Origin: Candidatus Binatia bacterium
GTDB taxonomy: Bacteria > Vulcanimicrobiota > Vulcanimicrobiia > Vulcanimicrobiales > Vulcanimicrobiaceae
DNA length: 64,000 nt
Assembly: GCA_035544215.1 (NCBI GenBank)
Contig: DATKHY010000007.1
Location: 434,001-498,000, forward strand
Reading direction: 5' to 3'
The notes under the pieces are model-generated. The model saw only the letters and a list, made by a program, of their open reading frames with translations. It made no database searches and had not been told where the DNA came from. The position numbers and the translations under genes are program-made. Positions 1-64,000 of this stretch are shown piece after piece (position 1 is the stretch's first letter; every line of letters begins with the position of its first letter).

Positions 1-607
1 CGATGAGGTCTTCGATCTTGCTCGTCGCGATCGGGTCCAGCGCCGAAGCCGGCTCGTCCATCAAGATGACTTCGGGATCGACCGCGAGACAGCGAGCGAT
101 GCAGAGCCGCTGCTGCTGGCCGCCCGAGAGCGCCAGCGCGGAGCGGTCGAGCCGATCCTTGACCTCGTCCCAGAGCGCGGCGTGCCGCAGGCTGCGCTCA
201 CAGATTTCCTTCAGCGTGGCCGTATCGCGCTCGCCATGGATACGCGGCCCGTATACGACGTTGTCGAAGATTGACTTCGGAAACGGGTTGGGGCGCTGAA
301 AGACCATACCGACGCGATAGCGGACCGTCACGGGATCGATGTCGGGGGCGTAGATGTCCTGGTCGTCCAGCAACACGCGCCCTTCCACGCGAGCTCCCGG
401 CGTCAGGTCGTGCATTCGATTCAGCGCGCGGATGAACGTGGACTTTCCGCAGCCCGAAGGCCCGATCAGCGCCATCACTTGATTCGCGGGCACGTGGAGC
501 GACGCGTTACGGATAGCGTGAAAGGCGCCGTAATACACGTCGAGGTTTTCGACGTTGATCTTTGGCTCGATCGAAACCGAAACCACGTCTTCGGTACTCA
601 CGAACAT
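1..607 (-). CDS. pstB: Phosphate ABC transporter ATP-binding protein PstB (partial)
   Basis: Energises high-affinity phosphate import by the PstSCAB transporter at the inner membrane. About 202 residues are visible; the C-terminal fifth lies beyond the window edge. Seen in the translation: Walker [10 protein letters not shown], the ABC signature LSGGQQQR and Walker B leading into [20 protein letters not shown]. The N-terminal stretch [15 protein letters not shown] and the [15 protein letters not shown] segment are strongly PstB-like. It lies 39 bp downstream of phoR on the same strand, so it belongs to a Pho regulatory block. The ATG at 607 is the most upstream plausible start. The ribosome binding site is weak and an in-frame GTG two codons later is possible. 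Confidence 0.95.
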
Positions 608-646
608 GCGCCGCCGGTATTCGTCATGCGATTCGGATTGCCCGTC

Positions 647-1834
647 TTAAGGCCGTTTAATGCGCATGATGGGGAGCCGAATCGTAAACGACGTGCCCCT
701 CCCCAGCATCGACTCAGCCGAAATCGCGCCACCGTGCGCGTCGACAATGCCCTTGACGATCGCGAGCCCGAGGCCCGCGCCGCTGCTCCCGCGAGTGCGC
801 GAGCGATCAACCACGTAAAAACGCTCGAAGATGTGCGGCAGGTCGCGGTACGGGATGCCCTCTCCCGTGTCGCGGACGCGCAGCACCGCGTCGCTGTCGC
901 GCGCATCGAGCTCCACGCGGATGCGCCCGCCGCCCGACGTGTGGCGCAGCGCGTTGTCGATAAGATTGACGAAGATTTGCGACAGCCGATCGGGATCGGC
1001 TTCGACGCGAACGGGCCGCAGCGGGTTGAGCTCGAGCGAAATGCCCTTGTTGAACGCCTGCTGCTCGAACGACGCCACGATCGGGCGAGCGACCTCTTCG
1101 AGATCGACGTCGCGCAAATCGAGCTTGAGCTGACCCGACTCGGCGCGCGCCTGTTCGAGCAACTGACCGACGAGCGCGGTCAACCGGTCCACTTGAGCGA
1201 GCGCCTGGGGAACGAAGAGGTCGCGCGCCTCCTCTTCGGGAGCCTCGAGCACAGTCTCGAGCATCAGCTTGATCGACGAAAGGGGCGTGCGCAGCTCGTG
1301 CGAGACGTTGGAAAGAAACTCTTTGCGCGCCCGGTCGAGGCGCACGAGCCCGGTCTGATCGTCGGAGAAGATGACGACTCGCGGCATATTCCCGTTCTCG
1401 TCGGCGAGCGGCGACACCGAGATCCGGTAGGTTCGCTGGCCCTGCGCGCCCGTGAGGATGAGCGGCGCCACCGAGGCCTCGCCGCCCAACGCGTCGGCGA
1501 TGCGGTGCTCCAACTCGACGTTATGGATGGCTTCGATGATGTGGAGGCTCGTCGCGCGGCCCGAATCGAAACCGAACGTTGTCCCAGCCGCCGCATTGGC
1601 AAACTCGACGCGCCGCTCGCGATTGACCAAGATGACGCCGATCGGCAGCGCGCCGACGAGGCGCGCGAATCCGCTGTCGGGCGAAAGCGGGGCCGGTTCC
1701 GCGGGAGGGGGCGCGGCCTCCTCACTCGATTCGCTTTCCGCGGAGGTCGCCGGGCGGCGGGGAATGCGTCCGAGGGCGAGTCCCGCGGCGAGCCCGGCTA
1801 CCAGCGCGAAAAGCGACCACTCGAGAGGGGTCAA
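647..1834 (-). CDS. phoR: PhoR-type phosphate sensor histidine kinase
   Basis: Membrane sensor kinase of 395 residues that would phosphorylate the response regulator encoded just upstream. One N-terminal membrane segment (about residues 5-24) is followed by a basic stretch, a PAS domain (about 55-165), a HisKA domain with the phospho-acceptor histidine in NVSHELRTPLSSIK, and a HATPase_c domain with N box LIDNALRHT, G1 box DTGEGIP and G2 region GAGLGLAIVKG. There is no large periplasmic loop, which fits PhoR proteins that sense through the Pst complex rather than by binding phosphate. It overlaps the regulator gene by 4 bp and lies just before pstB. Phosphate sensing is inferred from domain order and neighbours. 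Confidence 0.9.
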   Translation of the reverse strand: MTPLEWSLFALVAGLAAGLALGRIPRRPATSAESESSEEAAPPPAEPAPLSPDSGFARLVGALPIGVILVNRERRVEFANAAAGTTFGFDSGRATSLHIIEAIHNVELEHRIADALGGEASVAPLILTGAQGQRTYRISVSPLADENGNMPRVVIFSDDQTGLVRLDRARKEFLSNVSHELRTPLSSIKLMLETVLEAPEEEARDLFVPQALAQVDRLTALVGQLLEQARAESGQLKLDLRDVDLEEVARPIVASFEQQAFNKGISLELNPLRPVRVEADPDRLSQIFVNLIDNALRHTSGGGRIRVELDARDSDAVLRVRDTGEGIPYRDLPHIFERFYVVDRSRTRGSSGAGLGLAIVKGIVDAHGGAISAESMLGRGTSFTIRLPIMRIKRP

Positions 1835-2571
1835 GCCTTGAACATGTAGCCGCGGCTGCGAACCGTGAGAATGTGCCGCGGCGATCGCGAGTCTTCTTCT
1901 ATCTTCTCGCGCAGCCAGCGAATGTGCACGCTGACGGTTTGCTGTTCGCCTTCGAAGTCGTATCCCCAGACCTTGTCGAGCAGGGTCTGGCGCGTCACGA
2001 CGCGCCCCTGGTTTTCCATCAGCACGCGGAGCAGTCCGAATTCCTTGGGCGCGAGGGAAACCTCGGCACCGCGAACCGTAAGCTGCTGCCGCGACGGATC
2101 GAGGACGATCTCGCCAAGCGCGATGGCTTCGTCGTGCCCCGACGGCAGCGAGCTCTGGCGGCGCAACCGAGCCTTGACGCGCGCGAGAAACTCGTGCAGG
2201 GCGAACGGCTTGGTGACGTAGTCGTCGGCACCCAGTTCGAGCGCCAGGACCTTGTCGATTTCCTGATCCTTAGCGGTCAGCATGATGATTGGCACCGGGC
2301 TGAACTTGCGGATCTCCTTGCAGGCCTCGACTCCGTCGAGAACCGGCAACATGATGTCGAGCACGACCAGATCCGGCTGCTCGCGTTGCGCCATTGCGAT
2401 CGCGCTACGGCCGTCTCCAGCCGTCACGACGGCGTAACCGCTGCGCTCGAGATTAAAGCGCAAGGTTTGAAGGATCGCGGACTCGTCGTCCACGACGAGG
2501 ATCTTCTTGTTGACCTCCGGACCCTTGATTGCCGTCATTCGCGGCGGCCGCATCTCCGACGTTCCATTCAT
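1831..2571 (-). CDS. phoP: OmpR/PhoB-family response regulator
   Basis: Two-component response regulator, partner of the adjacent histidine kinase. The receiver domain shows the acidic pair in KILVVDDES, the phospho-acceptor aspartate in DLVVLDIMLP and the conserved lysine in DDYVTKPF. A C-terminal winged helix follows (about residues 150-245), with the typical ending VRSRGYMFKA. PhoB or PhoP is the sensible name because pstB and phoR follow. The start is uncertain: ATG codons at 2571, 2553 and 2538 are all in frame, and the receiver fold begins only a few residues after the last. From 2571 the gene overlaps the upstream dehydrogenase frame by 119 bp, which is unusually long. Confidence 0.9.
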   Translation of the reverse strand: MNGTSEMRPPRMTAIKGPEVNKKILVVDDESAILQTLRFNLERSGYAVVTAGDGRSAIAMAQREQPDLVVLDIMLPVLDGVEACKEIRKFSPVPIIMLTAKDQEIDKVLALELGADDYVTKPFALHEFLARVKARLRRQSSLPSGHDEAIALGEIVLDPSRQQLTVRGAEVSLAPKEFGLLRVLMENQGRVVTRQTLLDKVWGYDFEGEQQTVSVHIRWLREKIEEDSRSPRHILTVRSRGYMFKA

Positions 2572-3430
2572 ACGCTTTTGCTATCGCGCTGTAATCCAGC
2601 GCGCCGTCCCCTTCTGCGGAGCGAGTGGTATAGAGTTGGTGAGCCAGCGCCGTCGCCGGCATCGGAAGGCTCGCGGCACGAGCCGTGTCGAGGGCCGCGG
2701 CGAGGTCCTTGCGGAGCAGATCCAGTGCGAACCCGCCGCTGAAGGTCCCGCCCAGCCACGTCTTGGGCAACCATTCCTCGAGGAGATAGTTCGAAGCCGT
2801 CGCCGACGCTAGTACCTCGCGCACAATGCCAAGATCAGCGCCGGCGCGCTGTGCGAACGAGAGGCCCTCCACGTTAGCGATCATGACGTTCGCGATGATG
2901 ATCTGATTGACCAGCTTGACCGTCTCGCCCATGCCGACCGGCCCGAGGTGATGCGGAGTTCCCATCGCGCGCAAAACCGGTTCGGCGCGCGAAAACGCCG
3001 CGGGCGAGGCGCCCACCATGATCGTCAGCGTGCCGTCCTGGGCGCGGGCCGGACCACCGCTGACCGGAGCGTCCACGAATTCGATGCCGCGCTCGGCCAG
3101 GCGCTCCGCGAAGCGGCGCGACGCGACGGGCGAGATCGTGGACGTGTCGATCACCAACAACCCCGCCTTCGCGCCCGCCGCGACGCCGCGCACAGCGAAG
3201 AGCACGTCCTCTACGTCGGGTGCATCCGGCACGGAGATAACGACGGCCTCGGCGTCGCGCGCCAGACTCGCGGGATCCGCGGCCTCGCGAACGCCATCGG
3301 CGCGCAACCGCTCCAACGCGTCGCGATGCCGGTGCACGCTCGCGAACACATCCAAGCCGGCTTTGCGCAACGACCGAGCCATCGCCTCGCCCATCGCGCC
3401 CAACCCGACGAACCCGACCCGGGCAATCAC
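2453..3430 (-). CDS. NAD-binding 3-hydroxyisobutyrate/beta-hydroxyacid dehydrogenase family
   Basis: Oxidoreductase of the 3-hydroxyisobutyrate / tartronate semialdehyde reductase family. Seen: Rossmann motif RVGFVGLGAMGEAMA at the N-terminus, substrate-loop motif DAPVSGGPARAQDGTL, and the catalytic lysine in GETVKLVNQIIIAN. The GTG start at 3430 places the Rossmann motif immediately at the N-terminus, as in the family; the longer open frame upstream is non-coding in style. The usual family end is near ALDYSAIAKAYEW. This frame then runs on for about 40 low-complexity residues into the response-regulator gene, so the natural stop appears lost or moved. The exact substrate cannot be told from sequence. 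Confidence 0.85.
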   Translation of the reverse strand: MIARVGFVGLGAMGEAMARSLRKAGLDVFASVHRHRDALERLRADGVREAADPASLARDAEAVVISVPDAPDVEDVLFAVRGVAAGAKAGLLVIDTSTISPVASRRFAERLAERGIEFVDAPVSGGPARAQDGTLTIMVGASPAAFSRAEPVLRAMGTPHHLGPVGMGETVKLVNQIIIANVMIANVEGLSFAQRAGADLGIVREVLASATASNYLLEEWLPKTWLGGTFSGGFALDLLRKDLAAALDTARAASLPMPATALAHQLYTTRSAEGDGALDYSAIAKAYEWNVGDAAAANDGNQGSGGQQEDPRRGRRVRDPSNLAL

Positions 3431-3489
3431 GAGCCGCCCCTTTGGGCGCAGCCTCAGGATAACCTTCGGAGCCCGGCGAAGGCGCCCGC

Positions 3490-4419
3490 ATGACCACCGC
3501 CACCGCAACTCCTTCGATCGTGCGCCCCACCTTCGACGAGATGAACCTCTCGCTCGGGAAACGGACGCGACTGCACCGTTTGCTATACGAGCACGGCCCC
3601 GCCAACGGCACGCTGATGATGCTGCCCATCGATCAGGGCTTGGAGCACGGTCCCGTCGACTTCTTCGACAACCCCGCGGCAATCGACACCGATTGGATCT
3701 ACCGCCTCGCAGTCGAGGGGAATTTCTCGGGTGTCGCACTGCACATAGGCCTCGCCGAGAAGTACCAGAAGCGGTACGCCGGGCGAGTTCCACTGCTGCT
3801 GAAGGTCAACGGTAAGACCAACCTCCCGCCTGACGACGAGGCGTTCAGCCCGATGACGTCGTCGGTCGAGGACGCCGTTCGGCTCGGCGCCGACGCCGTG
3901 GGCTACACGCTGTACGTCGGCAGCCCGGCGCAAGAGCTCGACATCGCGCAATGCAACGACGTGCGCCGGGAGTGCGAGCGCTACGGAATGCCGCTGGTCG
4001 TGTGGGCCTACCCGCGCGGCTCCGCCGTCAAGGCGAAGGGGGGCATCGATTCGCTCTATGCGGTCGACTACGCCGCGCGCGTTGCGTGCGAGATCGGGGC
4101 GGACGTGATCAAGCTCAACGAGCCCGTCTGGAAACCCGACGACGCCGCGAAGCTTCCGAAGCCGTACGACACGCTCGCGTTCGACGACGTCGAAGGCTTA
4201 CGCAAAGTCGTCAAGTCGGCGGGCCGCTGCCTCGTTCTTGTCTCCGGCGGGAGTAAGATGGGTGACGACGCGACCGTGCACAAAGCGCACGTCGCGATGG
4301 CGGCCGGTTGCGTGGGACTGATCTTTGGTCGAAACATGTGGCAGCGCAAGTGGGACGCGGCGCTCTCGATGGCCTCGCGCATCCACGACGTGCTCGCCGA
4401 CTACGGCCAGCAGCAGTAA
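3490..4419 (+). CDS. fbaB: Class I fructose-bisphosphate aldolase (DhnA/FbaB type)
   Basis: Schiff-base aldolase of the DeoC/FbaB group, cleaving fructose 1,6-bisphosphate in glycolysis or forming it in gluconeogenesis; 309 residues. Seen: LPIDQGLEHGPVDFF near the N-terminus, the lysine-containing strand DVIKLNEPVW, the phosphate-loop segments LVLVSGGSKMGDD and VGLIFGRNMWQR. These are the hallmarks of the archaeal-type/FbaB class rather than the eukaryote-like class I enzyme. It is transcribed divergently from the dehydrogenase with only 59 bp between the starts, so both promoters must share that interval. Related family members make aminoshikimate-type precursors, so the substrate is inferred. 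Confidence 0.88.
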   Translation: MTTATATPSIVRPTFDEMNLSLGKRTRLHRLLYEHGPANGTLMMLPIDQGLEHGPVDFFDNPAAIDTDWIYRLAVEGNFSGVALHIGLAEKYQKRYAGRVPLLLKVNGKTNLPPDDEAFSPMTSSVEDAVRLGADAVGYTLYVGSPAQELDIAQCNDVRRECERYGMPLVVWAYPRGSAVKAKGGIDSLYAVDYAARVACEIGADVIKLNEPVWKPDDAAKLPKPYDTLAFDDVEGLRKVVKSAGRCLVLVSGGSKMGDDATVHKAHVAMAAGCVGLIFGRNMWQRKWDAALSMASRIHDVLADYGQQQ

Positions 4420-4428
4420 TCTGGGGCG

Positions 4429-4692
4429 TTAGGCGCGCTGCACCGCCTGCTGCGCGGCACAGTCGTTGCAGTACCAGCCGATGGCCCCGCCGTGGTCCCG
4501 CGGCACCATCTGCTCGCGCGGACCGCGGCGACCGCAGCCGGCACACGCGTACGTTTGGCCGACGGAAGCGGGGCGTGCCGCGCTCTCGTGACGTTTGGCG
4601 ATATAGAAGATCAGGTAGATCGCCGCGCCGATGACCCACGGCGACCACGCGAAGAACGCATCAAACGCGCCGCCGGAGATTTCGGCGATCAC
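4429..4692 (-). CDS. Small membrane protein with C-terminal zinc-ribbon
   Basis: An 87-residue protein I cannot assign to a named family. It has one hydrophobic segment (about residues 14-32) followed by a cytoplasmic-looking tail with two cysteine pairs, CAGCGRRG and CNDC, spaced like a zinc ribbon. It overlaps the 3' end of the ferredoxin gene by 4 bp, so the two are almost certainly translated together. It converges on the aldolase gene, with 9 bp between them. A role near the membrane linked to ferredoxin chemistry is conceivable, but nothing in the sequence proves it. Confidence 0.7.
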   Translation of the reverse strand: MIAEISGGAFDAFFAWSPWVIGAAIYLIFYIAKRHESAARPASVGQTYACAGCGRRGPREQMVPRDHGGAIGWYCNDCAAQQAVQRA

Positions 4693-4931
4693 TTCTTGAA
4701 ATACTCGGCGTTAATTTCGGTGTAGTTCTGCCACTTTTCCGGAACGTCGGAATCGGCGAAGATCGCCTCTACGGGGCAGGCCGAAACGCAGGCGCCGCAA
4801 TCGATGCAGACTTCCGGATCGATATAGAGCATCTCGTCCTCATCCTTGCCGTGAATGCAGTCGACTGGACAGACGTCGACGCACGACTTGTCCTTGGTTC
4901 CGATGCACGGTTCGGTGATGATGTAGGCCAT
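4689..4931 (-). CDS. fdxA: Dicluster (7Fe/8Fe-type) ferredoxin
   Basis: Small electron carrier of 80 residues. The N-terminal cluster cysteines lie in PCIGTKDKSCVDVCPVDC and the second set in CIDCGACVSACPVEAI. The threonine at the position of the second cysteine in the first set is what is usually seen in the FdxA group, where that site holds a 3Fe-4S or a modified 4Fe-4S cluster. The tail KWQNYTEINAEYFKK is also typical of the group. The next gene overlaps by 4 bp. Its redox partner cannot be inferred from the neighbourhood. Confidence 0.9.
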   Translation of the reverse strand: MAYIITEPCIGTKDKSCVDVCPVDCIHGKDEDEMLYIDPEVCIDCGACVSACPVEAIFADSDVPEKWQNYTEINAEYFKK

Positions 4932-4966
4932 GACGTTTCAGCTTCCCCGCAGCGAAGTCGTGCCCT

Positions 4967-5230
4967 TCAGGCCGCAGGCCTCCCACGGATTGCGCGGAGT
5001 AACCACAGCAGGACGATCGCGCCAATCAGCGCGCAGAGCATGCTTGGCAAATTGAACCCTGTGACGCCCGCGTGACCGAAGAACCGGTAGAGCCACCCGC
5101 CGATGACCGCTCCCAGGATTCCGACGATGACGTCGGCGATGATGCCGCCGGGCGCCTCCCCGGGGACGATCCAGCGGGCGACCAAACCGACGATTAGGCC
5201 AAAGACGATCCAGGCAAGAATCCCCAACAC
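4967..5230 (-). CDS. GlsB/YeaQ/YmgE-family small membrane protein
   Basis: A protein of about 87 residues with three hydrophobic segments and the glycine-rich pattern of the transglycosylase-associated family: IVFGLIVGLVARWIVPG, then GGIIADVIVGILGAVIGGWL, then a final helix ending in LLWLLRAIRG. The longer open frame upstream is a shadow. The GTG at 5230 and a TTG at 5227 both follow a strong AGGAGG ribosome binding site; the TTG has the better spacing (7 nt against 4). Family members are often stress-induced, with unclear biochemistry. Confidence 0.85.
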   Translation of the reverse strand: MLGILAWIVFGLIVGLVARWIVPGEAPGGIIADVIVGILGAVIGGWLYRFFGHAGVTGFNLPSMLCALIGAIVLLWLLRAIRGRPAA

Positions 5231-5300
5231 CCTTCCTCCTTCAGCGTCCGCCAAACATCGCACAGGGAGTTGGCTCTCCCGCGGTGGACGATACGACATT

Positions 5301-5999
5301 ATGAAGCGTACTTTCCTTTGCCTCCTTGGCGCGTTTGCATTGGCGACCGCGGCGGCGTCTGCGGCGCCACCTGCCACGGCGATTACCGCCGGTGGAACCG
5401 GCAGCGTTTCGATGCCGCCTGACGTCGCGACAGTTAGCGCTTCCGTTGAAACGACTGCCCAAAACGCCGACGACGCGATTTCGCAAAACAACGCTACGTA
5501 CAACCAGGTCGTCGCCGCGCTCGAGAAGTCCGGCGTAGCGCGCGGCGACATCGCGCTCACATACTACAACGTGAGTTATAATCCGCCGCCGCAAATCGTG
5601 CCGCCGAATCCGACGGGCGAGCGCTATGGCTACGCGGTCTCGCGCAGCTTTTCAGTAAAGGTGCGTCAAATCGGCAGCGCCGGACGGGTCAGTGACGCGT
5701 GCATGAGCTCCGGAGCCACGGCAATTAACGGGGTGAGCTTCGGTCTATCGAATCCCGCCACGGCTCGCGAGCAAGCCACCGCAAAGGCGGTGGCGGAGGC
5801 GCGTGCCAATGCCGACGCGATCGCGCGCGCCGCGGCGCTGAGAATCGTCGGGATCAAGAGCATCAACCTCACAAGCGAGCCGTCAGGCCCGGTGCCGCTC
5901 CTGAGAGCCGCCGCGATGCCGGCGGCGCCTACGCAATTCGACCAGTCCAACGTCAACGTCACCGTGTCCGTGAGCGTCGAGTTCGTAGCCGAGCCGTGA
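5301..5999 (+). CDS. Secreted SIMPL-domain (DUF541) protein
   Basis: A 232-residue exported protein. A signal peptide covers about residues 1-21 (MKRTFLCLLGAFALATAAAS). The SIMPL/DUF541 domain follows, recognisable by ITAGGTGSVSMPPDVATVS at its start, the long helical segment with QNADDAISQNNATYNQVV, and the closing NVNVTVSVSVEFVAEP. Family members act in the periplasm or at the outer membrane, in several cases linked to oxidative stress, but have no agreed reaction. The ATG at 5301 was chosen because it opens the signal peptide; the frame extends upstream without coding character. It is divergent from the GlsB-like gene, with 70 bp between them. Confidence 0.88.
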   Translation: MKRTFLCLLGAFALATAAASAAPPATAITAGGTGSVSMPPDVATVSASVETTAQNADDAISQNNATYNQVVAALEKSGVARGDIALTYYNVSYNPPPQIVPPNPTGERYGYAVSRSFSVKVRQIGSAGRVSDACMSSGATAINGVSFGLSNPATAREQATAKAVAEARANADAIARAAALRIVGIKSINLTSEPSGPVPLLRAAAMPAAPTQFDQSNVNVTVSVSVEFVAEP

Positions 6000-6042
6000 C
6001 GCCAGACGAAACCTGCCCCAATGAAGCCTGGTAGCATAGGCG

Positions 6043-7974
6043 ATGACTTTTGAGTGTGAAGGTTGCGCCGCTCGTCCGGCTGTCACGACCTACGGCGGCC
6101 GCCGCCTCTGCAACGTCTGTGCGCAGAAACGCGCCGCGACGAGCGCGCTGCCGTTCGTCGGGGCCGCCCTGGCGGCGGCCGGCCTGATCGCCGGCAGCGC
6201 CCTGCTCGCCGAAAAAATGCAGGGCGGGGGAGCCACCTCGCCGCTGGACGAGCTCGGCAAGCGCTTCCGCGGCGGCACGCCGACGCTGGCGGCGTACTCA
6301 CGCGATCTGACGGAGCTCGCGCGCAACGGCAAGCTCGATCCCGTCATCGGGAGGGATCGCGAGATCGATCGCGTCGTCTCGATTCTCGCGCGACGCAGCA
6401 AGAACAATCCGTGTCTCGTGGGCGAGCCCGGCGTCGGCAAGACGGCGATCGTCGAGGGTCTCGCCGCGCGCATCGTCGCCGGCAACGCGCCGCCGTCCTT
6501 ACGCGGGAAGCGCGTCCTCGCCCTGTCGCTCGGTCCGCTGGTAGCGGGGACGAAATACCGCGGCGAGTTCGAAGGCCGCGTCAAGCGCATCCTCGACGAA
6601 GTCAAGCGCAGCGCGCGCGACATCGTCCTCTTCATCGACGAGCTGCACACGCTCGTCGGGGCCGGTGCCGCCGAGGGCGCACCGCTCGACCTGAGCACGA
6701 TGATCAAGCCGGAGCTGGCGCGCGGCGATCTGCAGTGCATCGGCGCCACGACGTTCGACGAGTACCGTAAGTACATCGAATCCGACGCCGCGCTCGAGCG
6801 CCGGTTTCAGCCGGTTATGGTCGAAGAGCCGAGCATCGACGAGACGATCGACATCCTTCGCGGTCTGCGCGAGCGCTACGCGCGTCACCACAACGTCGTA
6901 ATCGGAGAAGACGCGATCGAGACGGCCGCGCAGCTGTCGGCCCGCTTCATCGCCGATCGTTTCTTGCCCGACAAGGCCATCGATCTCGTCGACGAGGCCG
7001 CGGCGTCCGTCGCCCTGGCGAACAAGGGCGCCATCGATCGGCCTCTCGTCGGCCGCGACGACGTCGCGGCGGTCGTAACGCGCTGGACGGGCATACCGCA
7101 GGATTCGCTCACGGAATCGCAGGCCAACCGTCTTCTCGACCTCGAGCGGCTCCTGTCCAAACGCGTCATCGGTCAAGACCGCGCCGTCGCCGGCGTCTCA
7201 GACGCGATCCGCCGCGCGCGAACGGGCCTGCACGATCCGCGCAAACCGCTCGGAAGCTTCCTCTTCCGCGGCCCAAGCGGTGTGGGCAAGACGGAGCTCG
7301 CGAAGACGCTAGCCGAAGTGCTCTTCGGCAGCGAAGCGGCCCTCGTGCGCATCGACCTCGCGGAGTTCACCGAGCCGCACAGCGTCTCGCGGCTGCTCGG
7401 CGCGCCGCCGGGCTACGCCGGTCACGACGAGCCCGGGCAACTCACGGAACCGGTGCGGCGCCGGCCGTATTGCGTCGTTCTGTTCGACGAGCTCGAGAAG
7501 GCCCACCCGGACGTCGCGTCGATCCTACTCCAAATTCTCGACGATGGGCGCGTCACGGACTCCAAGGGACGCACGATCGACTTCCGGCACACGCTTATCA
7601 TTCTCACCACGAATCTGGTGGACGACGACCTCGCCATCGCGCTGCGCTCGGAATTGCTTGACAGAATCGACGAGGTCGTGCCGTTCGAAGAGCTCGGGCT
7701 GCCGCAGATCGAGGCGATCGTTACGATTCACGTGGAAGCGCTGGCAAAGCGGCTCGGCGCGCGCAACGTCGCACTCAACCTCTCCGACGAGGCGAAGCTC
7801 TATCTGGCTCGAGTGTCGATGGGCGCGGGGGGCGGGGCTCGGTATGTGCAGCGCACCGTCTCGCACTACGTCTCCACGCCGCTCTCGACGGCACTGCTCC
7901 GCGGCGAGCTGCGCGAGGGCTCCGGCGCCAACGTGACCCTCGAGGGCGACGCGTTACGGGTTCGCGCCGCGTAG
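6043..7974 (+). CDS. Clp/HSP100-type AAA+ ATPase with zinc-finger and membrane anchor
   Basis: A 643-residue double-ring AAA+ unfoldase. Residues 1-30 form a CxxC...CxxC zinc finger (C5, C8, C23, C26), like ClpE. Residues about 35-56 are a hydrophobic, probably membrane-spanning segment. D1 has Walker A GEPGVGKT (127-134), pore loop [11 protein letters not shown] and Walker [13 protein letters not shown]2 has Walker A GPSGVGKT (about 410-417), pore loop PPGYAGHD and Walker [13 protein letters not shown]. The Clp N-domain is absent. The coiled-coil middle domain of ClpB/ClpC is reduced to about 30 residues. The stretch after Walker B of D2 that carries the ClpP-docking IGF/L loop is deleted. 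It therefore may not work with ClpP. Close to ClpA/ClpE in sequence, but functionally open. Confidence 0.85.
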
Positions 7975-7978
7975 AGAA

Positions 7979-9805
7979 CTAGGGAACGAGCGCGGTGGCC
8001 GCATTGGTGGCGGGCGCGAGCGCCAGCGCGAGCGGCGCGCCGATCCCCGTCGCAACAGTCGTCCATGCCGCGCCCGCATACGGCGGAGGATACTCCGTCA
8101 CCGTGTTGTTCCCGTAGTTGGCGACGTAGAGATTTCCTAGCATGTCGATCGCCAGCGCGACCGGCTGGCTCTGACCGCCGGCGATCGTCGACGGCGGACT
8201 CGTGTAAGGGGCGACGTATTCGGTCACCGTGTTTGCACCCTGATTCGGCACGAACAGGTTTGCCGACGCGCTCAGGCCGATCGTACCCTGCTCGTTGATG
8301 CCGTTGCTGATCGTCGCGACGGGCGCGCTCGAGCTCGAGAATGGCGACGAGTACTCTACGACGGAGTTCGGCGTCGAGTTGAGGTTCGCGACGAAGAGGT
8401 TGCCGTGCGAGTCGAGCGCGAGCGAATTCGGCGTGTTCAGGCCCTTCGAAATGATCGTCGGAGCGCCTCCGTAAGGCGGCGCGAACTCGGCGACCGTGTT
8501 GGCGGCGGCGTTGAGCACGAATAGGTTGCCGTTGCCGTCGAGCGCGAGGCTCACGGGGTCGTCCACGTTCGCGGTGATGACCTGCGACGGCCCGCCCACA
8601 TAGGGCGGCGAGTACATGGTCACCGTGTTGCTGCCGTTGCCGTTGGCCACGAAGAGATCACCGCGGTTATCCAAGGCGAGCGCTTGCGGGTGGTTCACGC
8701 CGGTGCTAATCGTGTTCGGTGCCTGATTGTAGGGCGGAGCGTACGCGGTGATGCTGCCGGGCAGATCGGCGACGAACAGGTCGCCGGCCGCGTCGAAGAT
8801 CAGCGCTTGGGGATTGGTCACGCCGTTCACGATCGTCGCAAGGGGCGTGGTCTGGCCGTAGGCGTAGAGCGTGACAGTGTTGACGTTGGAGTTCGCGACG
8901 CCTAGCAGCTGACGGACGTCCACGCGCGCTGTGCCACTGCACACCGCTCCGGGTTGCGCGCAGGGATTCGCGGCTCCCTGATACGTCGCCGTCGCGCGCA
9001 GGATGCTCGAGCTCGCGTTGGTCGATGCCGGACCGGAAACGAAAAACTGGTTCGGCGCGAGCGCGCCCGCCTGGGTGACCGCGAGCGGGAGCGATCCGCC
9101 GGCCTGGCTGAGCGAGAAGCTCGCGCCGGAGCTTCCCACGATGACGTTCTGGTCAGCGTCGAACATCTCGATGAGCAGCGCGTGCTTTCCGGCGCCGTAC
9201 AGATCGATCCCGCCCTGGCCGTTCGGCGCGCTCATAAATGAGGCGGGGACGATCTGAAGCTGCGCCGGCACGCCGCTCAGCGTGAGGTTCAGCGAGTTCG
9301 TCGCGCTCGAAGCCACGTTGAAAGCGACCGCGGCGCTGCCGATCGTTCCCGTATAAGTGCCGGCGGGGAGCGTCAGCGCGAGCTGGCAACTCGTTCCGCC
9401 TGGCGCCGGCGAGCAGCCGGTCGCGTTGGGTCCGACCGTCACGCTCTGAGTGATGCTGGTCGGCCCGCTTACGTTGATTGCTAACATCTGCGCGCCGTTG
9501 CCGGCCGGCGCGCCGTTCATCGCGGGCGGTGGTGCCGTCGTGACGGGAACCGCACCGCCGAAGGGCTGGGGCGCAGCGGGCGACGGTAGGGCCGGCAGCG
9601 ACGAACCCCTTGAGAGCGTGGAACTGGCCTGACTTCCCGCCGGCACGAAGATGCGCACGACCGTGTTTCCGGAGCCGCCTGCGCCGAGCGATGCGCCCGC
9701 GGGCATCAGCGCGCCGCCCTGACCACCTCCGCCGGCACATCCTATAGCGCACGCCGCCGCGGTCAGAGCCGCGGCGGTATGCAACGCAACGGTTCGGCGA
9801 ATCAC
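7979..9805 (-). CDS. NHL/beta-propeller repeat lipoprotein
   Basis: A 608-residue surface or periplasmic protein. The N-terminus is a lipoprotein signal (TAAACAIGC, with the lipidated cysteine near residue 23) followed by a glycine-rich linker. Residues about 100-300 are beta-rich and Ig-like. Residues about 302-608 contain seven repeats of roughly 45 residues, each with a version of NTVTEYAPPY followed by LALDSHGNLFVAN, the pattern of NHL or Vgb-lyase-like propellers. Such domains usually bind other proteins or glycans; no catalytic residues are visible. It is the last gene of the rimP operon strand (4 bp after tlpA) and converges on the Clp-like gene with a 4-bp gap. Confidence 0.85.
   Translation of the reverse strand: MIRRTVALHTAAALTAAACAIGCAGGGGQGGALMPAGASLGAGGSGNTVVRIFVPAGSQASSTLSRGSSLPALPSPAAPQPFGGAVPVTTAPPPAMNGAPAGNGAQMLAINVSGPTSITQSVTVGPNATGCSPAPGGTSCQLALTLPAGTYTGTIGSAAVAFNVASSATNSLNLTLSGVPAQLQIVPASFMSAPNGQGGIDLYGAGKHALLIEMFDADQNVIVGSSGASFSLSQAGGSLPLAVTQAGALAPNQFFVSGPASTNASSSILRATATYQGAANPCAQPGAVCSGTARVDVRQLLGVANSNVNTVTLYAYGQTTPLATIVNGVTNPQALIFDAAGDLFVADLPGSITAYAPPYNQAPNTISTGVNHPQALALDNRGDLFVANGNGSNTVTMYSPPYVGGPSQVITANVDDPVSLALDGNGNLFVLNAAANTVAEFAPPYGGAPTIISKGLNTPNSLALDSHGNLFVANLNSTPNSVVEYSSPFSSSSAPVATISNGINEQGTIGLSASANLFVPNQGANTVTEYVAPYTSPPSTIAGGQSQPVALAIDMLGNLYVANYGNNTVTEYPPPYAGAAWTTVATGIGAPLALALAPATNAATALVP
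7982..8902 (-). repeat. Seven tandem coding repeats of about 130 bp
   Basis: The propeller region of the lipoprotein gene repeats a unit of about 45 codons seven times. The diverged units are recognisable by the NTVTEY-PPY and GNLFVAN motifs. The repeats are kept at protein level and have drifted at nucleotide level, so they look like an old duplication rather than an unstable satellite. Confidence 0.75.
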
Positions 9806-9809
9806 GGTG

Positions 9810-10328
9810 CTACCGCAAGAGCCGCTCGACGTTGCTGCGCATGTCGGACGGCGAGAGCTCGCCGACGACGATTTTGCGAACGACTCCGCCGCGATCGATG
9901 AATACGTGCACCGGCAGCCCGTTGACGTCGTATTGATCGCGCAACGTTCCCGCGTCGATCACGACGGGGTAGCTGAGGTGGTGCTCGGTTCGAAATAGCG
10001 ACGCCTTCCGGGCATTCTCGAGGACATCTACGCCGACGACCTGCAAGCCTCGGGTGCCGTACTCGCGCTGCAACGCGTCCAGCGCCGGAGCCTCGGCGTT
10101 GCACGGCGGGCACCACGTCGCGAAGAAATTCAGGTAGATCGCCTTGCCATGCAGCGAAGCAAGCGCGAGGGTTGGGCCCGGAAGGCTCGCTTCGCTCCAG
10201 CCCGGCGCTGCCCGGCCGACGCGAGCGGGACCCGATGCCTCCGCCGGCGACGACGCGTTTCCGCCGCGGCCGCAGCCGGCCACGGCCAGCGCCATCAGCG
10301 CGACCGCATTAACGATCCGCTTAGCCAT
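9810..10328 (-). CDS. TlpA/ResA-like thiol-disulfide oxidoreductase, lipoprotein
   Basis: A 172-residue membrane-attached thioredoxin-fold protein acting outside the cytoplasm. The lipobox VAGC ends the signal peptide (MALAVAGC, cysteine near residue 19). The thioredoxin active site is FFATWCPPCNAEAP, preceded by KAIYLNF, and the cis-proline region is NGLPVHVFIDRGG. Proteins of this type reduce apocytochrome c or other periplasmic cysteines. The ATG at 10328 overlaps the ribF stop by 8 bp and starts the signal peptide cleanly, so it is preferred over the upstream extension. Confidence 0.88.
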   Translation of the reverse strand: MAKRIVNAVALMALAVAGCGRGGNASSPAEASGPARVGRAAPGWSEASLPGPTLALASLHGKAIYLNFFATWCPPCNAEAPALDALQREYGTRGLQVVGVDVLENARKASLFRTEHHLSYPVVIDAGTLRDQYDVNGLPVHVFIDRGGVVRKIVVGELSPSDMRSNVERLLR

Positions 10329-11235
10329 AGCTCGGGTATCCGATCGCGCGGCAGTCACGCTGCATTTGCTCGATCAGTTCGCCGACTCCGGCGAAAAGCC
10401 GCTGCTCGCGGACGTAGCGCAGCCCGCGCAGCGCGAGCTCGCGCCCATAGATCGTGTGTTGGAAGTCGCGCAGCCACGCTTCGACTGTGCGGGCGGTTCC
10501 CCCGAACTGCGGGTTCGCCCCGATCGATACGAGTGCAGCGTAGTCGCGACCGTCGTAGCGCGCCACAGCCGAATACACGCCGTCCTTGGGCAGCAGCTTG
10601 CGCGGAACGCGAACGTTGGCGGTCGGAAACCCGAGCGCGTGCCCTCGGCCTGCACCCACCTCGACAGCGCCGCGGATCTCATAACCGATACCGCCCAAGA
10701 GGCGATCGGCCTGCTCTAGATCGCCTTCCGCAATGAGCGCGCGAATCCGTGTACTCGATATCCTTTCGCCGCCGTCGCCGACGTGCGCAACCGGGACAAA
10801 GCCGACGCTGCGCTGCGCAAAGTATTCGCGCATCATCTCCACGTCGCCGCTGCGCTTGTGTCCGAATCGAAAAGTCGACCCGACGACGACGCCACGCACA
10901 CCCAGCCGTTCGACGACTAGCTCGAGGAACGCCTCAGGCGGCAGCGTCGCGATGCGGTCGTCGAACGTCACGAAGAAACATTCCTCAAAGCCGGCCGACG
11001 CGAGCAGCGCGAGCCGCTCCTCCGGTGTCGAGATCAACGCGGGCTCCGTCCCGGGACGCAGATGCGTTGCGGGATGGTTCGAAAAGGTGAGGACGCCCGA
11101 CCGCCAGCCGGGCCTGCGCAGGCGCAGGGTCTGGCGAGCGATCTCGCGGTGGCCGCGATGGAATCCGTCGAGGAATCCGATCGCGAGCACGAGAGGACGC
11201 ACCGTGTTGCGCGCGAGCTCATGACTGACTTTCAA
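10321..11235 (-). CDS. ribF: Bifunctional riboflavin kinase / FAD synthetase
   Basis: Converts riboflavin to FMN and then FAD in the cytoplasm; 304 residues, the usual length. The N-terminal nucleotidyltransferase domain has the GFLDGFHRGHRE motif (GxFDGxHxGH class) and ISSTRIRALIAEG. The C-terminal riboflavin kinase domain begins near 180 with GRGHALGFPTANVRVP and has the YALVSIGANPQFGG segment. It overlaps truB by 4 bp and tlpA by 8 bp, as in many bacteria where ribF follows truB. Confidence 0.95.
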   Translation of the reverse strand: MKVSHELARNTVRPLVLAIGFLDGFHRGHREIARQTLRLRRPGWRSGVLTFSNHPATHLRPGTEPALISTPEERLALLASAGFEECFFVTFDDRIATLPPEAFLELVVERLGVRGVVVGSTFRFGHKRSGDVEMMREYFAQRSVGFVPVAHVGDGGERISSTRIRALIAEGDLEQADRLLGGIGYEIRGAVEVGAGRGHALGFPTANVRVPRKLLPKDGVYSAVARYDGRDYAALVSIGANPQFGGTARTVEAWLRDFQHTIYGRELALRGLRYVREQRLFAGVGELIEQMQRDCRAIGYPSYG

Positions 11236-12128
11236 AGAAAGACCTTACGCGGCGCGAGCAGCGTCCCAAGCGCCTCGCCGACGCCAACGAGCGTGCGCGA
11301 CGCGTCGCGAACGAAAACGTGTCTTCCGGTTGCGCCCTCCGGCAACGGAACGACGCGCCCCGCGCGAAAATCCGCCGACCCGCGCAAATCCAAGACGATC
11401 GTCGGAAAGGGAATGATGTGTTCGGGCGCGATCAGCGCGGCTTCGGGAGCGCGCGCGATCTCGTCGAGCGTGTGCGCCTCGTAGAGCACAAACGGGCCGG
11501 AGGCTTCCCGCACCAGAGCGCCCATGTGAGCGGGCGTGCCGAGCGCGGCTCCCAGGTCATGGCACAGCGTCCGCACGTACGTGCCCTCGCTGCATGCGAC
11601 GCGCAGCCGCGCCACAGCCTGCCCTGAGCGTGTCGAACCGGTCTGCTCTACTCCGAGCATCGTCAGCCCGTAGATCGTGACGGCGCGGGCCTTTCGCTCG
11701 ACGCTCTTGCCTTCGCGCGCGAGCTCGTATAGCCGCCGCCCCTGGTGTCGCGCCGCCGAGTACATCGGCGGCGTCTGCATGAGCCTTCCGACGAATCTCG
11801 GCAGCAACGGCTCTAGCCGCTCGGGCCAATCTTTTGGAGGAGGCGCGCTTTCGAGGGTATCGCCGTGCGCATCTTGCGTCGCCGTGGAGCGCCCGAGCAC
11901 GAGCGTGCAGACGTAGCTCTTGCGCTGGTCCACGAGGAGGGGGATCAGGCGCGTCGCCTTGCCGATCGCCACTGGGAGCACGCCGGCGGCCTGCGGATCG
12001 AGCGTGCCCAGGTGTCCAGCGGCGAGCTTTCGATCGCCGGCGTACAACGCATAGATCCGGCGCACGCGCGATACCGACTGCGCCGAGCTCGGGCCGGCGG
12101 ACTTGAACAGATTTACGAAACCGATCAA
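11232..12128 (-). CDS. truB: tRNA pseudouridine-55 synthase TruB
   Basis: Makes pseudouridine 55 in the T-loop of tRNAs; 298 residues. The catalytic aspartate lies in GHLGTLDPQAAGVLPVAIG, and the RLRVACSEGTYVRTLCHDLG motif closes the active site. It sits 22 bp after nrnA and overlaps ribF by 4 bp. About ten residues (GVEQTGSTRSGQAV region) are inserted just before RLRVACSEG. The DNA there is a copy of a dispersed palindromic repeat (see 11616-11637), so the insertion is repeat-derived and in frame. Confidence 0.95.
   Translation of the reverse strand: MIGFVNLFKSAGPSSAQSVSRVRRIYALYAGDRKLAAGHLGTLDPQAAGVLPVAIGKATRLIPLLVDQRKSYVCTLVLGRSTATQDAHGDTLESAPPPKDWPERLEPLLPRFVGRLMQTPPMYSAARHQGRRLYELAREGKSVERKARAVTIYGLTMLGVEQTGSTRSGQAVARLRVACSEGTYVRTLCHDLGAALGTPAHMGALVREASGPFVLYEAHTLDEIARAPEAALIAPEHIIPFPTIVLDLRGSADFRAGRVVPLPEGATGRHVFVRDASRTLVGVGEALGTLLAPRKVFL
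11616..11637 (-). repeat. Dispersed repeat copy embedded in truB
   Basis: On the minus strand this reads TTCGACACGCTCAGGGCAGG followed by CT. It matches the intergenic copy near 58588-58610 (TTCGACTTCGCTCGGGACAG) at most positions. The truB copy keeps the reading frame and encodes the additional TGSTRSGQ residues. Confidence 0.6.
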
Positions 12129-12150
12129 GATCCCGCCCTAACGTAAAGCG

Positions 12151-13131
12151 CTACAAACCTTCGGCGACGAGCGCCGCTTCCACGGCCGCAAACGCGTCCG
12201 GCAGTGAACCGTGATACGTCAGCCCCGAGGCGCGGAAGTGCCCGCCGCCGCCGAGACGGCCGGCCGCCGCCTGAACGTTGATGCGCCCGCCCGAACGCAG
12301 GCTCACGCGGATCTCGCCCTCGATCGCCTTGAATAGCGCAGCAACGTCGACGCCCTCCTGCCCCAGTAGCGTGTTGACCATGTCTTCCGTGTCTTCGCCG
12401 TCGGCTCCGGTCTGTTCGAGCATCGCATCGTCCACATACGAATAACAGTAGCGGCTCCCGTGTTCGAAACGCATCTCTTCGATGATGCGCCCAAGGAGCT
12501 TCGTCGCCGCGACGCGCTTGCGCAAGAATATCTCTTCGGTGATCAGCTCCTTGTCGGCGCCTAACCGCATCAGCTCCGCCGAAAGCTCGAGCGCCTCCGG
12601 CGTCGTGTTCGAGTGCATGAAGCCGCCCGTATCGGTCATGATCGTCGCGAGAATGCACGTCGCGATCCGCGAGTCGAGCGGCTCGCCGAGCCCGCGCAGG
12701 ACGTGCATTACAACGCTGCCGGTCGAGCACTCTTCCTCAAGAACGAGGTTGAGCTTGCCAAAGAGCGAGTTGCCGAGATGATGATCGATGTCGAGCATGT
12801 TCGCCCGATCGACCGGCGGCAGGTACTCGCCGGCACGGCGCCAGTCGCTCATGTCGCAGAAAACGAACAGACTGTCCTGCGGCAGGTCCGCCGGCAGCTC
12901 GCGCGAGACCAGCTCAGCGTCCGGCAGGAAACGCAGATTGCGCGGCACGGTATCCTGCTGAAAATACGCGACGCGCTTGCCGAGGCGCTTGAGCGCCAGG
13001 CCGAGTGCCAGCCCAGCGCCCAGCGTATCGCCGTCGGGCTTGACGTGGCTCACCATGACGAACGAGCCGCGCCGGCGCAGCTCTTCGACGACCTCTTGCG
13101 TCGACGCGATTCCGGGCGTGCTTTCGATCAT
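12151..13131 (-). CDS. nrnA: DHH-family oligoribonuclease / pAp phosphatase NrnA
   Basis: Degrades short RNA oligonucleotides and dephosphorylates 3'-phosphoadenosine 5'-phosphate; 326 residues. The DHH phosphoesterase motifs are present in order: SHVKPDGDTLGAG (motif I), FVFCDMSD (motif II), DIDHHLGNS (motif III, DHH) and the C-terminal DHHA1 motif RLGGGGHFRASG. It lies between rbfA (4-bp overlap) and truB, the standard bacterial order rbfA-nrnA-truB. A cyclic-dinucleotide phosphodiesterase would look similar; the operon context favours NrnA. Confidence 0.92.
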   Translation of the reverse strand: MIESTPGIASTQEVVEELRRRGSFVMVSHVKPDGDTLGAGLALGLALKRLGKRVAYFQQDTVPRNLRFLPDAELVSRELPADLPQDSLFVFCDMSDWRRAGEYLPPVDRANMLDIDHHLGNSLFGKLNLVLEEECSTGSVVMHVLRGLGEPLDSRIATCILATIMTDTGGFMHSNTTPEALELSAELMRLGADKELITEEIFLRKRVAATKLLGRIIEEMRFEHGSRYCYSYVDDAMLEQTGADGEDTEDMVNTLLGQEGVDVAALFKAIEGEIRVSLRSGGRINVQAAAGRLGGGGHFRASGLTYHGSLPDAFAAVEAALVAEGL

Positions 13132-13493
13132 TCGCTCTCTTCCGCCGCGGAGTGCGCCGCCGCCTCGCGAAGCGTCTTCGCGAGCTCGATAGCTCGTTCG
13201 GCGGAGCGATCCTCGACGAATACCAGCTCCGGCGTGTGCCGCAGATCGATCTTGCGCCCCAGCTCGCCGCGCAGAAATCGGCCGGCGTGCTGCAGCGCGT
13301 CCAGCGATTGGCGCGCCTGATGGCGATCGCCGATCACGGACACGAATACCTTGCAGTGGCGCAGATCGTCGCTCACCTCGGCATGCGTCACCGTCACGAA
13401 TGCGAGCCGCGGATCTTGAAGCTCCTGCGAAATCAGCGTCCCCAGAATGCGCTGAATCTCGTGATCGATCTTCGCAATTCTCTGCGCCTTCAT
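13128..13493 (-). CDS. rbfA: Ribosome-binding factor A
   Basis: A 121-residue KH-fold factor that helps 30S subunits mature, especially the 5' end of 16S rRNA. Seen: the opening QRIAKIDHEIQRILGTLIS, the LAFVTVTHAEVSDDLRHCKV strand-helix and RHTPELVFVEDRSAERA. The ATG at 13493 follows a GGGAG ribosome binding site; the open frame further upstream has no coding character. It overlaps nrnA by 4 bp and follows infB after 77 bp. Confidence 0.92.
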   Translation of the reverse strand: MKAQRIAKIDHEIQRILGTLISQELQDPRLAFVTVTHAEVSDDLRHCKVFVSVIGDRHQARQSLDALQHAGRFLRGELGRKIDLRHTPELVFVEDRSAERAIELAKTLREAAAHSAAEESE

Positions 13494-13570
13494 GCCGCTT
13501 CTCCCAATGCTGAAGTTCTGAAATGTTTCGCTATCACAGCTTGACGTGAGGGCGCTCCCAGGGCCGAGCG

Positions 13571-16213
<2,643 letters not shown>

Positions 16214-16319
16214 AGCACTCGAGTCCCATCAGTTGGTGCGCGGAGCCCCAACCGATGGTTTGGCTCCGCTAGGTGATCAAAGGGTCGCCCTCATCGGAGG
16301 GGACGGTCGCCACAGTATT
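16214..16319 (-). promoter_or_regulatory. Structured spacer upstream of infB
   Basis: About 106 bp between ylxR and infB. The minus-strand RNA can form a strong hairpin from GCGGAGCC and GGCTCCGC with an inner AACC/GGTT pair, and a second stem from two CTCGAG copies that reaches into the GTG start region. No T-run follows, so it is not an ordinary terminator. It could modulate infB translation or mRNA processing; this is inference. Confidence 0.4.
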
Positions 16320-16577
16320 TCATGAGTTCATTTCTTGCATGGGCTCTGTAATTATTAAACCATATTCGGCCGCCGCGGCGCCAAGCCCCGGGTACCGCTT
16401 GTTTTTGCGCGCGCGCTCGGCGCACTCGAGCGAGCAAAGGTAGGCGCCCCGGCCCGCTTGTTTGCGCCGTGCGGCCGGCGGATCCGCGAGCCACCCGGTC
16501 GACGTGCGAACGAATCGCGTCAGCTGTGCCTGCGTGAAGCGACTTCGGCAGCCAACGCAGCTGCGGACCGGCTTACG
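16320..16577 (-). CDS. ylxR: YlxR-family RNA-binding protein (start codon unresolved)
   Basis: Found by reading the minus strand directly. The frame encodes RKPVRSCVGCRSRFTQAQLT, then RGAYLCSLECAERARKNKRY and ends EPMQEMNS, the clear YlxR/DUF448 pattern with the CVGC and CSLEC cysteines. It sits between nusA and infB, where ylxR normally lies. Upstream to the first in-frame stop (about 16626) there is no ATG, GTG, TTG, CTG or ATT codon, so no accepted start exists. Either a rare codon such as ACG is used, a +1 shift from the end of nusA feeds this frame, or the sequence has an indel. The end given (16577) is the first codon after the likely coupling point. Confidence 0.75.
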   Translation of the reverse strand, partial: RKPVRSCVGCRSRFTQAQLTRFVRTSTGWLADPPAARRKQAGRGAYLCSLECAERARKNKRYPGLGAAAAEYGLIITEPMQEMNS

Positions 16578-17787
16578 CGCCGTCCTTCCCCAATCGCTCG
16601 CGGCGAAACTCCTCGAGCTTGCGGATCAGCTCGGCGTCGATCTCCTCGCCGGACGCCTCCGGCGCTTCCACGGCCTCCGGCATCGCCTCAGTCGAGGTTC
16701 GCTCCGCGCGCTCCGTGAGATAGCGCTCGCGCGCTTGCGCCGATTCGCTCTCGCTCGCGATGTCCAGGCGCCAACCCGTTAGCCGCGCGGCGAGCCGAAC
16801 GTTCTGGCCGTCGCGCCCGATCGCGAGCGACAGTTGATAATCCGGAACCACGACCAGCGCGACCCCGTCCTCCTCAAAGAGTTCGACGCCGATGACCTTC
16901 GCCGGGGCCAGCGCGTTCATGATGAACGTTGCCGGCGTCGGGTCGTAGCGAATGATGTCGACCTTCTCCCCGCGCAGGTTGTCCGTCACGTTCGCGATCC
17001 GGCTCGACTTGGGACCGAGACACGCCCCGATCGGATCCACCTCGGCGCGATTGCTGCGCACGGCGACCTTCGATCGGCTGCCCGGGTCCCGTGCGATTGC
17101 CATGATCTCGACCGTGCCTTCCGCGATCTCGGGTACCTCGAGCTCGAGCAGGCGCTGTACCAAGCCCTCAGCCGCGCGCGACAGAATCACCTGCGGCCCC
17201 TTCGGCGACTTCTTGACGTCGAGCACGTAGGCGCGAATGAAGTCGTTGATGCGGTAAGCCTCGCCTGGGACCTGCTCGTCTAGATACATGACCGCCTCAT
17301 CGCGCCCTTCCAGCGTGACGTACATGTTGCGCTGCTCGTAGCGCTGCACGGTGCCCGTGACCAAGTCGTTGAGCTTGCGAACGTACTTGTTGTAGACCGT
17401 GTCGCGCTCCGCTTCCCGGATACGTTGCACGATGACCTGCTTCGCCGTCTGCGCCGCGATGCGGCCGAAGTCTTTCGGCGTCACCTCTTCATCGTAGAAA
17501 TCGCCGGCCTGATACGGTGCTCCGGCCGCCTTCACCGAAATTTCGAGCTTCGGATCCTGCACTTCGTCGACGACGGTACGGCGGTGAAAGACTCGATAAG
17601 CGCCGGACTGGCGATCGACGGTAACGATCGCGTTCGACTCGGTCCCGAAGTGGCGCTTATAAGCGGTAAGCAGCGCAGCTTCGAGCGCCTCCAGCAGCAT
17701 CTCGAACGAGATGTTCCGCTCCTTCGCGATGGAGTGCAGGACGTCGATCAGTTTATCTTCAGTTGCCGTGTTTTCTGCTGTTGCCAT
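16573..17787 (-). CDS. nusA: Transcription termination/antitermination factor NusA
   Basis: Binds RNA polymerase and nascent RNA to control pausing and termination; 404 residues. The N-terminal domain starts DKLIDVLHSIAKERNISFE. The S1 domain carries VTGTVQRYEQRNMYVTLEG, and the KH domains carry VDPIGACLGPKSSRI and LSLAIGRDGQNVRLAARLTG. The C-terminus is an acidic tail without the extra repeats of E. coli NusA. It overlaps rimP by 29 bp, and its stop overlaps the beginning of the ylxR frame. Confidence 0.95.
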   Translation of the reverse strand: MATAENTATEDKLIDVLHSIAKERNISFEMLLEALEAALLTAYKRHFGTESNAIVTVDRQSGAYRVFHRRTVVDEVQDPKLEISVKAAGAPYQAGDFYDEEVTPKDFGRIAAQTAKQVIVQRIREAERDTVYNKYVRKLNDLVTGTVQRYEQRNMYVTLEGRDEAVMYLDEQVPGEAYRINDFIRAYVLDVKKSPKGPQVILSRAAEGLVQRLLELEVPEIAEGTVEIMAIARDPGSRSKVAVRSNRAEVDPIGACLGPKSSRIANVTDNLRGEKVDIIRYDPTPATFIMNALAPAKVIGVELFEEDGVALVVVPDYQLSLAIGRDGQNVRLAARLTGWRLDIASESESAQARERYLTERAERTSTEAMPEAVEAPEASGEEIDAELIRKLEEFRRERLGKDGA

Positions 17788-18295
17788 GCAATTGTTTCCG
17801 TTGAAGTTTGTCGCGCTGGAAGTCTTGGCGCGGGTCGTATTCCAAGCGGGCCGACTTGATCGCCGCGAGCGGTAGCAGGAGCTCGCCGCCCTCCGTCCCC
17901 ACGACCACCGCTTCGCCGCGCAAGCCGCGGAGGATGCCGCGGTGAGTCTTGGCCCCGTTGATCGTGAGCGTCGTCAGGATCCGCGCGCGCTGCCCCGCGA
18001 AGCGCTCGTAGTCAGCCGCGCGGTACAGCGGGCGATCGAGCCCGGCGGATTCGATCTCGAGCGTGTACGCGCCATCTTGCGCGCCGAGGGTCGCGTTGAT
18101 GTACGCGGCGACGCGCTCGCACAACGTCAAATCGACTCCTCCGGGGCGGTCGATCGTCACGCTCAGCTCGAGCGCACCGCGAACGGGACGCGCATGATGC
18201 TGCACGATCTCGAGACCGCCGAACTGCCGATCGTGCACGATCGCGTCGAGCCGTTGTTCGAACGTCTCGGCGATTCTCGGCGCAGCCTTGCTCAT
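17759..18295 (-). CDS. rimP: Ribosome maturation factor RimP
   Basis: A 178-residue 30S assembly factor. Seen: SVTIDRPGGVDLTLCERVAA (family LRVYIDxxGGVxLxDC pattern) and the YTLEIESAGLDRPLYRAADY signature (family LEVSSPGLDRPL). The C-terminal SH3-like domain runs from about residue 110. It is the first gene of the nusA-infB operon, with two promoter candidates upstream. No good Shine-Dalgarno precedes the ATG at 18295. Confidence 0.92.
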   Translation of the reverse strand: MSKAAPRIAETFEQRLDAIVHDRQFGGLEIVQHHARPVRGALELSVTIDRPGGVDLTLCERVAAYINATLGAQDGAYTLEIESAGLDRPLYRAADYERFAGQRARILTTLTINGAKTHRGILRGLRGEAVVVGTEGGELLLPLAAIKSARLEYDPRQDFQRDKLQRKQLHGNSRKHGN

Positions 18296-18383
18296 GATCG
18301 TCTGTGTTGGTTCCCTCGTCGAGGGTCTCTAGAAGCAGCGAAGCGCGGGACGACACCCACGCTCCTCTCATAAGACCCACCCC

Positions 18384-18412
18384 AGGATACCGAAAAGTGC
18401 GACGGGCCGCAA
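18384..18412 (-). promoter_or_regulatory. Proximal sigma70-type promoter of the rimP operon
   Basis: Minus strand: -35 TTGCGG (18407-18412), 17-bp spacer, -10 TATCCT (18384-18389). Transcription would start about 80 nt before rimP. The -10 box matches 4 of 6 consensus positions. Moderate candidate. Confidence 0.5.
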
Positions 18413-18573
18413 CCCTACAGTGGGCGCGACCCCTCGCTCTGTTCTCCTATCTTGCGATCGGCGCGCCGCCGGAAAATCGTCCGGCTGCCGTGGGCGCGCA
18501 CAAGGCGCGCGTTATTCGGCGCGTGCATCGCGGGCCCGATGGCCCGGCGGATTTTGCGGTTCCAACCGCCCTC

Positions 18574-18610
18574 CTTCGTGACTGACGAAGTGTGCCGGCC
18601 TCTCCGGCAC
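18574..18610 (-). other. Two tandem hairpins at the 5' end of the long rimP leader
   Basis: GTGCCGG/CCGGCAC (18592-18598 with 18604-18610, 5-nt loop) and CTTCGT/ACGAAG (18574-18579 with 18585-18590) lie just downstream of the distal promoter start. They could protect the 5' end or act as an attenuator. No T-run follows. The rest of 18296-18573 holds no gene that I can support. Confidence 0.5.
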
Positions 18611-18616
18611 GTAAAA

Positions 18617-18645
18617 ATTGTAATGCGACTAATGTCGAAATTCAA
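18617..18645 (-). promoter_or_regulatory. Distal sigma70-type promoter of the rimP operon
   Basis: Minus strand: -35 TTGAAT (18640-18645), exactly 17-bp spacer, -10 TACAAT (18617-18622, 5 of 6 consensus). The start site would fall near 18610 and give a leader of about 315 nt before rimP. It is the best promoter match I see in the 367-bp gene-free stretch 18296-18662. Confidence 0.65.
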
Positions 18646-18662
18646 GCGGGAAACGGATGTGC

Positions 18663-20078
18663 TCATGGCGACGAAACGGGCGACGGTGCGAACGGCACCA
18701 GCAAGCGGCCGTCGCACGGCTGCGACACCATTCCGTCGACGATCGGCGCGAGGCCGGCGGCGAACGGACTGACCGGTTCCCGGCTCGCCGAACCTCCGCC
18801 ACCGATCGCGATCTGCGTCCCGTTGGCGGGCCCGCCGTGCATGTCGCTGTGCACGATGGACGAGTCCGACCCCGCCGCATCGGCATAGCCGCCGCGGATC
18901 GCCTGTGGATAACGTACGAGCCAGCCGGTGCAGATCGTCGTGGGGCCGGCCTTGCGTTCCGCGATGACCCACATCTTGACGCGCGCCTCGTTGCCCGTGT
19001 TTTTGACCTCGTAGATATATTTCGTTTTCGCGAGTACGTCGGGCGGCGGCGTCGGCTCCATGCGCCCGGTGAGCGAATACGAGGGCGTGTAAGTCTTGCT
19101 GGTCGGATGGACCGGATTGTTCGGCAAGAGAGAACGCAGCTTGGCGTTGATGTTGGGGGCGCTGCGCGCCTTGGGCGCGGTCGTAGCGCGAGGTCCGGGT
19201 GGGGGCGTCGGCGGGACTGCGATCGGTCGAGCAGGCGCCGCCTGCGCCTTCGGACCGGGGCCGGTGCGCGGACCTGGCGACGCGCCGCCGCTCGGACCCG
19301 GGCTCGGCGCCGTGCCGGCGGTTTTCGCCACCGCGGTCGCGCTGGTCGGGCTCGGGCTAGGTACGCCGGCGCGCTCCGCCGGTAACGCGGACGCTCGGAC
19401 TGCCGGTGCGGCGCTCGCCGCGGGGCTCGCGCGCGCGATCGCCGCGGCGGTCGGTGAGGCTCGCGGCAGAGCGGGGGCGGGCGTCGCCGCGCGGGCCGTC
19501 GCGCGGACCAGCGGCGCCGCCTTTGGAGATGGACGCGCGGACGGCGCGCTCGTCGGCACGGGCGAAGGGGCCGCCGTAGGCGGAGGCTTCAGCGTCACCG
19601 CAACCGGCGCAACCGTCGGCACGCTAACCGGCGCGGCAGGCAGCTCGTTGCGCGGTTGCGTTTCGAAGATGTTCTGCGTAGGCTGCGGGTTGGGCTGCGG
19701 CGTCTGCTGCGGGATCGGGCGCGGGTTCGGCGGCGCGGTCGGTGCGATCTTCGCCAGCTCGTGGCGGTTGACCGGCTGGCGCTGCGACTGGAACTGCGCG
19801 ATGGCTGCGTGCTGCAGCGGCGCGACTACTCGAACGTGTGGAATAGGAGCGACGGCGTGAACGGCGGCCGGCTGATTGGCGACGGCGATCGGTGAGGTGC
19901 GGGCGATCGTGATCACCTCGCCGCCCTGCACGCTTTCCGTAGCGCCCTGCTGCGACGAGCTCACGAGCACCGTGAACAGCAACGCGGCGAGCAGCGCATG
20001 GACAATCAGCGAGGCTAGGAAGCTCCCCGCGAGTCGTTCCGGATAGCGCCGGTCCCGCGGATCGCGCTCGAACGTCAC
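18663..20078 (-). CDS. Membrane-anchored Pro/Ala-rich protein, TonB-like N-terminus
   Basis: A 471-residue protein of unknown function. A short cytoplasmic start is followed by one membrane segment (about residues 18-40, FLASLIVHALLAALLFTVLV), as in TonB. A very long Pro/Ala/Ser/Thr-rich stretch (about 95-300) could span the periplasm. The C-terminal domain (about 310-471) has SYSLTGRMEPTPPPDVLAKT, KNTGNEARVKMWVIAERKAG and a cysteine pair, and does not match the TonB C-terminal fold. It stands alone, divergent from pyk. I do not recognise the C-terminal domain. Confidence 0.75.
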   Translation of the reverse strand: MTFERDPRDRRYPERLAGSFLASLIVHALLAALLFTVLVSSSQQGATESVQGGEVITIARTSPIAVANQPAAVHAVAPIPHVRVVAPLQHAAIAQFQSQRQPVNRHELAKIAPTAPPNPRPIPQQTPQPNPQPTQNIFETQPRNELPAAPVSVPTVAPVAVTLKPPPTAAPSPVPTSAPSARPSPKAAPLVRATARAATPAPALPRASPTAAAIARASPAASAAPAVRASALPAERAGVPSPSPTSATAVAKTAGTAPSPGPSGGASPGPRTGPGPKAQAAPARPIAVPPTPPPGPRATTAPKARSAPNINAKLRSLLPNNPVHPTSKTYTPSYSLTGRMEPTPPPDVLAKTKYIYEVKNTGNEARVKMWVIAERKAGPTTICTGWLVRYPQAIRGGYADAAGSDSSIVHSDMHGGPANGTQIAIGGGGSASREPVSPFAAGLAPIVDGMVSQPCDGRLLVPFAPSPVSSP

Positions 20079-20148
20079 GGCGAGGGGTTAAGTGCGCTTA
20101 ATCGAGCGCAGGAGCCTGCCGGTCCGGCCGCACAACCCAACGCCCCTC

Positions 20149-21582
20149 ATGGAATCGGTTTTGCAGAAACGCACGAAGATCGTGGCGACAGTGGGTCCCG
20201 CATCCCGCGAACCCGCAATCCTCCGCTCGCTCTTCGTCTCGGGGGCCAACGTGCTCCGCCTGAACTTCTCGCACGGAACCCCGGAGGAGCATGGGCAGGT
20301 GATCGAAACTGCGCGCGCCATCGCCGAAGAGCTGTGCATACACGCGGCGCTGTTGCAAGATCTTCCCGGCCCCAAAGTGCGCACCGGACCGCTCGCGGAC
20401 GGCGTGCGGTCCGTACGGCTGGAGCGCGGCGCTCGCTTCGTCATCACGTCCGATCCGGTGGAGGGAACGCAGGAACGCGTTAGCACGACGTACGGCGATC
20501 TGCCGGCCGACGTGGCCATCGGCAAACACCTCTATCTGCAAGACGGCCAGATGACGCTGCTCATCGTCGGAAAGACTGCGAACGAGATCGAGACGACCGT
20601 CGAGTTCGGCGGCGACCTGCGGCCGGCGCAGGGCATCAACTATTCTGAGGGCTCGCTCAACATCACGTCGGTAACCAAACGCGATCTCGAGTATCTGGAA
20701 TTCGGTCTCGAGCGCGGCGTCGACTTCGTCGCGATCTCGTTCGTGCGATCGGAGGAGGATGTCGAACGCGTCAAGGCCTTCATCGCCGAGCGCGGCCAAC
20801 GTGTGCCCGTAATAGCGAAGATCGAGAAGCACGAGGCGCTCGCGCGGCTGGACGAGATCATCGCCGCGGCCGACGGCGTCATGGTCGCGCGCGGCGATCT
20901 AGGGATAGAGATCCCCATCGAGACGGTTCCGATCGTCCAGAAAGAGATCATCGCTAAATGCAATCGGGCGAGTAAGCCCGTGGTCACCGCTACGCAGATG
21001 CTCGAATCGATGATCGCGTCGCCGCGACCCACACGAGCCGAGGCGACCGACGTGGCGAATGCCATCCTCGACGGAACCGACGCCGTGATGCTCTCGGGTG
21101 AGACCGCGCTGGGCGCGTATCCGACAGAGGCGGTGCGCACGATGGCCCAGATCGCGCGCGAGGTGGAACAGCACTATCCGCACGCCTTGCTGCGCGACCG
21201 CCGCCTGGAGAACTTCGAACCCACGATCGCGTCGTCGATCGCGGAAGCCGCAACACGCGCGAGCGCCGAGCTGAAGATCCCGTACATAGTCACGGGAACC
21301 ACGACGGGAAACACGGCGCACCACATCGCGGCGTTCCGGCCGCAGGCACGCATCGTCGCGCTAACGCCCGACCCCCGCGTGGCGCGCAGGCTGGCCCTAT
21401 TGTGGGGCACCGAGGCGCTGCTGATCGATACCTACGCCTCGTTCGACGTCTTGCTATACTTGACCGAGCGCCGGATGGTCCACGAGGGGCTCGTGCGATC
21501 CGGCGATTTGATCGCGTTTACGACCGGAATGCCGGTCGGCTCGGGCGGCACCAACGTGCTGAAGATCCACCAGATCCGGTAA
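20149..21582 (+). CDS. pyk: Pyruvate kinase
   Basis: Final ATP-forming step of glycolysis; 477 residues. Seen: [20 protein letters not shown] and [15 protein letters not shown] at the N-terminus, the active-site signature [20 protein letters not shown] followed by [12 protein letters not shown], and [13 protein letters not shown]. The C-terminal regulatory domain is present; the additional PEP-utiliser domain of some Gram-positives is absent. The ATG at 20149 gives the standard N-terminus, while the open frame reaches 20092. It is divergent from the Pro-rich gene with 70 bp between starts. Confidence 0.96.
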
Positions 21583-21615
21583 GCCTACCCGAAGTGCGCG
21601 GCGCGCGCGGAACGG

Positions 21616-23328
21616 TCACTTCCGTCCTGGCCGACGGGGCAAGGTTCGAGCGGCTTCCCTAGTCGGGGACTGCAGCAGGGTACGGGCGTGGCGCAGCGCA
21701 ACGTCGTGCGTCTCGCCGGAGAGCATTCGCGCGATCTCGGCCTCGCGTTCCTTCGCGCCGTCCACCTCGCGCACGCCGATCATGGTGACGCCCGCCCGCT
21801 CCGTCTTGTCGAGCACGTAATGACGATCGGCCCAGGTGGCGAGCTGCGCGAGGTGCGTCACGCAGACGACCTGTTCGCGCCGCGCCAGCTCGCCGATTCG
21901 CGCTCCGACGGCCGTCGCGGTCGCGCCGCCGATCGCGGTATCGATCTCGTCGAAGACCAGCGCGCTTCCCGCATCCCGGGCACCGGACAAGACGACGACG
22001 AGCGCGAGCAGGACGCGAGAGAGCTCGCCGCCGGAAGCGACCCGCGCGAGCGGCCGGGCCGGCTCGCCCGCGTTTGCCGCGAATAGAAACTCGACGCGTT
22101 CGGCTCCCTGCGAGCCGACGCGCTCGAGTGGGTCGAACGCAACGTCGAACGAGCCCGATCCGAGCGCGATGTCTTCGAACTCGGCAAGAACGCGTTTGCG
22201 CAGGGCGGCCGCCGCCGTCTTGCGCAGCCGGCTGAGAACTGCCGCTGCCGAGTCGAGCTCGCGCTGCGCAGCCTCCGCCTGCTCTCGATGCTCCGCGAGG
22301 AGGCGATCGCGGTTTTCGTACTCGTCGATCGTTCGCCGTTGCCGTTGCGCTAGCGTGACGATCTCGTCAATGCCGCAACCGTACTTTCGTTTCAGCCGAT
22401 CGAGCAGCGAGAGCCGCGCGTTGATCGCCTCGAGCTCGGCCGGATCGAATTCGGTCCGGTCGAGCGCGCGGGCGAGCTCGGTGGCGAGGTCGCCGGCATC
22501 GGCCTGCAGCGTTGCGGCCCGCTGCGCCATCTCGCGCAGCGCGGCGTCATAGCGTTCGACGCCCGCGAGCGCGACCGCGGCCGCGCCCAGCGCCTCGAGT
22601 GCACCGCCGTCGTCGCCCGTTAACGCCTGGCGTGCCGTCTGCAGCGCCCTCGCGATCCGCTCGACGTTGTCGAGGTAACCGCGGCGTTCGTCGAGGCGCT
22701 CTTGCTCGTCTGGCTGCAGCTGCGCCTCCTCGATCTCACGCACCGTGAAACAGGCGTCGTCGTAGCGCACGCGCGCGCGGCGCTCGTCCTGCGCGAGGGC
22801 GGCTAGCGCTTCGGTCGCCGCGGTCAGCCCGGCGTGCGCGCGCGCGACGGCGTCGCGCGCGCCCAGCGCGGGCGCGCCGGCGAAACGATCGAGCAACTCC
22901 AGGTGATACGCCGGTGACAGCAGCCGCTGCGCCTCGTGTTGGCCGACGATCTCCGCGATAGCCCCGCCGATCTCGCGGACGTACGCGGCCGTCGCGGGGC
23001 GCCCGTTGACGCGCACGCTCGAGCGGCCGGTTGCGCCCAACTCGCGGGTAATGCTCCCTTCTTCACCGCGGTCGAGCTCGAAGCCGTCGGTGTCGAGCCG
23101 CGCGCGCAGCGAATCCTCCGCATCGAACGCGAGCGTGACGATGGCGCGTCGCTCGCCGCGCCGAACTGCGTCAGCACCGGCTCGCGCGCCCAGCACGAAA
23201 TCGAGAGCGCCGAGCAGCATCGTCTTGCCGGATCCGGTTTCGCCCGTGAAGATCGTCGCGCCCTCGGCGAATTCGACGTCGGCGCGAGCGATCAGACCGT
23301 AGTTCTCGATCTGCAGTCGCCGAAGCAT
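21616..23328 (-). CDS. recN: DNA repair protein RecN
   Basis: SMC-like ATPase for double-strand break repair; 570 residues. Walker A GETGSGKTMLLGALDFVLGA near the N-terminus, a coiled-coil middle (about 160-360), the ABC signature region VASGGELSRVLLAL and Walker B ALVFDEIDTAIGG at the C-terminus. It is the last gene of the long co-directional run, 14 bp after nadK, the usual order tlyA-nadK-recN. In many bacteria recN is SOS-induced; no LexA box is visible directly upstream. Confidence 0.95.
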   Translation of the reverse strand: MLRRLQIENYGLIARADVEFAEGATIFTGETGSGKTMLLGALDFVLGARAGADAVRRGERRAIVTLAFDAEDSLRARLDTDGFELDRGEEGSITRELGATGRSSVRVNGRPATAAYVREIGGAIAEIVGQHEAQRLLSPAYHLELLDRFAGAPALGARDAVARAHAGLTAATEALAALAQDERRARVRYDDACFTVREIEEAQLQPDEQERLDERRGYLDNVERIARALQTARQALTGDDGGALEALGAAAVALAGVERYDAALREMAQRAATLQADAGDLATELARALDRTEFDPAELEAINARLSLLDRLKRKYGCGIDEIVTLAQRQRRTIDEYENRDRLLAEHREQAEAAQRELDSAAAVLSRLRKTAAAALRKRVLAEFEDIALGSGSFDVAFDPLERVGSQGAERVEFLFAANAGEPARPLARVASGGELSRVLLALVVVLSGARDAGSALVFDEIDTAIGGATATAVGARIGELARREQVVCVTHLAQLATWADRHYVLDKTERAGVTMIGVREVDGAKEREAEIARMLSGETHDVALRHARTLLQSPTREAARTLPRRPGRK

Positions 23329-23342
23329 AGTGGGAGGGGTCT

Positions 23343-24179
23343 TTACCGACGCGGGTCTTTAATTGAAACGCCCCACAGCATCTTCGCCTCGAGGCGTTCG
23401 AGGAAATGTAGCGGCATCGTGCGCGCGAAGTGAACGCGTTTCGGGTGGCAGCGGATGACGACGCTGGCGCTCGGCTCTACCTCGGACAACACGTCGCCGT
23501 CGCATTCGATGTGCGCCTGCGCGCTCTCGACGTCGGACGTGATCTCTATGCGGGACGTGATCGGGACGATCAGCGGGCGCGAGAACAGCGTGTGCGGAAG
23601 GAGCGGAACGACGCCGAAGGCCTCGACACTCGGAGCGATAAGCGATCCGCCGGCAGACAGAAAATATGCGGTCGATCCGGTCGGCGTCGCGACGCAGATC
23701 CCGTCGGCGGCGATGCGCGTGATCGCACCGGCCTCGAAGCGCAGACCGAACGGCACGATTCGCGAGACCTCGCCCTTGCGTACGACGACGTCGTTTAGTG
23801 CGAAGAAACGCCGGCCGCCATATTCGGCTTGCAGCGCGGTGCGATCGTCCATGAAAAGGCCTCGCTCGACCAGCGCGGGTAGGTCGGACAGGCGCGGATC
23901 GTCCTCGTCGAGCTCCGTGAGGAAGCCGAGGCGGCCCGTGTTGATGCCAAGCAGCGGAACATCGCCGTCGACCGCGATCCGAGCCGCGCGCAGCAGCGTC
24001 CCATCGCCGCCGATCGTGATGAGGAGCGACACGGCCCTCGCGGCGGTTCCCTCGACGACCTCGAAGCCGCCGTCGCGAAAATCCGACGCGACGCGGCTCG
24101 CGATGGAGCGCGCGTGCTCCCGCGCCGTATCGACGTAGAGGCCGACGACTTTTTCTTTGATGGCCAGCAGCGTCGTCAT
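23343..24179 (-). CDS. nadK: NAD kinase
   Basis: Phosphorylates NAD to NADP; 278 residues. Seen: the GGDGTLLRAAR motif with the catalytic aspartate, NTGRLGFLTEL, NDVVVRKGEVSRIV and the glycine-rich ICVATPTGSTAYFLSAGG. It overlaps tlyA by 4 bp and precedes recN. Cytoplasmic. Confidence 0.95.
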   Translation of the reverse strand: MTTLLAIKEKVVGLYVDTAREHARSIASRVASDFRDGGFEVVEGTAARAVSLLITIGGDGTLLRAARIAVDGDVPLLGINTGRLGFLTELDEDDPRLSDLPALVERGLFMDDRTALQAEYGGRRFFALNDVVVRKGEVSRIVPFGLRFEAGAITRIAADGICVATPTGSTAYFLSAGGSLIAPSVEAFGVVPLLPHTLFSRPLIVPITSRIEITSDVESAQAHIECDGDVLSEVEPSASVVIRCHPKRVHFARTMPLHFLERLEAKMLWGVSIKDPRR

Positions 24180-24958
24180 CGAGGGTTACCTTCGTCGAGT
24201 ACCGCCTCGATTCGTGCGTCGTCGTAAGGCGTGCCCGCGCGGCGCAGCTCGATCAGGAATTCGCGGTTGCCTGCGGGGCCCAGGAGCGGCGATGCGGCGA
24301 GGCCCACCGGCGGCAGGCCGAGGGCGAGCGCGGCCGCGCGCACTTCGCACAGCACGGCGGCGTGCGTCGAGCGGTCGCGCACGACGCCTCCCGAGCCGAC
24401 GCGTTCCCGGCCGGCCTCGAACTGTGGCTTCAGCAGCGCGACGATCGCGCCGTTTCCGCGAAGGTAGGCTACCGCTCGGGCCAAGATCGTTCGCAGCGAG
24501 ATGAAAGACGTGTCGATCGCGATTACGTCGAATCCGGCTGGGAACGCGCCGTCGGCGAGAAGGCGGAAGTTCGTGCGCTCCATCACGCGAACGCGCGGGT
24601 CGTTGCGCAGTCGCCAGTCAAGCTGGCCGTATCCGACATCGACGGCGGTGACGCTCTGAGCGCCGTGTTGCAGCAGGCAGTCGGTAAAGCCTCCCGTAGA
24701 AGCGCCGACGTCGAGCGCCTCGGCGCCGCAGACGTCGATGCCGAACGCGAGCAGTGCGCGCTCGAGCTTCTCGCCGCCTCGGCTCACGAAGCGCCGCGGT
24801 CGCGCGACGACGATCTCGGCGTCCGCCGCGACGTTCTGCCCCGCCTTCGTTGCGACGACGCCGTCGACGCTCACGCAGCCTTCCATGATGAGGCTGCGCG
24901 CCCGCGAACGCGTGATCTGGTTGCGGTCAGCGACCGCCGAGTCAAGGCGGACCTTCAT
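24176..24958 (-). CDS. tlyA: TlyA-family rRNA 2'-O-methyltransferase
   Basis: S4-domain RNA methyltransferase of the TlyA/hemolysin A family, 260 residues. The S4 domain covers about 1-60 (VRLDSAVADRNQITRSRARS). The SAM-binding motif is ALDVGASTGGFTDCLLQHGA, and the catalytic region includes DVIAIDTSFISLRTIL, with a lysine in ALLKPQFEAG. Family members methylate 16S and 23S rRNA riboses. The ATG at 24958 starts the S4 domain; upstream sequence in the same frame overlaps xseB and is not coding. Confidence 0.9.
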   Translation of the reverse strand: MKVRLDSAVADRNQITRSRARSLIMEGCVSVDGVVATKAGQNVAADAEIVVARPRRFVSRGGEKLERALLAFGIDVCGAEALDVGASTGGFTDCLLQHGAQSVTAVDVGYGQLDWRLRNDPRVRVMERTNFRLLADGAFPAGFDVIAIDTSFISLRTILARAVAYLRGNGAIVALLKPQFEAGRERVGSGGVVRDRSTHAAVLCEVRAAALALGLPPVGLAASPLLGPAGNREFLIELRRAGTPYDDARIEAVLDEGNPR

Positions 24959-24966
24959 GCCCGCCG

Positions 24967-25185
24967 CTAAAACGGAATCTGGTCGTCCGGTTTTGTTTCC
25001 GACATCGCTTCGTCGATCTGGGCCTGTGCGCTCTTGAGGAGCGTCTCGCACTCGCGCGCCAACATCTTGCCTTCTTTGAACAGCGCGATGGCCCGGTCGA
25101 GTTTGGTGTTTTCGTCTTCGAGTTCCCTGACGATCGCTTCGATGCGTTCGAGTTTCGACTCGAAACCAGGGCTCGCGTCACTCAT
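24967..25185 (-). CDS. xseB: Exodeoxyribonuclease VII small subunit
   Basis: A 72-residue subunit of exonuclease VII. It has the family helix-turn-helix pattern ESKLERIEAIVRELEDENTK followed by LDRAIALFKEGKMLARECE. It overlaps the end of xseA by 8 bp and lies 8 bp before tlyA, the usual order xseA-xseB-tlyA. Confidence 0.92.
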   Translation of the reverse strand: MSDASPGFESKLERIEAIVRELEDENTKLDRAIALFKEGKMLARECETLLKSAQAQIDEAMSETKPDDQIPF

Positions 25186-26473
25186 CTTCTAGCACTCGTT
25201 CGACGCTTGCGGCGAGCCTCCCGTGGAAAAGCTGCGCCTCGATCGTGTCTCCAACAGACACTTCTGCGGCGTTACGAAGGGCGCGTCCGGCACGTGTTAC
25301 GATAGCGTATCCGCGTTCCAACGGACCCTTTGGATTAGCGGAGAGAAGCCGGCTGCGGGCCAGCGTCAAGGCGTTGCTTCGTTTGGAAACGATCCGGTCG
25401 CGCGCCGCATCCAATTTCAGCAGCGTAGTCGTCAGCCGCGCTCCACGCTCGGCGATGCGGTGTCGCGGATTTCGTCGCTCAATGCGGTTTTGCACTTGCA
25501 ACAAGCGTTCTCGCAGTTGCGAAAGACGACGATCGATCGCGCGGCGCAGCCGTTGCTCCGAGGCATCGCGATCCCGCCCCAGCCGAACGACTCTCTTGTC
25601 GATCGCGTTGTACAGCAGCCGCTTTTGGTGCGTGATTCGTGCCGTCACCTCTGCCCACGATCCGGCGATGTATTCCGCCGCCGCAGTAGGCGTTTTGAAG
25701 ACGGCGTCGGCGACCTCGTCTGCAAGGTGGCGGTCACCGGTGTGGCCGATCGCGGTGACGACCGGATGGCGCGCTCGAACTATTGCGCGCACCACTGCTT
25801 CGGTATTGAATGGATAGCGATCCTCATACGATCCGCCGCCGCGTACGACGACGATCGCGTCGACCTTCGAGCGCGATGCGCGATCGATCGCTTCGGCGAT
25901 GTCGATTTCTGCGCCCTCGCCTTGAACTCGCGTCTCGATGAACGTGACGGCGACGTGGGGCGACTTCTCGCGCAGCGTCGTCGCGAAGTCTTCGGCGCCT
26001 TGGCCACGCGCCGAAACGAGCGCTACGTGACGCGGGTATGGCGAGACCGGGCGCTTGCGGTCTACATCGAAGAGACCCTCGGCCTGGAGGCGCTTTCGCA
26101 GCGCTTCGACCTTTGCCGCGATCGCGCCGACGCCGAGCGGGGCGATGGCGACGACCCGCAGCTGGTATTCGCTGCTTTTTTCCCAGATGCCGATCGCGCC
26201 GGTCGCCACGACCGCGACGCCGTCGTGGACCGGAGGAAACTTTCGGACTTCCTTCCAGCCGGCAAAGCATTTCAATACGGCCCGGCTGTCCTTTAGGCTG
26301 AAGAATACGTTGCCGCTCGGTTGCGGCTTCCAGCCGGATATCTCACCTTCGATGGCGATGCGCGCGAGCTCGGGGCGCTTCTCGAGCCAATGCTGAAGGC
26401 GCAGCGCAAACTGCGACACGGTGAGCTGCAGGATCTGCGGCTCCCGCTCGAAGAGCCTCATTTCCGACTTCAA
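25178..26473 (-). CDS. xseA: Exodeoxyribonuclease VII large subunit
   Basis: Catalytic subunit of the nuclease that degrades single-stranded DNA to oligonucleotides; 431 residues. N-terminal OB fold (IAIEGEISGWKPQPSGNVFF), then the conserved VALVSARGQGAEDFATTL and VVRGGGSYEDRYPFNTEAVV, the latter with the acidic and glycine residues typical of XseA. The following GHTGDRHLADEVADAVFKTP replaces the more usual GHExDxTIxDxVAD. A coiled coil occupies about 270-380. It overlaps PBP1A by 4 bp. Confidence 0.94.
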   Translation of the reverse strand: MKSEMRLFEREPQILQLTVSQFALRLQHWLEKRPELARIAIEGEISGWKPQPSGNVFFSLKDSRAVLKCFAGWKEVRKFPPVHDGVAVVATGAIGIWEKSSEYQLRVVAIAPLGVGAIAAKVEALRKRLQAEGLFDVDRKRPVSPYPRHVALVSARGQGAEDFATTLREKSPHVAVTFIETRVQGEGAEIDIAEAIDRASRSKVDAIVVVRGGGSYEDRYPFNTEAVVRAIVRARHPVVTAIGHTGDRHLADEVADAVFKTPTAAAEYIAGSWAEVTARITHQKRLLYNAIDKRVVRLGRDRDASEQRLRRAIDRRLSQLRERLLQVQNRIERRNPRHRIAERGARLTTTLLKLDAARDRIVSKRSNALTLARSRLLSANPKGPLERGYAIVTRAGRALRNAAEVSVGDTIEAQLFHGRLAASVERVLEDE

Positions 26474-28593
26474 GGGGCGGGCGTCGGCGACGTCGAGCTC
26501 ACCGGTGTGGGCGGCTCCGTCGGTGACGGCGCGAGCGTGGGCAGCTCCGCCGGCGGCGTCACGTCAGCGGGCGGCATCGTTGGCGCCGGCATCGGCGGCC
26601 GGACGTAGGCGTTCGTCGTGTCGCCGGTAGCGCCGTAACCGGCACCGTAGCCACCGCACGACTCAGTTCCCTTCAGATAGTACTCGCCGCCGCTGCCGCA
26701 CCCGCTGGCCTTCACGACCTCGTCGGCCGGGAACGGGAATTCGTGCGGCGGCGTCCTAGCGAGCGCGGCCTTCATGAAGCGCGCCCAGATCCGCGCGGGG
26801 ATGTTGCCGCCGTAGGATTCGTTCATCGGCGTGTAGTCGTCGTTGCCGAGCCAGACCGCGGCGACGAGGTCCGGCGTGTAGCCGACGAACCACGCGTCGC
26901 GGAAGCTCGACGTCGTTCCGGTCTTTCCAGCCGCCGGGCGCCCGATGATGGCGTTCGGATAACCGGTGCCGCGCTTGATGACATCTTCGAAGATCGAGGT
27001 CATGATGTACGCCGTACCCGCGCTGACGACGTCGTTGGCCTGCGGAAAGCGATCGTCGAGCACGACGCTTCCGAGCGAATCCTTGACGAGGCGAAACGGC
27101 GTCGGATCGACGTGCAGCCCCTGATCCGCAAGCGTCGAATAGCCGCTGGCCTGATCGAGCACAGTGAGACCCGACGAACCCAACGCGAGCGATAGGTTCG
27201 CTTCCAAGGGCGACGTGACGCCCATGCGATGGGCGTAGTCGATCACGCGGTCCAAGCCGACGCGTTCGGCGAGCTTCACCGCGACGATGTTGCGCGACAT
27301 GACCAGCGCCTCGCGCAGCGTTATGGCACCCATGTAGCTGTTGTCGTCGTCCAGCGGCGACCACTGTGTGCCGTCCCCCATCGGATAGCTCACCGGCGAG
27401 TCATCGATTACCGTCGAGGCTGGGAGCCCTGAGTCGATCGCCGCGGTGTAGTCGTAGATCTTGAACGAGGATCCCGGCTGGCGGTGCGCCTGCCAAGCAC
27501 GATTGAACTGGTTGCGCAGCGAGAATCCCGTGCCGCCGATCATGGCGACGATCTCGCCCGTGGACGGACGCAGCGCGACCAGCGCCGCCTGATGCGCGCC
27601 GATGCCCTCGGCGATCGCCTGGTGCACGCCCCACGTGACCGCCTCCTGGCCGAGGCGCTGCATCTGCGGATCGAGCGTCGTATAAACCTGAAGGCCGCCC
27701 TCGTTCACGACATCCTTTCCGAAGAGCCGCTCCAATTGCGCGATTGCGTACGTCGTAAAGTAGGGGTAGCGGTAGCCCTGCAGACCGGCCGGCCGTTCCG
27801 CGATCAGCCCGAGCGGAGCGGAGAATGCCGCGTCGGCCTGTGCGGCGGTGACGTAGCCGCTCTCGACCATGCGGTCCAGCACGTGGCGCTCCCGATCGGT
27901 CGCGAGCGTGAGATTCGAAAACGGCGAGTATACGGACGGCGCGGCCACCACGCCGGCCAGCATCGCGGCCTGGGCGAGCGTCAATTTGTCGACGCTGCGG
28001 CCGAAATAGGTGTGCGCGGCTGCGTCGACACCGTACGCGCCGGCGCCGAGGTAAATGATGTTGAGATAGCGCTCGAGGATCTCGTCCTTCGTGTAATAGC
28101 GCTCGATCTCGATGGCCAGCAACGCCTCCTGCACCTTGCGGGCGATGGAGACTTGATCGGTCAAGAACAGCCGCCGCGCGAGCTGCTGCGTGATCGTCGA
28201 CGCGCCCTGGAGCTGCTGATGCGTAAGGTCCGCAAACGTCGCGCGCACGATGCCGCTAAAGTCGACGCCGTGATGGTAGTAGAAGTTGTGGTCTTCGTTG
28301 GCGATGAACGCTTCGCGCACCATGACCGGGATGCGCGAGATCGGAACCCAGACGCGGTTCTCCTTGTAGACCGAGGCGAGCGGCGTTCCGTCGCGTGCGT
28401 AAATGCGCGTCGTACTCGCGGGCTGGTAGTCGGCCATGCGGCTGATATCGGGAAGGTTGCGGGCGTACGCCGCTACCATCCCCGCGACCGCGCCGAGCGC
28501 GAATAGCGCGAGGAGCAGCGCGGTGACGCCGATCCCCGCCCAGACGCGGCTGCCGCGCCGGTTCCTACGTTTCCTTGGCACTGGCGACGGCAC
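26470..28593 (-). CDS. Class A penicillin-binding protein (PBP1A type)
   Basis: Bifunctional peptidoglycan synthase, 707 residues: one N-terminal membrane helix (about 19-42), then a GT51 glycosyltransferase with EDHNFYYHHGVD and QGASTITQQLARRLFL. The transpeptidase domain has SxxK in QPGSSFKIYDY, SxN in VMSRNIVAVKLAE and KTG in AAGKTGTTSSF. The C-terminus is a proline/threonine-rich tail. It builds polymer on the periplasmic face. It overlaps nusB by 29 bp and xseA by 4 bp. UppP, which recycles the lipid carrier, is in the same run. Confidence 0.93.
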   Translation of the reverse strand: MPSPVPRKRRNRRGSRVWAGIGVTALLLALFALGAVAGMVAAYARNLPDISRMADYQPASTTRIYARDGTPLASVYKENRVWVPISRIPVMVREAFIANEDHNFYYHHGVDFSGIVRATFADLTHQQLQGASTITQQLARRLFLTDQVSIARKVQEALLAIEIERYYTKDEILERYLNIIYLGAGAYGVDAAAHTYFGRSVDKLTLAQAAMLAGVVAAPSVYSPFSNLTLATDRERHVLDRMVESGYVTAAQADAAFSAPLGLIAERPAGLQGYRYPYFTTYAIAQLERLFGKDVVNEGGLQVYTTLDPQMQRLGQEAVTWGVHQAIAEGIGAHQAALVALRPSTGEIVAMIGGTGFSLRNQFNRAWQAHRQPGSSFKIYDYTAAIDSGLPASTVIDDSPVSYPMGDGTQWSPLDDDNSYMGAITLREALVMSRNIVAVKLAERVGLDRVIDYAHRMGVTSPLEANLSLALGSSGLTVLDQASGYSTLADQGLHVDPTPFRLVKDSLGSVVLDDRFPQANDVVSAGTAYIMTSIFEDVIKRGTGYPNAIIGRPAAGKTGTTSSFRDAWFVGYTPDLVAAVWLGNDDYTPMNESYGGNIPARIWARFMKAALARTPPHEFPFPADEVVKASGCGSGGEYYLKGTESCGGYGAGYGATGDTTNAYVRPPMPAPTMPPADVTPPAELPTLAPSPTEPPTPVSSTSPTPAP

Positions 28594-28965
28594 TCAGAAC
28601 GCCGTTGACGAAACGCCCGGAGTCTTCGGTGGAGAATCGTTTGGCGAGGGCGACCGCCTCGTTGATCGCAACCGCGGTCGGCGTTTCGGGGCGGCAGCGC
28701 AATTCGTATGTAGCCATCTCCAAGAGTAGCCGGTCGATCGTCGGCAGGCGTTCGATCGCCCAGCCTTCCAAGAGCGGGCTAACGATGCGATCCGCTTTCG
28801 GAGCGTATTCGAGCGTGCCCAGAGCGAGTTCCTCGACGAACGCAAGCTCCTGACCGTCCGGGTTCTCTCCCACGACTTCGCGCACCGCGTCACCGGGATC
28901 GCGATCGCCCACGACGACGGAATAGAGCACCTTGAGCGCCTGCTCGCGCGCGACGCGGCGAGAGG

Positions 28966-28969
<4 letters not shown>
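28565..28969 (-). CDS. nusB: Transcription antitermination protein NusB
   Basis: A 134-residue all-helical factor for rRNA antitermination with NusE. Seen: ARREQALKVLY-type opening (VAREQALKVLYSVVVGD), LPTIDRLLLEMATYELRC and VAINEAVALAKRFSTEDSG followed by FVNGVLSAVA, the NusB signature. The ATG at 28969 overlaps the accC stop in the ATGA style; the longer upstream frame is not coding. Confidence 0.94.
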
Positions 28970-30309
<1,340 letters not shown>

Positions 30310-30321
30310 GCGCCGCTGCCC

Positions 30322-31215
30322 TTACGGTCGCGCGATCGCGAAGAGCGGCTGGCCGTATTCGACCGCCGCCCCGTCCATGGCCGAGTTCGAAACGAGCCGG
30401 CCGGGGCCCATGCTGTGAACGGGCGTGCGGATGCCGAGCGCCTCGATGTAGCCGAGCTCGCGATCGCCCTCGAACACCTCGCCCTCGACGGGCGCCGGAC
30501 GGCTGCTGTGAAAGATACCCACCAGATCGGCCTTGATCGTGTCGATCCGCGGCGCAATCGTTTCGGCCGGAATGCGATCCACTGCGCGCGACGCCGCACC
30601 CGCTTCCGAACCCCGTCGAGCGACTTCGATCTCGTCGCTCGGACGCGCAATTCGCACGCGAACGGCGTCACTACCAGCGAGAAATTGCGCGAGCGCGCGC
30701 ACGCGGTCCGCGATGGAATGGGTTCCTTGCACGGGCATTCCCGAAGCGCTTTCGCCCAAAGGAGCGACGGACCTGGCTTCGGCCTCGGGCAACGCGTCGC
30801 GCAGCGCGCCGAAGCGTGTGTCGATTTGCGCCAAAGGAACCAAAACGAAGGCGCGTTCGCGCAGGCGCGGATGCGGCACACGCAGACCCTCTTCGTCGAT
30901 GTCGAGTTCGTCGTAGAGCAACAGATCGAGATCGATCACTCGCGCTCCCCAGCGTTCGGCGGGCGTGCGCCCCAGCCGACGCTCCGCGGCCTGCAACGCG
31001 TCTAAGAGCTCGCGCGGCGATAGCGGCGTCTGCAGGAGGGCCACCGCGTTGGCAAACCACGGCTGATCCGTTTTGCCCCAGGGAGCGGCGCGATAGATCG
31101 ACGATTTCGCGACCAGCGTTCCCATTTCGGCGATCGCCGCAAAGGCGCGCTCGACGTTCGCGGCACGTTCGCCCAGGTTGCTGCCGATGCCGATGTGCGC
31201 CCGATGCTGTGTCAC
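30322..31215 (-). CDS. folK: FolK fused to an AccB-like domain without the biotinyl lysine
   Basis: A 297-residue fusion. Residues 1-155 are HPPK (pterin pyrophosphokinase, folate pathway): GIGSNLGERAANVERAFAAI, RWGARVIDLDLLLYDE and HPRLRERAFVLVPLAQ. Residues about 160-297 follow a biotin carboxyl carrier protein: the N-terminal helix-strand IADRVRALAQFL...VRVRIAR, linker, then IKADLVGIFHSSRPAP, GYIEALGIRTPV and AAVEYGQPLFAIA. The biotinylation motif EAMKL reads EALGI (residues 258-262), so the acceptor lysine is Gly261. The frame is open with no stop between the two parts; Met160 could also act as an internal start. The gene sits directly before accC. A non-biotinylated carrier mimic regulating or scaffolding the carboxylase is the natural hypothesis. 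Confidence 0.9.
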   Translation of the reverse strand: MTQHRAHIGIGSNLGERAANVERAFAAIAEMGTLVAKSSIYRAAPWGKTDQPWFANAVALLQTPLSPRELLDALQAAERRLGRTPAERWGARVIDLDLLLYDELDIDEEGLRVPHPRLRERAFVLVPLAQIDTRFGALRDALPEAEARSVAPLGESASGMPVQGTHSIADRVRALAQFLAGSDAVRVRIARPSDEIEVARRGSEAGAASRAVDRIPAETIAPRIDTIKADLVGIFHSSRPAPVEGEVFEGDRELGYIEALGIRTPVHSMGPGRLVSNSAMDGAAVEYGQPLFAIARP

Positions 31216-31559
31216 CGCTCGCGGCTCAGAGTAACCGACGGCGTGGCGCCGTCGAGTATGCCGGGCTTCGCGATCGTCACGTGAGCGCTCGCGACGCGCT
31301 CGTCTTCGAAGACCGCGGCGAGCAGATCCGCGGCGAGGCGCTCGAGCAACGCATACGACGTTGTCTCCACGATTCGCACGATCCGCGCGTGCAGCGCAGC
31401 ATAGTCCATCGTGCAGGCGAGATCGTCGCTCGCCGCCGCATCACGCAGATCGAGCTCCGCCGAGACCGCGATGTCGAAGGGCTGCGCGCGCGCACGCTCC
31501 ACGGCACCGGCGCCGTGCTTGCCGTACGCGTGTATGCCCTCCAGCCTTATCCAGTCCAT
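31212..31559 (-). CDS. folB: Dihydroneopterin aldolase
   Basis: Folate-pathway aldolase converting dihydroneopterin to hydroxymethyl-dihydropterin; 115 residues. Seen: RLEGIHAYGKHGAGAVERAR (family xGCxxHGVxxxER pattern) and MDYAALHARIVRIVE, then the C-terminal VTIAKPGIL. The ATG at 31559 has a GGAGG ribosome binding site 9 nt upstream and overlaps the folP end by 13 bp. It is followed by folK with a 4-bp overlap. Confidence 0.92.
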   Translation of the reverse strand: MDWIRLEGIHAYGKHGAGAVERARAQPFDIAVSAELDLRDAAASDDLACTMDYAALHARIVRIVETTSYALLERLAADLLAAVFEDERVASAHVTIAKPGILDGATPSVTLSRER

Positions 31560-32398
31560 CCCGCCGGCCTCCAATCACGAACTATCGCATCCGCGACCGC
31601 GACCGCGTCGCGCGCGGCGGCGACGTCGTGCACGCGCACGATGTCGACGCCGGCTCGTACGGCGAGCGCCGTGGTAGCGACCGTTCCGTAAACGCGATCG
31701 GCGGGCTCGCGTCCGGTGAGCTTGCCGATCGTCGACTTGCGCGAAGCCCCGAGCATCGTAGGAAAGCCCAGCCCTACGAACCGATCCAGGGCGCGCAAGA
31801 CGGCGAGATTCTGGTCGGCGGTCTTGCCAAATCCTATGCCCGGGTCCAGGACGATTGCCTCGCGTGCGATCCCGCGTGCGACGGCCCTGCGCGCGCATTC
31901 GTCGAGATAGCGCAGCACGGCATCCACGACGTTGCCCTCGTACGCGGTCGTCGTCTGGTTGTGCATCACGACGATCGGCATTCCGAGCTCGGAGGCGACG
32001 CTCAGCAGCGCGTCGGACGCGCCCCAGACCGAGTTCACGATATCGGCTCCCGCCGCGTGGGCGGCGCGCGCCACGGAGGGTTTGTAGGTATCGACCGAGA
32101 TCGGTGCGCCCGGAAAACGCTCGCGGAGCGCCGCGATGACGGGAACGGCGCGTGCGATTTCGATGTCGTCATCGACCGGTCGATGCCCCGGCCGCGTCGA
32201 TTCGCCGCCGACGTCCAACAGGTCGGCTCCCGCGTCCCACTGGCCGACGGCGTGCGCGGTTGCGGCGCCCGGGTCCTCGAGACCGTCGCCCGAAAACGAA
32301 TCCGGCGTCACGTTGACGATCGCCATGACGTACGTCCGATCTCCCCAGCGGATGACTCGACCCCGAAGTCTCAGGGAACCGCGGTCGGCACGTACCAT
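31547..32398 (-). CDS. folP: Dihydropteroate synthase
   Basis: Joins p-aminobenzoate to the pterin pyrophosphate; target of sulfonamides. 283 residues. Seen: MAIVNVTPDSFSGDG (pterin site), LLDVGGESTRPGH, ISVDTYKPSVARAA, ADIVNSVWG, and the C-terminal LDPGIGFGKTADQN and MLGASRKSTIG. The ATG at 32398 leaves the customary 25 residues before the NVTPDSF motif and overlaps folC by 28 bp. Confidence 0.94.
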   Translation of the reverse strand: MVRADRGSLRLRGRVIRWGDRTYVMAIVNVTPDSFSGDGLEDPGAATAHAVGQWDAGADLLDVGGESTRPGHRPVDDDIEIARAVPVIAALRERFPGAPISVDTYKPSVARAAHAAGADIVNSVWGASDALLSVASELGMPIVVMHNQTTTAYEGNVVDAVLRYLDECARRAVARGIAREAIVLDPGIGFGKTADQNLAVLRALDRFVGLGFPTMLGASRKSTIGKLTGREPADRVYGTVATTALAVRAGVDIVRVHDVAAARDAVAVADAIVRDWRPAGWTG

Positions 32399-33696
32399 TC
32401 GCGTAATCCCGCCACGACGAAGGTCGATCCCGTCACGACGACGACGTCGTCGATCGCCGCCCTCCGGCGCGCGACGGTCAAGGCTTCGACCGGATCCGTT
32501 ATCGCCCGGCCCCATGCGCCGAGCGACTCCGCGAGCGTCGCCAGGCGCTGCGGCAGAATCGCCTTGCGCCCCGCCGCGACAAACGACGTGAACGTGAACG
32601 TCGAGTTCACCGTCCCGAGAATCTCGATGATTCGCCGTGCGTCCTTGCTCTCGCCGATCGCAACCACGTAGTGAATCCGCCGATGGGGAAACCACTCGCG
32701 CAGCGAGGCGACGAGAGACTCGGCCTTCTCCGCGTTGTGTGCCACGTCGAAGACGACGGTCGGGCTCGCGCACACGAGCTCCATTCGGCCCGGAATCGCG
32801 ACGTCGCGAAGCGCTGCGGCAATCTCTTCCGGCCTCGGGCGCAGCTCGTCGGCAAGCTGTTCCAACACCGCGATAGCCGTCGCCGCGTTCGTTCGCTGGA
32901 AAGCGCCGGCGACGGCCAGGCGCAACCGGTACGACCCGCGCGGCGTGACGACGGAGAGCCGCTGCGCGCCGCGTTCCTCGGCTCGCTCGCGCTCGATGCG
33001 CACGACTTGTTCGACGCGCACGATGGGCGCGCCGATCTCGGAGGCGTAGCGTTCGATCACCGCCAGCGCGGCGGCCGGCATCGCGGCGAGCACGAGCGGA
33101 ACGCCGGGTTTCGCGATGCCCGCCTTCTCCGATGCGATCGCTTCGATCGTGGTGCCCAGCACGTCGGTGTGATCGTAACCCACCGAAGTGATCGCCGCGA
33201 CTACGGGCAAGATCACGTTGGTGCCGTCGAGGCGTCCGCCGAGGCCCACCTCGATCACCGCCACGTCGACGCGCTCGTCGGCGAAGTACTTGAATGCCAG
33301 CGCGAGCAGCGTCTCGTAGTACGTCGGACGCCCGTGTTGCGCTGCGGCGCGCGCGATCGCCGGCAGCATCTCGTCGAGCAGCGCGGCGAAGCGCTCGTGC
33401 GGGATGGGCGCGCCGTCGATGCGGGCGCGTTCGGTCATTGCGCGGAGGTGCGGTTTCGTGTGGAGCCCGGTTCGCTTTCCCGCCGCCTGCAAGGCGCCGG
33501 CGATCATCGTCGCCGTCGAACCCTTTCCGCTGGTGCCGCCGACGTGGATCGTGGGATACGCGCGGTGCGGATCGCCGAGTTCGAACAGCAGGGCGCGAAT
33601 TCGGTCGAGCTTGTAGGACGTGCGGCGCGAAACGGTCTCGTCGATCAGGCCGAGCAGATAGGCTTCCCCCTCGGCGTACGTCGAGATACGTCTCAT
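32371..33696 (-). CDS. folC: Bifunctional folylpolyglutamate / dihydrofolate synthase
   Basis: Mur-ligase-type enzyme that adds glutamate to dihydropteroate and folates; 441 residues. Seen: P-loop HVGGTSGKGSTATMIAGAL, the PHLRAMTERARIDG region, VGLGGRLDGTNV and TSVGYDHTDVLGTTIEAIAS with the following lysine, all standard for FolC. The C-terminal domain has VVFDVAHNAEKAESL. It overlaps mogA by 4 bp. Confidence 0.94.
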   Translation of the reverse strand: MRRISTYAEGEAYLLGLIDETVSRRTSYKLDRIRALLFELGDPHRAYPTIHVGGTSGKGSTATMIAGALQAAGKRTGLHTKPHLRAMTERARIDGAPIPHERFAALLDEMLPAIARAAAQHGRPTYYETLLALAFKYFADERVDVAVIEVGLGGRLDGTNVILPVVAAITSVGYDHTDVLGTTIEAIASEKAGIAKPGVPLVLAAMPAAALAVIERYASEIGAPIVRVEQVVRIERERAEERGAQRLSVVTPRGSYRLRLAVAGAFQRTNAATAIAVLEQLADELRPRPEEIAAALRDVAIPGRMELVCASPTVVFDVAHNAEKAESLVASLREWFPHRRIHYVVAIGESKDARRIIEILGTVNSTFTFTSFVAAGRKAILPQRLATLAESLGAWGRAITDPVEALTVARRRAAIDDVVVVTGSTFVVAGLREWYVPTAVP

Positions 33697-34175
33697 GCGT
33701 CCGGCGACCGGTCGGCCAAGAGCTCGAGCGCGTGCGGGAGCACCGGCAGCACGACTTCCAGCGTCTGCGCCACCGCCTTCGGGCTGCCGGGGAGATTGAT
33801 GACGAGCGTCCGGTCGCGGACGCCTGCGATCGCGCGAGAGAGCATCGCCGTGCGTGTGTACTGCAGCGAGGCGGCGCGAATTGCCTCGGCGATGCCCGGG
33901 ACCTCGTAATCGAGAACGGCCGCCGTCGCCTGGGGCGTGAGATCGCGCGGCGAAAGCCCGGTTCCGCCGCTGGTCAGCACGAGGTCCGCGACATGCGAAT
34001 CGGCGAGGTCTATGAGGTGAGCCTGGAGGGAAGCCGGGTCGTCGGAGATGACGCTTTCGTGGACGACCGCATACGTGGGGCCGAGCCGTTCACGCATGAT
34101 CGGAATGCATTCGTCGGCGCGCTCTCCCGACGCGGCCCGGTCGGAGAGCACGATCAGCGCGACCTTAAACGTCAT
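33693..34175 (-). CDS. mogA: MogA/MoaB-family molybdopterin adenylyltransferase
   Basis: A 160-residue enzyme that adenylates molybdopterin before metal insertion. Seen: LIVLSDRAASGERAD at the N-terminus, DLVLTSGGTGLSPRDLTPQA (the GGTGxxxRD motif) and VINLPGSPKAVAQTLEVVLP. The ATG at 34175 overlaps the moaC end by 11 bp, so the two are coupled. MoeA, which acts after it, is encoded at 59835-61082, away from this cluster. Confidence 0.92.
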   Translation of the reverse strand: MTFKVALIVLSDRAASGERADECIPIMRERLGPTYAVVHESVISDDPASLQAHLIDLADSHVADLVLTSGGTGLSPRDLTPQATAAVLDYEVPGIAEAIRAASLQYTRTAMLSRAIAGVRDRTLVINLPGSPKAVAQTLEVVLPVLPHALELLADRSPDA

Positions 34176-34659
34176 AGGATCCGGACTTGCCGCCGCTCTT
34201 GTGCACCAGGCGCAGCGAGTCGATCGTGATGCCCTTGTCGAGGGCCTTGGCCATGTCGTAGATCGTGAGCGCGGCGACCGAGGCCGCGACCAGGGCTTCG
34301 AGTTCGACGCCGGTCCGCGCCGACGTGCGGGCCTCAGTCTCGACGCGGAGCGCGCCGTCGTCGCGCCACTTGAAGCGCACGTCGATCTTGTCCAGCGGCA
34401 AGGGATGGGCCAAGGGAATGAGCGTGGCCGTGCGCTTTGCGGCCATGATTCCAGCGATCTGGGCCGCGACGAGCGCGTCACCCTTGCGCAACGTCGCCTC
34501 GCGCAGCGCGGTTCGCGCCGCGGCGTTCATGCGCACGATGGCCTCAGCACGCGCGAAGCGAGACGTCACGCCCTTCGCAGAGACGTCCACCATCTCGACG
34601 CTCGCGTCGGGCGCCACGTGCGAAAGTTTCACCTCGGCGCGCTCTGGAAGCGAGCCCAA
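34165..34659 (-). CDS. moaC: Cyclic pyranopterin monophosphate synthase accessory protein MoaC
   Basis: Acts with MoaA to turn GTP into the pterin precursor of molybdenum cofactor; 164 residues. Seen: VDVSAKGVTSRFARAEA near the start, KGDALVAAQIAGIMAAKRT, LIPLAHPLPLDKIDV and ARTSARTGVELEALVAASVA, then YDMAKALDKGI. These are the family active-site segments. It starts within the preceding small gene (31-bp overlap). MoaA is not in the window. Confidence 0.93.
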   Translation of the reverse strand: MGSLPERAEVKLSHVAPDASVEMVDVSAKGVTSRFARAEAIVRMNAAARTALREATLRKGDALVAAQIAGIMAAKRTATLIPLAHPLPLDKIDVRFKWRDDGALRVETEARTSARTGVELEALVAASVAALTIYDMAKALDKGITIDSLRLVHKSGGKSGSYDV

Positions 34660-34817
34660 ATCAGGCAGAGCAGCGCCAGCACCCAGAGAACCACGAGGTG
34701 GGTGATGTGATTCGGGTGTTGCGCGCCGGACTGCGTGAAGAGGTTGATCTTCCCCAAGCCGTAGAGAATTCCGACGACGAAGAAGATGATCGCCAAGGCG
34801 AGCGCGATAACTCTCAT
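34629..34817 (-). CDS. Small two-helix membrane protein
   Basis: A 62-residue protein with hydrophobic segments at about 4-22 and 40-57 joined by a short polar loop (QSGAQHPNHITH). It overlaps uppP by 4 bp and moaC by 31 bp, which supports real translation. I recognise no family. The pattern resembles small conserved inner-membrane proteins of unknown role. Confidence 0.65.
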   Translation of the reverse strand: MRVIALALAIIFFVVGILYGLGKINLFTQSGAQHPNHITHLVVLWVLALLCLIWARFQSAPR

Positions 34818-35674
34818 GTGATAATTCCCCCGCGTGCGAGAACGAGGCAGATTGCGCCCACGAAGACGCAGTACCAGCCGAACGGGCGCAGGTCGTTCGA
34901 GCGAAAGTAGCGCGTCAGGAAGGCCACCGAAAGATATGCGGCGACTCCGGCCGCAATTCCGCCGACGACAGCCTGGACGAGTACGACGTGCGCCGCCGGA
35001 ACGAACAGCTTCGGTATCTCGAGCAGCGCTGCGGCCAAGATCACCGGCGTCGCCAGCAGGAACGAGAAGCGCGCAGCGTCCTCGTGGTCGAGGTCGCAGA
35101 GCAGCCCCGCGACCATGGAAGCTCCGGACCGCGAGATGCCGGGCAGGAGCGCGAGCGCCTGCGCGGCGCCTACGGAGAGGCTGCCCGCGTAGCTCAGCCG
35201 CTCGATCGGCTTGTCGGTACGTCCGGCGCTCTGCAGTTGACGCCGGCGCAGCGCCTCACCCGCGAACATCACGAGCCCGTTGAGGATGAGGAAGAACGCC
35301 GCCGGCGCAGGCGAGCCGAATAGCCGCCGCACCGGAACTTCGAAGATGAAGCCCAGGATTCCGACCGGAATCGTGGCCACGACGAGCCGCCATCCGATCC
35401 GCTCGTCACGGTCGTCGCCCAGGCGCCCGCGAACGACGCTCGCGATCAGCGCGCGCACGATCGCATACCATTGCGCCCGGTAAAAGACGATCAGTGCCAG
35501 AGCGGTGCCGAGGTGCAAAACGACGACGAACGCGAGGAACGACGGGCTGGAGCGATCGACGTTGTGCCAACCTAGCACGGCCGGCACCAGAATCGTGTGA
35601 CCGAGGCTAGAAACCGGGAACAGCTCGGTCACGCCCTGGAGCAGCGCGAGAACGAGTGCTTGGAAGAACGTCAC
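34814..35674 (-). CDS. uppP: Undecaprenyl-diphosphatase UppP (BacA)
   Basis: Recycles undecaprenyl diphosphate, the lipid carrier of cell-wall precursors; a 286-residue polytopic membrane protein. Seen: QGVTELFPVSSLGHTILVP (catalytic glutamates and histidine) and PGISRSGASMVAGLL (second conserved motif with the catalytic arginine). It lies 16 bp behind the second tonB gene and overlaps the following small gene by 4 bp. Its product supports the PBP1A encoded in the same run. Confidence 0.94.
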   Translation of the reverse strand: MTFFQALVLALLQGVTELFPVSSLGHTILVPAVLGWHNVDRSSPSFLAFVVVLHLGTALALIVFYRAQWYAIVRALIASVVRGRLGDDRDERIGWRLVVATIPVGILGFIFEVPVRRLFGSPAPAAFFLILNGLVMFAGEALRRRQLQSAGRTDKPIERLSYAGSLSVGAAQALALLPGISRSGASMVAGLLCDLDHEDAARFSFLLATPVILAAALLEIPKLFVPAAHVVLVQAVVGGIAAGVAAYLSVAFLTRYFRSNDLRPFGWYCVFVGAICLVLARGGIIT

Positions 35675-35690
35675 GTGTATCGAGCGGCCT

Positions 35691-36317
35691 CTACCACGCG
35701 ACGAACTTTACGCTGAACGCGTAGTCTCCCGCAACCGGCTTGCACTCGTGCAGCGCCGGGGTGTAGCGCGCGTCGCGGGCCATCCCGACGGCGACCAGAT
35801 CGAGCGATGAATTTCCCGTGCTCTGCACGACGGCCGTGCGAGTGACTTGCCCGCTCGGATCGAGCTGCACGCGCACGAGCGCGACGCCGCTGGTCCCTTC
35901 CGAGCGCGCGCCGGGCGCGATGTCGGGCGGCGGTGGCGAGGCGGCGATCGCCGCGCCCGCGTTGGGCTGCGTGCACCCGGCCCCGCTCGTCGCCGCCGGC
36001 GTGGGCGGCGGCGTAGCGGGGGCCGGCGTCGGTGCAGGGGGCGTGCCGTTCGCGGTGCCCGCGGGTCCCTCGAGCCCGTTCGGCTTGCGTGGCGGCGCAG
36101 AGTTGACGGTGCGGGGCGCGGGCGTGCGCTTGGGAGGCGGCGGGGGAGGCGTCTGGATCTTTCTCACCGTTATCGTAGCGGGCCGATGCTCGAGCGAGAC
36201 GACCTCAGCCTGGCCCTGCGGCGTGGGTGTGGGCGGCCGCATGATGAGCGCGACGATCAGATGGACGAGCAGCGAGAGCGCGAACGCAATCACCAGCAAA
36301 CGCGGGATGCGTTTCAT
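35691..36317 (-). CDS. TonB-family protein (second copy)
   Basis: A 208-residue energy transducer candidate: membrane helix at about 8-26 (LLVIAFALSLLVHLIVALI), proline-rich periplasmic stretch (about 30-125), then a compact C-terminal TonB_C-like domain with VALVRVQLDPSGQVTRTAVVQ and MARDARYTPALHECKPVAG. The cysteine in the last segment is shared with the preceding paralogue. It follows that paralogue after 21 bp. Two different TonBs served by one ExbB suggests separate outer-membrane partners. Confidence 0.85.
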   Translation of the reverse strand: MKRIPRLLVIAFALSLLVHLIVALIMRPPTPTPQGQAEVVSLEHRPATITVRKIQTPPPPPPKRTPAPRTVNSAPPRKPNGLEGPAGTANGTPPAPTPAPATPPPTPAATSGAGCTQPNAGAAIAASPPPPDIAPGARSEGTSGVALVRVQLDPSGQVTRTAVVQSTGNSSLDLVAVGMARDARYTPALHECKPVAGDYAFSVKFVAW

Positions 36318-36338
36318 GGCTGATGACGAGCGAGTTGG

Positions 36339-37073
36339 CTAGTCGGGTTGGAAATCCGCGCGGAAGAGATAATTGCCCGTGGTCGGTGAGCAGTTGATCA
36401 GCTTGGGCGAGTAGGTCGACTGGCGAGCAGCGCGCAGCGCCGCCTGATCGATTGACATGTTGCCCGAACTCTTGTACACGGAGGCCGAGACCAAGTTGCC
36501 GCTTGGGCCGACCGTGACTTCGACGTTGACCGTCACCGCGCCGAGCCCGAGATCGAGCGCGGATTGCGGATAATCCGGCTGCACCGGATTCGTCACCGTC
36601 GCTTCCACGTTCGGATTCGCACATGCCGGCTTGGGCGTGCCGGCTGCCGCGGTGCCGGCCGGCTGCGGCGGCCCGTTCCCCACGCCCTGCGGCGCGCCAT
36701 TCTCGCTGCCACTCTTGGGCTGCGATACGGTATTTTCCGTCGATCCCGATGCGGACTTGCTCGTCGTGTGGACGAGGTTTACTTTGAGCTTCGGTTGCGG
36801 CAGCTGCTGTTGCTTGGGCGGCGGCGTCGCCTGCGGCGGCGGCGTCGGAGTCGGCGGCGGGGTGGGGGTCGGCGGCGGCGGCGTGTGGACGATCGTCTTG
36901 TGGATCTTCGAAACGGTGACCTCTTCGGTCTTCTGCTCTTCGCTGTGTTTGAGGAAGTTCGGGAAGATCGAACCGATGGCGAGGTGCGCGACGATCGAGA
37001 TGACAAACGCCCATCCGATAAAGCTTCGGAAGCGCTCGCCGGTGGTGATGAATCCAGAGCCGCGTTTGGCCAT
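36339..37073 (-). CDS. tonB: TonB-family protein (first copy)
   Basis: A 244-residue protein with a basic cytoplasmic tip, a membrane helix (about 17-36, FIGWAFVISIVAHLAIGSIF), a long PPPTPTPPP linker and a C-terminal TonB domain: VNPVQPDYPQSALDLGLGAV-like region and VTVGPSGNLVSASVYKSSGN, ending RAARQSTYSPKLINCSPTTG. It transmits the proton-motive force captured by ExbB/ExbD to outer-membrane receptors. It is separated by 3 bp from the upstream exbD, so one operon is certain. Confidence 0.88.
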   Translation of the reverse strand: MAKRGSGFITTGERFRSFIGWAFVISIVAHLAIGSIFPNFLKHSEEQKTEEVTVSKIHKTIVHTPPPPTPTPPPTPTPPPQATPPPKQQQLPQPKLKVNLVHTTSKSASGSTENTVSQPKSGSENGAPQGVGNGPPQPAGTAAAGTPKPACANPNVEATVTNPVQPDYPQSALDLGLGAVTVNVEVTVGPSGNLVSASVYKSSGNMSIDQAALRAARQSTYSPKLINCSPTTGNYLFRADFQPD

Positions 37074-37076
37074 CGC

Positions 37077-37502
37077 CTACTGCGTCGTCCCCTCGGGCGT
37101 GCCCTGAACGTGATTCGCGAGGCCGAAGTCGGTGAGGTCGACGGATTTCGCGGCGTCCATTACCTGGAGTATGACACCGTAGCTCGTCTTGGGATCCGCT
37201 TTGATGATCACGCTCTTGAAGCGGTGGCCGGTCGCGTCCTGCAGCTGTCCGAACGCCGCCTTCATGTCTAGTATGGACACCAGGTTGGAGCCGATCTGGA
37301 CGTGATCCTTATCGTCGATGATGACGACGATCTGGGACGCCTGCACCTTGTCCTTGTTGTAGGCGTCGGGCAGCTTCGGCTCTTTCGTGACCGACGCTAA
37401 GATGATGAAGATGATGAGCAACACCAACAGCACGTCCGTAAAGGGCGTGATGTTGATCGTCGACATTACCTCATCTTCGCCTCCGCCCGTGGAAACGGCC
37501 AC
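37077..37502 (-). CDS. exbD: ExbD/TolR-family biopolymer transport protein (second copy)
   Basis: A 141-residue protein with a short N-terminus (EDEVMSTINITPFTDVLLVL) leading into one membrane helix. The aspartate in TPFTDVLLVLLIIF is the conserved proton-relay residue of ExbD/TolR. A periplasmic domain follows (IVVIIDDKDHVQIGSNLVSI). It works with the ExbB-type channel encoded two genes upstream. Confidence 0.92.
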   Translation of the reverse strand: MAVSTGGGEDEVMSTINITPFTDVLLVLLIIFIILASVTKEPKLPDAYNKDKVQASQIVVIIDDKDHVQIGSNLVSILDMKAAFGQLQDATGHRFKSVIIKADPKTSYGVILQVMDAAKSVDLTDFGLANHVQGTPEGTTQ

Positions 37503-37516
37503 GTGCTAACCCTCCC

Positions 37517-37927
37517 TTACGACGTTACGAAGCCGACGTCTTCGAGGCCGGCGTTCTTGGCGGCGTCCAAAATCCGAATGATGACCCCGTACGGCGCCTT
37601 GGCGTCGGCGATGATCGCGACGTGGTGGTGCGGCTTCTTTTTCGAGGCGTCGTACATGATGCGGTAGATGCCCGTCTGATCGGTTTTCGTTCCGTCGACG
37701 AAGATCACGCCCTTGTTGTTGACGTCAACTTCGATGTCGTTCTTGTTCTTGTTCTGAGTAGCGGGATTGTTGTTCTTGTTGGGCAGCTCTTTTTCGAAGC
37801 CGGGCGGAGCGACCAGTGCCGCGAGAATCATGAAGATGATGAGCAGCACGAGCAAAACGTCGGTGAACGGCGTGATGTTGATCTCCGCCATTACTTCTTG
37901 CTCTTGTTGTGCCGAGAGCAGTCCCAT
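37517..37927 (-). CDS. exbD: ExbD/TolR-family biopolymer transport protein (first copy)
   Basis: A 136-residue paralogue of the next gene. It has the same EVMAEINITPFTDVLLVL start with the conserved membrane aspartate, followed by a periplasmic domain rich in lysine and asparagine (KNNNPATQNKNKNDIEVDVN). Two ExbD proteins behind one ExbB is a known arrangement. Whether they form a mixed dimer cannot be read from sequence. Confidence 0.92.
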   Translation of the reverse strand: MGLLSAQQEQEVMAEINITPFTDVLLVLLIIFMILAALVAPPGFEKELPNKNNNPATQNKNKNDIEVDVNNKGVIFVDGTKTDQTGIYRIMYDASKKKPHHHVAIIADAKAPYGVIIRILDAAKNAGLEDVGFVTS

Positions 37928-37944
37928 GGTCGTGCCTTACCGGC

Positions 37945-38616
37945 TTACTTGGCCGTTGCTTTTGTCGGCTGGTAGAGATCGGTCGGAATCGGCGCGCCGG
38001 TGTTATGGAAGTGCAGCATCTCGGCGAGCTGGTTGGCGGCGACGATCATTTCCTGGTTGTAATTCTTGATGCGCGACTTGAAGAAGTTGAAGAAAACCAC
38101 TGCGATGACGGCAATGATCAGACCGGTCGCCGTGGTGATGAGCGCCTCCGAAACGCCGGCCGCGACGACTGCCGGCGTCGAGTTGCCCTTCAATGCGATG
38201 TCTTGGAACGCCCGAATGATGCCCAAGACCGTTCCGAAGAGTCCGACGAACGGCGCGATGACCGCGATCGTTCCGATGATGGCCAGGTTGCGCTCCAGCG
38301 AGTTGAGGTGCTCCATCAGCGCGATCGAGAGCGCATCGGTGATGTCCGTGCGGTTCTTCTCGCCCCGGCGCAGCCCGAACTCGAGGATCCTCGGAAGCAT
38401 TCCGCGGTTCTTTTTGCAGAGCGCGATCGCCCCGTCGAGATCATCTTCCGACACCTTGGTGCCGATCTGGCGCAGCAACCCCTTCGTGTCGGAGTGCTGC
38501 ATCCCAAAAAAGACCAGGCGCTCGATCACGACGGCGAGACCGACGATCGAAATGAGCAGCAGCAGCCACATATCCCAGCCGCCCTGCTGCATGAGACCCA
38601 TAAATCCCGAAAACAC
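37945..38616 (-). CDS. exbB: MotA/TolQ/ExbB proton-channel family protein
   Basis: A 223-residue inner-membrane protein with helices at about 17-33, 110-130 and 145-175. Seen: the conserved PFVGLFGTVLGIIRAFQDIA segment and EALITTATGLIIAVIAVVFFN, the TolQ/ExbB channel signature. It is the first gene of the exbB-exbD-exbD-tonB-tonB block. The start is a GTG at 38616; an AGGGG element lies upstream but at poor spacing. Confidence 0.93.
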   Translation of the reverse strand: MFSGFMGLMQQGGWDMWLLLLISIVGLAVVIERLVFFGMQHSDTKGLLRQIGTKVSEDDLDGAIALCKKNRGMLPRILEFGLRRGEKNRTDITDALSIALMEHLNSLERNLAIIGTIAVIAPFVGLFGTVLGIIRAFQDIALKGNSTPAVVAAGVSEALITTATGLIIAVIAVVFFNFFKSRIKNYNQEMIVAANQLAEMLHFHNTGAPIPTDLYQPTKATAK

Positions 38617-38713
38617 GGCTTTACGACCCCTCCACTAAACGTGCTCTCCGCGGCGGCTTTCCGCCCCGTGAGGGCGCGACATTGGCCTACCCCGGCCTAA
38701 AGTCCTGGTAACC
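38617..38713 (-). other. Spacer upstream of exbB with small hairpins
   Basis: Just under 100 bp between the TPR gene stop and the exbB start. It contains a perfect GGCGG-AAAG-CCGCC hairpin (38652-38665 on the minus-strand RNA) but no T-run and no convincing -35/-10 pair. Confidence 0.4.
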
Positions 38714-40105
38714 TTAACTACCGCTTCCCGACTGCCCGCCGGGCGCGGCATTGAGGTTCTTTTTGACGAACGATTCGATCTGCAGGGAAAGCGCTTCGTT
38801 GCCCTCGGCCTTGGCTTGCTGGTCGGCCTTGTCGAGGGCATCTGCGGCCTTCTTCTTCGTGCCGTCGTCGTGGCTGGACGCCCACTGACCCGTCAACGCT
38901 ATACCTTCGGCGAAATTCGCGGCCGCGTCGTTAGGCTTGAGCGCGAGGGCCTTGTCGGCATACGCCTGCATCCGCTTGTAGTCCGGCTTGTCCATCCTTG
39001 CAACCAAGAACGCCGCCTGCGCATAGGCTGTGACCGCGACCTCGGGATCGCCGCCCGCCGCGGCTTGATCGAAGTCTTTGAAGGCCTCGTCGTAGTTTTT
39101 CGCGTTCGCCGCGTCGACGCCGGCATTCAGCAAGCCGCTCCCGATCACGCGTCCCGGCAGCGTGCTGTTCGGATCGAGTTGCTTGGCCTCGGCGGCCATC
39201 GCCTGCATGTCCTGCGTGTCTTTGGTCTGGAGGTAAGCGTTCATCAGCGCCGTATCGATCGCGACCTTCGCGCTGGTTGGCGTCTTTGGGTCGGCGAACG
39301 TGGCGGCGTGAACTTGCTTGAGTGTCGCGATGGCGTCCGTGTACTGCTTGTTGGCCAGCTGCGCCTGACCGAGCGCGTATTTCGAGTTCGTGCTCGGGTC
39401 GAGCGCCATAGCCTTCTGCGCGTACTCCAGCGCCTTGGTGGGGTCGCTGCCCGCGACGTCGACGGCGGCCCTGGCAAAGCTCTGAGCGGCGATCGGCTTG
39501 AACTGCTGGCCGATCGTTCCGACCTTATCGAAGGCTGAGGCCGCCGTGGCGTAGTCTCCGCTGTCAAACGCCGCGACCCCAAGCATCTGCCGCAGCGACT
39601 CGTCGCCTGGCGACGACAGCAGCTCCATTTGGGCCTTGGACTTGGCTTGCGAGTATTGCTTGGCCCGAATCAGCGAGGCGACTTGACTCGCGGCACCGCT
39701 CAGCGACCCGCCGGCCGGCACGGACGGGCCCGATCCGGAGCCTTCGTTCGACGCGTTCGCGACCGACTTACCGTTAAATTGCAGCGTGAAGTCGTAGAAC
39801 GCCGTCACCGGACTCGAACCGCGGTGCGCCGGACGATAGGTCGAGTTCTGGGCGATCTCCATCGCGGCCGCATTGTCGCCGGGATTCGTCGAGCTGATGA
39901 CCTTGATCGCTCTGTGCGAGCCGTCCGAATGCACCTCGACCTGGATGACGACCTTGCCGCTGCCCACGATCGGTTTGGTCGTAGTTCCCTGGTGGAGCAG
40001 CTTCGCCGGGACAAACTCGTTCGCGTACTGAGCGAGCGCGGGAATCGCGGCGAAGACGACCAGGGCTCCGGCGGCTGGAGCGACGATTCTACACAAACGT
40101 TTCAT
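38714..40105 (-). CDS. Secreted TonB_C-like plus TPR-repeat protein
   Basis: A 463-residue exported protein. Signal peptide at about 1-26 (ending AIPALA). A domain resembling the TonB C-terminus follows: KVVIQVEVHSDGSHRAIKVI and AMEIAQNSTYRPAHRGSSPV. From about 120 a series of TPR-like helical repeats runs to the end (for example DPSTNSKYALGQAQLANKQY). It lies directly upstream of exbB on the same strand. It could be a periplasmic adaptor for the Ton system; that role is inference. The ATG at 40105 is preferred over an upstream GTG. Confidence 0.8.
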   Translation of the reverse strand: MKRLCRIVAPAAGALVVFAAIPALAQYANEFVPAKLLHQGTTTKPIVGSGKVVIQVEVHSDGSHRAIKVISSTNPGDNAAAMEIAQNSTYRPAHRGSSPVTAFYDFTLQFNGKSVANASNEGSGSGPSVPAGGSLSGAASQVASLIRAKQYSQAKSKAQMELLSSPGDESLRQMLGVAAFDSGDYATAASAFDKVGTIGQQFKPIAAQSFARAAVDVAGSDPTKALEYAQKAMALDPSTNSKYALGQAQLANKQYTDAIATLKQVHAATFADPKTPTSAKVAIDTALMNAYLQTKDTQDMQAMAAEAKQLDPNSTLPGRVIGSGLLNAGVDAANAKNYDEAFKDFDQAAAGGDPEVAVTAYAQAAFLVARMDKPDYKRMQAYADKALALKPNDAAANFAEGIALTGQWASSHDDGTKKKAADALDKADQQAKAEGNEALSLQIESFVKKNLNAAPGGQSGSGS

Positions 40106-40137
40106 GGCGCACCTCACGCGAAGGAGGTACGAGGCCG

Positions 40138-40863
40138 TCAGGCCGGCGGCCTGCGGTGCCGCTCGAGTGCGGTGCGCTCGCGGGCCGTCAGCTCACGGAA
40201 CCGACCGGGCGGCAGCGTGCCGAGTTTCAAGGGGCCAAAGCGCATCCGCGTCAACGCGAGAACGCGATGCCCGAGCGCCTCGAACATCCGGCGCACTTGG
40301 CGGTTGCGTCCTTCGTGAATCGTCACGTCGATGACGCTGCCGTCCCGGCGCGCCGCGACGACACGCACCTTCGCAGCCGCCGCGCGAAACTCTGAAAGCG
40401 TCACGCCGCGGCTCAACCTATGTGTGTCTTCGGCGGACAGCCGTCCGGCGATCGCGACGCGATACGTCTTCTCAACGCCGAAGCGCGGATGGAGCAGGCA
40501 ATGTGCGAGATCGCCGTCGTCCGTAAGCAGCAACGCGCCCCCAGTCGCATAATCCAGACGCCCGACCGGAAATACTCCCGGACGCGCCACGAGGTCGCCG
40601 ACGCTCGAACGCCGCTGCGGATCGCGCATGGTCGTCACGACCCCGACGGGCTTGTTCAATAAAAGATATGTATGCTCACCCGGCAGCTGGACGACTTCGC
40701 CATCCACCTCAACCCGATCACCGTCCTCAACCACCACACCCAACTCGGTGACGCGCTTCCCATTGACGCGCACTCGCCCACTCTTGATGAGCTCATCGGC
40801 ATGTCTGCGCGACGCTATACCACCACGCGCTAAGAATTTATTTAGCCGCGTCGCCCTCCCCAC
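40138..40863 (-). CDS. RsuA/RluB-family pseudouridine synthase
   Basis: A 241-residue rRNA pseudouridine synthase. An N-terminal S4 domain (RLNKFLARGGIASRRHADEL) is followed by YLLLNKPVGVVTTMRDPQRR. The catalytic aspartate is in VGRLDYATGGALLLTDDGDL, with glycine/alanine replacing the usual DTEG residues after it, and IHEGRNRQVRRMFEALGH closes the site. Substrate (16S or 23S rRNA) cannot be decided. The start is a GTG at 40863 with no upstream Shine-Dalgarno, though no other start is available in frame. Confidence 0.9.
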   Translation of the reverse strand: MGRATRLNKFLARGGIASRRHADELIKSGRVRVNGKRVTELGVVVEDGDRVEVDGEVVQLPGEHTYLLLNKPVGVVTTMRDPQRRSSVGDLVARPGVFPVGRLDYATGGALLLTDDGDLAHCLLHPRFGVEKTYRVAIAGRLSAEDTHRLSRGVTLSEFRAAAAKVRVVAARRDGSVIDVTIHEGRNRQVRRMFEALGHRVLALTRMRFGPLKLGTLPPGRFRELTARERTALERHRRPPA

Positions 40864-40895
40864 AAAATATTAGGGTGAGGGAACGCAGCGAAAGG

Positions 40896-41024
40896 GGTCG
40901 ACGTCCCGTTCCGGCGGCGTGTGAATGCGCCGCGGAGCCACGGATGGCGAGAGCGGCGCAGAGGCCGCGCGAAGCCGAGCACACGACGTGCGAGGCGAGC
41001 GGCCGCAGGAGCGGGATGTCGACC
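40896..41024 (+). ncRNA. Candidate structured RNA / palindromic element, 129 nt
   Basis: Lies in the 184-bp gap between rho and the pseudouridine synthase gene. The outer 17-nt arms (40896-40912 and 41008-41024) pair along their whole length in plus-strand RNA, with two G-U wobbles. In minus-strand RNA these become A-C mismatches, so the plus strand is favoured. Nested inside are CGTGTG/CACACG (40918-40923 with 40980-40985) and TGCGCCGC/GCGGCGCA (40926-40933 with 40953-40960). No tRNA, 4.5S or RNase P signature is visible. It may be an RNA gene or a palindromic repeat. Confidence 0.45.
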
Positions 41025-41047
41025 GCTCAAGCCGAGAGACAGAAACC

Positions 41048-42448
<1,401 letters not shown>

Positions 42449-42636
42449 GTCGTTATTGAATCGTTGTTCGGTGTTGGGGCGATGTTCGGTTTGCAGAAGA
42501 GTATCTCGCTGTTAGAGCCGCACACATCAAGCTGGCGCGGTCGAGGGCGAGGCGAGGCTGCCTGCGCAATCAGACCGGTGACGTGAGCGAGGGGATGTCA
42601 AAGCTCGTCGCACCGTCGGCAAAAGCGACGCGGCGA
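42449..42636 (-). promoter_or_regulatory. Long rho leader with rut-like segment
   Basis: About 188 nt of untranslated leader between the promoter and rho. The 5' part folds into a hairpin (CGTCGC...GCGACG near 42603-42637). The last 46 nt before the ATG (42449-42494) are C-rich and G-poor on the transcript (about 16 C to 6 G), as expected of a Rho loading site. Autoregulation by Rho is known in enterobacteria; here it is inference. Confidence 0.5.
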
Positions 42637-42643
42637 CGACCAC

Positions 42644-42672
42644 ACTATAGCACAGGCGCAGCAAGCCTTCAA
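42644..42672 (-). promoter_or_regulatory. Promoter of rho
   Basis: Minus strand: -35 TTGAAG (42667-42672), exactly 17-bp spacer, -10 TATAGT (42644-42649). It overlaps the mpg stop codon. Strong match for a sigma70-type promoter. Confidence 0.75.
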
Positions 42673-43268
42673 GCCGGGCTCAAGCCAGCGGGGCCGCTGA
42701 CATAGGGATTTCCCGCTTCGTAGAAGCGCAGCCGCCTGCGTGGGGCCTTGGTGACTCCGATGCGGCGGCTGCGCGCCACGCGCGTTCGACCGTCCGTCGT
42801 TCGCGCGAGCCACAGCCGGGGGTGAGTGAACGGGTCCAGTCCATCAAACGAGCGATCGATCGCGAGGGCCCGGCATAGCCGCCCCGGACCGCGGCACAGA
42901 TCGCGCACGCGCGTCGTCGCCCGTCGGGCCTGCATCAGTCCGAGGCCTTCGAGCGGTTCGAGCGCGCGCACGAGCACGCCGGCTCCTTCTCCGTCGGGTT
43001 CACTCGATAGGTTAAAACAGTACGACGTTCCGTAAATTTGGTATACGTAGGCGCGATGCGGCGGTCCGAAGAGCGTCGCGTTGCGCAGGCTCTTGCCGCT
43101 ATACGCGTGGCACGCGGGGTCGCCGGGCAGATAGGCCTCGGTCTCGACGATCCTTCCCGCGGCAACACCGTCGGCACTTTCGCGCACGAGAACGCAACCC
43201 AGCAGCGCCACGGCAAGCGCCTCGGTCTCGACGGGTAAACACGCCGGCGCGAGCCGGCTGAAGGTCAT
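42669..43268 (-). CDS. mpg: DNA-3-methyladenine glycosylase (AAG/MPG family)
   Basis: Removes alkylated purines from DNA in base-excision repair; 199 residues. Seen: AAGRIVETEAYLPGDPACHA with the catalytic glutamate, PPHRAYVYQIYGTSYCFNLS and VLVRALEPLEGL, plus LCRGPGRLCRALAIDRSFDG. The ATG at 43268 overlaps the upstream RNase H-like gene by 4 bp. The pair sits behind a LexA-box promoter, so this repair gene is probably part of the SOS response. Confidence 0.93.
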   Translation of the reverse strand: MTFSRLAPACLPVETEALAVALLGCVLVRESADGVAAGRIVETEAYLPGDPACHAYSGKSLRNATLFGPPHRAYVYQIYGTSYCFNLSSEPDGEGAGVLVRALEPLEGLGLMQARRATTRVRDLCRGPGRLCRALAIDRSFDGLDPFTHPRLWLARTTDGRTRVARSRRIGVTKAPRRRLRFYEAGNPYVSGPAGLSPA

Positions 43269-43675
43269 GCCGCCAGGTTCAGCGCTACTTCGGCTCGTGC
43301 CCTTTGCGTGAGGTCGTCGGTCGCGCCAGCGGCGACGGTGAACCCGGCGAGCGTGTTTAGAACGCACCGCAGACGGACGTAAGGAAGCGCGAGTGTCTCA
43401 GACGGCTCGCGCCGCTTTACGATCTCGTCTACGAGTTCCGCATCGTTTAAGACAAAACGCAGATTGTCGAAACCACGATCGCGGAGCGCGCGAGCGACGG
43501 CGGTCACTGCGGCGTATCCGCCGGCTCGATCGGTCTGGCCGCGGGAAGCCCGAAACGTGGATCGCAGCAGCTTCCGCCTGCCCGAGCCGGTCAGGCGCGC
43601 GTAGGCAAGGCCAAGCCCACGCGGCCCGACGGCGTAGCCGATTTCCGCTTGCACCCCTGAATCTGAAGCTCGCAT
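43265..43675 (-). CDS. Degenerate RNase H-fold protein
   Basis: A 136-residue protein that follows the RNase HI/RVT_3 pattern in its second half: AVTAVARALRDRGFDNLRFV, LNDAELVDEIVKRREPSETL, and a final RARAEVALNLAA that matches the usual RADALANLA ending. The first catalytic aspartate of RNase H (in DGASxGNPG) is not present at the N-terminus, so nuclease activity is doubtful. It is the first gene after the LexA-box promoter and is coupled to mpg by a 4-bp overlap. The ATG at 43675 has GAGG 7-8 nt upstream. Confidence 0.6.
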   Translation of the reverse strand: MRASDSGVQAEIGYAVGPRGLGLAYARLTGSGRRKLLRSTFRASRGQTDRAGGYAAVTAVARALRDRGFDNLRFVLNDAELVDEIVKRREPSETLALPYVRLRCVLNTLAGFTVAAGATDDLTQRARAEVALNLAA

Positions 43676-43696
43676 TTCATCAGCCTCTTTACCCAG

Positions 43697-43724
43697 TCTA
43701 TAGCGAACATATGTTCGTAGTCAA
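43697..43724 (-). promoter_or_regulatory. Promoter of the RNase H-like/mpg operon
   Basis: Minus strand: -35 TTGACT (43719-43724), 16-bp spacer, -10 TATAGA (43697-43702). The spacer is filled by the LexA operator, so LexA binding would block polymerase directly. The -35 overlaps the stop of the preceding glycosyltransferase gene. Confidence 0.8.
43704..43717 (-). promoter_or_regulatory. LexA operator (SOS box)
   Basis: A perfect 14-bp palindrome, CGAACATATGTTCG. It is identical in form to the Gram-positive type LexA consensus CGAAC-N4-GTTCG. It lies between the -35 and -10 boxes of the promoter, the classical place for a repressor. Confidence 0.85.
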
Positions 43725-44878
43725 GCGATTTGGGCCGGTTTGAGGAGGCTCCGGTAGATTGCGAGGGTCCGGTCCGTTTGCGCCTCGAGCGAGAACCGCT
43801 TGGCGGCGCGACGGGCCGAGGATGAGGCGGCTGGGTCCGGTCGTTGTGGGATCTCGCGCAGGGCCCGCGCGAAGCCCGCTGCGCTCGCCTCGGCGACGAT
43901 ACCGGCGCCGCCAAGCACGTCCCGGCTCTGCGCCGAGTCGGACGCGATGACACGGGCTCCGGTGGCGAGCGCCTCGGCCAGGACGAGCCCCTGAGTCTCG
44001 GTCGTGCTGGGCATCACGAAGGCGTCCGCGCTGGCGTACAGATCGGGCAGCTCCTCGCGCGGAATCGCGCCCAGGAACGTCGTCTGCACGCCGACGCCGA
44101 CGCTGAGCGCGAGCTCCTCGAGCTCGGAACGCATGGGGCCGTCGCCGGCGATCGCGAGGCGCAGCGAGGGATCGCGCGCGCCGGCGAGAGCATGCAGCAA
44201 CAGCTCGAGATTCTTCTCCTTCGCCAGGCGCCCGACCGAGAGCACGAGGCGATCGCCGGGCCGAGACCCGAGCCTCGCGCGCAGCGCCTCGTCGCGCCGG
44301 CCCGCGCCGAAACGAGGGACGTCGATGCCGCTCGGTACGATCTCCACGCGGGCACGCACGCCGACTTCGACCAGGCGCTGCGCCATGGCGCGCGTCGGCA
44401 CGATTACGGCATCGGCCATGTTCGCAAATGCGCGCGTGAGCTGCGTCGCCGCGAATCGCGTTGCATTCGGTTCGAACGGGATATAGTGCGCGTAGGCCTC
44501 GAGTTGCGTGTGATACGTGTACACGAGCGGCATGCCGTAACGACGCGAGTAGCGCAGGCCCATCCAACCGGTGACGAACGGCGAGTGCACGTGCACCACG
44601 GAGAGCCGCTTGATGATGCCGTTGCGGTTGCGCCGGCTCACCACGGGAAGCGTCAGCCGGTACGGTGTCTTGGTCGGCAGCGGCAGCGACGGCATTCTAA
44701 ACACGGGACCGTCGGCCTCGTCGTATCCGGGCATCCGCGGCGCGAAGCAATACACGGAGTGTCCTCGCGCGCGCAGGCCGTCGGCGAGGCCCTCCACCGA
44801 GGCTACGACGCCGTTGACCACGGGGCGGTAAATCTCGGTGAAAAAGCCGACGCGCAGCGATTCCATTGGGTGGCCCAT
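43721..44878 (-). CDS. GT4-family glycosyltransferase
   Basis: A 385-residue GT-B enzyme similar to glycolipid mannosyl/glucosyltransferases. Seen: the N-terminal VGFFTEIYRPVVNGVVASVE, HVHSPFVTGWMGLRYSRRYG, YTYHTQLEAYAHYIP, the VPSGIDVPRFG turn, VLSVGRLAKEKNLELLLHAL and the nucleotide-sugar site PSTTETQGLVLAEALATG. It would transfer a sugar to a lipid or polysaccharide on the cytoplasmic face. The second ATG at 44866 (MESLRVGFF) is an equally likely start. Confidence 0.88.
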   Translation of the reverse strand: MGHPMESLRVGFFTEIYRPVVNGVVASVEGLADGLRARGHSVYCFAPRMPGYDEADGPVFRMPSLPLPTKTPYRLTLPVVSRRNRNGIIKRLSVVHVHSPFVTGWMGLRYSRRYGMPLVYTYHTQLEAYAHYIPFEPNATRFAATQLTRAFANMADAVIVPTRAMAQRLVEVGVRARVEIVPSGIDVPRFGAGRRDEALRARLGSRPGDRLVLSVGRLAKEKNLELLLHALAGARDPSLRLAIAGDGPMRSELEELALSVGVGVQTTFLGAIPREELPDLYASADAFVMPSTTETQGLVLAEALATGARVIASDSAQSRDVLGGAGIVAEASAAGFARALREIPQRPDPAASSSARRAAKRFSLEAQTDRTLAIYRSLLKPAQIA

Positions 44879-44963
44879 TCGCGCTGGAGGGCGCGGGCGC
44901 CCGGCGAGAAGGGCCTCCCTTGCAGGTTATGACTTAGGGCATATCGCCGCTTTGAACCGGATA

Positions 44964-44972
44964 TGGTATATT
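44964..44972 (+). promoter_or_regulatory. Extended -10 promoter candidate for the 3D-domain gene
   Basis: TGGTATATT is an extended -10 element (TG-n-TATATT). No good -35 lies 17 bp upstream. Transcription would start near 44979 and leave a leader of about 188 nt. Confidence 0.4.
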
Positions 44973-44978
44973 GCCCGG

Positions 44979-45166
44979 GTCAGATTGAGCCCGCCAAAAC
45001 GGACAGCAGGCAGGCTCTCGAGTGTCTTGGCGTTTCCGTAGGATCCATCACCCAGCGGCCGCCTTGCGCCGCTTCCAAACAAACGCGACACGCCGCTCAT
45101 CGTTCGCTCTCTGCGGGATGTGCAGAGCAAACCTTAGCGACGAGCCGGAACGAAAGGAATACGGGG
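44979..45166 (+). promoter_or_regulatory. Structured leader upstream of the 3D-domain gene
   Basis: The plus-strand RNA can form CGCCAA/TTGGCG enclosing GACA/TGTC, then AGCGGC/GCCGCT, then CTCTGC/GCAGAG. Genes of this type often have a c-di-AMP (ydaO-type) riboswitch; I looked for its conserved blocks and do not find them. Otherwise the 288-bp divergent gap 44879-45166 holds no gene. Confidence 0.4.
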
Positions 45167-45853
45167 TTGATCGGACGCGTACTCTGCGCCACTACCGCTG
45201 CTGCGGTGCTATGCGGCTTTCCGGCCTATGCGGCCACGCCGCCCGTCGGCACCGCGCCGACGAAGGTGACTTGGCATCGCGACGGCCTCTTGACGTGGGA
45301 GCGTCTCGAGCGACGAGCGATACCGCCTCAGACCGTCCACCGCCTCACGCCCGCCCTATACCCAGGAATCTCGAAAGTCGTCAGCCACGGCACTCGCGGG
45401 GTCCTCGAGTTCCAGGCCCGCTACGCCCAGCGCGACGGCGGCCCCGTTCAGCGCATCGTCGTTTGGTCCAAGGTCGTCCGCGCGGCGCAGCCGCGCATCG
45501 TCGCCGACGGAATCGGTTACTCGCCGCTTGCGGCGTTCGAAGCACACGGCGTCACGCGCATGGCATTCCTCGCACGAGACGCCATCGTCATGATGGCGAC
45601 CGCCTATACCGCGAGCTGCGGCGGGTGCGACGGGATGACCGCGATCGGGCGGCGCGCCGGCCACGGAATCGTCGCGGTGGATCCGCGCATCATCCCCCTC
45701 GGAACGCGCCTCTACATTCCGGGTTACGGCCCGGCGATCGCGGGCGACACCGGCGGTGCGATCGTCGGGCATCGCATCGATTTGGGATTCGACTCCATGC
45801 GCGACGCCATGCTCTTTGGGCGGCGCGACATCAAAGTGTATCGCCTGAAGTAG
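45167..45853 (+). CDS. Secreted 3D-domain (G5-like) cell-wall protein
   Basis: A 228-residue exported protein. A TTG start at 45167, with AAAGGA about 8-9 nt upstream, opens a signal peptide (LCATTAAAVLCGFPAYAA). Residues about 40-115 resemble a G5 domain (VSHGTRGVLEFQARYAQRDG). The C-terminal 3D domain has MMATAYTASCGGCDGMTAIG, VAVDPRIIPLGTRLYIPGYG and DTGGAIVGHRIDLGFDS with its three aspartates. The 3D fold is the catalytic core of MltA- and Rpf-type murein hydrolases, so it probably cleaves peptidoglycan. rsmA follows after 14 bp. Confidence 0.88.
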   Translation: MIGRVLCATTAAAVLCGFPAYAATPPVGTAPTKVTWHRDGLLTWERLERRAIPPQTVHRLTPALYPGISKVVSHGTRGVLEFQARYAQRDGGPVQRIVVWSKVVRAAQPRIVADGIGYSPLAAFEAHGVTRMAFLARDAIVMMATAYTASCGGCDGMTAIGRRAGHGIVAVDPRIIPLGTRLYIPGYGPAIAGDTGGAIVGHRIDLGFDSMRDAMLFGRRDIKVYRLK

Positions 45854-45867
45854 CGTACAATGACGGG

Positions 45868-46698
45868 GTGCTCAGCCCCCGTAAGCTCCTCGCAGAAGCG
45901 GGGATCCGGCCGCGTAAGCGTTACGGACAAAACTTTCTCGTCAACGCTTCCGCCGCGCGCCACGCCGCGCGGGTGAGCCTCGCGGGCGCGCCCGCCGGAA
46001 CCAAAATGCTCGAAATCGGCGCCGGCACCGGCGCGTTAACGCTCGCGCTTCTTGCGGAAGGCGCGGACGTAACCGCGCTCGAGATCGACCCAAAGCTCGT
46101 CGAGTTGTTACGCTCGCGGCGGGAATTGAGTGCCGCCGGAATCATCGAGGCCGACGCGCTGACGTTCGACTATCGCGCGTGGTCGCGCGGCGACGCCTGG
46201 CGCGTCGCCGGAAACCTTCCCTACAACGTCGCCACGCCGCTGATCCTGCGCTTCGTCGAGATGGAAGGCGGTCCGGACGCGCTGACCGTCATGCTGCAAA
46301 AGGACGTTGCGGAAAGGCTGATCGCGCTGCCCGGAACGGCCGCCTACGGAAGCCTCTCCGTAGCCATCCAGTTTGCGATGACGGTCGAGCTCGCGTTCAC
46401 GCTGTCTCCGCGATCGTTCTTCCCGGCTCCCAAGGTGCAGTCGAGCCTCGTACGGCTCCTGCGGCGCGCGCAGCCGGCGGCGTGCGTGCGCGATCCAGCG
46501 GTGTTTTGGAAGGTCGTACGAGGCGCGTTCGCGTACCGCCGCAAAACGCTCGTCAACAGTCTCGCGCTTTCGCTCGATCACGATCGCGCGGCGATTGTGC
46601 GGGCGCTCGAGCTCAGCAACATCTCTCCGGAGCTACGCGGTGAACGACTCGACCTCAGCGATTTCGCGCGACTGGCCGACGCGCTGGCCGAAGGATAG
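45868..46698 (+). CDS. rsmA: 16S rRNA dimethyladenosine transferase RsmA (KsgA)
   Basis: Dimethylates two adjacent adenosines near the 3' end of 16S rRNA; 276 residues. Seen: RKRYGQNFLVNASAARHAA, the SAM-binding LEIGAGTGALTLALLAEGAD, NLPYNVATPLILRF (family NLPYN/xxP motif) and PRSFFPAPKVQSSLVRL. The GTG at 45868 gives the normal N-terminus. The gene end overlaps the start of the next gene by 59 bp. Confidence 0.94.
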   Translation: MLSPRKLLAEAGIRPRKRYGQNFLVNASAARHAARVSLAGAPAGTKMLEIGAGTGALTLALLAEGADVTALEIDPKLVELLRSRRELSAAGIIEADALTFDYRAWSRGDAWRVAGNLPYNVATPLILRFVEMEGGPDALTVMLQKDVAERLIALPGTAAYGSLSVAIQFAMTVELAFTLSPRSFFPAPKVQSSLVRLLRRAQPAACVRDPAVFWKVVRGAFAYRRKTLVNSLALSLDHDRAAIVRALELSNISPELRGERLDLSDFARLADALAEG

Positions 46699-47383
46699 TT
46701 TCAAGAGCGTTTGGACCTGGCTTCTCGCCGGGTTCATCGCGTTTCTCTTCGTCGCCGCCTTCGTCGCAGGGCTAAAGACCAGTCGCGTACCGGCGGTCAG
46801 CCCGCGCGAGTTCGACGCGCTGCTCCTCCTGCAATTCGCCCTGGAAGGCGCGCTGGTGGTGCTGCTGCTGGTCGCGCTGCCGGCGCTCTCCAAGTTCAGC
46901 CTTCGCGAACTCGGCTTCCGCATGCCGACGGCGGCGAACGTGGGAACTGCTATACTCGGCGCGGTCGGAATGGTCGTCGTCGCCAACGGCGGCGCCTCGC
47001 TGATCGACTATCTGCTGCACAGCACGCACCAGCAAGACATCGTACAGATCTTCAGGGAGCTGCACGACCCGACGACGATCGCCATATTTGCCGTGTTCGC
47101 CATCCTCTTTGCGCCGTTTGCGGAGGAGACGTTCTTCCGCGTGTTCTTCTTCAACCTCGGCCTTCGGTACGCCGGCTTCTGGGGAGGCGCCGTGCTGAGC
47201 GGCGTGCTCTTTGGGATCGCGCACGGCGACGCGTACGCCGCGCTCCCGTTGGCGCTCGGAGGAATCGTGCTGTGCGCCGTCTACTATCGGACGCGCAACG
47301 CCTGGGCGTCGATGATCTCACACGCGCTGTTCAACTCGCTCTCGATCGTCGCGCTGCTCTTCGTGCCGAAGATCACGCAATGA
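46640..47383 (+). CDS. CPBP-family intramembrane glutamic protease
   Basis: A 247-residue polytopic protein of the CAAX/CPBP (Abi) family. The catalytic motif FAEETFFRVFFFNLG (EExxxR) is followed by VLFGIAHGDAYAALP and MISHALFNSLSIV with the other conserved histidines. Hydrophobic segments lie at about 22-44, 60-80, 98-118, 150-170, 176-196 and 225-243. The GTG start at 46640 has GGAG 8 nt upstream but overlaps rsmA by 59 bp; no later start fits. Substrates of these proteases are rarely known. Confidence 0.87.
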   Translation: MNDSTSAISRDWPTRWPKDSFKSVWTWLLAGFIAFLFVAAFVAGLKTSRVPAVSPREFDALLLLQFALEGALVVLLLVALPALSKFSLRELGFRMPTAANVGTAILGAVGMVVVANGGASLIDYLLHSTHQQDIVQIFRELHDPTTIAIFAVFAILFAPFAEETFFRVFFFNLGLRYAGFWGGAVLSGVLFGIAHGDAYAALPLALGGIVLCAVYYRTRNAWASMISHALFNSLSIVALLFVPKITQ

Positions 47384-48464
47384 GCTCGCGTGCGGCGTCC
47401 GCGACGGTGCGGGCGTCGATGGAGCGCGTCTCGACGTATCGAAGCCGGTGCGCGAGCGACGACGGCTTCGTCGCCGTCGCGGGCCGCCGATCGAACCCGC
47501 ACTCGCGAACGTAGCGTCCGACGAGGTGAATCGCGCGCGGGTTGGGCTCGTCGTACCAATCGGGATGGTGCGCGAGCCATAGGCCGATCGTCGGAACGTC
47601 GCCGCGCGCCATCGTCAGGTGCAGCGGACCCGCCGGGATTCCTACAAAGAGATTGGTGCGGCCGGCGAGGGCTTTGTAGAGCCGCGCGAACGGTTCCGCG
47701 CCGCCGCCGAACAGCTCGCGAAATCCGGCGACGCCCTCGCCGAGTGGTTCGTCATCCATCGAAACGAAGCGCCAACGCGGCGACATCGCGCGCATCGCGG
47801 CGACGAACGCGCGGGCCTCCGATCCGTCACCCCAATTCTTGCGCGACGCCGTTACGCCCGTCCGCGAGATCACGCACAGCGGCGTGCCGGGCGCCGCGAG
47901 CCGCGCCAGGCGTTCGTCGACCAGCCGGCGCGTGGCCGCGGGGATCCCAAAGTCGATGGAGTTCGGCAGCGGCGCGGATAGATCGAGCGCCGCTAGCCGC
48001 TCCGGGGGTACCAGCAGGCGCGCCAGGTTGCGCGCCTTCGTGTGAAACGGATACGGCGTCCGGCCCTCCGTTTCCGGATAGTCGGTCCACAGCACGACGT
48101 CCGGCGCGAAACTGGTTACGCCTTGGTCGAGCGGCGCCGGGGCCTCCAGAGTCACGACGCGCCCGTCGCAGCGCTTCAGGCTGAGGCCCAGATGACGCGC
48201 TCCGCGCTCGCCGCCGTCGCTCGGCGCTGCCCCGCCGCCGAGCAGCGCGCACACTCGCGCGTTGCCCTCCATCACGCTTACGTAGTCGTCACCGAACCGC
48301 GTGATCGCATACGCGTTGGAAGGCTCCAGTAAGGGCAGGACCGCACCGAAATGAACCCAGTCGCCTAATCCATGAGGCCAGTAGATCAGCACTCGCGCAT
48401 CGCGTATGGCCGCAAACCGGCCGCGATCCTCGCGCACCGCGCGAACGCGCAGCGTCGCGCTCAT
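47373..48464 (-). CDS. Glycosyltransferase, GT9 (heptosyltransferase)-like
   Basis: A 363-residue protein. The N-terminal half begins ARVLIYWPHGLGDWVHFGAV, the first-strand motif of GT9 enzymes. The C-terminal half has LCVISRTGVTASRKNWGD and LFVGIPAGPLHLTMARGDVP followed by TIGLWLAHHPDWYDE, the usual nucleotide-sugar binding layout (GxxTGPLHLA). It is the last gene of a three-gene sugar-transfer cluster (4-bp overlap with the DUF2079 gene) and converges on the CPBP gene with an 11-bp overlap. Substrate unknown. Confidence 0.7.
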   Translation of the reverse strand: MSATLRVRAVREDRGRFAAIRDARVLIYWPHGLGDWVHFGAVLPLLEPSNAYAITRFGDDYVSVMEGNARVCALLGGGAAPSDGGERGARHLGLSLKRCDGRVVTLEAPAPLDQGVTSFAPDVVLWTDYPETEGRTPYPFHTKARNLARLLVPPERLAALDLSAPLPNSIDFGIPAATRRLVDERLARLAAPGTPLCVISRTGVTASRKNWGDGSEARAFVAAMRAMSPRWRFVSMDDEPLGEGVAGFRELFGGGAEPFARLYKALAGRTNLFVGIPAGPLHLTMARGDVPTIGLWLAHHPDWYDEPNPRAIHLVGRYVRECGFDRRPATATKPSSLAHRLRYVETRSIDARTVADAARELIA

Positions 48465-49693
48465 GGACGCACCGGCACGCCGCCGCATAGACGCTGCGGC
48501 GCGCGTCCGGCGAGGCTGCCGAAGAACGCCGCCGCGTTGGTATCGTAGGCCGGGCACCGCGGGAAGAGCGGATCGGGGCGCGGATCGAGCCGCACGCCCG
48601 GGTTGACGGCCGCGACCGCCCAGACCCCCTCCTCGCCCCTGCGCAGCAGCACGGGCTGCGTGGCGTCGCGAATCGCCAGCGCGCGCGCGTAGGCGTTCCA
48701 GTCGACGACGTACGGCCAGCGGCCCGGACGCAGCACGGTGTCGTTAAACCCGAGCAGCACGACCACCGCCGAAGCGATCATGTAGCGCGCGAAGCGAGGA
48801 TAGCGCCGCACGCCGAATGTCGCCGCGACCGCCGTCGCGGCGAGCAGCGCCGCCGTGTAATGCGAGCCGACGCGGCTCGCCTCGTAGTTCCACGGCCGCA
48901 TCAAGACGATTTCGGCGACCAGCGGCGCTCCCAAAAGCAGCCACCATCCGACGCCGACGGGCGCAAACGCGAATGGCGCGAGCAACAGGAACAGCATCGA
49001 TATCTTGCTGGCGGGATCGAACACCGCGAGCGAATATTGCGGCACGTTGGGCGCCGCCGCCGACGCTCGCTCGACCAGCCAAAACCCCGCGCCGTTGCAC
49101 AGCGCGAGCGCGGCGAGCGCGATCCCGATGCGGCGATCCCACCAGAGCGCACACGCAACCGCGAACCAGAGCACGAACGGAATCTGGTCTTCCTTCAGCC
49201 CGAGCAGCAGCTGCGCCAGGATGAGCGCCGGCCAGAGCGCGCGCCGCCGCACGACGAGCGCCGCGCCGAACGCCAGCAACGGCACGAAAACGTTCTCCGA
49301 GAAGTTGTCGTAACTCAGCCCCTGCGCGGACGGCGTCAGCAGATACGCGATGCCGAGCGCGTTGGCGGCGCGCGGCTCGACTCCGGTCTCGCGCGCGAAC
49401 AGCGCCAGCGGAATCGCTCCGAGCGCCACGGCCAGCACCTGCACTACGATCAGCGCCTCCGCGCGCGGAAACAGGGCGACCAACGGAACGAGCGCGGTCA
49501 GCACCCACGAGTCGTGCACAGCAAAGTGCGGGCGCCACTCGCCATAATTCCACGACGAGCCGTGCCGCAGGTTCACGAGCGTCTGCAGATACGTCCCGAG
49601 ATCGGCACCATATCGCAACGCGTACAGCTTGTTAAGGTCCAGGCCGATATACACGACCGCGAAGACGGCCACGGCAATGTATACCGGTCTCAT
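48461..49693 (-). CDS. DUF2079-family polytopic membrane protein
   Basis: A 410-residue integral membrane protein with about 10 hydrophobic segments. The conserved N-terminal region DLGTYLQTLVNLRHGSSWNY and LYDNFSENVFVPLL-like motif (LSYDNFSENVFVPLLAFGAA) mark it as DUF2079, a group related to GT-C mannosyltransferases. Flanking glycosyltransferases support a role in moving sugars from lipid donors on the outer face of the inner membrane. Function is inferred. Confidence 0.8.
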   Translation of the reverse strand: MRPVYIAVAVFAVVYIGLDLNKLYALRYGADLGTYLQTLVNLRHGSSWNYGEWRPHFAVHDSWVLTALVPLVALFPRAEALIVVQVLAVALGAIPLALFARETGVEPRAANALGIAYLLTPSAQGLSYDNFSENVFVPLLAFGAALVVRRRALWPALILAQLLLGLKEDQIPFVLWFAVACALWWDRRIGIALAALALCNGAGFWLVERASAAAPNVPQYSLAVFDPASKISMLFLLLAPFAFAPVGVGWWLLLGAPLVAEIVLMRPWNYEASRVGSHYTAALLAATAVAATFGVRRYPRFARYMIASAVVVLLGFNDTVLRPGRWPYVVDWNAYARALAIRDATQPVLLRRGEEGVWAVAAVNPGVRLDPRPDPLFPRCPAYDTNAAAFFGSLAGRAPQRLCGGVPVRP

Positions 49694-50770
49694 CTACGCG
49701 TTCGCCTTCTCCCGATATACTCGATCCACGATTGAACGTAAGCGATCGATGAACTGCTGCGGCGCGAATTTTTCGGCGTGCACGCGCAACCGCTGCGAAT
49801 CGAAGCGCGAAGCGTCGAAGTCGCGCAGCGCGGCGGCCAGCGACTCCGGCGTCGGCTCGTCGAAAAACACGCCCGTCTCGTTTTCGACGATCGTCTCGAG
49901 CGCGCCGCCGCCCCGAAAGGCGATCGTCGGACGCCCGGTCGCGGCCGCCTCGAGCGGGACGAGTCCGAAGTCTTCCTCGCCGGGAACGATCGCGGCGCGC
50001 GCGTCGCCGAACAGCTCCGCCAGCTGCGCGTCGGGGACGAAGCCGAGCATCGTCGTCGTCGTTCCGCGGGCGAGGCCGCGCAGCGCGCTCTCCGCCGGGC
50101 CGGTGCCGGCAACGAATAGCTTGACGCCGGCGAGTGCGGCCGCGCGGATCGCGAGATCGATTCGTTTGTAGGGCAGCAGGCGCGACGCAGCAACGAAGTA
50201 GTCGCCGCCTCCGCTGCCGATCCTAAAACGATCGACGTCGACCGGGCAGTGCAGCACGTCGCAGTCGCGGCCGTAGTATCGCGAGATCCGTTGCGCGACG
50301 TTCAGCGAGTTGGCGACGAATCGGGTTGGCCGCGCGGCGGCGGCGCGATCCCACGCGATCAGCCGGTCGATCATCGGACGCGCGAGGCGCGTTCGCACGT
50401 ACTCGTCGTACGCGAACGCGAAACGGCTGACGGTGTTGATGTAGCAGACGTGCACGGCTCCGGGCGGGGCCACGACGCCTTTCGCCCAGGCGGTCGTCGA
50501 GCTGACGATCGCGTCGAAGCCCGAGAAGTCGAAGGCCTCGAAGGCGCGCGGATAGAACGGCGCGAGCACCCGAAAATAGCGGTTCGCAAAGGGGATCCGG
50601 GCGAGGTACGAACGGCGAACTCGCGCTGCCGGGAAGAGATCGCCGACGGCGTGCTCGTCGTACAGCGCCGTATAGATCGGCGCGTCGGGCCACGCCCGCG
50701 CGATCCAGGCGAAGACTCGCTCCGCGCCGCCACGCTGGTTCAAGTAATCATGAACTAACGCAACCTTCAT
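49694..50770 (-). CDS. GT4-family glycosyltransferase (second)
   Basis: A 358-residue GT-B enzyme. Seen: KVALVHDYLNQRGGAERVFA at the N-terminus, FDAIVSSTTAWAKGV, YFVAASRLLPYKRIDLAIRA and the nucleotide-sugar site GEEDFGLVPLEAAATGRPTI. Similar enzymes build exopolysaccharide or O-antigen. It starts the cluster GT4-DUF2079-GT9, immediately downstream of a large palindromic element. Confidence 0.88.
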   Translation of the reverse strand: MKVALVHDYLNQRGGAERVFAWIARAWPDAPIYTALYDEHAVGDLFPAARVRRSYLARIPFANRYFRVLAPFYPRAFEAFDFSGFDAIVSSTTAWAKGVVAPPGAVHVCYINTVSRFAFAYDEYVRTRLARPMIDRLIAWDRAAAARPTRFVANSLNVAQRISRYYGRDCDVLHCPVDVDRFRIGSGGGDYFVAASRLLPYKRIDLAIRAAALAGVKLFVAGTGPAESALRGLARGTTTTMLGFVPDAQLAELFGDARAAIVPGEEDFGLVPLEAAATGRPTIAFRGGGALETIVENETGVFFDEPTPESLAAALRDFDASRFDSQRLRVHAEKFAPQQFIDRLRSIVDRVYREKANA

Positions 50771-50775
50771 AGTGC

Positions 50776-50878
50776 AACAAGGTCATTATTGCGTCCAGGC
50801 CTAGGCGACGAAAGGCGCTGTGTGCTTTGCACATGAGCCTTTCGGCCACAACGGCATGGACGCAATAAGGGCCTTGTT
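50776..50878. repeat. 103-bp nested palindromic element
   Basis: Outer arms of 22 bp (50776-50797 and 50857-50878; 20 identical as inverted repeats), inner arms CGAAAGGC/GCCTTTCG (50809-50816, 50837-50844) and apical TGTGC-TTT-GCACA (50821-50833). The right arm overlaps the M16 stop codon. It fills the whole gap between the M16 and GT4 genes. It resembles BIME/ERIC-like intergenic palindromes or a MITE relic, and may also terminate or stabilise transcripts. Confidence 0.7.
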
Positions 50879-52196
50879 AGTCCTGTAGGTTGGTGCCGCG
50901 GGGTAGAACGAGTGCTATCGTCGGGTTGCCCAGGTAGGAACGGGCGACCCGCTGCAGGTCCTCCGGGGTCGTCGCCGAGATCGCGGCCAATGCACGGTTG
51001 ATGAAGTCCGGAGAGGCGCTGCCGGTCGAGAAGACCGCCGCCAACCAGGTGCGCGTCTCGAGCGTGTTCGCGTCGTTGGCGAAGTCGCCGGCCGCCTCGG
51101 CCTTGAACTCGTCGATCGAACCCTGGAGGCGCGACGCGGCCAGCACGCTGACGACCGAGAGCGCCGTGGCAAACGCGCGGCTCGGGTTGCCGATCAGGCC
51201 GCCGTTGACGTAGAGCACGAGCGTCGCGGGCGCGCGATCGTACGCGTACACCGTGCCGACCGAGCGCGATGCGAAGGTCGGCGAAACGACGCCCGGCACC
51301 TGGGCGATGTCCGAGAGCGTTCGGCGCACGAAAGACGCCAGCACGAGCATCGGCCCGAAGTCGCGGCTGTTGACGTTGGGCGCTGGATACTGCGCGATCA
51401 GCCAAGGCGACGCGATGTCGCGATGCGCGACGATCTCGTGCGTGGCTCCGTTGAGCTGCGGGACGCGCACGGCCACGGGCGAGGTCGTTCCGGCGGGCAG
51501 CGCACCGGCGAGCGCCGCGAGCGCTTGGGGAGCCAGCGAGTCGAGCCGTCCAGCGGCGCTGACCACGGCGCCACCGCGGCGATAGTAAGCGCGGTAAAAC
51601 GAGCGCGCGTCCTCCGCGAAGAACTGCGCGAGCGATGCGGGCGTACCGAGCTCCGGGAGGCCGGCGTTCGCTTGTCGCGACGACGCCGCATTGAGCATAT
51701 CTATACCGACTTGGAGCGCAACCTGCTGGACCTGCGCGATCTGCCGCACGAGCACGCCGCGAGCGTCGCGAATGGTCACCGCCGAGAAGTCCGGCGCCGC
51801 GAGAGCAGCGCGGAACAGCTCGAGAACTGCCGGCGCGTCCTCGGCCAGCGCCTCGACATAAAAGCGCACGTCGCCCGGATCGATCGTGAAGCGTATGGAT
51901 CCGCCGCGCGCCGCGACCGCGTCTTCCAGCGCGACGCCGTTGATCGGCGTGCGCACGATCGTTTCGGCAACGAGCGCGGCCATGCCGTTCTGCCGCATCG
52001 TTTGGCGATCGAGTCCCGCTCGGACGATGAGAGTTACGCCGACGAGCGACGCGGCACCGTCGGACTGGCGCACGATCACCGTTCCACCGGCGTTTTCCAC
52101 GGTGGGAACGGGAATGGAGACGGACGCGGCGCGCGCCGCGGTGGGCAGCGCGGTGGCCAGAGCCGCGGCCAGGCAGGACGCTAACAGGAATCTCAC
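50877..52196 (-). CDS. Secreted M16-fold protein lacking the zinc motif (first)
   Basis: A 439-residue exported protein with a signal peptide (about 1-23). The M16/insulinase-like fold is visible in IVRAGLDRQTMRQNGMAALV, YFxAxxARSFYRAYYRRGGA-like FFAEDARSFYRAYYRRG, and PEDLQRVARSYLGNPTIALV at the end. The zinc-binding HxxEH is absent: the aligned stretch reads MAALVAETIV. It is therefore expected to be inactive. It overlaps the next M16-like gene by 4 bp; such proteins work as pairs. Confidence 0.8.
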   Translation of the reverse strand: MRFLLASCLAAALATALPTAARAASVSIPVPTVENAGGTVIVRQSDGAASLVGVTLIVRAGLDRQTMRQNGMAALVAETIVRTPINGVALEDAVAARGGSIRFTIDPGDVRFYVEALAEDAPAVLELFRAALAAPDFSAVTIRDARGVLVRQIAQVQQVALQVGIDMLNAASSRQANAGLPELGTPASLAQFFAEDARSFYRAYYRRGGAVVSAAGRLDSLAPQALAALAGALPAGTTSPVAVRVPQLNGATHEIVAHRDIASPWLIAQYPAPNVNSRDFGPMLVLASFVRRTLSDIAQVPGVVSPTFASRSVGTVYAYDRAPATLVLYVNGGLIGNPSRAFATALSVVSVLAASRLQGSIDEFKAEAAGDFANDANTLETRTWLAAVFSTGSASPDFINRALAAISATTPEDLQRVARSYLGNPTIALVLPRGTNLQD

Positions 52197-53496
52197 CGGG
52201 ACGGCTCCTTCTGCGGTGTCGTCGCGACCAGGTCGACGATCACGGGATTATGTAGATAGCGGCGGACGATTTCGGCAACGTATTGGGGATCGAGAGCGCG
52301 GGCCGACTGCTCGTAAGCTCCGCTGGCGATGCCGGGAGCGTAGTCGAGGTTGCCTTCCGTCGAGTACCAGCCGAGGTTGTCGGCGCGTTGCTGCGGCGTC
52401 TGCGTGTCGGTTGCGACGTGATAGAGAAACGCCTCGCGCGCGGCGTTGAAGGCCGGCGCGTCCATCGGCTGCTGCAGCGCCTCGAGCGCGGCGAGCACAC
52501 TCTTCTCCGTCTGCTTCTCGTTGCTGCCCCCGATGGTGACGACCATCACGCCTGGGTCGTGCAGCGTGATGAACTGGCCGACCACCAGGGCATCGCTATC
52601 CGCGCGGTCGAGCACCCGCGACACAACCCCCGTCTGCTCCCGGAAGAGATAGTCCGCGATGAAATCCAACGCCGTCGCCGCTTTCTGATCCGCGATCGGC
52701 GGACCGATCCAGGCGAGTCCCACACCGTCGACGGCGCCGGCCGCGGTCGTCGACGCCGGCGATCCCTCCAGCGTCGAGTCGTAGGGAGTGTCCATCGCAC
52801 CGGGACCGTTTCCGTCGGTAACCGCCGAGATGCTAGAAGCGTCGACGTTGCCCGTCAGCGCGAGGACCGAGTTCTGCGCGCGAAACGCGCGCTTCGCGAA
52901 CGCATCGACCTGGGCCGTCGTGATGCTCGTGAGCTGCGACACCGACGTCGGCAGCGGCGGATAGTGCGCGGGGCCGGTCGCGAAGATTTGCTTGAACAGC
53001 AGGTCGTGCAGCGTCGTGTCGGATTCGTAGCGTTGCTGCACGCCGAGCACGGCGGCGTTGGCGCGCGCCGTCTTGACCGCCGCGTCGTCGACCGACGGCG
53101 CGAAGTACGCGGCCGTCATCGCCGCGACGATCCGGCGCGACGCGTACGCGGGAACGACGGCACCGATGCCGACTATGTCCGGATATACCTCGATGTTGAG
53201 CTCGCCGCCGACCGTGTGCACGAGCGCGTACAACGACTTGCCGCTCGCGAGCGGGGCGACCGCCGCGGCCGTCGCGGCAAGGTCGGCAATGCCGGGAGTA
53301 GCGTCGTCAAATCCCGCCGCCGGCGCGCGGAACCACAGGCCGATCGCCGCCGTGCCGACGGTCGGATCGGGATACAGCACGTACGATCCGCCACGCGGCA
53401 AGGCGCCGGTCTGCCGCGCGATGGCGGCGCCCGCAGGGGCAGCCAGCGACGACGATGCCAAGACGAGCATCGCGAGAGCGTAAGCGATTCGCGCCG

Positions 53497-53500
<4 letters not shown>
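52193..53500 (-). CDS. Secreted M16-fold protein lacking the zinc motif (second)
   Basis: A 435-residue paralogous partner. A signal peptide covers about 1-25. M16-like features include YLPPLPTSV-like HYPPLPTSVSQLTSITTAQV, DAFAKRAFRAQNSVLALTGN and the C-terminal AEIVRRYLHNPVIVDLVATT. The HxxEH position reads IADLAATAAAV, so no zinc ligands. The ATG at 53500 overlaps the ftsH stop by 4 bp. Normally at least one partner of an M16 pair is catalytic; here neither shows the motif. Confidence 0.8.
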
Positions 53501-55416
<1,916 letters not shown>

Positions 55417-55423
55417 GTTGTGG

Positions 55424-55993
55424 TTAGACCGGTTGATCCTCTCGAAGCTCTGCTAGGTAAGGAAGATTACGGTACCATTCCTTGTAGTCCAAACCGTAAC
55501 CTATAGCGAAGGTGTCCGGGACTGCGAGGCCCAGGTACTCGATCGGTACGTACGCCTCGCGGCGCGCCGCCTTATCGAACATCACGCAGGTGCGCAGGGT
55601 CGCCGGCCGGCGCTCTTTTAGTAACGCTCGCAGGTACTCCAGCGTGAGGCCTTTGTCCACCATACCGTCCACGATCAGCAAATTCGTGCCCCCCAGCGGC
55701 AGGCTGGCGTCCGCCTCGAGCCGCGCCTCGCCTCCGGAGGTCCCGGAGGTGCCGTAGCGTTGAACGAAGAGGTAGTCAACCAGGATCTCGCTGGGGCCAT
55801 CGGCTCTTCGGGCCAGCGCCCGCGCGAGGTCGGCGGTAAGACACAGCGCCCCTTTCAACACGCCAAGCAGCACGAGCGGTTGCCCCCGATAGTCGCCGGC
55901 GATCTGCGCGGCGAGGCGCTCGACCGCAGCCGCGATCGCTTCGGCGCCGCAGATGTGGCGCCCGATGCCAGCGGTCGGATACAGCGCGGTCAT
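55424..55993 (-). CDS. hpt: Hypoxanthine-guanine phosphoribosyltransferase
   Basis: Purine salvage enzyme, 189 residues. Seen: VLLGVLKGALCLTADLARAL, VDYLFVQRYGTSGTSGGEAR and the C-terminal YLGLAVPDTFAIGYGLDYKE. The PRPP loop, normally VEDIIDTGLTL, reads IVDGMVDKGLTL. The DG-MVD core is kept but T is replaced by K, which is unusual. It lies between tilS (4-bp overlap) and ftsH, its normal place. Confidence 0.9.
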   Translation of the reverse strand: MTALYPTAGIGRHICGAEAIAAAVERLAAQIAGDYRGQPLVLLGVLKGALCLTADLARALARRADGPSEILVDYLFVQRYGTSGTSGGEARLEADASLPLGGTNLLIVDGMVDKGLTLEYLRALLKERRPATLRTCVMFDKAARREAYVPIEYLGLAVPDTFAIGYGLDYKEWYRNLPYLAELREDQPV

Positions 55994-56874
55994 TTCCGTT
56001 TGATACCCTGGATCGAGCCGCGTTCGATTCTCAGAGCGATCCCAGGCTTCATGTGAAACGTGCCGGTGCCGCCCCGTTCGAGCGCGAGCACTGCCGCCTC
56101 GACGTGCGAAAAGTCGACGTCGCGCAGACCCTCTTCCGCCGCCAGACGCTCGCGGATCGAACGCCGCAGGCTGGAGCGCGGCGTCGCATCGCGTTCGTCC
56201 GCCACGAGCTGCGCGGCCCGCGCCACGGCCCGATCGAGTTCCGGAAAGAGCGGCCGCAGCGTCGCCAAGGCCTCACGCACGGCGTTGCGCCGCAGACCCA
56301 GCTGCGAGTTCGTCGGATCGACGGCGTAGGGCAACGCCTTCGCATGACAGTACGCGCGCAGCGTCTCGGACGAGACTCCGATCAGCGGACGCACGAGGTC
56401 GACGTCCGGCGCGATGCGTCGACGGCGCGGCATGCCGCGGAGCCCATTCGGCCCGGTGCCGCGCAGCAGCGCGAGCACGACGGTTTCGCTCTGGTCCTCC
56501 GCGTGATGCGCGGTCGCGACAACCCCGCACGCGCGCCGCCTTGCCGCAGCACAGAGCGCGCGATAGCGCGCGGTGCGCAGCCGCTGCTCGTCGCCGGCGG
56601 AAGCGGCGAGCGCGATCGTCTCGAGCGGAATCTCGAAGCGCGCCGCGAGCTCCAGCACGACGCATTCGTCCTGCCACGCCGAGTCGCGCACCCCGTGGTT
56701 GACGAACGCGGCAAACAGCGTAAGCCGTAGCCGCTTTGAAAGCGCGTGCAGCGCGGCCGCGAGCGCCACGGAATCGGGACCGCCGCTGCACGCGATCAGA
56801 ATGCGCTCTCCGCGCAGCACGCCGCTGCGCTCGATCGCGCGTTCGACCTCGCGCTCGTGGTGCGCGCCTCTCAC
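55990..56874 (-). CDS. tilS: tRNA(Ile)-lysidine synthase TilS
   Basis: Modifies the wobble cytidine of tRNA-Ile(CAU) to lysidine; 294 residues, a short form without the extra C-terminal domain. The P-loop is ILIACSGGPDSVALAAALHA (SGGxDS), followed by AAFVNHGVRDSAWQDECVVL, VVATAHHAEDQSETVVLALL and RGTGPNGLRGMP. The gene overlaps both neighbours by 4 bp. Confidence 0.93.
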   Translation of the reverse strand: MRGAHHEREVERAIERSGVLRGERILIACSGGPDSVALAAALHALSKRLRLTLFAAFVNHGVRDSAWQDECVVLELAARFEIPLETIALAASAGDEQRLRTARYRALCAAARRRACGVVATAHHAEDQSETVVLALLRGTGPNGLRGMPRRRRIAPDVDLVRPLIGVSSETLRAYCHAKALPYAVDPTNSQLGLRRNAVREALATLRPLFPELDRAVARAAQLVADERDATPRSSLRRSIRERLAAEEGLRDVDFSHVEAAVLALERGGTGTFHMKPGIALRIERGSIQGIKRK

Positions 56875-57323
56875 GACCGGCGCGCATGCGCGGCGATCTC
56901 TCGCTCGACTTCACGCCTCGCGACGGCCGCGCGCTTGTCCCAGAACTTCTTGCCTCGCGCCAGTCCTAGCTGAACCTTCGCGAGCCCGCGCGTGAAATAG
57001 AGCCGCAACGGCACGACGGTCAAGCCCTTCTCGGCGACGCGGCTCTGCAGGCGCAGAATCTCTGCCTTGTGCAGCAGCAGCTTACGCGGCCGTGTCGGTT
57101 CGGCGTTGGAGAAGCTGCCCTGCTTGTAGGGGGCGACGTGCATGCCCATCAGCCAGGCCTCGCCGTCGCGGAAGCGCGCGTACGCCTCGCTCAGGCTCGC
57201 GCCGCCCTCGCGCACCGACTTCACCTCCGTGCCGGTCAAGACCAGGCCGGCCTCTACTGACTCGAGGATGTGGTACTCGTAGCGCGCGCGGCGGTTGTCG
57301 ATAGCGGCGCTGCTCTTGGTCAT
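56871..57323 (-). CDS. smpB: SsrA-binding protein SmpB
   Basis: Binds tmRNA and delivers it to stalled ribosomes; 150 residues. Seen: NRRARYEYHILESVEAGLVL, TGTEVKSVREGGASLSEAYA, and HVAPYKQGSFSNAEPTRPRK followed by LLLHKAEI and the basic C-terminus. It overlaps the thioesterase and tilS genes by 4 bp each. No ssrA (tmRNA) gene is visible nearby. Confidence 0.95.
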   Translation of the reverse strand: MTKSSAAIDNRRARYEYHILESVEAGLVLTGTEVKSVREGGASLSEAYARFRDGEAWLMGMHVAPYKQGSFSNAEPTRPRKLLLHKAEILRLQSRVAEKGLTVVPLRLYFTRGLAKVQLGLARGKKFWDKRAAVARREVEREIAAHARRS

Positions 57324-57757
57324 CGTCGCAGGTGGTCTTCGACGGCCTCGAGCCGACCGCGCGATACGAAGCTGCCCTCGGCGTGGGCCAGCACTTCACC
57401 GGCGTCGTCGAGCACGCTGGCGTCGACGCCCAGCACGTTGCGCCGCTGCCACGTGACGCGCCCGCGCACCTGGATCGGCCGCTCGAGGGGAACCGGTTTG
57501 CGGAAGCGCACGCTGACCGCAGCGGTCACGCCGCGATGACCCGCGAAACCGGCGGCGTGGGCCATGGCCTCGTCGAGCAGCGCCATCACGATGCCGCCGT
57601 GCGCGATGCCGCGCCAGCCCTGGTACTGCGACGCGAGCTCGACGCGCGCGTACACGCCCTCCGATTCGGTAGCGCGATCGAAGTGCACGTGCATCCCGAT
57701 CGGGTTGCTCGGTCCGCACGCGAAACAGTTGCCGTCGTCGAACGGAACTTCGCTCAT
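57320..57757 (-). CDS. PaaI-type hotdog-fold thioesterase
   Basis: A 145-residue thioesterase of the hotdog fold. Seen: the N-terminal DGNCFACGPSNPIGMHVHFD, then GWRGIAHGGIVMALLDEAMA (HGG motif with the catalytic acidic residue) and AAVSVRFRKPVPLERPIQVR. It probably hydrolyses an acyl-CoA; substrate unknown. It is linked to its neighbours by 4-bp overlaps on both sides. Confidence 0.87.
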   Translation of the reverse strand: MSEVPFDDGNCFACGPSNPIGMHVHFDRATESEGVYARVELASQYQGWRGIAHGGIVMALLDEAMAHAAGFAGHRGVTAAVSVRFRKPVPLERPIQVRGRVTWQRRNVLGVDASVLDDAGEVLAHAEGSFVSRGRLEAVEDHLRR

Positions 57758-58479
57758 CGTCCGACGCTCAGGCGCTCGACGAGGTAGGACGGCAGTCGCG
57801 CGGCGCGCATCTTGCGCTGGACCTCGTCGATCGGATAATCATAACGGATCCACTCGACGCGCTGCTGCTCCGGCTCGTAGAGCACGAAACTCGCCTGCGG
57901 GTTGAGGTCTCGAGGCTGGCCGACGCTGCCGACGTCGACGATGTATCGCTTGCCGTCCTCGAGCATCAGCTCGCCGCCGTGTTGCATGTGCCGGTGTCCG
58001 ATGGCCCCCTCGCCGTCGCGCACCCAGTATTCTGCGATGTGCGTATGGCCGACGAACACGATCGGCGCGTCGGTGCGCTCGAAGGCGCGCGCCGCGCCGT
58101 CCTTGTCGAGTATGTACTCGAAGTAGCTCACCGGCGCGCCGTGAACCAGAAGAAATTCAGGAAAGCGCAACTCGTAAGGGAGCAGGTTCAGCCACGCGCG
58201 GCTCGCGTCGTCCAGCACGCCCTGCGTCCAGCCGATCGCTTTTCGGGCGGCCTGGTTGAAGCTCTCGACGCCGAAGTTCTCGACCGCCGCGAGATCGTGA
58301 TTGCCCAGAACGGCATGCCGCGCGCGCTCGCGCAGCACGGCGATGCACTCGTTAGGATTGGGTCCGTAGCCGACGACGTCGCCGAGCGAGACGATGACGT
58401 CGTCGGGCGCTGCGATCGAGAGCGCCCGCTCCAGCGACTCGAGGTTCCCGTGGACGTCCGAGAGGATCGCGTACCGCAT
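57754..58479 (-). CDS. Metallophosphoesterase (YfcE/ApaH-like)
   Basis: A 241-residue calcineurin-like phosphoesterase with the full metal-binding set: AILSDVHGNLESL, SLGDVVGYGPNPNE, VLGNHDLAAV, LLVHGAPVSYFEY and FVGHTHIAEYW. Substrates of this group range from nucleotides to phosphoproteins. It is the first gene of the co-directional run ending in the M16-like genes. Confidence 0.9.
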   Translation of the reverse strand: MRYAILSDVHGNLESLERALSIAAPDDVIVSLGDVVGYGPNPNECIAVLRERARHAVLGNHDLAAVENFGVESFNQAARKAIGWTQGVLDDASRAWLNLLPYELRFPEFLLVHGAPVSYFEYILDKDGAARAFERTDAPIVFVGHTHIAEYWVRDGEGAIGHRHMQHGGELMLEDGKRYIVDVGSVGQPRDLNPQASFVLYEPEQQRVEWIRYDYPIDEVQRKMRAARLPSYLVERLSVGR

Positions 58480-58708
58480 CTAGGGACCCTCTGAAGAAGT
58501 CGCTGCACCGATCGCAGCGAGCAGTTTCGCCGCAGATCGAGGCGCGCCCGAGGAAGCATAGTCTCGCCCGTAGTTTACCCGGAGCCCTTCGACTTCGCTC
58601 GGGACAGGCTCTGTCGAAGCGTGACAGAGCGCGCAACAAAGAGATGCGGCGAAACTGCCGCGGCTCGAAGGGTTTGGCCGCAAAGCCGCCATTTGCGGTA
58701 TCGAAGGC
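58480..58708. other. Gene-free spacer with nested inverted repeats
   Basis: A 229-bp gap between hisC and the phosphoesterase. It contains a perfect 14-bp inverted repeat (58521-58534 and 58645-58658, GCAGTTTCGCCGCA and its complement) and, inside it, CTTCGAC/GTCGAAG (58587-58593 and 58613-58619). No tRNA, promoter pair or coding frame is convincing. Confidence 0.6.
58587..58619. repeat. Dispersed CTTCGAC...GTCGAAG repeat copy
   Basis: The plus strand reads CTTCGACTTCGCTCGGGACA then GGCTCTGTCGAAG. It shares its first part with the in-frame copy at 11616-11637. Short palindromic repeats of this wording recur in many high-GC genomes, so it is a genome-wide family rather than chance. Confidence 0.55.
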
Positions 58709-59824
58709 TCAGTCACAGACCGCTCCAGGGAGAACGGCCTCGGCGAGCACGGCGTGCAGCGCCACCTCGAAGGCGCGGCGCATCGGCTCCGTACCGGCGC
58801 TCACCCGCACGTACGCGTCGAGCGGCGGCGCTCCCGGTTTACGGATCCAAACGCCCCGCGCCAGCAGCTCGTTCATCACACGCGCCGCGCGTTCGGCGCC
58901 ATCGAAATCGATGCACACGAAGTTCGTGCGCGATTCGATGTAGCGCCGGCCGAGCGATCTCGCGATGCGGTAGTAGTCGTCGCGGGCGCGCGCGGTCTCG
59001 GCGACGACGTAGTCCCGAAATTCGTCATCCCCGAGCGAGGCCAGCGCGCCGACCTGCGCGTTGCGGTTGATGCCGTAATGGAGCCGGATCTTCTGAAAGG
59101 TCGCGACGTTGCGCTCCGTGGCGAGCGCGTATCCGATGCGCGCGCCAGCCATCCCGTAGGCCTTCGAGAAGGTGCGCAGGCGGATCAGGCGGTCCTCGAA
59201 CGCCGGCGGGAGCAGCTCGCTCGAGTCGACGAAATCGGCGTACGCTTCGTCGAGCAGCAAGAGCGTGTCGCGCGGCAGCGCTTCGTAGAAGCGCTCAATG
59301 TCGGCACGCGGGATGAACCGCCCGCTGGGGTTGTCGGGATTTGCGAGGTAGACGATCCTCGGGGCGTTGCGCCGAGCCACCGACAGCAGCGCGTCGCAGT
59401 CGGGCGTGCCGTCGTCGCGATACGCAACGCATATCGGGCGTGCGCCGTACCCAACGACGTGGTAGTTGAACGTGGGATACGTTCCGCGCGTGCTGAGCGC
59501 CGCTTCCCCGGGCGCGACGAACGCGCGCACGGCCAAGCCCATCAGGTCGTCGATGCCGGAGCCGACCACAATCTGCTCGGGCCGGCAGCGATGCTTCGCC
59601 GCGAGCGCGTCGCGCAGATCGAGGGACTCAGGGTCGCCGTACCATGCGAGCCGCGGCAGCTCGCCGCTCATCGCGGCGATTGCGCTGGGCGACGGTCCGA
59701 ACGCGCTCTCGTTCGCGCCGAGACGCACGAGTTCGCGCAGGCCGGTTTCGCGCATCAACTGCTCGGGGCCAACGAAGGGCGTCGTCGCGGGAATCGCTTC
59801 GACCGCGCGCGTCGGACGAATCAC
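58709..59824 (-). CDS. hisC: Histidinol-phosphate aminotransferase family
   Basis: PLP-dependent class I/II aminotransferase, 371 residues. Seen: LVRLGANESAFGPSPSAIAA, VVGSGIDDLMGLAVRAFVAP, YLANPDNPSGRFIP, LLLDEAYADFVDS and the PLP lysine in LRTFSKAYGMAGARIGYALA. The GTG at 59824 follows an AAGGA ribosome binding site at 7-8 nt. No other his gene is in the window, so a broader substrate (aromatic amino acids, cobalamin-type) is possible. Confidence 0.85.
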   Translation of the reverse strand: MIRPTRAVEAIPATTPFVGPEQLMRETGLRELVRLGANESAFGPSPSAIAAMSGELPRLAWYGDPESLDLRDALAAKHRCRPEQIVVGSGIDDLMGLAVRAFVAPGEAALSTRGTYPTFNYHVVGYGARPICVAYRDDGTPDCDALLSVARRNAPRIVYLANPDNPSGRFIPRADIERFYEALPRDTLLLLDEAYADFVDSSELLPPAFEDRLIRLRTFSKAYGMAGARIGYALATERNVATFQKIRLHYGINRNAQVGALASLGDDEFRDYVVAETARARDDYYRIARSLGRRYIESRTNFVCIDFDGAERAARVMNELLARGVWIRKPGAPPLDAYVRVSAGTEPMRRAFEVALHAVLAEAVLPGAVCD

Positions 59825-59834
59825 AAGAGTTTCC

Positions 59835-61082
59835 TTATGCTCCCAAAAAGCGGTGAACCGTGACGGGCGAGCCGGCGGGCCATTCCTCATCGCGCTCTCC
59901 CATAATGATGAAACCGTCGGCCCGCGCGGTAACGCTTACGGAAAACGAGCGCAGCTCAAGTGGATGCGCCAAAGGGCGTCCTCCATCATCCTGCAAGCGA
60001 ACGGGAATATACCACGTCCAGCCGCGACGGCTGCGAGCCGGTGCGGCGAGGTGGGCCGCGACGCGCGCCGCATCGACCGGAGCGCCGACGAGCGCGGCGA
60101 CGATCGGCGCGGCGACCGCTTCCAACATCATCAACGCGGAAGTCGGGTTGCCCGGTAGCCCGAGGATCGGCTTTCCGCCGTCAGCGCCGAAGAGCGTCGG
60201 TTTGCCCGGCTTGACGCGCAGGCCGTGGACCACGACGCCGGGACGCGCGATCGCAGCAACCGCGGGCGGCAAGCGATCGCGGTCGCCGACCGACGAGCCG
60301 CCGCTCACGACGACCGCGTCGCACTCCTCGATCGCGCGACGCAGAACGGATTCGAACTCCTCAGTTTCGTCGCGCAGCGTCGGATAATGCTGCGCGTGCG
60401 CGCCCATCGCACGCAGCGACGCCGCTATCGCGTAACGATTCGAATCACGAATCTCGCCGGGCGCGGGCTGCGCGCTGGGGTCGACGAGCTCGTCGCCGCT
60501 CGAAAGCACCGCGACGACTGGTCGCCGGCAAACCGGGACCGCCGTGACGCCCAAAGTCGCCAGGACGCCGACTTCGGCCGCGCGGATGCGCCGCGGCGCG
60601 GACAGTACCGTCTCGCCGCGGCGCATATCGGCACCGCGTTGCGCAACGTTGTCGTCGGGTTTCACCCTCGCTTCAATTATAACTACGCCGTCCTCCAGGC
60701 GAACGTCTTCGAACGGCACGACGGCGTCGGCGCCCGCCGGCAGAACTCCGCCGGTCGGAATCCGTACGGCCGCGGCGGGCGAGGCGGATCCATCCGGCGC
60801 AGCGCCCATGCGCACCTCGCCTGCGACGCGCAGCGAGCCGGGCGTGGCGTCTGCGAGCACCGCAAAGCCGTCCATCAGGGAGCGCGGCGCGCTCGGGTAG
60901 TCCTCGCCGGCGACGATCGGCTCCGCCAACACGCGGCCGAGCGCGTCATCGAGCGCCACGCGCTCCATCTGCGGCGGCGGGATCGTAACTCGGGTGAAAT
61001 AGGCCACGATCGCTTGACGCGGCGGGAGCAGCGTTTCGGGCGCAAATGCCCGCGCCGGTAGGACTGGATTTACGGACTGCAT
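59835..61082 (-). CDS. moeA: Molybdopterin molybdotransferase MoeA
   Basis: Inserts molybdate into adenylated molybdopterin; 415 residues. Seen: ALGRVLAEPIVAGEDYPSAP followed by RSLMDGFAV, VRIPTGGVLPAGADAVVPFE, VVAVLSSGDELVDPSAQPAP, VVVSGGSSVGDRDRLPPAV and ILGLPGNPTSALMMLEAV. It lies far from moaC/mogA and is divergent from serS with only 15 bp between the starts. Confidence 0.94.
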   Translation of the reverse strand: MQSVNPVLPARAFAPETLLPPRQAIVAYFTRVTIPPPQMERVALDDALGRVLAEPIVAGEDYPSAPRSLMDGFAVLADATPGSLRVAGEVRMGAAPDGSASPAAAVRIPTGGVLPAGADAVVPFEDVRLEDGVVIIEARVKPDDNVAQRGADMRRGETVLSAPRRIRAAEVGVLATLGVTAVPVCRRPVVAVLSSGDELVDPSAQPAPGEIRDSNRYAIAASLRAMGAHAQHYPTLRDETEEFESVLRRAIEECDAVVVSGGSSVGDRDRLPPAVAAIARPGVVVHGLRVKPGKPTLFGADGGKPILGLPGNPTSALMMLEAVAAPIVAALVGAPVDAARVAAHLAAPARSRRGWTWYIPVRLQDDGGRPLAHPLELRSFSVSVTARADGFIIMGERDEEWPAGSPVTVHRFLGA

Positions 61083-61097
61083 AATGGCGCGCTCTCC

Positions 61098-62381
61098 ATG
61101 CTCGACATCGTTCTGATTCGGCGCGATCCCGACCGCGTGCGACGCTCTCTCGTTCGTCGCGGCCTGGATGCCTCGGTGATCGACGAGCTTCTGCGCTACG
61201 ACGAGGAGTACCGCTCCTCGCTCACGACCGTCGAACGGCTGCTGGCCTCGAAGAATCGCCTGTCGGCCACGATCGGGAAGGCGCCCGATAAAGCGGCGGC
61301 AGCCCGCGAACTCAAACCCCAGATCGCGGAGTTGTCGAAGAACATCGCAGAAGCCGAAGAGCGAGCTCGGACGCTGTCACCTACCGAGGACGGTTCGCCG
61401 CTGCGCGCGCTGCTCGACAACCTGCCAAACTTGCTCGACGATTCCGTTCCGGACGGAGCCGGCGAAGAGGCGAACGTCGAGGTCCGGCGCTGGGGCGAGC
61501 CGCGCCGATTCGACTTCGCGCCGCAGCCCCACTGGGAGCTTGGCGAGCGGCTCGGAATCCTGGACTTCGCGCGCGCCGCGCATCTCTCGGGGAGCCGCTT
61601 CGCCATGCTGACCGGCGCGGGAGCGCGCCTGGCGCGCGGGCTGACTGCGTTCTTTCTCGATCGAGCGAGCGCGCGCGGCTACATCGAAGTCGCGCCGCCG
61701 CTGCTCGTTTCGCGCGAAACGATGTGGTCGACCGGGCAGCTCAGTAAGTTCGCTGACGCGATGTTTGCGGACGCCCAGGCGGGGCTGTTCCTCATTCCCA
61801 CGGCAGAAGTGCCGCTGACAGCGTTGCGCGGCGGCGAGATTCTCGAAGCCGGCGAGCTGCCGTGCAAGTACGCGGCCGGGACGCCGTGCTTTCGCAAGGA
61901 GGCCGGTGCCGCAGGCAAAGACACGCGCGGCCTGATGCGCCAGCACCAGTTCGACAAGGTCGAGCTCGTCTGGCTCAGCCGGCCCGAAGCATCGTTCGAC
62001 GCGCTGGAGACGCTGACCGAGGACGCGCGATCGCTGCTCGAAGAGCTGGAGCTTCCGCATCGCGTCATGACGCTCTGCGCGGGCGATATCGGCTTCAGCC
62101 CGGCGAAGACCTACGACATCGAGGTGTGGATTCCAAGCAGCGACGCCTATCGCGAGGTCAGCTCGTGTTCGAACTGCACGGACTTCCAAGCGCGCCGCGC
62201 CGCCATCCGTTTCCGGCGCGAGGCCGCAGGCAAACCAGAGCTCGTGCATACGCTCAACGGCTCAGGGCTCGCGATCGGGCGCACGCTCATCGCACTGCTC
62301 GAGAACAACCAGCAGGCCGACGGATCGATCCTTCTTCCGAAGGCGCTCGAACCGTACGTGCCTACGACACGTCTTGGATGA
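61098..62381 (+). CDS. serS: Seryl-tRNA synthetase
   Basis: Class II synthetase, 427 residues. An N-terminal coiled-coil arm (about 25-100) binds the tRNA long arm. The catalytic core has PCFRKEAGAAGKDTRGLMRQ followed by HQFDKVEL (motif 2), REVSSCSNCTDFQARR and LNGSGLAIGRTLIALLEN (motif 3). The ATG at 61098 gives the classical MLDIVLIRRDPD start. Its end overlaps the convergent regulator gene by 20 bp. Confidence 0.96.
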   Translation: MLDIVLIRRDPDRVRRSLVRRGLDASVIDELLRYDEEYRSSLTTVERLLASKNRLSATIGKAPDKAAAARELKPQIAELSKNIAEAEERARTLSPTEDGSPLRALLDNLPNLLDDSVPDGAGEEANVEVRRWGEPRRFDFAPQPHWELGERLGILDFARAAHLSGSRFAMLTGAGARLARGLTAFFLDRASARGYIEVAPPLLVSRETMWSTGQLSKFADAMFADAQAGLFLIPTAEVPLTALRGGEILEAGELPCKYAAGTPCFRKEAGAAGKDTRGLMRQHQFDKVELVWLSRPEASFDALETLTEDARSLLEELELPHRVMTLCAGDIGFSPAKTYDIEVWIPSSDAYREVSSCSNCTDFQARRAAIRFRREAAGKPELVHTLNGSGLAIGRTLIALLENNQQADGSILLPKALEPYVPTTRLG

Positions 62382-63309
62382 GCTCCAACAATACTTCGCG
62401 GTCGAGATAACGAATGTGGCCGTGCTCGCGGCGTAGTGCTTTGCGCGATTCCAGCTCCGCGATGGCGCGCGCGGCGACTTCCTTGACGGTGCCGCCGGCG
62501 GCGGCGATCTGCGACTGCGTGATCGTCCCAAGCGACGCAGAGGCCGCCGCGAGCCCGCGTTCGGGCATCGCGTACGGAAGCAACACGCGCGCGATCCGGC
62601 CCAGGATCGGGAGCGATCCCTGAACGCTCAGCGCGTCGGCTAGAATTCGGACGCGCTGCGCCATAACGATCCCAAGCGCGTTGGTCAACTCGGGATAGCG
62701 GGCCGCGACGCGCGACACCGCGTCCCATGGCACCTTGAGGACGCGCGCGGTCTTCGAAAAGACCGCGATGCGCGCCATCTTAAAGCCGCGATCGAAATAC
62801 TCGGCAACGCCGAAGAGTTCGTATGGAAAGACTTCGTACAGAATCCGCTCGCGCTCGCGGCCGCCGCCGTTCGCCCGCGCGACGATCCCCTCGGTCACCA
62901 TGCCGATGAACGGCCAATCGACGTTCTCGGCGACGAGGGTCTGCCCGCGCCGTCCGGTCTGCCATAAAGCCGCCGCCGCGAGCTCTTCACGCACGCCGAC
63001 GTCGAGCGCGGTAAACGCCGAGCAACGCCCAAGATGCTGCGCCGATGACGTACGCTCGCTGCCCTCGCCGGGGCGATGCGTCAGGCGCAGCTGCCACACT
63101 CGGCTCGCGACTCGGCGCGTCTCGACCACGAAGCGGTCCGGCCGGTCCTGCGTGACGCGCGACGACAGTGCTCGCGGCTCTTGCTCGATAATGAGGGTAA
63201 GGGAACCGCCGGATGGAAGTCGGTCGAGGGCTTTGCGGATGAGATCCGGGCGCTCCCACACGGGAAGACCCCGCAGATCGATTTCGGCAGGTTGTACCAC
63301 GTCGGTCAC
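62362..63309 (-). CDS. DUF2249-Crp/Fnr fusion transcription regulator
   Basis: A 315-residue protein joining two domains. Residues about 8-75 are DUF2249 (AEIDLRGLPVWERPDLIRKA, LPSGGSLTLIIEQEPRAL). Residues about 95-310 follow the Crp/Fnr layout: a cyclic-nucleotide-binding-like beta roll (TLVAENVDWPFIGMVTEGIV), a dimer helix (TNALGIVMAQRVRILADALS) and a C-terminal winged helix (TQSQIAAAGGTVKEVAARAI). No Fnr iron-sulfur cysteines are seen. DUF2249 occurs widely in nitrosative/anaerobic contexts, so a redox or NO signal is a guess. GTG start at 63309; convergent with serS. Confidence 0.8.
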   Translation of the reverse strand: MTDVVQPAEIDLRGLPVWERPDLIRKALDRLPSGGSLTLIIEQEPRALSSRVTQDRPDRFVVETRRVASRVWQLRLTHRPGEGSERTSSAQHLGRCSAFTALDVGVREELAAAALWQTGRRGQTLVAENVDWPFIGMVTEGIVARANGGGRERERILYEVFPYELFGVAEYFDRGFKMARIAVFSKTARVLKVPWDAVSRVAARYPELTNALGIVMAQRVRILADALSVQGSLPILGRIARVLLPYAMPERGLAAASASLGTITQSQIAAAGGTVKEVAARAIAELESRKALRREHGHIRYLDREVLLELIQDVS

Positions 63310-63366
63310 GTTCTCGCCGGGCCGAGCGCTCTACTCCCTTAGAAAGGTCAATCGAGAGGAGTCAGC

Positions 63367-63888
63367 ATGGTAAAGTCTCTGGTTTCGCGCTTCGTCAGCA
63401 GTGCTGCGCTCGTATGCCTAACGGCGGCGGCGCTGACGAGCGCGGCATCGGCCCAGACGACGACGCCGAACATGCATTTCACGACGAAGATAACCGAGGT
63501 CTACGGATCGCCGTATCCCATCACGGGTAGGCTCGACATTCAGATCTTCCCGGCCGGGAACTTGCGCGGCTACTATCACACGTCGTACTACAAGCTCTAC
63601 ATCCCGGTGGTCGGCGGCCGCGACGGCAACTACATCTGGTTCGATATCGGTCCGTCGGTCGTCGATCTCGGGCTCGGCGCGGGCCCGGGCGGGAGGTTAC
63701 ACGTGGTGGGCACGATGAGCACCGACGGCTCCTTCCGCGGCCAGGTCTATCCGGAGACGGCGGCCGTCCTCACGGGCGTCGTAGTGGTGGGCCCCACTCC
63801 CAACCCCACGCCGAACCTCGCCGAGCAATACATCTTCGCCGCGACGCCGACGAACGAGCCCGAGCCGACCGTCAGCGGCCCGCCCTAG
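63367..63888 (+). CDS. Small secreted protein of unknown function
   Basis: A 173-residue protein with a clear signal peptide (about 1-30, ending TSAASAQ) and a strong GAGAGGAG ribosome binding site. The mature part looks all-beta: TTKITEVYGSPYPITGRLDI, YYHTSYYKLYIPVVGGRDGN, HVVGTMSTDGSFRGQVYPE, then a proline/threonine tail. I do not recognise a family. The lineage appears rich in exported beta-proteins of this kind (compare the NHL lipoprotein). Confidence 0.7.
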   Translation: MVKSLVSRFVSSAALVCLTAAALTSAASAQTTTPNMHFTTKITEVYGSPYPITGRLDIQIFPAGNLRGYYHTSYYKLYIPVVGGRDGNYIWFDIGPSVVDLGLGAGPGGRLHVVGTMSTDGSFRGQVYPETAAVLTGVVVVGPTPNPTPNLAEQYIFAATPTNEPEPTVSGPP

Positions 63889-63889
63889 A

Positions 63890-64000
63890 CTACCGGCGGC
63901 TCGCCGCGCTTCTCATGGCCTTCCAGACGCGCTGCGGCGCCGGCGGAAGGCCGTCCATGTGTTTGAGGAAGAGCGTCACCTGCCAGATCTGCTCCTCGCG
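63890..64000 (-). CDS. C-terminal end of a probable c-type cytochrome (partial)
   Basis: The last 36 codons of a gene that continues beyond the window. The frame reads REEQIWQVTLFLKHMDGLPP followed by APQRVWKAMRSAASRR and a TAG stop. The WQVTLFLKHMD-LPP wording is typical of the last helix of mono- or diheme cytochrome c proteins. Too little is present for certainty. Confidence 0.5.
   Translation of the reverse strand, partial: REEQIWQVTLFLKHMDGLPPAPQRVWKAMRSAASRR

Follow-up and report, generated by a model that had tools for sequence, protein, structure and literature searches.

The protein encoded directly before the biotin carboxylase gene accC in the window (the whole 64,000-nucleotide stretch of DNA analysed here, on contig C7, from a genome of 3.23 Mb) is built like the biotin carrier AccB, with glycine at the place of the biotin-accepting lysine. 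We refer to this AccB-like module of the folK-accBL frame as AccBL. Judging from its conservation, its linkage to accC and its likeness to the plant BADC proteins, we consider it reasonably probable that AccBL is an AccB paralogue that carries no biotin and serves AccC as a partner subunit, either in assembly or in regulation.

AccBL is a BCCP-type module without the acceptor lysine

The folK-accBL gene is a single open frame of 297 codons with a GTG start (30322-31215; this and all features of the locus given below are on the minus strand). A sequence-only reading of the frame had described a complete FolK followed by an AccB-like module, the replacement of lysine by glycine at residue 261 (EALGI for EAMKL) and a position directly before accC, and each of these descriptions was borne out. 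The FolK part (residues 1-132, 30820-31215) holds a complete HPPK domain at residues 7-132 (TIGR01498 E 4e-39, 133.6 bits against a cut-off of 54.1; Pfam HPPK E 4e-38), in which W89, R92, D95, D97 and H115 are invariant across the fused relatives. It is joined by a linker whose length varies in the alignment of relatives (residues 133-159, 30739-30819) to AccBL, which if read from Met160 comprises 138 amino acids (30322-30738 with the stop codon). The accC gene (28966-30309) starts at 30309, 12 nt past the stop of the folK-accBL frame, and scores 653 bits on TIGR00514 (cut-off 626.5). Upstream of the pair lie folB (31212-31574, from profile matches), folP (31547-32347, start approximate; TIGR01496) and folC (32371-33696; TIGR01499), and downstream lies nusB (28565-29050, 5′ end approximate; TIGR01951).

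Taken alone, the window protein matches BCCP only weakly at residues 214-294 (TIGR00531 E 0.016, 15.6 bits, below the curated cut-off of 115.2), with no Pfam match for this part. The same model was matched by all 36 members of the AccBL family alignment (best E 5e-23), Pfam Biotin_lipoyl was matched by 22 of 23 phylum-wide members, and the family profile found E. coli BCCP as its top PDB match (1.9e-25, aligned from residue 25). An AlphaFold2 model of the AccBL module predicted a biotinyl fold with a pLDDT of 97-98 (residues 222-296, 30328-30552), preceded by a helix and hairpin (H20-33, E38-42 and E47-51 in module numbering) that form an N-terminal helix/strand module (residues 166-200, 30616-30720). 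The best Foldseek matches of this model include Arabidopsis BCCP1 and E. coli BCCP (1bdo, 4hr7, 9a87). A 14-sequence model of the full fusion was of low quality past residue 154 and was set aside. Given the family alignment, the PDB match of the family profile and the predicted structure with its structural matches, we regard the assignment of AccBL as a BCCP-type module as secure despite its weak own score.

AccBL thus resembles AccB/BCCP (TIGR00531; E. coli BCCP, PDB 4hr7 and 1bdo) in its N-terminal helix and hairpin, linker and biotinyl barrel, and in having its gene directly before accC. It differs in scoring below the family cut-off, in coexisting with a normal AccB and in its acceptor motif, EALGIRTPV (EALGI for EAMKM), in which Gly261 (codon GGC, 30433-30435) occupies the hairpin turn at which the biotinyl lysine is expected. 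Because this defining lysine is absent, we did not class AccBL as AccB. The AccBLs of the class are also five residues shorter, with a five-column gap at what we take, from E. coli BCCP, to be the place of the ‘thumb’; the corresponding columns are filled in canonical AccB and in other families of the phylum, and the gap may alter binding, a point against the role proposed here.

A lysine-bearing AccB is encoded elsewhere in the genome

The sequence-only reading had named a second, lysine-bearing AccB and accA/accD as genes to look for, and all were found on contig C7. The lysine-bearing AccB (motif EAMKL; C7:1372763-1373173) lies about 0.9 Mb away on this contig and is unlinked to accC, while accD and accA are adjacent to each other (C7:409332-411082). 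With AccB, accD and accA encoded elsewhere in the genome, a complete enzyme is possible without AccBL. In this genome, no stand-alone accC other than that of the window exceeds the acetyl-CoA carboxylase cut-off. The remaining two strong matches are AccC-carrier fusions, and it is with the sole stand-alone AccC that AccBL is made. Separately, a second HPPK domain was found fused to the type I GTP cyclohydrolase FolE2 (C7 approximately 699831-701270, minus strand; L353:332-1771; GCHY-1 E 1e-63, HPPK E 2e-23), and both FolK domains of the genome sit in fusions.

Loss of the lysine is conserved next to accC

The homologues compared came from 60 relatives and from 149 genomes of the phylum, many of which are incomplete metagenome bins. 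In every locus of the class that shows both genes, AccBL stands directly upstream of accC, mostly at a distance of 0-120 nt. The genes further upstream are folP, folB and usually folK, and nusB lies downstream. The acceptor site was tallied by counting each genome once; families f6 and f9 supplied no accC-linked copy, and three accC-adjacent EVMK genes, which belong to a separate accB-accC pair, were kept out of the phylum counts. Glycine occupies the site in 66/66 f1 and 4/4 f2 genomes examined (70/70 of the window's order), and the tip motif is fixed in the order as LGIR(N/T)PV or a close variant. Family f3 has lysine in 8 genomes and arginine in 6; in the remaining families the residue is N, S, G or R, apart from a lysine in one f4 genome. 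Altogether, 95 of the 104 accC-linked copies, from 14 families of the phylum, have G, N, R or S in place of lysine, and lysine is kept in all 35 of the accC-unlinked AccBs. Homologues with lysine at position 261, which had been taken in advance as a sign of a sequencing error or of a single decayed copy, do occur, but in the phylum they are confined to the 8 genomes of f3, a sister lineage, and the one f4 genome, and glycine is fixed in the 70 order members. These few members may still be carriers, which counts against the role proposed here for AccBL.

Within genus g26, near-identical AccBLs carry either arginine (EALRL) or lysine (EALKL) at the site (L054 versus L055), and the presence of both residues in one genus argues against a biotin constraint in f3. 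In the same family (L054, L055, L057-L068) the C-terminal tail of AccBL ends in a conserved EPPR(I/L) or a near variant, directly before accC. The extra accB-accC pair, with motif EVMK(L), was seen in L070, L091 and L093 and forms a separate tree branch (100/94).

A candidate promoter element precedes a probable second start at Met160

Met160 is invariant across the 14 fused frames that were aligned, and in relatives the stand-alone gene starts at the corresponding position. It is preceded by a bipartite DNA element (AGGTCC-N14-CGAA in the window, 30751-30774, ending 12 nt 5′ of the Met160 codon), of which the CGAA part is found at -17 to -15 of Met160 in 57/70 genomes (1.5 expected) and in 24/31 genera, with GG 20 nt upstream of it in 43 of these 57 genomes (background 14%). 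The element is present in fused and unfused loci alike. CGAA is not enriched at the 58 predicted gene starts of the window, so it is no general start signal of the genome, and the element was not found consistently when looked for before canonical accB. The spacing of the two parts resembles that of promoters of some alternative sigma factors, and the element may be a promoter. The simplest view would be that accBL and accC have a transcript of their own and that AccBL is also made alone. The sequence-only reading had described a single fused protein, with Met160 as a point to be checked; the open frame stands, but the invariant Met160 looks like a real second start, and together with the conserved element before it makes a separate AccBL, in addition to the fusion, probable. 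The pattern GG-N17-19-CGAA also occurs a few bases before ATG at other starts in the window (3490, plus strand; 44866, 37466, 25185 and 607, minus strand), and the element may have targets besides accBL.

AccBL as a candidate non-catalytic subunit of acetyl-CoA carboxylase

Plant BADCs are BCCP-like proteins that have no AMKL motif and interact with BC and BCCP, and the plant enzyme has been said to be the only one with such non-biotinylated look-alikes (PMC11926652). Whether they hold the enzyme together or restrain it has been answered in two ways: in vivo work, as quoted in the same paper, suggested inhibition, and reconstitution suggested a role as glue (PMC11926652). Non-catalytic small subunits acting as ‘glue’ have also been ascribed to actinobacterial acyl-CoA carboxylases (cited in PMC11926652). 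AccBL is like the BADCs in being BCCP-like, in missing the biotinylation motif and in coexisting with a lysine-bearing BCCP; it differs in being bacterial and encoded with accC. The comparison is one of sequence criteria and gene linkage, and AccBL is not classed here as a BADC. With the actinobacterial small subunits it would share a non-catalytic assembly role. To our knowledge, those subunits are not BCCP paralogues. No report of a bacterial lysine-less BCCP was found in the open-access literature, to which our search was confined. The earlier suggestion that this is a bacterial counterpart of plant BADC finds good support, as far as sequences can tell, in the conservation of AccBL, its lost lysine, the coexisting normal AccB and the strict linkage to accC.

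According to the model we favour, AccBL would be an old BCCP paralogue that gave up biotin and stayed with AccC as a non-catalytic subunit. It may bind AccC through its N-terminal module and barrel, both of which are also present in BCCP, and would then fill carrier places on AccC without shuttling biotin. Within this model, the somewhat more probable version is that AccBL holds AccC and the true AccB together as glue, and the somewhat less probable version is that it keeps activity down. In this genus, both the FolK-AccBL fusion and a separate AccBL starting at Met160 would probably be made.

A related alternative, which we consider rather unlikely, takes this inhibitory version as the main function: AccBL would vie for AccC with biotinylated AccB and reduce the output of malonyl-CoA, perhaps under a regulated promoter of its own. 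The in vivo work on BADCs quoted above would agree with this, as would the conserved promoter-like element before accBL. However, that element would drive accBL and accC jointly, which fits a fixed stoichiometry and not a switch, and the reconstitution of the plant enzyme indicates glue. At nearly all loci accBL and accC lie together in the same order, which leads us to prefer a structural subunit to an inhibitor.

The fusion to FolK appears to be a secondary rearrangement

Of the 16 genomes of the genus that could be assessed, 15 have an open folK-accBL frame, as do about six other genera; an open frame common to 15 genomes rules out an assembly artefact. In these fused frames the linker lengths differ by whole codons and the linker dN/dS is 0.16-0.62; on these grounds the joint frame is probably in use. 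Elsewhere in the class, what lies between folK and accBL is a stop codon, a frameshift or 0.7-3.4 kb of intervening sequence. The fusion, whose conservation in related genomes the sequence-only reading had left to be checked, is conserved in the genus and mostly absent beyond it. The N-terminal HPPK domain is complete, as in FolK (TIGR01498), and in this genus the protein runs on into AccBL. In f2 and f3 (L046, L048, L055, L056, L058, L061, L065), the folK frame continues instead into a SAM-dependent methyltransferase domain.

A coupling of folate synthesis to acetyl-CoA carboxylase through the fusion, with FolK brought to or responding to AccC, would give the open frame and its linker, with length steps of three and dN/dS below 1, a purpose. 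We nevertheless consider it improbable: the two genes are apart in most of the class, families f2 and f3 join FolK to a methyltransferase, another HPPK domain is encoded in the genome, and Met160 with its DNA element points to a separate AccBL. The tie between folate and fatty-acid synthesis proposed in the sequence-only reading is thus not supported, since the fusion is limited to one genus and a few others and accBL stays beside accC with or without contact to folK. The fusion is, by these comparisons, best regarded as a side-issue.

Lysine-less AccB copies in other phyla

Named genomes were scanned and followed up by further searches, in which each phylum name rests on the named genome central to that search. 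Almost all Armatimonadota genomes sampled have two genes of the AccB type, and 16 of 25 accC-linked copies are without lysine. Two Nitrospira-like genomes have an EVMGV copy beside accC and a normal AccB elsewhere. In Chloroflexota, 18 of the 36 copies examined are without lysine, and for most of these the fetched flanks show no accC. The Chloroflexota copies count against a role tied to AccC and would suit a different partner, such as biotin ligase or some unrelated protein; such a partner is nonetheless very improbable for AccBL, as the linkage to accC is almost unbroken over 14 families of the phylum. By their sequences, lysine-less AccB copies are thus present in nearly the whole phylum and in members of at least two others.

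In a careful tree of 115 sequences, the AccBLs of the class form one clade (100/98), and a second (94/91) unites 36 unlinked biotinylated AccBs from Eremiobacterota, Armatimonadota, Chloroflexota and Nitrospira-like genomes; the deeper forks are poorly supported. The tree fits an old duplication after which the carrier role was retained by the unlinked copy, and gives no date for it.

The chances seem to us evenly balanced that, in several bacterial phyla, acetyl-CoA carboxylase includes a BCCP paralogue that lacks the lysine, is dedicated to a non-catalytic role and is encoded with accC. It would be an ancient counterpart of BADC that arose independently or is related to its source. If so, the textbook four-subunit bacterial acetyl-CoA carboxylase would be incomplete for whole phyla, and simple bacterial systems would be at hand to settle whether such proteins act as glue or as inhibitors. 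Moreover, as the AccB gene beside accC would then often not be the biotin carrier, annotation and engineering based on synteny would pick the wrong gene.

In nine Armatimonadota loci (L294, L295, L296, L299, L303, L306, L310, L319 and L321), a gene for a small pilin-like protein lies between the AccB-like gene and accC; the protein has an N-terminal methylation motif (Pfam N_methyl E 0.002 in L294).

AccBL is under purifying selection

Pairwise dN/dS was 0.08-0.16 for the biotinyl domain, no higher than the 0.09-0.31 of FolK, and shows strong purifying selection on this domain. The loop that connects the two parts of AccBL is nearly unconstrained. That AccBL is a decaying relic, its job lost to the unlinked copy and the gene kept only for translational coupling of accC, is scarcely credible, for although several residues (G, N, S, R) replace the lysine, the biotinyl domain is constrained as above, the tip motif is fixed in the order and the fold is intact in all members. 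A decayed copy or a sequencing error in the window is likewise ruled out by the conservation and the dN/dS values. Measured in this way, the AccBL module is a working protein that does without the carrier lysine.
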